NCBI GenBank assembly: GCA_017540265.1
Contig: JAFYBJ010000012.1
Location: 1 to 36,964 of the forward strand
Source of the DNA: Lachnospiraceae bacterium
Lineage (GTDB): Bacteria; Bacillota; Clostridia; Lachnospirales; Lachnospiraceae
Direction of reading: 5' to 3'
Length of the DNA: 36,964 nt
Part shown: positions 1-36,964 of the stretch, in pieces
Position numbering within the stretch: position 1 is the first letter of the stretch
Layout of the letters: each line of letters begins with the position of its first letter
Translations under genes and position numbers: made by a program
The notes under the pieces: generated by a model
Told to the model about the DNA's origin: nothing
Seen by the model: only the letters and a program-made list of their open reading frames with translations
Databases searched by the model: none

Positions 1-4
1 ACAT

Positions 5-33
5 AATATAGCACAGTCTGACCCGGTATTCAA
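5..33 (-). promoter_or_regulatory. Possible promoter for the gene beyond the left edge
   Basis: On the minus strand TTGAAT (33..28) is followed by a 17-base spacer and TATATT (10..5), four and five of six matches to the sigma-A hexamers. It lies just past the gltX stop and points out of the window, so it would serve the next gene to the left. That gene is not visible, so the assignment is tentative. Confidence 0.4.
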
Positions 34-50
34 GAGGTGAACGTTAAAAT

Positions 51-1505
51 TCAGACAGATAATAATTCTATGCCTTTTGCTATACGCTTTAAGCTTTCTT
101 CTTTTCCGATGATCTCCATTATCTCCGTTGCACCGGCCGGTGTCATCTGTTTTCCTGATACAGCTGTATGTAAAGGCCAGAGTACATAACCGTTCTTATA
201 TTCATGCTCTGCGGCAAAGCCCTGCAGCATTGAATAAAGTGCCTCATTGGAAAAATCATCATGCGCTTCTATTACCGGTAAGAGTTCCTTTAAAACAGCA
301 AGGGAGCTTTCTTTGGTGGTCTTCATCTTTTTGTGGCAGTACATTTCCGTATCATATTCGGGAAGCTCATTAAAGAAATCGACCATTTCCTCAATATCCG
401 GGAAGATCTCTATCCTTGTCTTTACCATGGCCGCGATCTTCTTTTTATCAAGACCGTCTTTAAGATACTTATCAAGATAAGGCTTCGCCATATCATAGAA
501 GCGTTCCTCATCCATAGCTTTAAGATATTCTCCGTTCATCCATTTAAGTTTTGTGAAATCAAAAACGGAGGGTGACTTGTTCATCCTGTGATAATCAAAG
601 GCTTCAACAAGCTCTTTTAAGCTAAACATCTCATTATCACCCTCGGGAGACCAGCCAAGCAGTGCCACGAAGTTAACTATAGCTTCTGTTATAAAGCCCT
701 GTTCCAGAAGATCTTCAAAAGAAGAATGACCGCTTCGCTTGGAAAGTTTTTTATGATTTTCATCGGTTATGAGCGGGCAGTGAACATAAACGGGAGGCTC
801 CCAGCCGAATGCAGCATAGAGCCTGTTGTATTTGGGAGATGAGCTTAAATATTCATTTCCTCTAACAACATGAGTGATGCCCATAAGATGATCATCCACC
901 ACATTGGCAAAATTGTATGTGGGAAAACCGTCAGACTTTATGAGTATCATATCATCCAGTTCCGAATTATCTACGGTTATCTCACCGTAGATCTCATCGT
1001 TAAAGGATGTAGTACCTTCCGAAGGATTGTTCTGTCTTATAACAAAGGGCTTTCCTTCAGCCAGATTCTTCTCTGTCTCTTCCTTTGAGAGTGAAAGGCA
1101 GTGCTTGTCATATACCATGATCTCCTTGCCGTCTTCACCGGTCTTTGTTTTAAGGCTCTCAAGCCTTTCCTTTGTACAGAAACAATAATATGCCTCGCCC
1201 CTGTCTATGAGCTTCTTTGCATATTCCATATAAAGACCGTTCTTCTGTCTCTCACTCTGTACATAAGGTCCCACGCCCTTGTCCTTATCCGGTCCTTCAT
1301 CATAAATAAGACCTGTCTTTTCAAGTGTGCGGTTTATTATATCTACAGCACCCTCAACTTCCCTTTCCTGATCCGTATCTTCTATGCGGAGTATAAAATC
1401 GCCGCCTTCATGCTTTGCGATAAGATAGGAATAGAGAGCTGTCCGCAGATTGCCGACATGCATCCTTCCTGTAGGGCTTGGTGCAAATCTTGTTCTGATC
1501 TTCAT
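51..1505 (-). CDS. gltX: Glutamyl-tRNA synthetase
   Basis: A class I aminoacyl-tRNA synthetase that charges tRNA-Glu, and in many Firmicutes also tRNA-Gln for later amidation, in the cytoplasm. At 484 residues it is a normal family length. The N-terminus has the [13 protein letters not shown] signature, with the HIGH-like HVGN at residues 16-19. The KMSKS loop is KLSKR at about 253-257. Cysteines 108, 110 and 136 with H135 resemble the zinc-binding region of zinc-containing GluRS. The ATG start follows a GAGAGG ribosome site five bases upstream. It lies 9 bases after lspA and is probably the last gene of the GGDEF-aroB-lspA-gltX operon. Whether it is discriminating or not cannot be decided by eye. 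Confidence 0.97.
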
Positions 1506-1514
1506 ATCAACCTC

Positions 1515-2036
1515 TCAATCCGGAGTTTTTTCACTCCGATTTTTTTTTAAAAACTCAAGATCCTCATCTTTATATATGAACATAAAGAGGACCATAAGAA
1601 TAAACACGCCTATGACAACACAGATATCCGCGACATTAAATACAGGAAAATTGATCAGTGAAAAATAAAGAAAATCCGTTACCGATCTTTTGACGACCCT
1701 GTCTGCAAGATTGCCTGCCGCTCCCGAAAGAACAAGAGCAAGCGCCGGGTGCAGATACGAATATTTCCTGTCTGCCGGGAGCTTTAAGAGCACATATATG
1801 CAGCCTGCAGATATGATCACTGTTATTATGAGAAAAAAAACGGTCTGCCCCTTAAGCACTCCCCAGACAGCTCCTGTATTTTCAAAATGATATATCTCGA
1901 ATACACCGTCTATAAGTTTTATACTTTCATGTTCTTTTAGATTGGACCTGATAAGCTGCTTGCTTACCTGATCAAGAAAAAGCATGACTGCAAAGATAAT
2001 GGTATCCGCTATATAAGCTGCCCTTTTCCTGCTCAT
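1515..2036 (-). CDS. lspA: Lipoprotein signal peptidase II
   Basis: An integral membrane aspartyl protease that removes signal peptides from diacylglyceryl-modified prolipoproteins. The 173 residues give four hydrophobic segments (roughly 10-27, 63-84, 92-110 and 133-155). The family motifs are present: NTGAVWG at 53-59, GNLADRV with catalytic D112, and FNVADI with catalytic D137. The charged C-terminal tail is cytoplasmic by family topology. Its ATG overlaps the aroB stop as ATGA, which implies translational coupling. The DD-carboxypeptidase in this window (8353..9366) has a lipobox and would be one of its substrates. Confidence 0.96.
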   Translation of the reverse strand: MSRKRAAYIADTIIFAVMLFLDQVSKQLIRSNLKEHESIKLIDGVFEIYHFENTGAVWGVLKGQTVFFLIITVIISAGCIYVLLKLPADRKYSYLHPALALVLSGAAGNLADRVVKRSVTDFLYFSLINFPVFNVADICVVIGVFILMVLFMFIYKDEDLEFLKKNRSEKTPD

Positions 2037-3142
2037 TCTCTCTTATCCTCATCCGAAAACCATATTTCATCTATTCCGGCTCTCAGATCATCATCGCTTA
2101 CATTCCGGTCTATATAAGCCTTTCCGGCCTTTTTCAATAATATGAATTTTATTCCGTCCGAAGATGCTTTTTTATCGGACTTTGTCAGTCTTATAATCTC
2201 ATCAGGATCGATATCTTCTATCGATATGGGCAGATCAAAGGGAACGAACATATCCCTGATCTCATAATACTCATCCCTGGTTATCTTTTCCTTCTTCCAT
2301 GATATGAATGCAGCAGCCACTGAGCCCAATGCTACGCACTCTCCGTGAAGCAGTTCAAAATTCTTATATTTTTCTATGGCATGACCTATAGTATGTCCGA
2401 AATTAAGCAGGGCCCTGTCACCTTTTTCAAGAGGGTCTTTTTCAACGATCTTCTGTTTGCATTCACAGCAGGTCTTTATCATTTCCGTAAGTACTTCCTC
2501 ATCCCTCTCATTTATCTCGTATATCCTTGATATGAGCCATTCATAAAAAGCTTCATCCATGATAAGACCGTACTTAAGCACCTCTGCCATACCGGAAGCA
2601 TACTGCCTTCCGTCCAGTGTTTTTAATGTATCGATATTAATATACACCAGTGAAGGCATCTTAAACGCCCCCACCATATTCTTATAAGCATCAAGATCCA
2701 CGCCTGTCTTTCCGCCTATTGAGGAATCCACCTGGGCAAGAAGTGTAGTGGGGATCTGTATAACATCAATGCCCCTCATATATATAGCCGAGCAGAAGCC
2801 TGCAATATCGCCGGCAACACCGCCTCCTAAAGCAACCACCAGATCATCCCTGTTAAAACGGGCTTCGGTCATCGCTTTAAGTATGGTCTGCACGGTTTCA
2901 AGATTTTTATTTTTTTCGCCAAAAGGAAAAGCGTAAACCGTAACAAAAGGACATACCTTTGAAAGCTCTTCCTTAACCGCCTCAGCATATAAACCCTCTA
3001 CCTGCGTATCTGTAACTATAAAAGCTTTTTTTCCTTCCAGGCCCGCAGTTTTTATACGGTCCGGAAGCTCAGAAAACCCCTTTGTAATATATATATCATA
3101 AGCAGGTTTATTATTGACGTTTACTGTAAGTATTTCAGGCAT
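2033..3142 (-). CDS. aroB: 3-dehydroquinate synthase
   Basis: Second step of the shikimate pathway: converts DAHP to 3-dehydroquinate using NAD and a divalent metal. The 369 residues match the usual length. GGGVAGD at 106-112 is the NAD-binding glycine-rich loop, followed by the diagnostic TTLLAQVDSSIGGKTGVD stretch at 132-149. Likely metal ligands are E187 (MAEVLKYG), H250 (NFGHTIGHAIE) and H266 (LLHGE). An AGAGGAG ribosome site lies six bases before the ATG. The gene starts 12 bases after the GGDEF regulator and overlaps lspA by four bases. No other shikimate gene is visible, so aroB is separated from its pathway here. Confidence 0.97.
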   Translation of the reverse strand: MPEILTVNVNNKPAYDIYITKGFSELPDRIKTAGLEGKKAFIVTDTQVEGLYAEAVKEELSKVCPFVTVYAFPFGEKNKNLETVQTILKAMTEARFNRDDLVVALGGGVAGDIAGFCSAIYMRGIDVIQIPTTLLAQVDSSIGGKTGVDLDAYKNMVGAFKMPSLVYINIDTLKTLDGRQYASGMAEVLKYGLIMDEAFYEWLISRIYEINERDEEVLTEMIKTCCECKQKIVEKDPLEKGDRALLNFGHTIGHAIEKYKNFELLHGECVALGSVAAAFISWKKEKITRDEYYEIRDMFVPFDLPISIEDIDPDEIIRLTKSDKKASSDGIKFILLKKAGKAYIDRNVSDDDLRAGIDEIWFSDEDKRE

Positions 3143-3154
3143 TTTTTGCTCCTC

Positions 3155-4777
3155 TTATGAATTGTTTCCGGGGGTCCCCAAAAGGCCGCCCTCAATATGT
3201 AATAAAGCTGTTCTTGAATTTATGGCAGAAAAAGGATTGGGATCGAATGTCTCCTCTTTAACAGGCTCTTCTTCAAAAACAGGCAAAACTTCAGGCTCTG
3301 TTACAGGTTCTGTTACAAGTTCTGCGACAGACTCTGTCACGGGCGCAGGCGAAATCTCAGGCTTGACCCGTACTTCGGCTGTTGCCCTGTCGGCTGTCTT
3401 CTTTCCCCTCATCTTAACAAAATCATATGCTATGGTATATTTTCCACCCATATAAAGCGTAAAGAATGCCGCATTTATCCTTTCAACTATCATCTGAACA
3501 TTCTCATCCCTGGCTCCCATCAGGATAACAAATATCTGCCTGCTGGAATATCTTGTGGATATATCCTCACGCCTTAATGAGCTGTATATTGCCTGTTCAA
3601 GAAGCTCAATGGCAAGCTCTGTCTCTGTGGTATCCGGATCCGTTCCGGGCACAGGCATGATAGTAAAAAGCACACTCTCAACATCTCTGTCCGATCTCGA
3701 AACTATGCGGCTTACAAGATTATACACATGATGGAAAGAATCAAAAGCAACCTTATATACACCGGTACCGGAATCGGACCTGTTGAGCGCCTCTTCAATA
3801 TAACCTATATCAACCAGCTGTCCCGACCTGCCCTGTTCCTCCGCTGAAGAATCAGAGTAGAAATGATAGGAATTCTTTCCGTTCTGTTTAACGTAGTAAA
3901 GAGCCTTATCCGCTGCATTATATAATTTATTAAATTCCGAACCGTCATCGGGCGCATGGGCAATACCTACGGATATCGATGAATTGGTATTGAATTCTTT
4001 CTCATCAAGCTTCGTGCAGATATCCATTATAAGAGCGGCAGCCTTTTCGCTTATCTCATGCCTGTCAGAAAGTCCGTCAAAAAAGGCCACAAATTCATCC
4101 CCGCCTATCCTGCAGGTGATATCATTTTCGCCTGCACAGGCACGAAGGCTGTCAGCCATCATCTTTAACACATCATCACCGGCTATATGGCCGTAGTTAT
4201 CATTAATAGCCTTGAAATTGTCCATGTCTATCATGAACAGAACACCTTCGGCACCGGATGAAAGCTTTTTATTTACAAGGCTTTCCGTATAAACCCTGTT
4301 ATAAAGACCTGTGAGCACGTCCTTCTGCGACCTGTCCTTTATATCCTCAACTTCCTTTATGCGTTCATTAAGCTCATCGGAAAGGATATGATGCTTGTCT
4401 TCGATCGCAAGCACTCTGTTTATGCGGTTTAAGAGGACACTGGGAACAAAGGGCTTTGCAATGAAATCAACAGCCCCCATCTCAAGACATTCTGCTTCGG
4501 TCACGGCATTTGCATTTGCAGAAAGGAATATTATGGGAATATCTTTTATCCTGGGATTCTCCCTTATCCTTCGCATAACTTCAAAGCCGTCCATGAACGG
4601 CATGTTCATATCAAGAAGGATAAGATCCGGGGTATTGTTTTCAAGGAAATGTAGCGCCTGGTTTCCGGATATTGTGGGAGTAACCTTACAATATCCCTTA
4701 AGCACAGTCCTGGCGCAGGTAAGATTGATATTATCATCATCAACTATGAGCACGTGTTTTAGTGATGCGCTTCCCAT
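3155..4777 (-). CDS. REC-GGDEF response regulator with a second, degenerate GGDEF-like region
   Basis: A probable cytoplasmic regulator making cyclic di-GMP. The start is the ATG at 4777, six bases after GGAGG; the reading frame also runs back to a TTG with no ribosome site. An N-terminal receiver domain (about 5-125) has acidic residues DDD 13-15, phospho-acceptor D56 in LLDMNMP and K108. A GGDEF domain follows (about 150-315) with an intact GGDEF at 225-229, so catalysis is plausible. The usual RxxD inhibitory site reads GEND and appears lost. Residues about 320-470 look like a second GGDEF fold whose signature is SSRQIF. The tail has PVTE/LVTE-type repeats rich in Pro and Glu. It probably heads the operon with aroB, lspA and gltX. 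Confidence 0.85.
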   Translation of the reverse strand: MGSASLKHVLIVDDDNINLTCARTVLKGYCKVTPTISGNQALHFLENNTPDLILLDMNMPFMDGFEVMRRIRENPRIKDIPIIFLSANANAVTEAECLEMGAVDFIAKPFVPSVLLNRINRVLAIEDKHHILSDELNERIKEVEDIKDRSQKDVLTGLYNRVYTESLVNKKLSSGAEGVLFMIDMDNFKAINDNYGHIAGDDVLKMMADSLRACAGENDITCRIGGDEFVAFFDGLSDRHEISEKAAALIMDICTKLDEKEFNTNSSISVGIAHAPDDGSEFNKLYNAADKALYYVKQNGKNSYHFYSDSSAEEQGRSGQLVDIGYIEEALNRSDSGTGVYKVAFDSFHHVYNLVSRIVSRSDRDVESVLFTIMPVPGTDPDTTETELAIELLEQAIYSSLRREDISTRYSSRQIFVILMGARDENVQMIVERINAAFFTLYMGGKYTIAYDFVKMRGKKTADRATAEVRVKPEISPAPVTESVAELVTEPVTEPEVLPVFEEEPVKEETFDPNPFSAINSRTALLHIEGGLLGTPGNNS

Positions 4778-4814
4778 TAAGTACCTCCGAATTGTGATCA
4801 AAAAACATCAATAT

Positions 4815-4844
4815 ATTATAAGCCTTTATCATGTTCCAATGCAA
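4815..4844 (-). promoter_or_regulatory. Promoter of the GGDEF-aroB-lspA-gltX operon
   Basis: A perfect TATAAT (4820..4815) lies 37 bases upstream of the GGDEF ATG on the minus strand. The best -35 is TTGCAT (4844..4839) with an 18-base spacer, which matches only in its TTG. It sits directly after the sepF terminator, as expected for a new transcription unit. Confidence 0.55.
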
Positions 4845-4860
4845 ATATAAAATGCTGATA

Positions 4861-4887
4861 AAAAAAACCGGCTCAAATGAGCCGGTT
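4861..4887 (-). terminator. Rho-independent terminator of sepF
   Basis: A perfect ten-base-pair inverted repeat (4866..4875 with 4878..4887, arm AACCGGCTCA) is followed on the minus strand by a run of T residues. It lies 17 bases after the sepF stop. The complementary side lacks a comparable T run, so it acts mainly on the minus strand. Confidence 0.9.
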
Positions 4888-4904
4888 CATAAAACATTCA
4901 GTGA

Positions 4905-5363
4905 TCAGTTATTTCCCGTAAGGATATCACCTGTGATATTCACCGCCTCGGGAGTAAAAAGATAGATTCCGCAGGGTGCGCTGGCAACAGATACGGAGAT
5001 CTTTCCGAATGTACCATTAAGAGCATATACGGAGCCGCAGGCGAAATCCAGTGCTCTGGTAGCAAGCTCGGGTGTGCATTCCTGAGTGTTAAGTATAACA
5101 GAAACACCGTCAAGGAGCTTTAAGGTAAGCTCGCTTACATCATCAAGGCTCTTGGGGCAGATAGTGAAAACTTCGCTTGCCGTAAAAGCGCTCTCTGAAT
5201 TCTTCTTTGCAAAAGGAGAAATCTTCCCGCTGCTCTTTGAAGAAGACTTTCTCGAAGGTCTTTCTGCTTCATACTCTTCCATCTCATCAGCCTCATATAC
5301 ATCATCATCATATTCTTCATCTGCACGAAATACGCTCGCAAGGTTTGATAAACTAAATGACAT
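4905..5363 (-). CDS. sepF: Cell division protein SepF
   Basis: A cytoplasmic FtsZ partner that helps tether and bundle the Z ring in Gram-positive bacteria. The 152-residue protein has the expected layout: a short amphipathic N-terminal segment (residues 1-14, probable membrane anchor), an acidic and Ser/Lys-rich linker (15-58) and the DUF552/SepF core (about 60-150) with RALDFACGSVYALNG and the closing IYLFTPEAVNI motif. GAGGAGG lies seven bases before the ATG. It is transcribed alone, between a strong promoter and its own terminator, and is separated from yggS by about 390 bases. In Bacillus ylmE (yggS) and sepF are close neighbours, so the pairing is conserved but the transcripts are split here. 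Confidence 0.93.
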   Translation of the reverse strand: MSFSLSNLASVFRADEEYDDDVYEADEMEEYEAERPSRKSSSKSSGKISPFAKKNSESAFTASEVFTICPKSLDDVSELTLKLLDGVSVILNTQECTPELATRALDFACGSVYALNGTFGKISVSVASAPCGIYLFTPEAVNITGDILTGNN

Positions 5364-5410
5364 TTTTCTTCCTCCTCATACAATGGGATATTTTTAAAAC
5401 AACTACGTCA

Positions 5411-5439
5411 ATTATGCACCAGTATTTAAATTATGTCAA
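5411..5439 (-). promoter_or_regulatory. Strong sigma-A promoter of sepF
   Basis: On the minus strand a perfect TTGACA (5439..5434) is followed by exactly 17 bases and CATAAT (5416..5411), five of six matches. Transcription would start near 5404, giving a leader of about 40 bases before the sepF ATG. The -35 hexamer lies inside one copy of the TTATGTNAAC repeat that is arrayed upstream, so a repeat-binding protein could compete with RNA polymerase. Confidence 0.82.
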
Positions 5440-5653
5440 CATTTTTTTGAAAAACTTTTTCTACATTAATATCACAAAAATCTAGTATTCATAAGCTTTT
5501 TTGCGACTGTATCTGTCTGCAGACGTTACAGATATATTTCTTATGTCAATGTTTTATGTGAACATATTATGTAAACAGCATCCGAACTTATGTTAACTGA
5601 TTTATGTAAACCTATAAAAAACGTTATGTTAACCTGCCCTGATTTATGTTAAT
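5431..5653 (-). repeat. Eight-copy TTATGTNAA(C/T) motif array upstream of sepF
   Basis: Ten-base copies on the plus strand start at 5431, 5541, 5554, 5567, 5588, 5602, 5624 and 5644. All keep TTATGT, one variable base, AA, and then C or T. Read in the sepF direction they are (G/A)TTNACATAA. Successive starts differ by 110, 13, 13, 21, 14, 22 and 20 bases, so seven copies fall within 113 bases in the same orientation. This suggests a multi-site operator or similar cooperative binding array, but the protein is unknown. It accounts for most of the 5364-5752 gap; the rest is the sepF promoter and the yggS terminator. Confidence 0.75.
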
Positions 5654-5690
5654 CGGATCGCCGGAATATCGTTTACGTCTTCAAATAAAT

Positions 5691-5715
5691 AAAAAAGCGC
5701 CCGTACAACAGGCGC
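5691..5715 (-). terminator. Rho-independent terminator after yggS
   Basis: An eight-base-pair stem with one G-T wobble (GCGCCTGT with ACGGGCGC on the minus strand) and a three-base loop spans 5715..5697 and is followed by six T residues. It closes the long run of genes that begins at lon. Confidence 0.85.
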
Positions 5716-5752
5716 CATTCAATCTGTAAATATCAGCTGATCTGTTAAAATA

Positions 5753-6448
5753 TTAATGTATACCGTAATCCCTTTCCCCAAAGATGCCGGTGCCGACTCT
5801 TACAAAATGAGCCCCCTCCTCCACCGCCACTTCAAAGTCTCCGGTCATTCCCATCGAAAGAAGAGGATGCCCTGCAAAGCAGTCTTTAAACTCAGGCCTT
5901 AAAGAAAATTCTCTTAATGCAGAAAAATACTTCCTGTTGCTTTCCGGATCCTCGGTATAAGGTGCAATGGTCATAAGGCCTTTTAACTCAATATGAGGAA
6001 GATCCGATACTCTTTTTATCAGCTCCGTATTTGCCGCCTCATCGGAGGTGCCGAATTTCGAATCCTCACCTGCCTCATTTATCTCAATAAGAACAGGAGT
6101 CTTTATTCCTGCTTTTGCCGATTCTTTTTCGACAGCCTCTGCCAGATGAAGTGTATCGATACTGTGAATGAGACTTACCTTACCTGTGATATATTTTACT
6201 TTATTTGTCTGCAGATGGCCTATCATATGCCACCTGATATCATCCGGAAGCACCGGCATCTTTTCCGTGAGTTCCTGGACCTTGTTTTCACCGAAATCGC
6301 GGCTGCCGGCATCATAAGCTTCCTTAAGCATGGAAACGGGCTTTGTCTTGCTGACCGAGATAAGAGTCACCTCAGATATATCCCTTCCGCTCTTCTTACA
6401 GGCCTCTTCAATCCTTCTTCTTACTTCAGTTAAATTTTGAGCGATCAT
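5753..6448 (-). CDS. yggS: YggS/YlmE-family pyridoxal phosphate homeostasis protein
   Basis: A single-domain alanine-racemase-fold PLP protein that buffers pyridoxal phosphate in the cytoplasm; the family has no settled catalytic reaction. The 231 residues match the family. K34 in LISVSKTKPV is the PLP-binding lysine. FGENKVQE, WHMIGHLQTNK, GLMTIAPYT and LSMGMTGDFEVAVEEGA are characteristic of the family, and the last binds the cofactor phosphate. GAGAGGGA precedes the ATG. It starts 20 bases after the HlyD-like gene and is the last gene before a terminator. The neighbouring sepF recalls the Bacillus ylmE-sepF pair. Confidence 0.95.
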   Translation of the reverse strand: MIAQNLTEVRRRIEEACKKSGRDISEVTLISVSKTKPVSMLKEAYDAGSRDFGENKVQELTEKMPVLPDDIRWHMIGHLQTNKVKYITGKVSLIHSIDTLHLAEAVEKESAKAGIKTPVLIEINEAGEDSKFGTSDEAANTELIKRVSDLPHIELKGLMTIAPYTEDPESNRKYFSALREFSLRPEFKDCFAGHPLLSMGMTGDFEVAVEEGAHFVRVGTGIFGERDYGIH

Positions 6449-6468
6449 ATTCCCTCTCCCTAAAAAAT

Positions 6469-7881
6469 TTATTCATAGATAAACTCATCGTCCACGGCAT
6501 TTTCCGCATCAAGGATTATATAATCATACTCCCTGATACCATATGTCGTATCAGAGGCTATTATCACATATTCACTGTTTTCATCAAGTATATTCACTTT
6601 ATAAAACCTTGCAAAGCCCTTATTGATGTTATAAACACCTCTTAAGACGTCCGTATCCCTTACAACATATTTAGCATTGCTGTCCGGCTTTATAAGAACA
6701 TCCCCGTATTTAAGCTGAGTATTATCCACATAATAGTGATCGTCGGTTTCGGAATATACCGATACCTCTACCTTGAGTACCGAGGACTCCCCTGTTTCCA
6801 GATAAGACTGTTTCAAAAATACCGCATTTCCGCCTTCTTCGGCAGTATCCGGAACGGCAAATTCCTTAGGTATGGTAAAAAATGTCTTATCTGCTATGGC
6901 ATTTACAGGAATCTTTAAGCCTTCCGTAGCCGATCCTTTTACTTCGATATCCGTAAATCTTTCAGCGGCAAAATTAGGCACGGAACTGTTAAAAGTAAAT
7001 ATGCAATAAGAATTATCCGCATCACAGCTGCTTACCGAGACCTTTCCGCTTAAGCGAATATCACGGTCCTTAAAAACAATGGTGCAATACCCTTCTTTTC
7101 TGAAGTATTCAGCCTGTTCATTATCCGTGATTATCACAGCCTTCCAATCATCGGATCGTATAAGCTTGCAGACCGGGGTCCCTCTGTCAACAAGATCCCC
7201 TGTCATATACTGTTTCTTCTCGTATGATGATTCCGAAAAAAGACTTTTTTTAAGATCATTTACCGTTATGCCTTCCATGCCGTCGGCTGAATAAATAACA
7301 TATCCTCCGTCGCCGTCATTTGAAAAAGTAGCAAGGCCGTTTACGGAATCTATCCTGTCATTTATGCTGCGGGCCGATATACGGTTTATCTCCGAGCTTA
7401 AACTGTGTACAAAATCATAGGTCTCGCGGAATTCATCCGGAGAAAAACCGGCCCTGAAAGTATCAATCTCATTTTTAAGCAGTTCCCTGTCCTCTTCCGA
7501 AGGTGAATAATCACCCGAAGATGCATCCCCCATAAGCGAACCGGTCTCATCCACCGAAAAAAGCCGGCTTCCCCTGCCGGCATGCTCACCTTCAGGCGCA
7601 AGACAGATAAGTGTTCCCGAGGCGGGAGCATTTATCACATATTCATCCTTAAGCAGCATAGCCCTGTAGATATTATCCTGTGTAAGGGAACCTTTGCGGA
7701 CCATATAAGAGCTTATACGGTCTTTTGAGATGACCTGCATAAAAAGTATTATCAAAAAAAAGAGGAAGACAACTATCAGAATAGCCAGAAATCTTCCACC
7801 GTATTTTTCAATATTTTCCCTGCCGATAGCCTTTTTTACAGGCTTTCCGGCAGGGGCTTTATTTGCCTTCTTACGAGGCAT
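6469..7881 (-). CDS. HlyD-like single-pass membrane protein
   Basis: This protein has a basic, cytoplasmic N-terminus, one strong transmembrane helix (about 31-50) and a long extracellular part of about 420 residues. Its order resembles membrane-fusion (HlyD-type) proteins: an early stretch with APASGTLICLAPEGE, like the lipoyl-type half motif; a helical middle (about 120-170); a second half motif near GDLVDRGTPVCKLI; and beta-rich C-terminal domains. No ABC transporter or outer-membrane partner is adjacent, so export is not established. Similar proteins sit next to yggS and sepF in Clostridia, which favours an envelope or division role. The ribosome site before the ATG is weak (AAAGG at short spacing), and it begins 6 bases after the P-loop gene, so coupling is likely. 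Confidence 0.65.
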   Translation of the reverse strand: MPRKKANKAPAGKPVKKAIGRENIEKYGGRFLAILIVVFLFFLIILFMQVISKDRISSYMVRKGSLTQDNIYRAMLLKDEYVINAPASGTLICLAPEGEHAGRGSRLFSVDETGSLMGDASSGDYSPSEEDRELLKNEIDTFRAGFSPDEFRETYDFVHSLSSEINRISARSINDRIDSVNGLATFSNDGDGGYVIYSADGMEGITVNDLKKSLFSESSYEKKQYMTGDLVDRGTPVCKLIRSDDWKAVIITDNEQAEYFRKEGYCTIVFKDRDIRLSGKVSVSSCDADNSYCIFTFNSSVPNFAAERFTDIEVKGSATEGLKIPVNAIADKTFFTIPKEFAVPDTAEEGGNAVFLKQSYLETGESSVLKVEVSVYSETDDHYYVDNTQLKYGDVLIKPDSNAKYVVRDTDVLRGVYNINKGFARFYKVNILDENSEYVIIASDTTYGIREYDYIILDAENAVDDEFIYE

Positions 7882-7887
7882 ATACCT

Positions 7888-8301
7888 TTAGCTTAATATG
7901 GAGGAGCGTAATGACTCGGGTATATCCGACTCCTCTGCGGATAAAGCGATGCAAAGGTCAATATTGTATTTCTTACCAAGTGCATCAAATTTCTCAAGTT
8001 CTTTAGCAGCATCTTCCTTACTTATATTTGCAAGCTTTAAGAAGCTGTCAAAGAACATAGCCTCTATATCCCTGTCCTGTGATAATATTCCGCAGACAAA
8101 ACCGAAAAATTCATCTGCATCAGAAAAAGAAAATTCCGAAACATCGATAAGCCTGATCTTGTTGTTTATCTCAAACATATGCCTTCCGTTCTTGTCAAGA
8201 TATACAAGATTCCCCTTTGCCTGGGTAACTGCATTGTTTGCAAGATCAAGGAGTTTCATTGTTTTTCCTGTTCCTTCATTTCCAATGATAAGCTTCATCA
8301 T
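7888..8301 (-). CDS. Small P-loop protein of unknown function
   Basis: A 137-residue protein that begins almost at once with a Walker A motif, GNEGTGKT (about 7-14 from the first Met). A hydrophobic strand ending in Asp (IEAMFFDSF, about 78-86) could be Walker B. No sensor, arginine finger or DNA-binding motif was recognised. The size is half that of a normal ATPase, yet no frameshift or remnant is visible around it, so it seems to be a complete small family. Similar clostridial proteins are often labelled PilT-like, which I do not adopt because the PilT Asp and His boxes are not evident. Two ATGs are adjacent; GGAGG lies nine bases before the first. It sits between a DD-carboxypeptidase and the HlyD-like protein. 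Confidence 0.6.
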   Translation of the reverse strand: MMKLIIGNEGTGKTMKLLDLANNAVTQAKGNLVYLDKNGRHMFEINNKIRLIDVSEFSFSDADEFFGFVCGILSQDRDIEAMFFDSFLKLANISKEDAAKELEKFDALGKKYNIDLCIALSAEESDIPESLRSSILS

Positions 8302-8352
8302 CTATGTTTACCTCCGGTATTTTTATAATGCAAAATCTTAAAATATTATAAT

Positions 8353-9366
8353 CTAACGGTCACATATTTTCAATAGTTCCGACATGGTGCCGTAAAGCTT
8401 TTCATGATCCGCGGCACCCGTTACGGCGGCAATATATTTCTTTCCGTCCGTGTATTTTGCTCCGATGATAAGGCATCTTCCGGCAGCAGCCGTAGAACCT
8501 GTTTTCCCTGCAATGATCGAAAATCCCTCCGGAAGCAAATACCCTCCCGACAGAAAAAGATCCGTATTGGTCACCGTCTTTTCGACAACTTCTCCCGCCG
8601 CATTGCTGTACTTGACCGTAACTTTGGCAAGCGCCATTATATCCGTGATATCCTTATATTCAAGAAGCTTGTCCAGTATTATATAAAGATCATATACGGT
8701 GGAATAATGTTCACTGTCCGAAAGTCCGTGGGCATTTGTAAAATGTGTGCCGCTGCATCCAAGTTCTTTTGCCCTGTCATTCATAAGTTCGGTAAATATA
8801 TCAGCCGGCGCTTTGCCCCTGTCATTTTCTTTTGCACGTATCCCGCCTACATATTCTGAAAGACACAGTGCGGCATCATTTCCGGAATGTACAAGCATGA
8901 TCTGCAGCAGGCTTCGTATGCTTATACGGTCGCCTTCCTTAAGTCCGAAGCGCTGCACTCCCTCTTCCTTTATGCTCACATCGCCGACAGTGATGATATC
9001 ATCAAGTCTGCTGCAGTTTTCCGCAACAAGAAGTGCTGTCATCAGCTTGGTCAGTGATGCCGGCTCTATACGCATGCAGGCATCATATGAATAAAGCACT
9101 TCCCTGTCATCAATACAATACAGGGCAGCTGCAGTAAAATCGCCTGTGTCGATCATGGGCGCCGTATCAGTAATATTTGTCGAAACCGCAGCAAGACCGG
9201 AAGCAAAAAGAGGCAGGGAGCCTCTTGCCTCCACAGGATCCGCGGTATATGCAGCATTATCCCCAAATGTGCCATAGGGTATGGAAAAAGAAGCCTTTCC
9301 GCATGCAGTGAGCAAAAAAGACAGTGTAAGGATAATTGAAATGATTTTAATCCTTGTATATCTCAC
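8353..9366 (-). CDS. Lipoprotein D-alanyl-D-alanine carboxypeptidase (PBP5-like)
   Basis: A serine peptidase of the S11 family that trims the terminal D-Ala of peptidoglycan stem peptides outside the cell. I place the start at a GTG (9366), 12 bases after GGGGAG. The longer frame to 9453 runs deep into mgsA and lacks a signal-like N-terminus. From this GTG there is a short basic segment, a hydrophobic stretch and the lipobox LLTAC with Cys22, so it should be a lipoprotein. Catalytic motifs are SLTK at 104-107, SGN at 161-163 and KTGS near the C-terminus. It lacks the long C-terminal amphipathic tail of classical PBP5, which fits lipid anchoring at the N-terminus instead. It overlaps the mgsA end by 20 bases. 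Confidence 0.88.
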   Translation of the reverse strand: MRYTRIKIISIILTLSFLLTACGKASFSIPYGTFGDNAAYTADPVEARGSLPLFASGLAAVSTNITDTAPMIDTGDFTAAALYCIDDREVLYSYDACMRIEPASLTKLMTALLVAENCSRLDDIITVGDVSIKEEGVQRFGLKEGDRISIRSLLQIMLVHSGNDAALCLSEYVGGIRAKENDRGKAPADIFTELMNDRAKELGCSGTHFTNAHGLSDSEHYSTVYDLYIILDKLLEYKDITDIMALAKVTVKYSNAAGEVVEKTVTNTDLFLSGGYLLPEGFSIIAGKTGSTAAAGRCLIIGAKYTDGKKYIAAVTGAADHEKLYGTMSELLKICDR

Positions 9367-9745
9367 GGAAATCAAGATCTCCCCTGTCCAAAGATTTAAT
9401 GAGCAGCTCCGCCGTAGCAAGATTTGTGGCAAGCGGAATATTATGCATATCACAGAGCCTTAGCATATTTGAGCTGTCCACCTCATGAGCCATGGGGTTT
9501 AAGGGGTCCCTTAAAAAAATAACGAGATCGATCTGATCGTGTTCGATCTGGACGGCAACCTGCTGCTCGCCACCTAAATGTCCGGCCAAAAACTTCTTTA
9601 CATTTAAGTTTGTGACCTCTTCGATCAGCCTTCCTGTGGTACCCGTAGCATATATATCATGCTTTCCGAGTATACCTCTGTAAGCTATGCAGAAATTCTG
9701 CATGAGTTTCTTTTTTGCATCATGTGCTATAAGTGCTATTTTCAT
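9347..9745 (-). CDS. mgsA: Methylglyoxal synthase
   Basis: Converts dihydroxyacetone phosphate to methylglyoxal and phosphate, a bypass that relieves sugar-phosphate stress. The 132 residues match the small cytosolic family. Family landmarks are IAHDAKK (5-11), ATGTTG (33-38) for phosphate binding, GHLGGEQQV (55-63), FLRDPLNPMAHEVD (77-90) and NIPLATN (102-108). The position equivalent to the catalytic Asp71 of the Escherichia coli enzyme (GGDQQV) is Glu60 here, and the usual Trp of FWDPL is Arg. Asp80, His87 and Asp90 are kept. The ATG overlaps the rodA stop by four bases. The link with rodA is common in Clostridia. tpiA, which acts on the same substrate, is at the other end of the window. 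Confidence 0.9.
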   Translation of the reverse strand: MKIALIAHDAKKKLMQNFCIAYRGILGKHDIYATGTTGRLIEEVTNLNVKKFLAGHLGGEQQVAVQIEHDQIDLVIFLRDPLNPMAHEVDSSNMLRLCDMHNIPLATNLATAELLIKSLDRGDLDFREIYKD

Positions 9746-10899
9746 TTTATCTCCGTTCCGATCTGTCCGAGCTCTGTTGTATGACGTTCAGGTTCACGTT
9801 TCCTGAAGCCTGCGCTTAAGACAAATCCAATTCCCATATAATTACTTACAAGTGATGTCAGCCCATAGCTGACAAAAGGAAGCGGTATTCCCGTATTCGG
9901 CATGATGCCTGTGGCAACGGAAATATTAAAGAATCCCTGCAGCGCCGCTATGGTCCCTATTCCCATGCATATAAGGGTTCCCGACAGGTCCTTTGCCTTC
10001 ATGCCCGTTGCAAAGCAACACCAGCCGGTGATCACTATAAGGATTATAACACTGCTGCAGCCTATAAATCCCATTTCTTCACCGATAACGGCAAATATGA
10101 AATCCGTTTCCGCTTCAGAAACGTAATTTCCGTTTATTACGGACGAAACCTCGTTATTATTTAATCCCTTTCCCGTAAGTTCTCCGGAACCTATGGCCAT
10201 GATCGAATTTTCGGTCTGCCAGGCATCCGAAAGAGCGTATTCTTCGGGGTCGAGCCATGCAAGTATACGTTTTTGCTGATAAGGTTCTATAAGTGTCTGA
10301 TCCGGCTGAAGTACAAGGAAAAGAAAAATCGAGGCCGCCGGAACAACCACCGCAAACACGCCTATGATGATCTTTTTGCTTAAGCCTCCCATAAAAAGCA
10401 GCATACAGAAAATTGCTGCAAGCATTATGGTTGTGGAAAGATCCGGCTGTCGCTTTACCAGTAAAAGTATTGGCGCGAGCAGTATAAACATCACCGCCAG
10501 TATTTTAACCGTATTGATCTGTTCCCTGTGAAGCATTATAAACCTGGCAAAAAATAGTATCAACAATATCTTGGCAAGCTCCGAGGGCTGAAACTGCAGA
10601 TTTATCCCGGGTATTATAAGCCAGCGTTTTGCATTATTAACAGACTCACCGAATAATTCCACAGAAAAAAGCAATACAAGATTCAGGGCATATATCACCC
10701 AGTAAAATTTTAATATATACGAGTAATCGATAAGCGCCACAATGACCATCACCACAAGTCCCGCTATCATGCCGCTTATCTGTCTTGACTGAAGCGCCGG
10801 CCTTGCAGAACCTATGGCAAATATACCTATTATGTTCAATATGACAACTGCAGCTATAAGAAGAAAATTGCAGTCTTTAAGCCTTATTGATTCTTTCAT
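9742..10899 (-). CDS. rodA: SEDS-family peptidoglycan glycosyltransferase RodA
   Basis: A polytopic membrane enzyme that polymerises lipid II into glycan strands for side-wall growth, working with a class B PBP. The 385 residues contain about ten hydrophobic helices. SEDS landmarks are visible: KRWL after the first helices, FQPSELAKI, the GKGL extracellular region and the closing motif NTGIPLPFVSYG. Assignment to RodA rather than FtsW rests on its position 11 bases after PBP2 and behind mreBCD. AAGGA precedes the ATG. The stop overlaps mgsA by four bases. No gene for FtsW is in the window. Confidence 0.94.
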   Translation of the reverse strand: MKESIRLKDCNFLLIAAVVILNIIGIFAIGSARPALQSRQISGMIAGLVVMVIVALIDYSYILKFYWVIYALNLVLLFSVELFGESVNNAKRWLIIPGINLQFQPSELAKILLILFFARFIMLHREQINTVKILAVMFILLAPILLLVKRQPDLSTTIMLAAIFCMLLFMGGLSKKIIIGVFAVVVPAASIFLFLVLQPDQTLIEPYQQKRILAWLDPEEYALSDAWQTENSIMAIGSGELTGKGLNNNEVSSVINGNYVSEAETDFIFAVIGEEMGFIGCSSVIILIVITGWCCFATGMKAKDLSGTLICMGIGTIAALQGFFNISVATGIMPNTGIPLPFVSYGLTSLVSNYMGIGFVLSAGFRKREPERHTTELGQIGTEIK

Positions 10900-10910
10900 A
10901 TTCCTTATCC

Positions 10911-13769
10911 TTAGTCTCCGGCAGATGTAGCCGTTGCATCGGAGGCATTTCCCGTGATCAGTTTGGTATCATCTTCCAGACCGAAATAATATTTAATGAT
11001 ATCGCAGCCAAGCTGGGCCGCAAAATCAGATGAATAACCATTTGCTATCCTGACCGCCATTGCTATCTTAGGAGAATCAGCCGGCGCAAATCCGACAAAC
11101 AATGCATGATTCGGTTTATTTGCCGCCTCCTGCGCAGTTCCCGTCTTTCCTGCACATACAACGGATACACTGTCAAAATATGATTTATCCTCCACCACCC
11201 TTTTCATTCCATTATGAATGGAATTCCAGCATTCAGGCTCTATCACAAGCTGGTTCTTTATACGCGGAACCGCTTTCATTACGGCAGTTCCGGATGAATT
11301 ATCGATCTCATGTATAAGTGTCAGGTCATAGACGGTTCCCTTATTTGCAACGGCACTCACATACCTTGCAAGACCTGCTGTGGTATAGTTATGTTTTCCC
11401 TGTCCGATAGCGGATGCAACGGGGTATTGATCTGATATCTCCGGCTCTGATTCGGATATCTCCACTCCGGTGGGATCACCTAAGCCAAACATCTTTGCGT
11501 ACTTTGAAAGCTTTTCTATACCTGTTGTATCATTATATCCGCTTCCGTCATCGGCAAGCCTGTAACCAACCTCGTAAAAATAATAGTTGCAGGAATTCTG
11601 AATAGCCCCTGCCAGATCAAGCTCGCCATGTCTACCCGGATATATCCAGCAGTTATGCGTGGTGGCACCCAGTTTCGTAAAGCTCCCCTCACAGTCTATA
11701 TGCTCATATTCATCTATAACATTTTCCATCACGCCTGCCACGGAGCTTACCATCTTAAATGTGGAACCGGGAGCGGTCTTCTGCTGTGTGGCATAGTTCC
11801 ATAAAGGCCTTGAACGGTTTGAACTTAGTTTTGCAAGATATGCCGGATCCGCGTTATTTGCCAAACGGTTATTGTCATATCCGGGATATGAAACGAGGGC
11901 AAGCACTTCCCCGTTTTGCGGATCTGTTATGACGCAGGATCCGGAACAGGGGTCAAGACCTAAGTCAGCCGGTGTTATCTGGATATTCTTTATTAACTTT
12001 AACATAAAAGAATAAGCCGATACTGTACCGTTTTTTAAAGACGAAAGCTCAGCTGATGTTAACTGTATCACATCCTGTTCCCAGAGTATCAGGCACAGAT
12101 CCCTGCCGTTTACCGTTTCTTCCAGGATAAGATATTTATATATCCTTTTTGAAAAATCACTGTTATTTACCAGATGTTCCGTTACGTATGTAACCAGAGC
12201 ATCATAAACCTCCGCGGAATCGGAATAATCATCCTTAAGCGTAAGTTTTGTAAGATCAACCCACTGGGCATCGATGCAGTATTCCAGATATTCTTTTATG
12301 CTCATATCCTCCGCATTATGCCATCTTATATACATCTCATCCGAGGTATCCACTTTATCGGAAAGTATAATACCCGAATTCCTGCCGGCAAGCATGCTTA
12401 TTATAAAGCTCTCATATTCCTTATACTCATCCGGAAGATCCTTATATTGAACAGATGATGAACGCATGATATCATCAAGTTCTTTTATGGTCTTTTCCTG
12501 TTTTTCAAGGAATGCGGATCCCACCCTGCGCTCCGCTTCTCCGGCATAATCTCCCGTCATATGATTCATATTGATCACATTGTTTGAGATAAGCGCATAA
12601 TACACATCATAAACGGAAATGACCCTGTTTCTTCCATATTGCTGCGGATCCTTTTCCGGGACGATCTTTGATGAGAGTATTCCCGCAATCTTCTGCTCCA
12701 GAAGATGATATACAGCAGTCTGCAGATTTGCATCTATTGTCAGATAGATATCATTGCCTGCCGTCGGCATAACAGTATTCTCTTTTTTAAGAACAGTTCC
12801 CATATTATCGACAAAAAGAGTTTCGCTCCCCTTTTTGCCCTTGAGCTCACTCTCCATCGAATATTCGATACCTGTCTTTCCGACAAAATCCGTATTGGTA
12901 TAATCGGAATCGGCCGATGAGTATTCCTCATATTCCTCTTCGGATATCTTGCCTGTATACCCTATTATCTGGGAAAAATATACGCTCTGCTCATAGCGTC
13001 TTACCATATCCTCTTTGATATCCACGCCCTGAAGTTCCGAAGCATTTTCCTTGATCTCTGCAACCGTTCTTTCCGAAACATCCGTTGCCACGGTGGTTGC
13101 GATATACTTCTGGAAAGCGTTAAGGCTTAAGTTATATCTTACTATGGCGATCCTTAAGATGTCTTTTTTTGTATAACCCATCATGGAAATAAAGCCGCTT
13201 GTTCCCGTACCGTCAGTATAGGTCCCTATTCCGTATTTTTTTGATGAGCATAAAAACTTTACAACATCATCGGGATTGGATGTCCTTTCCGTATATGTCA
13301 GATCATCAGTAAGACTTTTTCCGTATATGTCAGCAAGAAAACGTTCATGTTTCTTTCCTGTATAAGAAAAACAGTAATTATCATCCGCATCCAGATAAAT
13401 GCCGAAATCACTCTGCAGCGTATCATTATTTTTTTCTATTATCCTCACCATTGAAAGGATAGTAGTATTCAGATCCTTGTTTTTTTTGCTGCCGGATTCA
13501 TAAGTATCCGTAATGGTAACGGAATAGGCCAATCTGTTGCTGGCAAGCAAAACACCGTTCCTGTCATAAATATTGCCGCGGCTTGAAGGAAGGCTTACAT
13601 TCTTTTTTATATTTAAAGTGAAGTTTGTCCTGTAGGAATCACCGTTAACTATCTGAAGCGTAAACACTCTTCCGATAAGCACAAAAAATATGACCACGAG
13701 CATCAAAAAAGGAATGACGAATCTGGATCTTAAGAACGCGGTCACTTTTTCCCTTATGTCATATAACAT
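10911..13769 (-). CDS. mrdA: Class B penicillin-binding protein 2 with a large insertion
   Basis: Transpeptidase of the elongation complex, anchored by one N-terminal helix (about 17-42) with its catalytic part outside. The start is the ATG at 13769, nine bases after GGAGG; the frame also extends to a TTG without support. At 952 residues it is much longer than the usual 600-700. The pedestal region follows the helix (SSRGNIYDRNG at about 62-72). The transpeptidase motifs are STFK (669-672), SCN (726-728) and KTGTA (875-879). Between about 365 and 602 lies a largely helical insertion, splitting the start of the transpeptidase domain from GSCVITDPQNGEVLAL. It overlaps the mreD end by 11 bases. 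Confidence 0.93.
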   Translation of the reverse strand: MLYDIREKVTAFLRSRFVIPFLMLVVIFFVLIGRVFTLQIVNGDSYRTNFTLNIKKNVSLPSSRGNIYDRNGVLLASNRLAYSVTITDTYESGSKKNKDLNTTILSMVRIIEKNNDTLQSDFGIYLDADDNYCFSYTGKKHERFLADIYGKSLTDDLTYTERTSNPDDVVKFLCSSKKYGIGTYTDGTGTSGFISMMGYTKKDILRIAIVRYNLSLNAFQKYIATTVATDVSERTVAEIKENASELQGVDIKEDMVRRYEQSVYFSQIIGYTGKISEEEYEEYSSADSDYTNTDFVGKTGIEYSMESELKGKKGSETLFVDNMGTVLKKENTVMPTAGNDIYLTIDANLQTAVYHLLEQKIAGILSSKIVPEKDPQQYGRNRVISVYDVYYALISNNVINMNHMTGDYAGEAERRVGSAFLEKQEKTIKELDDIMRSSSVQYKDLPDEYKEYESFIISMLAGRNSGIILSDKVDTSDEMYIRWHNAEDMSIKEYLEYCIDAQWVDLTKLTLKDDYSDSAEVYDALVTYVTEHLVNNSDFSKRIYKYLILEETVNGRDLCLILWEQDVIQLTSAELSSLKNGTVSAYSFMLKLIKNIQITPADLGLDPCSGSCVITDPQNGEVLALVSYPGYDNNRLANNADPAYLAKLSSNRSRPLWNYATQQKTAPGSTFKMVSSVAGVMENVIDEYEHIDCEGSFTKLGATTHNCWIYPGRHGELDLAGAIQNSCNYYFYEVGYRLADDGSGYNDTTGIEKLSKYAKMFGLGDPTGVEISESEPEISDQYPVASAIGQGKHNYTTAGLARYVSAVANKGTVYDLTLIHEIDNSSGTAVMKAVPRIKNQLVIEPECWNSIHNGMKRVVEDKSYFDSVSVVCAGKTGTAQEAANKPNHALFVGFAPADSPKIAMAVRIANGYSSDFAAQLGCDIIKYYFGLEDDTKLITGNASDATATSAGD

Positions 13770-14301
13770 CCACAAACTCCTCCGGTTTTTCTTTTCCAAT
13801 GAGTTTCGGTTCTATGATCTTTTTTTCGATCAAAAGAAGCAAAGGATAAAAAACAAGGGAAACGATTATCGTAAAAACAAGCTCAGGCAGCATGCTGTCA
13901 CGCATATAAAAAGCGATGTCGAAATTTCCCATAAGGACATAAAGAAAGAAAAATCTTATAAGACCAAAAGCAATATCGGATATTACGATCGCTGCCAGGG
14001 GAAGACGTATATCGTTTCTGTCAAAATAATCGGTAAGCGCTCCGCAGACAAAACCGATAAAAGCATACAAAAGAGCATAAAAGCCAAGAATATCCATAAA
14101 CATTATGTCGTATAAAAGCCCGCAGATAAAACCTGTCATGACCCCTGTACGTTCCCCGCGGAAGAGCGCATGACATACAGTTAATATAAGCATAACATCA
14201 GCCGATGCCCGCAGGACAGGTATAAAGGAAAAAAGCGTTGTCTGCAGGGAAAAAGAAAAAAGGATAAGAACAGTCTCCGTAACGGCCTTCTTTATATTCA
14301 T
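13759..14301 (-). CDS. mreD: Rod shape-determining membrane protein MreD
   Basis: A small polytopic membrane subunit of the elongation complex. The 180 residues are mostly hydrophobic, with about five or six helices, and contain the FRGERTGVMTGFICGLLYDI stretch typical of the family, where Gly-rich helices follow the first two. Sequence is poorly conserved in this family, so the call relies on hydropathy, that segment and the location between mreC and PBP2. The ATG overlaps the mreC stop as ATGA. Confidence 0.9.
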   Translation of the reverse strand: MNIKKAVTETVLILFSFSLQTTLFSFIPVLRASADVMLILTVCHALFRGERTGVMTGFICGLLYDIMFMDILGFYALLYAFIGFVCGALTDYFDRNDIRLPLAAIVISDIAFGLIRFFFLYVLMGNFDIAFYMRDSMLPELVFTIIVSLVFYPLLLLIEKKIIEPKLIGKEKPEEFVDVI

Positions 14302-15176
14302 GACCCATGCTCTCCCGTATTCTGCTTCTTTTCAAGGATCACAAGTACTTCCCTTAAGTGTTCGAAATCCACAACAGGTGTGATATATCCCGAACGTGTC
14401 ATGTTATTCGAATCCGTGTCTATGCTCTCCACGTAACCTATCAGTATACCCGGAAGATATTTGGAAGAAATACCGGAAGTAACGACTTTATCACCTTCCC
14501 TGACATTTTCATCCTGGTCATAAAGCCCGGAATAGGATATTAACCCCTGCTCGATAAGCTCTATGCCGCCTGATATCATCAGATTATCACCTGTATGAAG
14601 GATAGTGGCGCTGACATTGGACCTGTCATCGATGACCGTTCTTACCCTTGCCCAGTCCTTTCCGGTTTCCGTGACGATCCCGACAAGCCCTGCGCCGGAA
14701 ATAACATTCATATCCGTCTCTATCCCGTCAGCCTCTCCCTTGTCTATCACAAAAGTGGAAAACCAGCTTCCGGAATCTGCAGCAATTATCCTTGCGCCGG
14801 TTTTTTCATATTCGGAGTAAGTATTGTCAAGATCATATAATTCCCTGAGGCTCATAAGCTCATAATGATCCTGCATGAGAAGTGTATTCTCACTGGTAAG
14901 CTCCGCGATCTGCTGCTTTAAGCTCTCATTTTCCGCTTCAAGCTCGGAATACTCACGTCTCTTATCTGCTATGGATGTAAGGGCTGTCCCGGTGTGCATA
15001 AGCCCTTTCTGAAACGGAACGACGACAGTACCGACGGCACTGTCAAGAAAACCGGAGCTTATGTCCGTGGTAAAAGTAAGGAGCATAAGCGCCAGACATA
15101 ATATGGTCACTATAAGGAGAAGATATTTTCCGGGGATGGATTTCTTCTCCGGTTTTTTCTTTACTACCGGTGACAT
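14298..15176 (-). CDS. mreC: Rod shape-determining protein MreC
   Basis: A bitopic membrane protein that forms an extracellular scaffold linking MreB/MreD to PBP2. The 292 residues show a basic N-terminus, one transmembrane helix (about 18-36), a coiled coil (about 72-108, rich in Glu and Leu heptads) and a beta-rich C-terminal domain from about 125 onward. GLVGIVTETGKDWARVRTVID and the DKVVTSGISSKYLPGILIGYV region are family-typical. There is no clear ribosome site, but the start is 6 bases after the mreB stop, so reinitiation is likely. Confidence 0.95.
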   Translation of the reverse strand: MSPVVKKKPEKKSIPGKYLLLIVTILCLALMLLTFTTDISSGFLDSAVGTVVVPFQKGLMHTGTALTSIADKRREYSELEAENESLKQQIAELTSENTLLMQDHYELMSLRELYDLDNTYSEYEKTGARIIAADSGSWFSTFVIDKGEADGIETDMNVISGAGLVGIVTETGKDWARVRTVIDDRSNVSATILHTGDNLMISGGIELIEQGLISYSGLYDQDENVREGDKVVTSGISSKYLPGILIGYVESIDTDSNNMTRSGYITPVVDFEHLREVLVILEKKQNTGEHGS

Positions 15177-15182
15177 TTTCTA

Positions 15183-16184
15183 TCAGCCGGCATCCTCTAC
15201 CGACCTGGCAAGGGATGAAAAATGCTTTTCTTTCATGATCCTGTTTACCCCCCGTATAACGGTGGCAACCGGTTCTTCCGAGATATTTACGACAAGGCCC
15301 GTGGCATCTGCCGTCATATCGGCTAAATGCACAAGCTCGGAGCCTCCTCCCGTAAGGAATATACCGTTATGATATATATCAGCGCCCAGTTCGGGAGGTG
15401 TACGCTCAAGTATCTGCTTGATACCGTCAATGATGGTTTCTATATTTTCCCTGATGCTCTCAAAAACGATCTCGGTATCTATCTCTTTTTCCACAGGAAG
15501 ACCGGTGATTATATCTCTTCCGTAAACAACTGCATTCTGACCGCTCTGCTGTACATCACGCATGGCTATCTTTAATTTTTCAGCGGTCTTGTCTCCGATG
15601 AAAAGATTATATTCCTTACGTACTGCAGCCTTAATGGAATCATCAAATTTCTGTCCGCCCATCTTTATAAGCCTTGATGTAACGATCCCGCCAAGCGAAA
15701 GCAGTGATATCTCTGTAGTCTGATATCCTATATCCACCATAAAGACGCCCTGCGCTGTCTTTACGTCAATATCCATTCCGACTGCATCAGCCACTGCTTT
15801 TTCAATGATATAAACGTTTTTTGCCTTGACATTGCTGTCCAGTATAAGATCGTAAAAAGCCCTGCGTTCAACTTCGGTAACATCTCCGGGCACTGTAATA
15901 TAATAATCAGATCCCTTTATATTTCCCTTACACAGATCATTTATAAAATAAAGGATAAGGGTGTTCATATTCTTTATATCCGCTATGACACCGTTTGTCA
16001 CAGGATAGGATACGGTGATATTATCCGGTGCCTTCTCATACATCTCGAAAGCGGAATCTCCATAGGCAAAAAGCGTATCCTTGCCTTCCACGGCTATCAT
16101 GTTCTTTTCCATCATAAAAGAATCATCTATGCCGTTATATATACGTATATTGCTCGAACCAAGATCTATACCAAATGCATTCAT
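15183..16184 (-). CDS. mreB: Actin-like cytoskeletal protein MreB (divergent)
   Basis: An ATP-binding actin homologue that guides lateral wall synthesis under the membrane. The start at 16184 has AAGGGG eight bases upstream; an ATG six bases further up is too close to the same site. The 333 residues match MreB. Phosphate 1 loop is GIDLGSSNIRIY, phosphate 2 is DIGYQTTEISLLSLGGIV, and the adenosine loop is LTGGGSEL. These depart from the usual DLGTANT and GGGTTE forms, so it is a diverged member. The partners mreC, mreD, PBP2 and rodA follow directly, so the role in elongation is secure by context. No second mreB is in the window. Confidence 0.93.
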   Translation of the reverse strand: MNAFGIDLGSSNIRIYNGIDDSFMMEKNMIAVEGKDTLFAYGDSAFEMYEKAPDNITVSYPVTNGVIADIKNMNTLILYFINDLCKGNIKGSDYYITVPGDVTEVERRAFYDLILDSNVKAKNVYIIEKAVADAVGMDIDVKTAQGVFMVDIGYQTTEISLLSLGGIVTSRLIKMGGQKFDDSIKAAVRKEYNLFIGDKTAEKLKIAMRDVQQSGQNAVVYGRDIITGLPVEKEIDTEIVFESIRENIETIIDGIKQILERTPPELGADIYHNGIFLTGGGSELVHLADMTADATGLVVNISEEPVATVIRGVNRIMKEKHFSSLARSVEDAG

Positions 16185-16225
16185 CTGCATATCCCCTTCA
16201 AAAAATAATTGTCGTACGAATGATT

Positions 16226-17536
16226 TTAATTAAGCCCGGTAAGATTTACAAGCCCTTTATCCTTAAGCGCCTGCAGGGATCTCAGTATCCCTGTTTTTCC
16301 GTGAGGGAAAGTAAGCCCTCCCTGAAAATATACGGCATAAGGTTCCCTTATCGGAGCATCGGCCGAAAGCTCGATACTTGAGCCTGAAACAAATGCGCCC
16401 GCAGCCATTATAACCTTATCGCTGTATCCCGGCATATCCCATGCTTCGGGTTTTACAAACGAATCAACCGGAGAAGCTGCCTGTATGCCTTCGCAGAAAG
16501 CATATATCCTCTCGGGGCTCTTTAATGTCACAGCCTGAATTATGTCATATCTTTCCGCATCCGCACAAGGTGTACATTCAAAGCCCAGCTTTTCATATAC
16601 GGAAGCCGCAAATATAGCCGTCTTAAGAGCTGCAGCGGTGACAGTAGGTGCTAAAAAGAATCCCTGATAGAAAGATGGCAAAAGCGCTAAAGATGCACCC
16701 ACTTCTTTTCCCAATCCCGGTGAAGTGAGCCTGTAAGCGGCATTTTCAATAAGTTCTTTTTTACCTGCCAGATAACCTCCGCAGGGGCAAAGCCCGCCTC
16801 CGGGATTCTTTATAAGTGACCCTGCGCAAAGATCTGCTCCCACTTCCGAAGGCTCTATTTCCTGAACAAACTCACCGTAGCAATTATCAACCATTACGAC
16901 GACATCAGGTTTTATGCCTTTTATAAAGGATATCAGCTCACCTATCCGTTCAACCGAAAATGTAGGCCTTACCGCATAGCCCTTTGATCTCTGTACGGTA
17001 ACAAGCCTTGTCTTTTCGTTAAGCGCAGCCCTTATCCCCTCATAGTCAAAGCTCCCGTCAGATAAAAGCGAAACCTCCCTGTAGGATATGCCGTATTCCC
17101 GAAGCGACCCGCTTTTATGTATATCACCGTCTTCTTCATCCATTCCTATAACGGATGTAAGAGTATCATAGGGACGTCCCACCGGGCTTAGCAGCTCATC
17201 ACCGGGCCTTAGTACACTCATAAGAGCAAGCGCAAGTGCATGGGTCCCGCAGGTTATCTGGGGCCTTACAAGAGCATCCTCGGTGCGGAATACATCAGCA
17301 TATACTTTCTCTAATGTATCCCTGCCAAGATCGCTGTATCCGTAACCGGTAGTACCGTTTAAACATGCCTCGCCCACACCGGCTCTCTGCATCGCGGCAA
17401 GTACCTTAAGCGAATTGATCTCTGCGGTTTCATCGATCTTTTCAAAACGTTCTTTTAAGCCTTTGAGTATATTCTCGCCAAAAGAAAAAGTCTCTTCATC
17501 AATACCTATGTTTTTATGTGTTTCACTGTATATCAT
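16226..17536 (-). CDS. PLP-dependent methionine gamma-lyase-like protein (YnbB/aluminium resistance family)
   Basis: A fold-type I PLP enzyme of the Cys/Met metabolism type. The 436 residues match the family annotated as aluminium resistance or methionine gamma-lyase family protein in Firmicutes. Cofactor residues are visible: the GTHALALAL stretch (97-105) for phosphate binding, D217 in VMVDNCYGEF, and the Schiff-base lysine K243 in SLIKNPGGG. The substrate has not been settled for this family, and no transporter or methionine gene is adjacent to guide it. It starts 8 bases after engB, and mreB follows after about 40 bases, so it is probably co-transcribed with both. The ribosome site (AGAG) is weak. 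Confidence 0.85.
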   Translation of the reverse strand: MIYSETHKNIGIDEETFSFGENILKGLKERFEKIDETAEINSLKVLAAMQRAGVGEACLNGTTGYGYSDLGRDTLEKVYADVFRTEDALVRPQITCGTHALALALMSVLRPGDELLSPVGRPYDTLTSVIGMDEEDGDIHKSGSLREYGISYREVSLLSDGSFDYEGIRAALNEKTRLVTVQRSKGYAVRPTFSVERIGELISFIKGIKPDVVVMVDNCYGEFVQEIEPSEVGADLCAGSLIKNPGGGLCPCGGYLAGKKELIENAAYRLTSPGLGKEVGASLALLPSFYQGFFLAPTVTAAALKTAIFAASVYEKLGFECTPCADAERYDIIQAVTLKSPERIYAFCEGIQAASPVDSFVKPEAWDMPGYSDKVIMAAGAFVSGSSIELSADAPIREPYAVYFQGGLTFPHGKTGILRSLQALKDKGLVNLTGLN

Positions 17537-17544
17537 ATTAATCT

Positions 17545-18120
17545 CTATTCTTCGAGAAGAGCATATATCTCTTCAAGCCCTGCCTTTGTTTTTGCGGAAA
17601 AAGGAATGAGTATCCCGTTTCCGTCCATTGAAAGCCCAAGCCGTATGGCCTTTAAGCGCTTATCTTTTTCCGATCGTTTTATCTTATCAAGTTTTGTGGC
17701 AATGACCACAGGTTCAAAGCCGCGTGATAATATCCACTCATACATCTGGATATCCGAGGCAGGAGGATCATGCCTTATATCCGTAAGCAGGAAAACATAT
17801 TTTAGTGTTCTCGAATACTTAAGATATCTTTCGACCATTCTGCCCCAGGCTGCAGCTTCCGCCCTTCCGGTCTTTGCATATCCATATCCGGGAAGATCCA
17901 CAAGATAGAACGCATCATTGACATTATAATAATTTATTGTCCTTGTCTTACCCGGCTCTGAGCTGGTCCTTGCAAGTGATTTCCTCTGCATTATGGAATT
18001 AATGAGCGATGACTTTCCCACATTGCTCCGTCCGGCAAAACAAAATTCCGTAAGCTCATTTACCGGTATATCGCTCCTTATTCCTATGACTGTCTCAAGC
18101 TCTGCTTTTTTTATTATCAT
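17545..18120 (-). CDS. engB: Ribosome biogenesis GTPase EngB/YsxC
   Basis: An essential GTPase for late assembly of the large ribosomal subunit. The 191 residues match. GTPase motifs in order: G1 GRSNVGKSS (30-38), the conserved switch stretch SSEPGKTRTINYY, G3 DLPGYGYA, G4 TKLDKI, and G5 near FSAKTK. The ATG starts 26 bases inside the 3' end of lon, so the two are translationally linked. The lon-ysxC order is the standard Firmicutes arrangement. Confidence 0.96.
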   Translation of the reverse strand: MIIKKAELETVIGIRSDIPVNELTEFCFAGRSNVGKSSLINSIMQRKSLARTSSEPGKTRTINYYNVNDAFYLVDLPGYGYAKTGRAEAAAWGRMVERYLKYSRTLKYVFLLTDIRHDPPASDIQMYEWILSRGFEPVVIATKLDKIKRSEKDKRLKAIRLGLSMDGNGILIPFSAKTKAGLEEIYALLEE

Positions 18121-20536
18121 TTTTACTTCTTGTCCTTTTACTTACGGTTTCAAAAGCCCGTAAAACAACTTCATCCATGTGTTTTACATATATAAGCTCT
18201 ATGCCGTCCGTGATCTCCTTATCGATCTCTTCAACATTTATCATGTTCTCATAAGGAAGCAGCACGGTAGTCACTCCAGCTGTTTTAGCTGCGAGTATCT
18301 TTTCCTTAAGACCGCCCACCGGCATGACATTTCCTCTTAACGATATCTCACCTGTCATGGCAAGTTTTCTGTCCACACGCTTTGATGTAACAGCCGAAAG
18401 TATGGCGGTTGCCATAGTTATGCCGGCACTGGGTCCATCCTTTGGAACAGCACCTTCCGGAAGATGCACATGAATATCATGATTCTGGAAATAATCATCC
18501 GCAACACCGTATGAAGACGCTATACTCCTGACATAGGTAAGTGACGCCATGGCTGATTCCTTCATGACATCCCCGAGCTGTCCGGTAAGCGTAAGCTCAC
18601 CCTTTCCCGGCATCACATTTACTTCCACCATGAGAGTGGTACCTCCCACACCGGTCCATGCAAGCCCTCTTACAACGCCTGCTTCATTCTTTCCGTTTAA
18701 TTTCTCGGAAGGATACTTTATCTTACCGAGATACTGTTCTATATTTGAATCAGTTATCCTTACAGGGCCTTTATTCTTCGCTTTTCCTTTTCTTGACAGT
18801 ATCTCGACAGCTGTCTTTCTGCAAAGCTTTGAGAGCATTCTCTCAAGCTCCCTGACACCTGCCTCCCTGGTATAACAGTCAATGACTTTTTTTACAGCGC
18901 CATCCGTTATCCTGAACATTGAAGGAGTGACACCGTTTTTTTCTTCCGTCTTTTTTAAAAGATGCTCTTTTGCAATATGGAATTTTTCGTTGGCTGTATA
19001 TCCGGCAATCTCTATCACTTCCATCCTGTCAAGCAGGGGCCTTGGAATATTATCCCAGTCATTTGCCGTTGCAATGAAAAGCACTTCGGAAAGATCCTGC
19101 GGAAGCTCAACATAATGATCCCTGAAGCTTTTATTCTGTTCCGGATCAAGCACTTCAAGCATTGCAGAAGCCACATCACCGTGGTAATCCTGACTCATCT
19201 TATCGATCTCATCAAGAAGTATGAGTGGATCCTTTACGCCCGCCTGCTTAAGCGCGGCAGTTACACGTCCCGGCATCGCTCCCACATATGTCTTTCTGTG
19301 TCCCCTTATTTCCGCTTCATCCCTCACTCCGCCCAGGCATATCCTTACATAAGGCTTGCCTGTAGCTTCAGCCACTGATCTTGCAATGGATGTCTTTCCT
19401 GTTCCGGGAGGTCCCACAAGGCAGAGTATCGATGCATCAGATCTTCCGGTAAGTGTCCTTACCGCAAGATATTCGATCACTCTTTCCTTTACATCCTTTA
19501 AGCCGTAATGATCTCTTTCAAGTATATCCTTTGCCTTATTTATATCAATTTTTTTATCATGATCTTCAGAAGTCTTATTCCAGGGAAGTTCTAAGAGCGT
19601 CTCTATATATGCACGATCCACCTGTCCTTCCTGACTGAAGTACGAATAAACAAAATGCCTGATCTCTTTTCTTAGTTTTTCTTTTACTTCCTCCGGCGCA
19701 TCAAGTTTTTCCACGGCTTCCTCAAACAGCTCAGCCTCGCTCTTTTCTTTGTTATTATCGTCGTCATTTTCACCAAGCTCATTCTTGATAAAATATAACT
19801 GTTCCCTGAGAAGATATTCCTTTTGATGCTCATCAACCTGAAGAGATATCTTTTCGGCGATCTCCCTTCTGTTCTTTATGATATTGCGCTCATTCTTAAG
19901 TATTGAAAGCAGCTTTCTGCATCTTAAAAAAACAGCAGCCGTACCAAGTATCTCAAGCCTGTCATCAAGGTTAAACGGAAGACTTGAGATTATCGAATCA
20001 GCAAGTGCGGAAAGATTTCTTATTTTTCTGAAGCGAAGCATCATACCGTTTATACCGGCAGTTTCCGAAGCATAGCCTTCAGCTTCGTTTATGAGTTCTC
20101 TTCTTATGGCCTCTGCCTTAATACTATCCGTAACCACATCTTCCGCTACAGGGCTTATCTTTGCAATATCGTATGGTGCCGAGAGAGGATCCTTTTCAAT
20201 AAGCACAGACCTGCCATCGCCATAAACCTGAAGCCTTAACATACCGTTGTCAAGACGTATCATCTGGGTTATCTTTACAACGGATCCTATATTTTCATTA
20301 AATCCCTCTCCCTTTTCTTTCCCGGAAAGAGGATAAAAAGATTCCTCCGTATTCTTTTCCGAACGGGACATCATAACAAACATATATCCATCCGAAAGCA
20401 TGGCAGCCTCGGCCGCAGCTACCGCACGTTTATCCGACACATCAAACTGTATCGTGTTCCCCGGGAATATGACCATATCCTCCAATGCCGCAAGCGGAAG
20501 TTCTCTTATATCGTTTTTAGATTTTTTCTCTTTCAT
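18095..20536 (-). CDS. lon: ATP-dependent Lon protease
   Basis: A cytoplasmic AAA+ serine protease that degrades damaged and regulatory proteins. The start is the ATG at 20536, giving 813 residues. The frame continues to a GTG at 20596, but that extension reads straight through the clpX terminator, so it is rejected. The N-terminal LAN domain (about 10-200) and a coiled coil are followed by Walker A GPPGTGKT (375-382), LLDEIDKM, and the protease domain with DGPSAGITMA (catalytic Ser) and the PVGGLKEKILAA stretch (catalytic Lys). It follows clpX in a proteolysis block. The ribosome site is weak, with AAGG about 13 bases upstream. Confidence 0.96.
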   Translation of the reverse strand: MKEKKSKNDIRELPLAALEDMVIFPGNTIQFDVSDKRAVAAAEAAMLSDGYMFVMMSRSEKNTEESFYPLSGKEKGEGFNENIGSVVKITQMIRLDNGMLRLQVYGDGRSVLIEKDPLSAPYDIAKISPVAEDVVTDSIKAEAIRRELINEAEGYASETAGINGMMLRFRKIRNLSALADSIISSLPFNLDDRLEILGTAAVFLRCRKLLSILKNERNIIKNRREIAEKISLQVDEHQKEYLLREQLYFIKNELGENDDDNNKEKSEAELFEEAVEKLDAPEEVKEKLRKEIRHFVYSYFSQEGQVDRAYIETLLELPWNKTSEDHDKKIDINKAKDILERDHYGLKDVKERVIEYLAVRTLTGRSDASILCLVGPPGTGKTSIARSVAEATGKPYVRICLGGVRDEAEIRGHRKTYVGAMPGRVTAALKQAGVKDPLILLDEIDKMSQDYHGDVASAMLEVLDPEQNKSFRDHYVELPQDLSEVLFIATANDWDNIPRPLLDRMEVIEIAGYTANEKFHIAKEHLLKKTEEKNGVTPSMFRITDGAVKKVIDCYTREAGVRELERMLSKLCRKTAVEILSRKGKAKNKGPVRITDSNIEQYLGKIKYPSEKLNGKNEAGVVRGLAWTGVGGTTLMVEVNVMPGKGELTLTGQLGDVMKESAMASLTYVRSIASSYGVADDYFQNHDIHVHLPEGAVPKDGPSAGITMATAILSAVTSKRVDRKLAMTGEISLRGNVMPVGGLKEKILAAKTAGVTTVLLPYENMINVEEIDKEITDGIELIYVKHMDEVVLRAFETVSKRTRSKNDNKKSRA

Positions 20537-20569
20537 ATCCGTATCTGAACCTTTTTGAACACGGTATAG

Positions 20570-20593
20570 AAAAGACCGCCCATGCGGTCTTTT
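20570..20593 (-). terminator. Rho-independent terminator between clpX and lon
   Basis: A perfect ten-base-pair stem (AAAAGACCGC paired with GCGGTCTTTT) with a four-base loop lies 25 bases after the clpX stop. The run of T is short because it is mostly inside the stem. The repeat is symmetrical and could act on either strand. Because it sits inside the extended lon frame, it also supports the inner lon start. Confidence 0.8.
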
Positions 20594-20617
20594 CACGCGA
20601 TTATATATCCTGTGTAA

Positions 20618-21916
20618 CTAACTTTCTTCTGTACCGGTCTTTTTTCTCTTCTTTGTATTTTTATCGGATTGGATCGTGAGCGGTGCAGCTGTTTTCTCAA
20701 CCGCGGCTTTATTGATGATACATGTCTCAATATTCTCATTGGAAGGAATATCAAACATCACATCAAGCATGATATCCTCCATAACGGATCTTAAGCCCCT
20801 GGCGCCTATCTTAAGCTCTATAGCTTTATCAGCAATTGAATCCACGGCATCATCATCAAATTTAAGATCAACACCATCCATTTCAAAAAGCCTTCTGTAC
20901 TGCTTTATGAGCGCATTCTTAGGCTCCTTAAGTATCCTGATGAGCGCCTCTCTGTCAAGACCGTCAAGAGCCACCGTTACGGGAACACGTCCGATAAACT
21001 CAGGTATAAGTCCGAATTTTACAAGATCTCCGGGGGTAACCTGTGAAAAAAGCGCCGTACTCTCATTCTCATTTCCGGAGCGTATCTCCGCCTTAAAACC
21101 TATGGATTTTCTGTTAAGCCTCTCTCCTATTATCTTCTCGAGGCCGTCAAAAGCACCTCCGCAGATAAACAGGATATTTGATGTATCTATCTGTATAAGC
21201 TCCTGATGAGGGTGTTTTCTTCCGCCCTGGGGAGGAACGGAAGCCATGGTTCCTTCTATTATCTTAAGGAGAGCCTGCTGTACGCCTTCACCCGACACAT
21301 CTCTTGTGATGGAGACATTCTCGCCCTTTTTTGTGATCTTATCTATCTCATCGATGTATACGATACCGTTTTGTGCCTTTTCCACATTGTAATCGGCAGC
21401 CTGTATGAGTTTAAGGAGAATGTTTTCAACATCCTCTCCCACATATCCTGCTTCGGTCAGTGTGGTGGCATCAGCTATGGCAAAGGGAACTCCGATTATA
21501 CGGGCAAGAGTCTGTGCAAGATAGGTCTTTCCCGAACCGGTGGGGCCGATCATAAGAATATTGCTCTTCTGAAGCTCAGCCTTTTCCTTTGTAGGCGGTG
21601 CTACTATTCTCTTGTAATGATTATATACAGCTACAGCAAGGGATTTCTTTGCCGCATCCTGTCCTATAACATATTCATCCAGAAAGTTCTTGATCTCAGC
21701 CGGTTTTAAGAGATTGAATTCAAGGTCTCCGCCGGATACGGCCTCATCCCCGCTTTCCTCTTCTTCGTCGTTTATTATTCCGGAACAGATCTCAACGCAT
21801 TCATCGCAGATATAAATACCCTCGGGCCCTGCAATGAGACGACTTACCTGTCCCTGACTCTTACCGCAGAAAGAGCATCTTACCTTTCTGGGATCCATGG
21901 TATTCTTTGATGCCAT
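20618..21916 (-). CDS. clpX: ATP-dependent protease unfoldase subunit ClpX
   Basis: A hexameric AAA+ unfoldase that feeds substrates to ClpP. The 432 residues match the family. The N-terminal zinc-binding domain has Cys14, Cys17, Cys37 and Cys40. Then come Walker [13 protein letters not shown], Walker [11 protein letters not shown], the [11 protein letters not shown] pore region and the C-terminal AAA small domain with [15 protein letters not shown]. The ATG directly follows the clpP TAA stop; GAGGAG is about 12 bases upstream, inside clpP. A second ATG six codons in has no ribosome site. Confidence 0.98.
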
Positions 21917-22543
21917 TTACTTTTTATTCTCCTCGTCAGCTTCGGGACGTTTTGTGATAACCTCATCTATGATACCGTATGCCTTTGCTTCTTCAGCAGA
22001 CTTCCAGTTATCCCTGTCGGTATCATTCACAAGCTCCTCATATGTCCTGCCGCAATTCTCGGCCAAAAGCCTGTTCATTTTTTCTTTTGTCTTTATGATA
22101 TGCCTTGCAGCGATCTCGATCTCCGAAGCCTGGCCCTGTGTTCCGCCAAGAGGCTGATGGATCATTATCTCCGCATTGGGAAGGGCATATCTCTTGCCCT
22201 TTGCACCGCCCGCAAGAAGGAAAGCTCCCATGCTGGCAGCCATTCCTATGCAGTTTGTTGACACATCACACTTAATGAAATTCATGGTGTCATAGATAGC
22301 CATGCCGGCGCTTATGGAACCGCCGGGACTGTTTATATAAAGCTGTATATCCTTTTCGGGATCCTCAGCCTCAAGGAAAAGAAGCTGTGCCACAACAAGA
22401 TTTGATGTGACGTCATTTACCTCTCCTCCAAGGAATATGATCCTGTCCTTTAACAGCCTGGAATATATATCATAAGAACGTTCACCGCGGCTGGTCTGCT
22501 CGACCACCATAGGCACAAGTTCATTATAAATGGTATTGTTCAT
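21917..22543 (-). CDS. clpP: ATP-dependent Clp protease proteolytic subunit ClpP
   Basis: A tetradecameric serine protease that works with ClpX. The 208 residues match. The catalytic triad is visible: Ser104 in [11 protein letters not shown], His129 in [10 protein letters not shown] and Asp178 in TDRDNW. AAAGGAG lies six bases before the ATG. It sits between tig (12 bases upstream) and clpX (adjoining), the usual order in Clostridia. Confidence 0.98.
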
Positions 22544-22555
22544 AAAGATCTCCTT

Positions 22556-23836
22556 TTATTTCTCTACTGCATTTTCAATAACAAAATCCAATGCTTTCTT
22601 TATGATTATATCCTTCATGATGGATCTCTTATCCTGAGCCCTGAACATTTCCTTCACATCCTCGGGCTTCATGCCGTAGGAAGATGCCATCTCTTCTATT
22701 TCCTTATCGTACTCTTCTTCGGAAGCCTCCATGCCTTCAGCCTTTGCAACAGCTTCCATCACAAGCCTTGACTGTATCCTGCGGAGTGCCTGGGGCTTTG
22801 ACTGCTCTATCATAAGGCTGTCATTAAGACCGGTATACTCATAATACTGCTTTAAGGACATACCCTGCATCATAAGCTGTCTTGAGAACTGATCAAGTGA
22901 ATTCCTTGCAGCTGTCTCAACCATTGCATCGGGGATATCCATCTTTGCTTCCTCGATGAGCTTATCAAGGACTGCTGTTTCCTTCTTATCCTTTGCTTCT
23001 GCTTCTTTCTTCTCTGCAAGCTTCTTCTTTACATCTTCCTTATATTCATCAACACTGTCGAAACCTGCATCATCCGCAAAATCCTCATCAAGCGCAGGTA
23101 CTTCTTTTTCCTTTACTTCATGAAGCTTGCACTTAAACACTGCAGCCTTTCCCTTAAGATGCTCGGCATGATACTCCTCAGGGAAAGTTACATTAACATC
23201 AAATTCATCTCCTGCCTTGTGGCCTTCGATCTGCTCTTCAAAACCGGGAATGAAGCTGCCGGAGCCGAGTGTAAGAGGATAGTTTTCAGCCTTTCCTCCG
23301 TCAAATGCCTTGTCATCAACAAAACCCTCATAATCAATGATGGTCTGGTCTCCGTTCTTTGCTTCTCTTTCAACGGTCACCATTCTGGACTGCTCATCAC
23401 GTTCCTTATCGATCTGCTCGTTTACCTCATCATCGGTAACCTCTGTATCGATCTTTTCTATCTCTATGCCCTTATAATTGCCTATCTCAGCCTCGGGATT
23501 AAGTGCAACCTCTGCCGTAAAGATAAGGGGCTTGCCCTCTTCAACCTGTGTTATATCTATCTTGGGAGAAGATACTATTTCTTCCTCGCACTCATCAACT
23601 GCCTTATTCCATGCTTCTCCAAGGCAGTCATCAACAGCATCCTCATAAAAGATCTCGGGACCGTACATTTTCTCGATAAGCTTTTTAGGCGCCTTTCCTT
23701 TTCTGAAGCCGGGTATGCTGATACGTTTTTTATTCTTCTGATAAGCCCTTTCAATGGATCTTTCAAAATCTTCTGCGGGTACTTCCACTGTGATAACGGC
23801 CATGTTATGCTCTTTTTTTTCAACTGCGATACTCAT
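22556..23836 (-). CDS. tig: Trigger factor
   Basis: A ribosome-bound chaperone with peptidyl-prolyl isomerase activity that meets nascent chains at the exit tunnel. The 426 residues match. The ribosome-docking signature GFRKGKAP lies at 43-50. The FKBP-type domain (about 160-250) starts after a charged linker and includes NGDQTIIDYEGFVDDKAF and FIPGFEEQIEGHKAGDEFDV. The rest is the helical C-terminal chaperone domain. AGGAGG precedes the ATG by nine bases. It is the first gene of the tig-clpP-clpX transcript. Confidence 0.97.
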   Translation of the reverse strand: MSIAVEKKEHNMAVITVEVPAEDFERSIERAYQKNKKRISIPGFRKGKAPKKLIEKMYGPEIFYEDAVDDCLGEAWNKAVDECEEEIVSSPKIDITQVEEGKPLIFTAEVALNPEAEIGNYKGIEIEKIDTEVTDDEVNEQIDKERDEQSRMVTVEREAKNGDQTIIDYEGFVDDKAFDGGKAENYPLTLGSGSFIPGFEEQIEGHKAGDEFDVNVTFPEEYHAEHLKGKAAVFKCKLHEVKEKEVPALDEDFADDAGFDSVDEYKEDVKKKLAEKKEAEAKDKKETAVLDKLIEEAKMDIPDAMVETAARNSLDQFSRQLMMQGMSLKQYYEYTGLNDSLMIEQSKPQALRRIQSRLVMEAVAKAEGMEASEEEYDKEIEEMASSYGMKPEDVKEMFRAQDKRSIMKDIIIKKALDFVIENAVEK

Positions 23837-23888
23837 TTAAAAATTCCTCCTGAATAATCTTTAACCGTTCAAAAAACAAACATTCGCG

Positions 23889-23918
23889 ATTATATCATAT
23901 ATTTTATGTAAATGTCCA
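23889..23918 (-). promoter_or_regulatory. Promoter of tig-clpP-clpX
   Basis: On the minus strand TGGACA (23918..23913, five of six) is followed by 18 bases and a perfect TATAAT (23894..23889). Transcription would begin near 23882, about 45 bases before the tig ATG. The spacer contains TTTACATAA, the same motif as in the sepF upstream array. Confidence 0.75.
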
Positions 23919-23956
23919 ATAATATAAATAAATAATTTGGCAGGCAGCCTTATGGC

Positions 23957-23982
23957 ACAAAAAAAGCCCTTTCGGGCTTTTT
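23957..23982 (-). terminator. Rho-independent terminator after the bactofilin gene
   Basis: A nine-base-pair stem (AAAAAGCCC with GGGCTTTTT) and a GAAA loop on the minus strand, followed by further T residues. It lies seven bases beyond the bactofilin stop and separates that operon from the tig promoter. Confidence 0.92.
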
Positions 23983-23988
23983 AAAACT

Positions 23989-24477
23989 TTAAGCTTCTTC
24001 ACGGCTCCCTAAATATTCCTCGAAGAAAGCCGCAGCCCTGTCATCGGAATGCCCCCGTTTAAGATCCACATCGCATACCGCGCCAAGGTCGATATTAATG
24101 CTCCCTGTATTCACATCGCCTCTGATCACGGCCGTAGATCCCACTGACATATTCTCAGCCACATCTATCGAGCCAAGCACTGCACCGGAAACATCGGCAT
24201 TCTTTGCCTTTATATTGCCTATAACAGTAACGCCGGAGCCAACGCTTATATAATCCTGGCATTCTATATTGCTCTCTATGGTGCCTTCCGTAAGTTCGAT
24301 GCGGCCCACCTTAAGATCCGTGCCCCTTACCTTACCGTCAAGTTCAAGGGCTCCGTCAATATGCACATCACCCCTGACCTCTCCCGAAAGCTTAAGATCA
24401 CCGCTGCTCTCAACATCTCCTATAACCGTCATCCCCCTGGGGATGAAACTTCCTCTTTCTTCAGAAAAACCGTCCAT
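23989..24477 (-). CDS. Bactofilin (polymer-forming cytoskeletal protein)
   Basis: A small protein that self-assembles into filaments, often membrane-associated and linked to local wall synthesis. I use the ATG at 24477, five bases after AGAGG; a GTG two codons earlier lacks spacing. The 162 residues begin with a short tail (1-15), then the bactofilin beta-helix (about 16-130) built from repeated turns of the type VxGDVxSSGDLxLxGxVxGDV, and end with a charged tail (about 135-162) holding DDRAAAFFEEYLG. It is the last gene of a cluster with a Ser/Thr kinase and a metallophosphatase, 22 bases after the latter. The tails are the likely regulatory parts. Confidence 0.9.
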   Translation of the reverse strand: MDGFSEERGSFIPRGMTVIGDVESSGDLKLSGEVRGDVHIDGALELDGKVRGTDLKVGRIELTEGTIESNIECQDYISVGSGVTVIGNIKAKNADVSGAVLGSIDVAENMSVGSTAVIRGDVNTGSINIDLGAVCDVDLKRGHSDDRAAAFFEEYLGSREEA

Positions 24478-24499
24478 ATACACCTCTTATATTTACGGA

Positions 24500-25294
24500 T
24501 CATAACAGATCCACATAGTATTCTTCGCCTGTATTTAATGACATGCATCCAAGCCTGCTGGATTTGGTTCCCAGGGCCATACCGCAGTCGAGATCCACAA
24601 CCTTGTATCCCCTGTAATTATCCGATTTGAAGATAAGGCCCTTTCCTTCATCGTCCTTATGATTAAAACGCTGTGTAAAAACATGCCCCATTATATATAT
24701 ATCATTAGGATATGCAAAAGGCTTGGGCTGTCCTTTGGCTTCGGGATCACCGTATTTATCAAAAAGGCTTTCCCAGACTATCTTCTCTGCCTGAAGCTTA
24801 TTTGCCTGTTTAAAATAAAGCTCCTCACCGAATTCCTTCTGAAGAGAGAAGGAATGGGAAAGATGATAGGTCTTGTCCCCGAATTTAAGTCTCCTTATAA
24901 GCCTGAGCGAACGGAGATATTTTTCCATATCATCCTGTTTCTTTCTGCTCATACGATAGAAACTCTTATAGGTGGCAAGCCCGCCGTTTGCGGAATGTAT
25001 CCACAATTCATACGGCGTGAGCCTTTCATCCGCGGGATCCTCACGGATAAGTCCCTGTTCCTTTTTCCTTAAGTATTCAATGGTATTTAACATCATAAGT
25101 TCATGATTACCAAGGAAAAGTTCCATATTGCTCCTCTCCATTATATCGGAGATAAGCTGTATCCCGTCAGGTCCCCTGTCTATCACATCGCCCAGCACAT
25201 ACATAAAATCCCTGTTCGAGAAGCCTATCTCGTCAAGCATCTTAAGGAACGTATCATAATGCCCGTGTATGTCACTTAATACGTATATGTTCAC
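24500..25294 (-). CDS. Metallophosphoesterase, PPP-type Ser/Thr protein phosphatase-like
   Basis: A cytoplasmic two-metal phosphoesterase. The start is a GTG, seven bases after GAGGG. The 264 residues carry the PPP motif series: DIHGHYD (8-14), GDVIDRGPDG (35-44), GNHE (62-65), then LSHSFS and GHVFTQR as the later metal-binding His motifs. This order is shared by bacterial PPP-type protein phosphatases and by diadenosine tetraphosphatases (ApaH/PrpE), so the substrate is open. It begins 10 bases after the kinase gene, which makes dephosphorylation of that kinase's targets the simplest hypothesis. Confidence 0.85.
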   Translation of the reverse strand: MNIYVLSDIHGHYDTFLKMLDEIGFSNRDFMYVLGDVIDRGPDGIQLISDIMERSNMELFLGNHELMMLNTIEYLRKKEQGLIREDPADERLTPYELWIHSANGGLATYKSFYRMSRKKQDDMEKYLRSLRLIRRLKFGDKTYHLSHSFSLQKEFGEELYFKQANKLQAEKIVWESLFDKYGDPEAKGQPKPFAYPNDIYIMGHVFTQRFNHKDDEGKGLIFKSDNYRGYKVVDLDCGMALGTKSSRLGCMSLNTGEEYYVDLL

Positions 25295-25304
25295 GGGCAG
25301 GCCC

Positions 25305-27188
25305 TCAGTTCATATCGCGGATATCATCCGCGTTTACGCATATCACCGGACGTATGCCTATGGCTTTATTTAACCTCCAGACCCGTAACCTGTTGTCAAC
25401 CAAAGCATGTCCTTCGAAATTTTCAGCGCATTTGTATGAATCATCCTGATCCACATGGCCTCGGGAACGCAGGCCGTAGCTTGAATGCGTAAGCCTGTCA
25501 TTCGCCAATGCCGCCACATATTGCGAGCAGGGAGCAAGTTCATTATCCTGCCCTGCCTTTGAGTTTCCCCTCATGAGCGAGATATCGGTATCAAAACCAT
25601 AACGTATCTCCTCAATTGAAGGCAGATAAACCTTATCATATGTAATACGTTCGGAAAGCGCGGAAACAGGTGTCGAAACCTTCGTCACCTGAAGCAGAGA
25701 CCTTTCCTCTTCCCTGAAAGTCCTGCGCACAAATACTGAATTCAGCCATTCACGTATCTTGCTCTTCTCCCAATATATCCCGGTCTTTATCCTTGATATT
25801 TCCTTATCATTCATCTTCAGATATTTCTGCTGGTCAAAGGCTCTGTAATCGATGATATATTCACTCTGAAGTGTCACTCTGTCGCCTCTGCTTGCAACGA
25901 CTCTCCATGAGAGCATATTAAATTTAAAATATCTGAATTCCGATATCTCAGTTTCCTGGCGTCCGCCGCGCATCATACTGAAAATATCCATTTCATTTTC
26001 TTTATTTCTGACAACCGGAAGCCTTAAATACCTCTCACCGCCTATGACCGCTACATCATCCTTATCATATTCGGCATAAATAAGATCGCTGGTAACGCTT
26101 GCACCCGTGATCTCGTTCATCGGATATTCTCCAAACCACAGCCTTCCGTCTCCGTCCCTTAAAACATGCGGTTCTAAAGAACCTGAAGACTGGACTCTCG
26201 CATCCTTTTCATCCGGATATACACCGTACAGATCCCTGTAAAGTTCATCTATCGACTGCTGTCTGTCCTGAGGCTTCATCGAAAGCCCCTTCATTATCGC
26301 TCCGGCAATCTTTTTATCTATCTGTATCGTATAATCTGCTATATCTATCAGTTCATCTTTTTCGTTTCTTTCAAAGGATGACTGGGGTATGTCGCCCGTC
26401 ATCATGCAGTAAAGAGTCGCACAGATACCGTATATATCCGTCCAGGGCCCCTGCTCGGAAACTTTTGAGAGCATCTGTTCAAGGGGCGCAAATCCCCACT
26501 TTCCGAGGAAAACCTGCTGGTTTGCAATTCCTATCTTTCTGGAACCGCCGAAATCAATAAGTTTTATGGTACCGTCTTCATCGAGCATTATATTATCCGG
26601 GCTTATATCGCGGTGAATAAGGCCTGATTTATGAAGACGTCCGAGTATGCTTATAACCGGTTCCATCAGCTTAAGCGCCTCATCCACCGGCAGCCACCCG
26701 TCATGTGAATCTATATATTTACGGAGATTGCCGCTTTCAAGATATTCCATGATAAGATAGCCGGTATTGTTCTGGTAGAACATATCCTTTACAGCCACTA
26801 TGCCGGGGAACTTTGAGAATTCCGCAAGTATCCTTGCTTCCCTTAAATAAGCCTTTGTCTCTTTTTCGTATTCCTCTGCATTTACGGCATCAAGAACAAG
26901 AACCGTATGTTCATCCGGCGCCCTGTCAACCATTTCGTCCGGAAAGAATTCCTTAACGGCAACACGATATTCAAGGAGCATGTCATAGCCGATGTAGGTT
27001 ATGCCATAGCCTCCTTTTCCGAGTATATTTCCTATGAGTATCTTATTATTTAAGATAGTGCCCGGTGCCAGTGCTTTCGACCAGGTATGCTGGCCCTTCT
27101 TCTCATATCCGCAAAACGGACAGATATCGGGCTCCTCACTGACGCGCATACAGCGCAGACAAATTTTATTTATTTCCGACTGCTCCAT
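25305..27188 (-). CDS. Cytosolic Ser/Thr protein kinase with zinc ribbon and DUF6273-type C-terminal domain
   Basis: A Hanks-type kinase. Residues 10-26 hold two CxxC pairs (C10/C13, C23/C26), a zinc ribbon. The kinase domain spans about 48-325: glycine loop GKGGYGIT (57-64), Lys79 in VAVKEFF, catalytic HRDISPDN from 192, DFG at 212-214, and GFAPLEQ in place of APE. No transmembrane helix or PASTA repeat follows, unlike PrkC/PknB. Instead residues about 340-627 form a soluble domain ending in SYGLRSRG...GIRPVICVN, which resembles DUF6273 (possible C-type-lectin-like fold). The GGGGGA before the ATG is close but adequate. It is co-oriented with the phosphatase (10-base gap) and bactofilin genes. 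Confidence 0.88.
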   Translation of the reverse strand: MEQSEINKICLRCMRVSEEPDICPFCGYEKKGQHTWSKALAPGTILNNKILIGNILGKGGYGITYIGYDMLLEYRVAVKEFFPDEMVDRAPDEHTVLVLDAVNAEEYEKETKAYLREARILAEFSKFPGIVAVKDMFYQNNTGYLIMEYLESGNLRKYIDSHDGWLPVDEALKLMEPVISILGRLHKSGLIHRDISPDNIMLDEDGTIKLIDFGGSRKIGIANQQVFLGKWGFAPLEQMLSKVSEQGPWTDIYGICATLYCMMTGDIPQSSFERNEKDELIDIADYTIQIDKKIAGAIMKGLSMKPQDRQQSIDELYRDLYGVYPDEKDARVQSSGSLEPHVLRDGDGRLWFGEYPMNEITGASVTSDLIYAEYDKDDVAVIGGERYLRLPVVRNKENEMDIFSMMRGGRQETEISEFRYFKFNMLSWRVVASRGDRVTLQSEYIIDYRAFDQQKYLKMNDKEISRIKTGIYWEKSKIREWLNSVFVRRTFREEERSLLQVTKVSTPVSALSERITYDKVYLPSIEEIRYGFDTDISLMRGNSKAGQDNELAPCSQYVAALANDRLTHSSYGLRSRGHVDQDDSYKCAENFEGHALVDNRLRVWRLNKAIGIRPVICVNADDIRDMN

Positions 27189-27232
27189 TTTTCCCCCAGG
27201 TCAGAATAAATATCCGGTAAAAAACCATATCT

Positions 27233-27238
27233 ATTATA
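27233..27238 (-). promoter_or_regulatory. Possible -10 element of the kinase operon
   Basis: A perfect TATAAT lies on the minus strand 45 bases before the kinase ATG, in the roughly 100-base gap after the LtaS-like gene. The matching -35 is poor (TGGAAT at a 17-base spacing), so the site may need an activator or may be fortuitous. No terminator was seen in this gap. Confidence 0.4.
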
Positions 27239-27290
27239 AACGTATTTTTATTATAATTCCACCACTAAAAAAGAAAGTTTGCTTAAAATA

Positions 27291-29588
27291 TCATTCTTCA
27301 TTGCCGTCTGCAAAAACATGACTGTAATAGTCATTATTAAGTGCCGACTTACAGAACTTCATTTTGTTCCTTACTATACCTTTAACAGCCTTAATATAAT
27401 CATCAGTAACCGTAAAAGAAGGGTCTGACGGTATAAACTGTCCCTTCGATGAAAGATATAAACCCTTATCCGTTTTCCAGTCATATCCGGAATTAAACAC
27501 CAGAGGAAGGGCATCCGAGAAAATATCCCTTCCCGGCAAAAGCCTTGAATCCCATTCCACATCAAAAAGATTACATAAGGTAGGAAGCATATCTATTGAA
27601 GACGACGGGTTATCCACAACCACAGGCTCATATCTTTCAAGCAAGCCGCACCATATTATTCCCCTGCTCTTATCCCTGCCCGGTAAGTTCGTAACATCAT
27701 AGCCGTATAGTTCCGAAAGATACGGGAGATTGCCTATGGTTCCGTCTTTATCCAGCCCATAAGGGAAATGATCGCCCGATATCACTATCACAGTATCGTC
27801 GGCTATCCCTGCCTCTTCAAGCTCTCCTATAAGATATTCCATGGCAAGATCCAGTTCCACATTCGATGCAAGATAAGCTCTCACACGTTCGGAATAATCA
27901 AGGCCTTTTTTCTCACACCAGGCATCAGTGAATTCCCTGTTCTTTTTTGCCATGGCATTGGTACTGTAGGTATAATCGCTGTGCCCGCTGACAGTCATGT
28001 AATATACGGAAAAAGGTTCTTTATCCATATAAAGAGGCAGTGTCCCCTTCATCATCTCCAGATCGCTTTCAGGCCAGACACGCTTTACATATTTTTCCAT
28101 ACCGTTGCCTACACCCATATACCCCTCACTGTAGCCAAGCTTCACATGGGTAAGATGTCTGTCATAATATGTGTAGGAATTATTATGGAAAGCATATCCT
28201 CTGTAACCTTCCTCTGCAAGCCTTGCACCTATATTGGTCCTTCCCTCGCTAACCGTTATCTGTCTCATGGATGCGCCGCCCGCCGTAGGCAGCATTCCGA
28301 ATAACAGCTGGTATTCACCGCCTGTTGTCCCTGCAGAAGCCTGCTGATAATAATCATTTAGATTTATGCCCTTATATGCCATCCTGTAAAGAGTGGGCGT
28401 CAGTTCCTCATCTATCACAAAACCGGAAAACGCCTCGGCACAGATAAGGATAAGGTTCTTTCCCTTGAAAAGACCTGTGTATGCATTTTTTGATGAAGGA
28501 ACCAGAGACTTCACATATTCATCGATCTCGCTTACAGCCTTTCCGTTATCCGGAAGCAAATCAAAATCAATATCCATTATATTCGGACCTGTCTTTTTTA
28601 ATACTCCGGGCGACGCAAGCAAAAGCAATGCTGCATTTGATGATGCATCTTTTATCATCCTATTATCAGATGCCTCCTCATATATTCCGGTAGGCGATAC
28701 AAGGGGTGATGCCTGCACAAAACCGGCGCCGGGAAACATTTTTATATTCTCATCAAATGTTGATACGCAGTTAAGGGAGGCTTCGTTATATATCTTATTC
28801 CCGGAAGTATCAGCAAGTATATTTGAGGAAGCATCAAAAGACATATCCGAAAAAGACACATCTTCAAAGGCGCCTTCCGTAATGTCACCGGCAATAAGTC
28901 TCCCGGCATCTGCAACAAATGATGTGATAAAACCGCAGGAATTTACAGCATTCTGAAAATTATATTCAACCCCCAGCACACTTCTGTAGAGTCCGAGCCC
29001 CAAAAGTATCGTGGTAAACATAAGCGAAGCCGAAACAGTGACCGCAGCCACCGGCGTATCATTGAAAAACCTTCTTTTAAAGCTCTCCTGATCATCATCA
29101 AAAGCTTCCCTTATATAGATCATCCTTTTGCCGTATACCGCCCACGCAAAGAAAGGGCACAAAAAAAGCATGATATGGGCAATGCCGTCAGCGCAGAATA
29201 TCAACGCGCGGATATCGCTTTGAAAATCCGAAAGCGCATCCGTAGCCCCGTTAAATATGGTATTTAAGTCATAACAGACCTTAAATTCCCTGAATATAAG
29301 GAATTCCACGATAAAGCCCAGGGAATTTATAAAATTAACAAAAAATCCGGCTATATAAGCTCCTTTTTTTGGAAGGAGCATAATTATAAAAGCCTCAACC
29401 GCACCTATGATAAAGGATGAAAACAAGGGATAAAGATAAGATGCCGCAGGCGGCTTTAAAAGTATAGCCTCCTTAAATACCATTTCACAGAAAAAAAACG
29501 ACACAGAAAAAAACATCGTCATAACGATGCTGTACACAAGGCCGTTTATCTTCCCGACTTTCCCTATTTTTTCACGTATATTTTCCAT
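27291..29588 (-). CDS. LtaS-like membrane phosphoglycerol transferase / sulfatase-fold protein
   Basis: A polytopic enzyme of the lipoteichoic acid synthase type. Five hydrophobic helices fall at about 18-38, 52-72, 78-100, 128-152 and 182-204, then a long extracellular linker, then the alkaline-phosphatase/sulfatase-fold domain from about 375. Active-site landmarks: LILICAEAF (metal Glu), AGTTGGEY with the nucleophile Thr near 421-422, YYMTVSGHSDY, and ISGDHFPYG. The linker (about 235-375) is unusually long and contains five copies of a [D/E][A/T]SxN motif. The start is ambiguous: the ATG at 29588 is used, and a TTG two codons upstream has GGGGAG 12 bases before it. A TAAAAT at 29627..29622 may be its -10. 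The substrate could be LTA or another glycerol-phosphate polymer. Confidence 0.85.
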   Translation of the reverse strand: MENIREKIGKVGKINGLVYSIVMTMFFSVSFFFCEMVFKEAILLKPPAASYLYPLFSSFIIGAVEAFIIMLLPKKGAYIAGFFVNFINSLGFIVEFLIFREFKVCYDLNTIFNGATDALSDFQSDIRALIFCADGIAHIMLFLCPFFAWAVYGKRMIYIREAFDDDQESFKRRFFNDTPVAAVTVSASLMFTTILLGLGLYRSVLGVEYNFQNAVNSCGFITSFVADAGRLIAGDITEGAFEDVSFSDMSFDASSNILADTSGNKIYNEASLNCVSTFDENIKMFPGAGFVQASPLVSPTGIYEEASDNRMIKDASSNAALLLLASPGVLKKTGPNIMDIDFDLLPDNGKAVSEIDEYVKSLVPSSKNAYTGLFKGKNLILICAEAFSGFVIDEELTPTLYRMAYKGINLNDYYQQASAGTTGGEYQLLFGMLPTAGGASMRQITVSEGRTNIGARLAEEGYRGYAFHNNSYTYYDRHLTHVKLGYSEGYMGVGNGMEKYVKRVWPESDLEMMKGTLPLYMDKEPFSVYYMTVSGHSDYTYSTNAMAKKNREFTDAWCEKKGLDYSERVRAYLASNVELDLAMEYLIGELEEAGIADDTVIVISGDHFPYGLDKDGTIGNLPYLSELYGYDVTNLPGRDKSRGIIWCGLLERYEPVVVDNPSSSIDMLPTLCNLFDVEWDSRLLPGRDIFSDALPLVFNSGYDWKTDKGLYLSSKGQFIPSDPSFTVTDDYIKAVKGIVRNKMKFCKSALNNDYYSHVFADGNEE

Positions 29589-29657
29589 ATCCAAACTTAA
29601 GGGTCACTCCCCGGCTACGCTATTTTAACACAAAAATCATAATGATAAAACGATTTT

Positions 29658-30686
29658 TCACCGGCCGGTCTCATCCCTCCATCTAAAGACTGAAGCCGCA
29701 GGATCCTTTTTCGTTATAAGCCCTTCCATGAAGGATTCCATCTCATCCGATATTTCCCGCGCATAGGAATAATACCCCTTATCTTCGGAAAACGGATACC
29801 ATATGAGAGGTTCATTAACGTAACGTTCCCGCATCTTCTTTAGATAATCGGCAGATATCCTGAAGCTTCCAACAGAATGATCCTTCACTCTTTTTATATC
29901 GATGCGCCTGCAGATTTCTTCAAACATGCCTGCATAGGCTTCTTTCCAGTTATTTATCCTTATCATCGGATCAAAACAAAATCGCACGGGGAAACCGGCA
30001 TTCATTGCAGCTTCCGCGGCTTTAATCCTTGATATAAGACCTGCGTTCTTTTTTTCATATGCCGATATCACTTCATCCGGAGAAAGTGAATATGCAAATA
30101 TGACATTGTCGGTCTTATCAAGCGCATCATAAACATCCACCCTGCCGCACTTTGTCCTTATCTCAACGGTCAGATCCCTGTGGCAGGAGGCGAACCCAGA
30201 CCATTTTTTAACATATCCGGTTATATCCTCAAGTCCCAAAAGATCCGTATCATAGGAAACACATAAATATACGGGATAAAGCTTTAATAAATCTTCTATC
30301 CTGGAAAAAATATCCTCTATATTCACGAATATGACTATGTTGGCAGAAGGATACATCCCTTTAAGATAGCAGTATGAACAGTCAAATATGCAGTTCATCA
30401 CGCAAGATGTATAAAAAAAATGACTGTTGCCAAAAGACTGGCACACCGGCGCGCCCTCGTAAACAAGACGTCCTCTTTTTCTGGCGATGATAATTTTTTT
30501 ATTATCCGCCTGAATACAAACATCCTGTCTGCTTCTGTTAAAGACATCCTTATAATGCCCTATGGGAATGATCTGCCTGTCCTTAAAAAAGTCTATGATC
30601 CGCTCTGTCTGCAGATGATAGGGATCACAGGCATCAAGCAGCTCTTCTTCAACATATATATGATCTGAATAAACCATGTCTTTCAC
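29658..30686 (-). CDS. Spore photoproduct lyase-family radical SAM protein
   Basis: A radical SAM enzyme related to SplB, which reverses the thymine dimer spore photoproduct. The 342 residues equal the length of SplB. The cluster motif is C99-x3-C103-x2-C106, reading CIFDCSYCYL, the SPL-type CxxxCxxC followed by YL. Tyr105 and Tyr107 flank the third Cys as in SPL, and Cys142 in LCVSYDTDLLGLEDIT aligns with the SPL hydrogen-donor Cys. Later segments AAMNAGFPVRFCFDPMI and WKEAYAGMFEEI also match SPL order. The GTG start follows AAAGAG by eight bases, and an ATG three codons on is possible. It begins one base after the helicase stop and closes a four-gene operon. No sporulation genes are nearby. 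Confidence 0.82.
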   Translation of the reverse strand: MKDMVYSDHIYVEEELLDACDPYHLQTERIIDFFKDRQIIPIGHYKDVFNRSRQDVCIQADNKKIIIARKRGRLVYEGAPVCQSFGNSHFFYTSCVMNCIFDCSYCYLKGMYPSANIVIFVNIEDIFSRIEDLLKLYPVYLCVSYDTDLLGLEDITGYVKKWSGFASCHRDLTVEIRTKCGRVDVYDALDKTDNVIFAYSLSPDEVISAYEKKNAGLISRIKAAEAAMNAGFPVRFCFDPMIRINNWKEAYAGMFEEICRRIDIKRVKDHSVGSFRISADYLKKMRERYVNEPLIWYPFSEDKGYYSYAREISDEMESFMEGLITKKDPAASVFRWRDETGR

Positions 30687-30687
30687 T

Positions 30688-32904
30688 TTAAAAACTCTTT
30701 ACGCACTCCTTCATGCCTGCCGTATCAAGCACTCCGTATGCAAACCCTTTCTTTACAAGCTCTTCCGGAAGCATGGTGTCATATTTGTTAAATACGGGAA
30801 CCTCTCCGGGAAATACAAGATCCATGGGATCATCAAGTTTTTCCGCCTCATTTGTAATGGTCTCATAGAACTCTTCTTCCGTTGCATTCATCGTAAACTG
30901 CATATAATACGGTCTCTGTGAAATAAATCCCTTTATTCCCAGAATATCTTTGCATTTTATCTTTATAAGTCTTTCAAGCGCAAGGAAAGCATAGCTTCCT
31001 ATCCAGGGAAAAAGACAGTACATCCTGTCCCCGAGATTTATAAGAGGTTTTGATGTAAGAGCCGAATGTCCTGCCAACACTCTTGCCTGTTTTAATCTGG
31101 CAGATGCATTTTTAAGCAGATAAGGATATATATCATTTTCTTCCAGAACCTGCTTCATCCTTTTTAAGATCTTTGTATTTATATCACCCGGCACATCTCC
31201 GAAATATGCAGGCACATTACCTTTAACGGGATTGCAGTAAACCTGGTGTCTTTTATGATCCACCTCCTCAACAACCCATACATTCCCCGCTATCGCTATC
31301 ATCTCACCGGCAGGGGGCGGCGCACAAAGCGTCCCTAACTCTTCCGAACCGCACCGTACCGAATATTCTTCATTATCCTGAAAAACGGCATAAAAACGGA
31401 AATTATTAACTATGCGTTCACCTTCAAGACCAATGATAAGGCCGCCCCTTTCAGTCTGTTCGATCTGAGAATTGTCAAGAAGATGATGCAGCAGACATTT
31501 AAAATCATCTGCAGATATATTTTTAAAATATGACAGATTTAATATCCTTCCTGCTAAAACTGCAGGTGTAAGTTCACCACCGGAAAAGAGTTCACTCATA
31601 GTCTGGTGATAAAGCAGGCTGTAAGGATATATATCTTTCCTTGGAGGCTCAACCCACCTTTCCTCAAGATATACCTGCACAAGGGCAATTCCCTGTATCA
31701 GTTTCCATGGTATACAGGCAGGAAGCAAAGCCCTCTGTTCCGCATGTTCCTCCCGCATAACAAACCACATTTCCGAGGGGGTACCGCGCCTCCCCGTCCT
31801 TCCCATCCTCTGCAGAAAAGAAGAAACCGTAAAAGGAGCATCTATCTGAAAAGCCCTTTCAAGACGTCCTATATCTATCCCCAGTTCCAGGGTGGAAGTG
31901 GTACAGACCGTCACCATACTGCCCTCTTCTTTTATAATATCTTCGGCGCTCAAACGATATGCAGTGGAAAGATTACCGTGATGGATAAGAAAACGATCCG
32001 GTTCATTTTTTGCTTCGCAGTACTGCCTGAGCTCATGAGTAACCGCTTCACATTCTTCTCTTGAATTTGAAAAGACAAGGCATTTTTTGCCCTCCGTATG
32101 CTCAAAAATATACCCAAGCCCGGGGTCAGATGCTTCGGGAGCCGCATCCGTAAGTTCATCATCAATTTCTTTTTCAGGCTCTTTATCTTCGGATGCCTGC
32201 GGTGCAGTCAGATAAAAATGTTCCATATTTATCCGCCAGTCAGCTCCGGGTGCCTTTATACGCGGGATAACGGTACCTCTTCCGGTACCGGCAGAAAGAT
32301 ATTCACCTACAGCGCGTATATCTCCGATGGTCGCAGAAAGCCCTATGCGTCTGGGATTTACCCCCGCTATACGGGAGAGCCGCTCTAACAGACAGAGCAT
32401 CTGTCCTCCTCTGTCGGATCTTAAAAAAGAATGGATCTCATCAATGACGACAAACTTAAGATCCCCGAATATCTCAGGTATCCGGGCATGTTTTCTCATG
32501 AGCATTGCCTCAAGTGATTCCGGAGTTATCTGAAGTATTCCCGAAGGATCCTTTAACATCTTCCGTTTAGTATCCGAGGAAACATCACCATGCCAGTGCC
32601 ATACGGGGATACCGGCCTCATCGCAAAGCACTTCAAGCCTTTCAAACTGGTCATTTATAAGGGCTTTTAAAGGAGCTATGTAAAGTACGCCCACAGAGGA
32701 AGGTGCTTCTTCTGAAATAAGCGTGAGCACGGGAAAAAAAGCCGCCTCTGTCTTGCCTGAAGCAGTGGATGCCGCAAGGAGTACATTTTCATCAGTTTCA
32801 AATATCGCCTCTCCTGCAGCCTGCTGTACGGCCCTTAGATTTTCCCAGCGGTTTCTGTATATAAAATCCTGAATAAACGGTGCGTAACGTGAATATATAT
32901 CCAT
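30688..32904 (-). CDS. Lhr/BrxHI-type superfamily 2 DNA helicase
   Basis: A DExH-box ATPase predicted to translocate on DNA. The motifs are complete: motif I ASTASGKT (45-52), Ia APLKALINDQ, Ib TPESLE, motif II DEIH (155-158), motif III SAT (190-192), motif V TSTLELGIDIG and motif VI QRMGRTGRRG (365-374). The region after about 400 carries winged-helix and Lhr-like C-terminal material. At 738 residues it is close to BrxHI of BREX type 2 rather than to the 1400-residue Lhr. Its ATG shares a base with the stop of the BrxD-like gene (TGATG), so the two are coupled. This helicase with a BrxD ATPase is a known BREX pairing, but the other BREX genes are absent. Confidence 0.88.
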   Translation of the reverse strand: MDIYSRYAPFIQDFIYRNRWENLRAVQQAAGEAIFETDENVLLAASTASGKTEAAFFPVLTLISEEAPSSVGVLYIAPLKALINDQFERLEVLCDEAGIPVWHWHGDVSSDTKRKMLKDPSGILQITPESLEAMLMRKHARIPEIFGDLKFVVIDEIHSFLRSDRGGQMLCLLERLSRIAGVNPRRIGLSATIGDIRAVGEYLSAGTGRGTVIPRIKAPGADWRINMEHFYLTAPQASEDKEPEKEIDDELTDAAPEASDPGLGYIFEHTEGKKCLVFSNSREECEAVTHELRQYCEAKNEPDRFLIHHGNLSTAYRLSAEDIIKEEGSMVTVCTTSTLELGIDIGRLERAFQIDAPFTVSSFLQRMGRTGRRGTPSEMWFVMREEHAEQRALLPACIPWKLIQGIALVQVYLEERWVEPPRKDIYPYSLLYHQTMSELFSGGELTPAVLAGRILNLSYFKNISADDFKCLLHHLLDNSQIEQTERGGLIIGLEGERIVNNFRFYAVFQDNEEYSVRCGSEELGTLCAPPPAGEMIAIAGNVWVVEEVDHKRHQVYCNPVKGNVPAYFGDVPGDINTKILKRMKQVLEENDIYPYLLKNASARLKQARVLAGHSALTSKPLINLGDRMYCLFPWIGSYAFLALERLIKIKCKDILGIKGFISQRPYYMQFTMNATEEEFYETITNEAEKLDDPMDLVFPGEVPVFNKYDTMLPEELVKKGFAYGVLDTAGMKECVKSF

Positions 32905-34244
32905 CAGAGTTTAAATTCCGCAAAACTTACTTCTGCATTATCTTTCTTTTCCAAAACAGTTTCCGCCGCAGCATATGAGAATTTATCCGACCCCAGTATC
33001 CCGGCCGGAGTCATCCCGGGATTCTGCATTATGATATCCAAAAGCTCAATAAAATCCCTTATTATCTCTCTGGGAGTTATCAGGGTATCCGCTCCCACTC
33101 TTCCGTATTCGATACGGATAAAATCCGCCAGATCTGCTTCGCCTATATTTCTTTCATAGCTATAAAGACCTGCATGGATATCGGCAAGCTTTTCCGAAAG
33201 CACTAACATTTCTTCGGCATTAAGCGGTTCAAGCTTTATCACAGGCGCAAGCAGATCCCTTAAACCTTCTTCGGAAAATCTTCCATCAGCAAGCCTGGAT
33301 CTTAAAGCCTCATAGCTGTATACGCCTCTTCTGTTATCTTCGATCGCCTGTGGCGTTCCGCACATCACTGTCCCAATATAATGGGCCTTACCCTGCATTG
33401 CATCATTGTACATGGTAAGTATCTTTTCGTAATTGTACTGACGGCTTATGCTGTTTGGTATCTTATAAATATTTACCAGCTCATCTATAAAGATAAGGAG
33501 TCCGGTGTATCCTGCTCTTCTGAAAAAAACGGCAAAAAGCTTTAAATACTCATACCAGTCGTTGTCCGATATGACCGATGTCACGGAAAGATCTTTCTTT
33601 GCTTCTGTCTTTGTGGGATATTCACCTTTAAGCCACTTTAAGCTGCAGGCTTTTAAATTCTCATCATCCTCTGCATAGCCCCTGTAATAAGCTGCAAGTA
33701 CTTTTCCAAAATCAAAACCGTGCGTAAGCTCATTTATCCCGCGGATCACTTCAAATATCTTTTTTTCAACTTCATTTGAAAAATCCGGAGAAGAATAATC
33801 CACACCTTCCGCAGCAGCCTCCGCCTGTATGCTCTGTATCCATTTATCAAGAATGAGCGTAAGAGCCGAGCCTTCGGGCTTTGCCTTCACGGAAATATTT
33901 CCCATCAGCTCCCTGTAAGTAGCAAGCCCCTCTCCCGAACTGCCGTGAAGCCGTCTTTCCGGTGAAAGATCGGCATCACAGACTATAAATCCCCTGTCCA
34001 TTGCATAATTTCTGATAGTCTGTAACAGAAATGATTTACCGGAACCATATTTTCCTTCAATAAATCTGAAGGAAGCTCCGCCTTCCCCCGTAAGCTCAAG
34101 ATCGTGGAGCAAAGCCTCCACTTCCCGTCTCCTGCCAACTGTAATATAAGGAAGGCCGATGCGGGGAACCACGCCGCCCTTTAGAGAGCTTATTATAGTC
34201 TGTGCAATTCTCCTCGGTATTTTTTTATTTTCCTGTTCCATCAT
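32904..34244 (-). CDS. BrxD-type P-loop ATPase (DUF2791)
   Basis: An ATP-binding protein of the BREX-associated BrxD family. The 446 residues have Walker A GKYGSGKS (64-71), Walker B LIFIDEL (about 250-256), and the DADLSPERRLHG stretch (90-101) common in DUF2791. The ELVNIYKIPNSISRQYNYEKI segment after Walker B and the C-terminal TPREIIRDFIELLDIMM-like helix fit STAND/Orc-like ATPases that bind DNA or a partner. Two consecutive ATGs follow GAGG. It starts 43 bases after the TerB protein and overlaps the helicase by one base. In BREX type 2 BrxD and BrxHI occur together; the function of the pair on its own is not established. Confidence 0.86.
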   Translation of the reverse strand: MMEQENKKIPRRIAQTIISSLKGGVVPRIGLPYITVGRRREVEALLHDLELTGEGGASFRFIEGKYGSGKSFLLQTIRNYAMDRGFIVCDADLSPERRLHGSSGEGLATYRELMGNISVKAKPEGSALTLILDKWIQSIQAEAAAEGVDYSSPDFSNEVEKKIFEVIRGINELTHGFDFGKVLAAYYRGYAEDDENLKACSLKWLKGEYPTKTEAKKDLSVTSVISDNDWYEYLKLFAVFFRRAGYTGLLIFIDELVNIYKIPNSISRQYNYEKILTMYNDAMQGKAHYIGTVMCGTPQAIEDNRRGVYSYEALRSRLADGRFSEEGLRDLLAPVIKLEPLNAEEMLVLSEKLADIHAGLYSYERNIGEADLADFIRIEYGRVGADTLITPREIIRDFIELLDIIMQNPGMTPAGILGSDKFSYAAAETVLEKKDNAEVSFAEFKL

Positions 34245-34287
34245 TAAACCTCGTATAAAACAGATCTATAGGATCCTTTGTTTATCT

Positions 34288-35922
34288 TCAGGATATCAGA
34301 TCACGGATATCTTCAGTATAATCCTCTACAGGTACTATACGTCCGTTATCCTCCTCCAGTGCCGTATCCCCGATGATATCAAGAAAGATCTCATTGATCT
34401 TTTCAAGCATAACCCCGGGCATGATATGTCTTTCCTTAAGGAAACTTCTTTCATCGCCGCCGTTTAGAATAAGCTTTAAGAATTCCCTTTCATCATCCGT
34501 AAAGGGACTGTCTGTTTTCTTTTCTGTTTCGGGATAAGTTACTGCAGGTGTTACCTGTATCTCTTCCATTTCCTCATCCGTCATTAGCGCTTCTTTAATG
34601 ATCTCCGCATCCGACCTTATGCCGGACAGCTTTGACATATCAATCTTTATGGGAGGATGAAGCTTTTTGTATTCCTTTTCCTTAAGTTCTTTTACCGCCC
34701 TCTTCATGCAGGCATAAAGATCTTCATCGGGCTCCTTATCCATAAGAGGCTTTCCTTCTCCATATGCTTCCCTGAAGGCATTTTCAAGCTTTACAATAAG
34801 GTATCTTAATCTCGGATTCTTCCCTGAAGCAGGAAAACCATGCATGAAAAACCTGTTGCCCTTCTTTTCAAGATATCTGACCTCATCTATCTTAAACAGA
34901 TCATGCTCATTTTTATCCGGATCATAAAATGGTACGTCACTGAATAAAAAAATCTCTGTTTTATCCGGTCTTCCGAAGCACCATTCAAGCAGGCTCATAT
35001 CTTCCCTTTTATTTATGAATAAAGCAGCATAGGTGCAGCCTGTAAGAAAAGCTTCCTTCATCTTTTCCGGATATTTGCAGTAGAATTTGGATTTTGACGG
35101 TGAATATCCGGATAATACTAAAGCAGTATCAAAGAAAATATCCATATCCGCTCCGGCCGGATTTAAAAGCAGTTCATACCTGCCATCCGATATTATCTCA
35201 TTAAAAGGGAATCTCTTTATGGCATCAGGCATGAAATGATAGATGGCATAATCCCTTCTCCAGTAATCCATATTGAATCTGAAGCTTGCATCCCTTTCCT
35301 TATATGCATCATATATCTCATCAAGAATATCCATCCCGTGTTCAGGATCTCTTACCTTAACGCCGAGTATCGTCTCATAGACATAGAGGAGTATATATGA
35401 GATGGAAACCTCGGGGTAAATACCATGCCTTAGATTTTCCCTTACGGAAAAATAAGACCTCAACTGCCGTATATCCATATTCGCGTATACGGGATTTTTG
35501 GACATAAAACCGACAGCAGGATATGAGTCCTTTACATCGGCATATTCAAAAGCCTGCCTTTTGAAATTTCTGTTTTTTTCTCCATAAGAAGTATTATTCC
35601 TGCAGTCTTTCCAGAGTGAGCATATTTCTGCAGGAGTATCATTATCAGGTTCTCCGTATCTTGAATAAGATCGTCGTGCATTAAACCTTTTTCTTCCCCA
35701 TACAGAGCCGCCATACGTATTATTCTCTTTAGGAGCAACATAATCCCACCAGCCTTCATCCGAAGATCTTTCATCTACATGTTTTTCAAGATCACCGGCA
35801 GCGTGTATGTTTTTTTCAGCCTTCTCCCTCTCTGCGATCTCTCCTGCAGTCTCAAAGGGAAAACGTTTGCCGAAATTTATGGGTGTATCGGTATAAAAAA
35901 TTTTACTTTTATCTTTTGGCAT
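34288..35922 (-). CDS. TerB_N / TerB_C domain protein
   Basis: A 544-residue soluble protein with no membrane helix. The N-terminal 130 residues are charged and low in complexity. Residues about 140-260 fit TerB_N: NPVYANMDIRQLRSYFSVRENLRHG-type core with the YILLYVYETI helix (quoted in parts). The last 75 residues fit TerB_C: FTDDEREFLKLIL, then LEKINEIFLDIIGDTALEED and a closing acidic tail. The central TerB metal-binding domain is not seen. TerB_N/TerB_C proteins have been linked by comparative genomics to tellurite-resistance and DNA-processing operons. The ATG has no ribosome site and lies 8 bases after a TATAAT, so it may be leaderless. It is the first gene of the operon with the BrxD ATPase, helicase and SPL. 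Confidence 0.78.
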   Translation of the reverse strand: MPKDKSKIFYTDTPINFGKRFPFETAGEIAEREKAEKNIHAAGDLEKHVDERSSDEGWWDYVAPKENNTYGGSVWGRKRFNARRSYSRYGEPDNDTPAEICSLWKDCRNNTSYGEKNRNFKRQAFEYADVKDSYPAVGFMSKNPVYANMDIRQLRSYFSVRENLRHGIYPEVSISYILLYVYETILGVKVRDPEHGMDILDEIYDAYKERDASFRFNMDYWRRDYAIYHFMPDAIKRFPFNEIISDGRYELLLNPAGADMDIFFDTALVLSGYSPSKSKFYCKYPEKMKEAFLTGCTYAALFINKREDMSLLEWCFGRPDKTEIFLFSDVPFYDPDKNEHDLFKIDEVRYLEKKGNRFFMHGFPASGKNPRLRYLIVKLENAFREAYGEGKPLMDKEPDEDLYACMKRAVKELKEKEYKKLHPPIKIDMSKLSGIRSDAEIIKEALMTDEEMEEIQVTPAVTYPETEKKTDSPFTDDEREFLKLILNGGDERSFLKERHIMPGVMLEKINEIFLDIIGDTALEEDNGRIVPVEDYTEDIRDLIS

Positions 35923-35930
35923 ACTGTTCA

Positions 35931-35959
35931 ATTATAGAACATCCGTTCAAATAATACAA
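35931..35959 (-). promoter_or_regulatory. Promoter of the TerB-BrxD-helicase-SPL operon
   Basis: A perfect TATAAT (35936..35931) on the minus strand ends eight bases before the first gene's ATG. The -35 at the best 17-base spacing is TTGTAT (35959..35954), matching only TTG. Normal -10 to start distance would place transcription at or within two bases of the ATG, which would give a leaderless message. Confidence 0.6.
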
Positions 35960-35983
35960 GCAACCGCCCGACGTTCTCATCAT

Positions 35984-36013
35984 AAAAAAAAGGACCACGG
36001 AAAACCGTGATCC
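35984..36013 (-). terminator. Rho-independent terminator of tpiA
   Basis: A nine-base-pair stem with one G-T wobble (GGATCACGG with CCGTGGTCC on the minus strand), a four-T loop and a following run of eight T. It lies about 20 bases beyond the tpiA stop and insulates the TerB operon from it. Confidence 0.9.
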
Positions 36014-36033
36014 CTTTGAATTAAAGCTGTTCT

Positions 36034-36780
36034 TTAAGCGTTAACGATCTTTCCGAAATCAGCCTTAAGGCTTGCACCGCCTATAAGACCTCCGTCAATA
36101 TCGTCCTTTGAAAGAAGCTCTGCGGCATTTCCCGCATTCATTGATCCGCCGTACTGTATGCGTACAGCCTCTGCAGTAGCAGCATCATAAAGCTCTGCTA
36201 TAGTCTCGCGGATCATCTTGCAGACTTCCTCAGCCTGGTCTGCTGTAGCTGTCTCACCTGTTCCGATAGCCCAGATAGGCTCATAAGCTATTACAAGCTC
36301 TTTTACCTGATCTGCCGTAACATCGGTAAGATCCCATTTGATCTGTCTCTTTATCCACTCGGCATATGTTCCTGCTTTTCTGAGTGCAAGAGACTCACCG
36401 CAGCAGAGTATGGGCTTTAATCCGGATGCAAATGCCTTCTTAACCTTCTGGTTAATAAGTATATCATTCTCACCGAAAATATCCCTTCTCTCGGAATGAC
36501 CGATGATTATATATTCAACACCGGCATCCTTAAGCATGGGCGCGGAGATCTCTCCTGTAAATGCGCCCTTGTCCTCTATATAAAAATTCTCAGCCCCCAC
36601 GTGTACATTAGTGCCTTTTACCGCTTCCACAACAGGAACGATGTCGATAGCGGGCACGCAATATACAACATCCACATCACCATTTTTAACCAGATCCTTA
36701 AGTTCGGAACAAAGTTCCACAGCCTCGGAAGGAGTCTTGTTCATCTTCCAGTTTCCGGCTATTATACGTCTTCTTGCCAT
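36034..36780 (-). CDS. tpiA: Triosephosphate isomerase
   Basis: Interconverts dihydroxyacetone phosphate and glyceraldehyde 3-phosphate in glycolysis. The start is the ATG at 36780, with GGAGG eight bases upstream; the frame runs on to a TTG that overlaps that ribosome site. The 248 residues match the family. Catalytic residues: Lys12 in GNWKMNK, His95 in IIIGHSERR and the Glu of [11 protein letters not shown] near 167. [16 protein letters not shown] and GGLIGGASL are the phosphate-binding loops. It has its own terminator. No gap, pgk or pgm gene is next to it within the window. Its upstream region is occupied by palindromic repeats. Confidence 0.98.
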
Positions 36781-36818
36781 AATATCATCCTCCAAATCAA
36801 TTATTAACCTTCATGTTT

Positions 36819-36886
36819 TGTCATCCTGAGGGCTTTTGCCCGAAGGATCTTTATTTACAAGATCCTTCACTTCATTCAGGATGACA
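36819..36886. repeat. Palindromic dispersed repeat, copy 1
   Basis: A 68-base element whose ends form an 11-base perfect inverted repeat (TGTCATCCTGA at 36819..36829 with TCAGGATGACA at 36876..36886). An inner nine-base stem (GAAGGATCT with AGATCCTTC, 36842..36850 and 36860..36868) encloses a nine-base loop. The two stems are separated by unpaired bases. It has no coding capacity and resembles non-autonomous palindromic repeats common in intergenic DNA of many bacteria. Confidence 0.85.
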
Positions 36887-36904
36887 TGCTATAATCCTGT
36901 TTTT

Positions 36905-36964
36905 TGTCATCCTGAGGGCTTTTGCCCGAAAGATCGTTACTCACAGGATCCTTCACTTCGTTCA
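36905..36964. repeat. Palindromic dispersed repeat, copy 2 (cut by window end)
   Basis: A second copy starts with the same TGTCATCCTGAGGGCTTTTG stretch 18 bases after copy 1 ends. It differs by a few bases (for example AAGATCGTTACTCACAGG in the inner stem and loop region) and lacks its last few bases because the window stops. The two copies lie in the same orientation, upstream of tpiA. Confidence 0.83.

Follow-up and report, generated by a model that had tools for sequence, protein, structure and literature searches.

The window analysed here, a stretch of 36,964 nucleotides of Lachnospiraceae DNA, carries downstream of tpiA three genes resembling phage defence genes and, immediately behind them, a gene for a radical SAM enzyme similar to spore photoproduct lyase (SPL). 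This arrangement raises the question whether the four genes form a single functional unit, or whether the fourth gene belongs to a different biological context and has come to lie next to the others by chance. The ORF coordinates bear out the layout given in the earlier note, with four co-directional ORFs on the minus strand separated by intergenic gaps of 43, -1 and 1 bases:

35988..36017, minus strand: terminator-like hairpin after tpiA, 13 pairs and a T tail, consensus match only
34288..35931, minus strand: sngA-like gene (TerB_N and TerB_C), 547 amino acids, Shango gene 1
32904..34244, minus strand: sngB, P-loop ATPase gene, 446 amino acids
30688..32904, minus strand: sngC, SF2 helicase gene, 738 amino acids
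29658..30686, minus strand: SPL-like radical SAM gene, 342 amino acids, 3' of sngC
27291-29594: next ORF past the SPL-like gene, Pfam Sulfatase

The predicted hairpin on the tpiA side (36017-35988) is likely the upstream boundary of the four-gene unit. A weak promoter-like match (9/12, ATGAGA-18-TATTAT, 35980-35951) is located 5' of the sngA-like gene, in a region with 5 such matches compared to a mean of 15.5 after shuffling. The 63-base interval separating the SPL-like gene from the next ORF has no listed terminator-like site, and transcription may thus continue into the Sulfatase ORF.

The first three genes are a Shango operon

Shango is described as an anti-phage system of three genes encoding a TerB protein, an ATPase and a helicase, and its reported effect is modest, a 10- to 100-fold reduction in EOP for many but not all of the phages tested (PMC10250203). 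PADLOC assigned the first three window proteins, in this order, to SngA (189.8 bits, 3.8e-56), SngB (611.8 bits, 1.9e-184) and SngC (899.1 bits, 6.7e-271). The earlier note had read the ATPase and the helicase as the BrxD/BrxHI pair of BREX type 2, an assignment that does not withstand these scores, as the BrxD and BrxHI profiles reached 177 and 428.7 bits, respectively, and the NCBIfam model BREX_BrxD gave 176.9 bits for the ATPase against a cut-off of 350. That a TerB_N/TerB_C protein heads the operon was, on the other hand, correct: both domains scored above the Pfam cut-offs in the SngA-like protein (TerB_N 63.4 bits, TerB_C 62.6 bits); Pfam detected no central TerB domain in it. Pfam matches above cut-off were also obtained for the BrxC_BrxD ATPase domain in SngB (550.6 bits) and for DEAD and Helicase_C among the operon proteins, and motif scans revealed a Walker A motif (GKYGSGKS) at residue 64 and a Walker-B-like motif (LIFIDE) at residue 250 of SngB, as well as GKT, DEIH, SAT and QRMGRTGR in SngC.

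All three components of Shango (sngA-sngB-sngC; PADLOC PDLC03958-03960) are therefore present in the window, contiguous, in A-B-C order (gaps of 43 and -1 bases) and with intact motifs; the locus differs from the known system in the SPL-like gene located 1 base past sngC, for which no match was found in 44 other SngB regions. Judged from sequence, the trio makes up an entire Shango operon (sngABC) with a predicted anti-phage role, situated downstream of tpiA. SngC and SngB would act on phage DNA as helicase and ATPase, and SngA might serve as a sensor or regulator. The proposal of a stand-alone unit hence holds insofar as its first three genes are linked to phage defence; this unit already has a name, however, and its conserved membership does not extend to the SPL-like gene.

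Usual neighbourhood of the SPL-like genes

A scan of genome contigs recovered 411 SPL-like relatives, of which the best 80 were examined together with up to 8 kb, often less, on each side. A nucleosidase-related gene is located directly upstream of the SPL-like gene in 79 of these best 80 loci, the exception having 123 bases of upstream sequence, and 68 of them have an SDR gene no more than 2 kb downstream. One of the 12 loci without SDR gene has 174 bases of downstream sequence; 11 of 79 loci thus lack the SDR gene despite sufficient room, which shows that the cluster of nucleosidase-type, SPL-like and SDR genes is not invariant. The queries for the upstream and the SDR gene included proteins of genomes recurring among the 80 loci (L029, L032), whose matches are self-matches.

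The upstream partner can be placed only remotely. Pfam PNP_UDP_1 scored above cut-off in one of four partner proteins scanned, the NCBIfam nucleosidase models matched this same protein below their cut-offs, and the best relatives with solved structures were found at an E value of 0.008. Using the best-preserved query, 67 partner ORFs were extracted from the 80 loci, and four of more than 359 amino acids were left out; among the 63 aligned ORFs, [DE]ME[AGS] is present in 59 and K-x-[VI]-S-D in 49, counts in which eroded partners are under-represented because of this mode of extraction. We take these motifs to resemble the active site of MTA/SAH nucleosidases. In Fusobacterium vincentii, nucleosidase-type and SPL-like parts are found in a single ORF of 623 amino acids, followed by an SDR gene, and in 3 of the 80 loci the frame matching the partner continues into the SPL-like gene. 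A recurrent partnership with nucleosidase-type and SDR genes is thus a feature of this SPL-like subfamily in the Lachnospiraceae and their relatives, and it includes a fusion in Fusobacterium.

Within the genus of the window, the partner is eroded. Two loci (L018, L019) lack the nucleosidase-type motif, in two others (L020, L021) only the C-terminal domain of the partner, identified by eye, is left, fused to the SPL-like protein, and the window no longer has the partner gene. Outside this family, the motif is likewise missing in one homologue (L023). In the rest of the window assembly, which is 73% complete, the best match to the partner had an E value of 0.012 and the best SDR match was 31% identical, and neither gene was recognised. 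At this level of completeness of the metagenome-assembled genome, the assembly may have missed the nucleosidase partner or another copy of the SPL-like gene.

Shango and SPL-like genes in other genomes

Among the best 80 of 411 SPL-like loci, none contains a Shango match above 100 bits in the available flanks; in one of them (L080) a helicase-type match of 44 bits is located about 7 kb from the SPL-like gene. Conversely, no SPL-like match was found in any of the 44 other SngB regions fetched. SngB and SngC occur together in 33 of these regions (adjacent in 28, as contiguous A-B-C in 22), at least 500 bases past SngC are available in 31 of the 33, and the gene following sngC differs from region to region. 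The remaining 11 regions have no SngC match above 200 bits, some of them at contig ends, and may be non-Shango.

At the level of the order, SngB was detected at E <= 0.001 in 65 of 392 genomes. Eleven weak cases (below about 210 bits) were dropped and a genome of the same genus as the window (G004) was added to the other 54, resulting in a test set of 55 genomes, which was searched with the SPL-like alignment; true SPLs are found weakly by it. An SPL-like or SPL match is present in 16 of the 55, and only in the window genome are the two genes together. In one of the 15 others (G269) a single contig carries both genes at a distance of 2.6 Mb; in 14 they are located on different contigs. In 10 of the 15, at least 500 bases past SngC are visible and the region is free of SPL-like matches; in the other 5 this stretch is not visible. 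In the phylum sample, SngB was found at E <= 1e-40 in 25 of 398 genomes, two of which were weak and were dropped, leaving the window genome and 22 others. Fourteen of these 23, the window genome and 13 others, have an SPL match; of the 13, seven carry it on the SngB contig at a distance of at least about 259 kb, and six on a different contig.

Taken together, SngB lies beside an SPL or SPL-like gene in none of the 28 other sampled genomes that have both, although a contig break could hide such an arrangement in 11 of the 28. A second genome of the window species was not found. The earlier note had stated that an SPL gene adjacent in this genome only would be a chance neighbour; with 0 of 28 genomes, 0 of 44 SngB regions and 0 of 80 SPL-like loci, this is the situation encountered in our samples, and a conserved linkage of Shango and SPL in the order and phylum samples, the SngB regions and the best 80 of 411 SPL-like loci is rejected. 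The accompanying suggestion that the ATPase and the helicase deliver the lyase to DNA receives no comparative support.

We also considered carriage of the combination by phages or plasmids. Relatives of the window SPL-like protein are found in two phage-labelled records, one of which yields SDR, weak nucleosidase-type and SPL-like matches but none to Shango. Six records of the plasmid collection match the protein, one of them, a 2.1-Mb Fusobacterium record, with more than 80% query coverage. Shango, nucleosidase-type and SDR matches are absent from all 80 IMG/VR loci analysed (80 of 162). This candidate explanation was dismissed, there being no combined record among those examined. A fixed insertion site after tpiA was dismissed as well: the gene after tpiA varies within the genus (13 regions, three of which end within 1 kb after tpiA), so that no empty site can be named. 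Among the literature matches listed, we found no link between Shango and radical SAM enzymes; one paper names a radical SAM gene as the flank of a hotspot in P. aeruginosa where Shango is frequently found.

Origin of the fourth gene

We consider it highly probable that the locus consists of a complete Shango operon and an SPL-like gene that was relocated directly behind sngC in the window lineage. The SPL-like gene is most likely found behind Shango by chance in one genome, and relocation within the genus fits best. The tree joins the window protein to the NK4A179 homologue (99/71, not a starred fork), which is part of an ordinary cluster of nucleosidase-type, SPL-like and SDR genes. The window protein retains 82 of 86 columns conserved at 95% or more, and its four changes are all conservative, which suggests a functional copy; from the alignment, the gene appears to be still under constraint. 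Its four departures compare with a median of 1 and are exceeded by 3 of the other 80 proteins, and its end branch in the tree has a length of 0.77 compared to a median of 0.2; a homologue with an in-frame stop (L088) entered the conservation counts but not the tree. The departures and the long branch could reflect a relaxed or altered function, and in these respects the window protein is not quite a typical member of its family.

The 1-base gap and the conservation still seen in the protein are also compatible with a different, in our view unlikely, history in which Shango recruited the SPL-like enzyme as a co-translated fourth component specific to this lineage. SngB and SngC would then load on damaged or foreign DNA, which the radical SAM enzyme would modify or repair, so that either phage DNA would be attacked or damage to host DNA undone. 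The location on the same strand, the SPL fold along the whole length of the protein, its fairly long branch, as might result from an altered function, and nucleosidase-type and SDR neighbours that are neither adjacent nor recognised elsewhere in the assembly are all in line with recruitment. However, the two genes are together in none of the other genomes, SngB regions and SPL-like loci (best 80 of 411) sampled, and in G004, from the same genus, Shango and the SPL-like gene are located on separate contigs, sngC being followed by other genes and the SPL-like gene having other neighbours. 

If the gene was relocated, as we prefer to think, its position 1 base past sngC would place it on the transcript of Shango, and yet its product would act independently.

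The SPL-like protein and its relation to spore photoproduct lyase

The fourth protein had been described as an SPL-like radical SAM enzyme, which applies to the family and not to SPL proper: its Pfam SPL score of 75.8 bits is well above the cut-off of 27, but for the SPL equivalog TIGR04070 it reaches 82.7 bits where 400 are required. The sequence CIFDCSYC at residues 99-106 provides the CxxxCxxC motif (C99, C103, C106), which is found in all of the best 80 of 411 homologues. An AlphaFold model (pLDDT 91.4), for which the alignment input consisted of 49 of the 80 SPL-like loci and the window protein, was matched by Foldseek over its whole length to SPL chains of G. thermodenitrificans at ranks 1 to 6 (TM 0.80-0.83; 19-20% identity in the structural alignment), and the next match was much weaker (TM 0.40). 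In addition, tyrosines flank the third cysteine, the second of which is Tyr in 74 of the 80 homologues and Phe in the other 6.

The hydrogen-donor cysteine of SPL is C141 in B. subtilis, and its replacement in C141A is reported to inactivate B. subtilis SPL in spores (PMC3742179). The corresponding residue is numbered C140 in Gt. Both single-sequence and profile alignment place Tyr145 of the window protein at this position, which is occupied by Tyr in 78 and by Phe in 2 of the 80 homologues; Cys142, three residues before Tyr145, is Cys in 79 of the 80. Compared with SplB (PDB 4FHC and related structures), the window protein thus shares the fold, the CxxxCxxC motif and the tyrosines beside the third cysteine, but it lacks the donor cysteine, falls far under the family cut-offs for a true SPL and has other gene neighbours. 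It is therefore very improbable that the gene encodes a genuine spore photoproduct lyase, a DNA repair enzyme merely co-expressed with the defence genes, despite the isolated position of the SPL chains in the fold search and the retention of both tyrosines; a relative is also found in Fusobacterium, a genus not known to form spores.

The SPL-like enzyme has probably retained its ancestral radical chemistry, with a nucleotide-like substrate. SAM would probably be consumed rather than regenerated, as suggested by the alignment, in which the radical-relay cysteine of SPL is absent, together with the usual neighbour, which remotely resembles nucleosidases cleaving SAM by-products.

Relation to BREX

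In line with the earlier note, PglX, PglZ, PglW and BrxC were not found among the window proteins scanned, a selection of the window ORFs comprising the four operon proteins and 15 distinct others (four and 10 others each with PADLOC and Pfam), and a PglZ domain has no match in the 73%-complete assembly either. In a helicase phylogeny, SngC groups with BrxHI, DruE and DpdJ in a potentially distinct clade of SF2 (PMC12278908), a placement that would account for the earlier reading of the locus as BREX. A degraded BREX type 2 locus with only brxD and brxHI remaining can hardly account for the locus and was rejected on profile scores, for although this clade speaks in its favour and the matches to the BrxD and BrxHI profiles show shared ancestry, the Shango models outscore these profiles by a factor of two to three, the ATPase stays under the BREX_BrxD cut-off, SngA is present, PglZ is lacking as stated above, and the contiguous A-B-C order recurs in half (22 of 44) of the SngB regions of the order.

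Conclusions

The trio of TerB protein, ATPase and helicase is now placed in Shango, a known system. Its association with the photoproduct lyase homologue appears to be that of a neighbour in one genome, which gives no basis for inferring the mechanism of Shango; if recruitment were true after all, Shango defence would involve radical chemistry on DNA opened by the helicase. The partnership of the SPL-like subfamily, a by-product of this analysis, may outweigh the identification of Shango in worth. Its recurrence with nucleosidase-type and SDR genes suggests a radical SAM pathway outside spores that has yet to be characterised, in which the nucleosidase-type partner might serve to remove 5'-deoxyadenosine, an idea that is open to experimental testing.

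The nucleosidase-type / SPL-like / SDR cluster

A cluster of a nucleosidase-type gene, the gene for the spore photoproduct lyase-like (SPL-like) radical SAM protein and an SDR gene recurs, mostly in Lachnospiraceae, among the best 80 (L029-L108) of 411 loci with relatives of the window protein, and in Fusobacterium vincentii (L184:5101-7901) the nucleosidase-type and SPL-like parts form a single fused ORF. Within the window's genus, the nucleosidase-type partner lacks the DMEA motif at two loci (L018, L019), which we read as loss, and at two others (L020, L021) it is cut down to its C-terminal domain and fused to the SPL-like protein. No paper describing this cluster was among the matches listed in a literature search.

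Shango genes and their surroundings

One further window gene, at 25305-27188, encodes a Ser/Thr protein kinase that carries a DUF6273 domain. Two PADLOC kinase models, mad6 and PD-T4-6, match it, and these matches probably reflect general kinase homology. Shango-type genes have trigger factor, clpP and clpX as neighbours, no more than about 10 kb away, both in the window (20618-23836) and in another genome, G038 (L026:2486-13976), though on differing sides; this nearness is possibly a coincidence.

In contrast to the contiguous A-B-C order of Shango, SngB and SngC are encoded on opposite strands in G269 (L186) and G300 (L195), with SngC not directly following SngB. For the SngB-like ATPases of L210, L213-L215, L219-L221 and L223-L225, no recognisable SngC was found within the sequence stretch examined, and some of them may belong to a different system.

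The Shango genes of G004, a genome of the window's genus (L024:6904-17830), show identities of 72% (SngB), 76% (SngC) and 35% (SngA). A SpoU methylase gene lies upstream of them, and rimP-like and nusA-like genes, named by eye, lie downstream. The interval from tpiA to rimP-nusA varies in gene content in several relatives and is a possible insertion hotspot.
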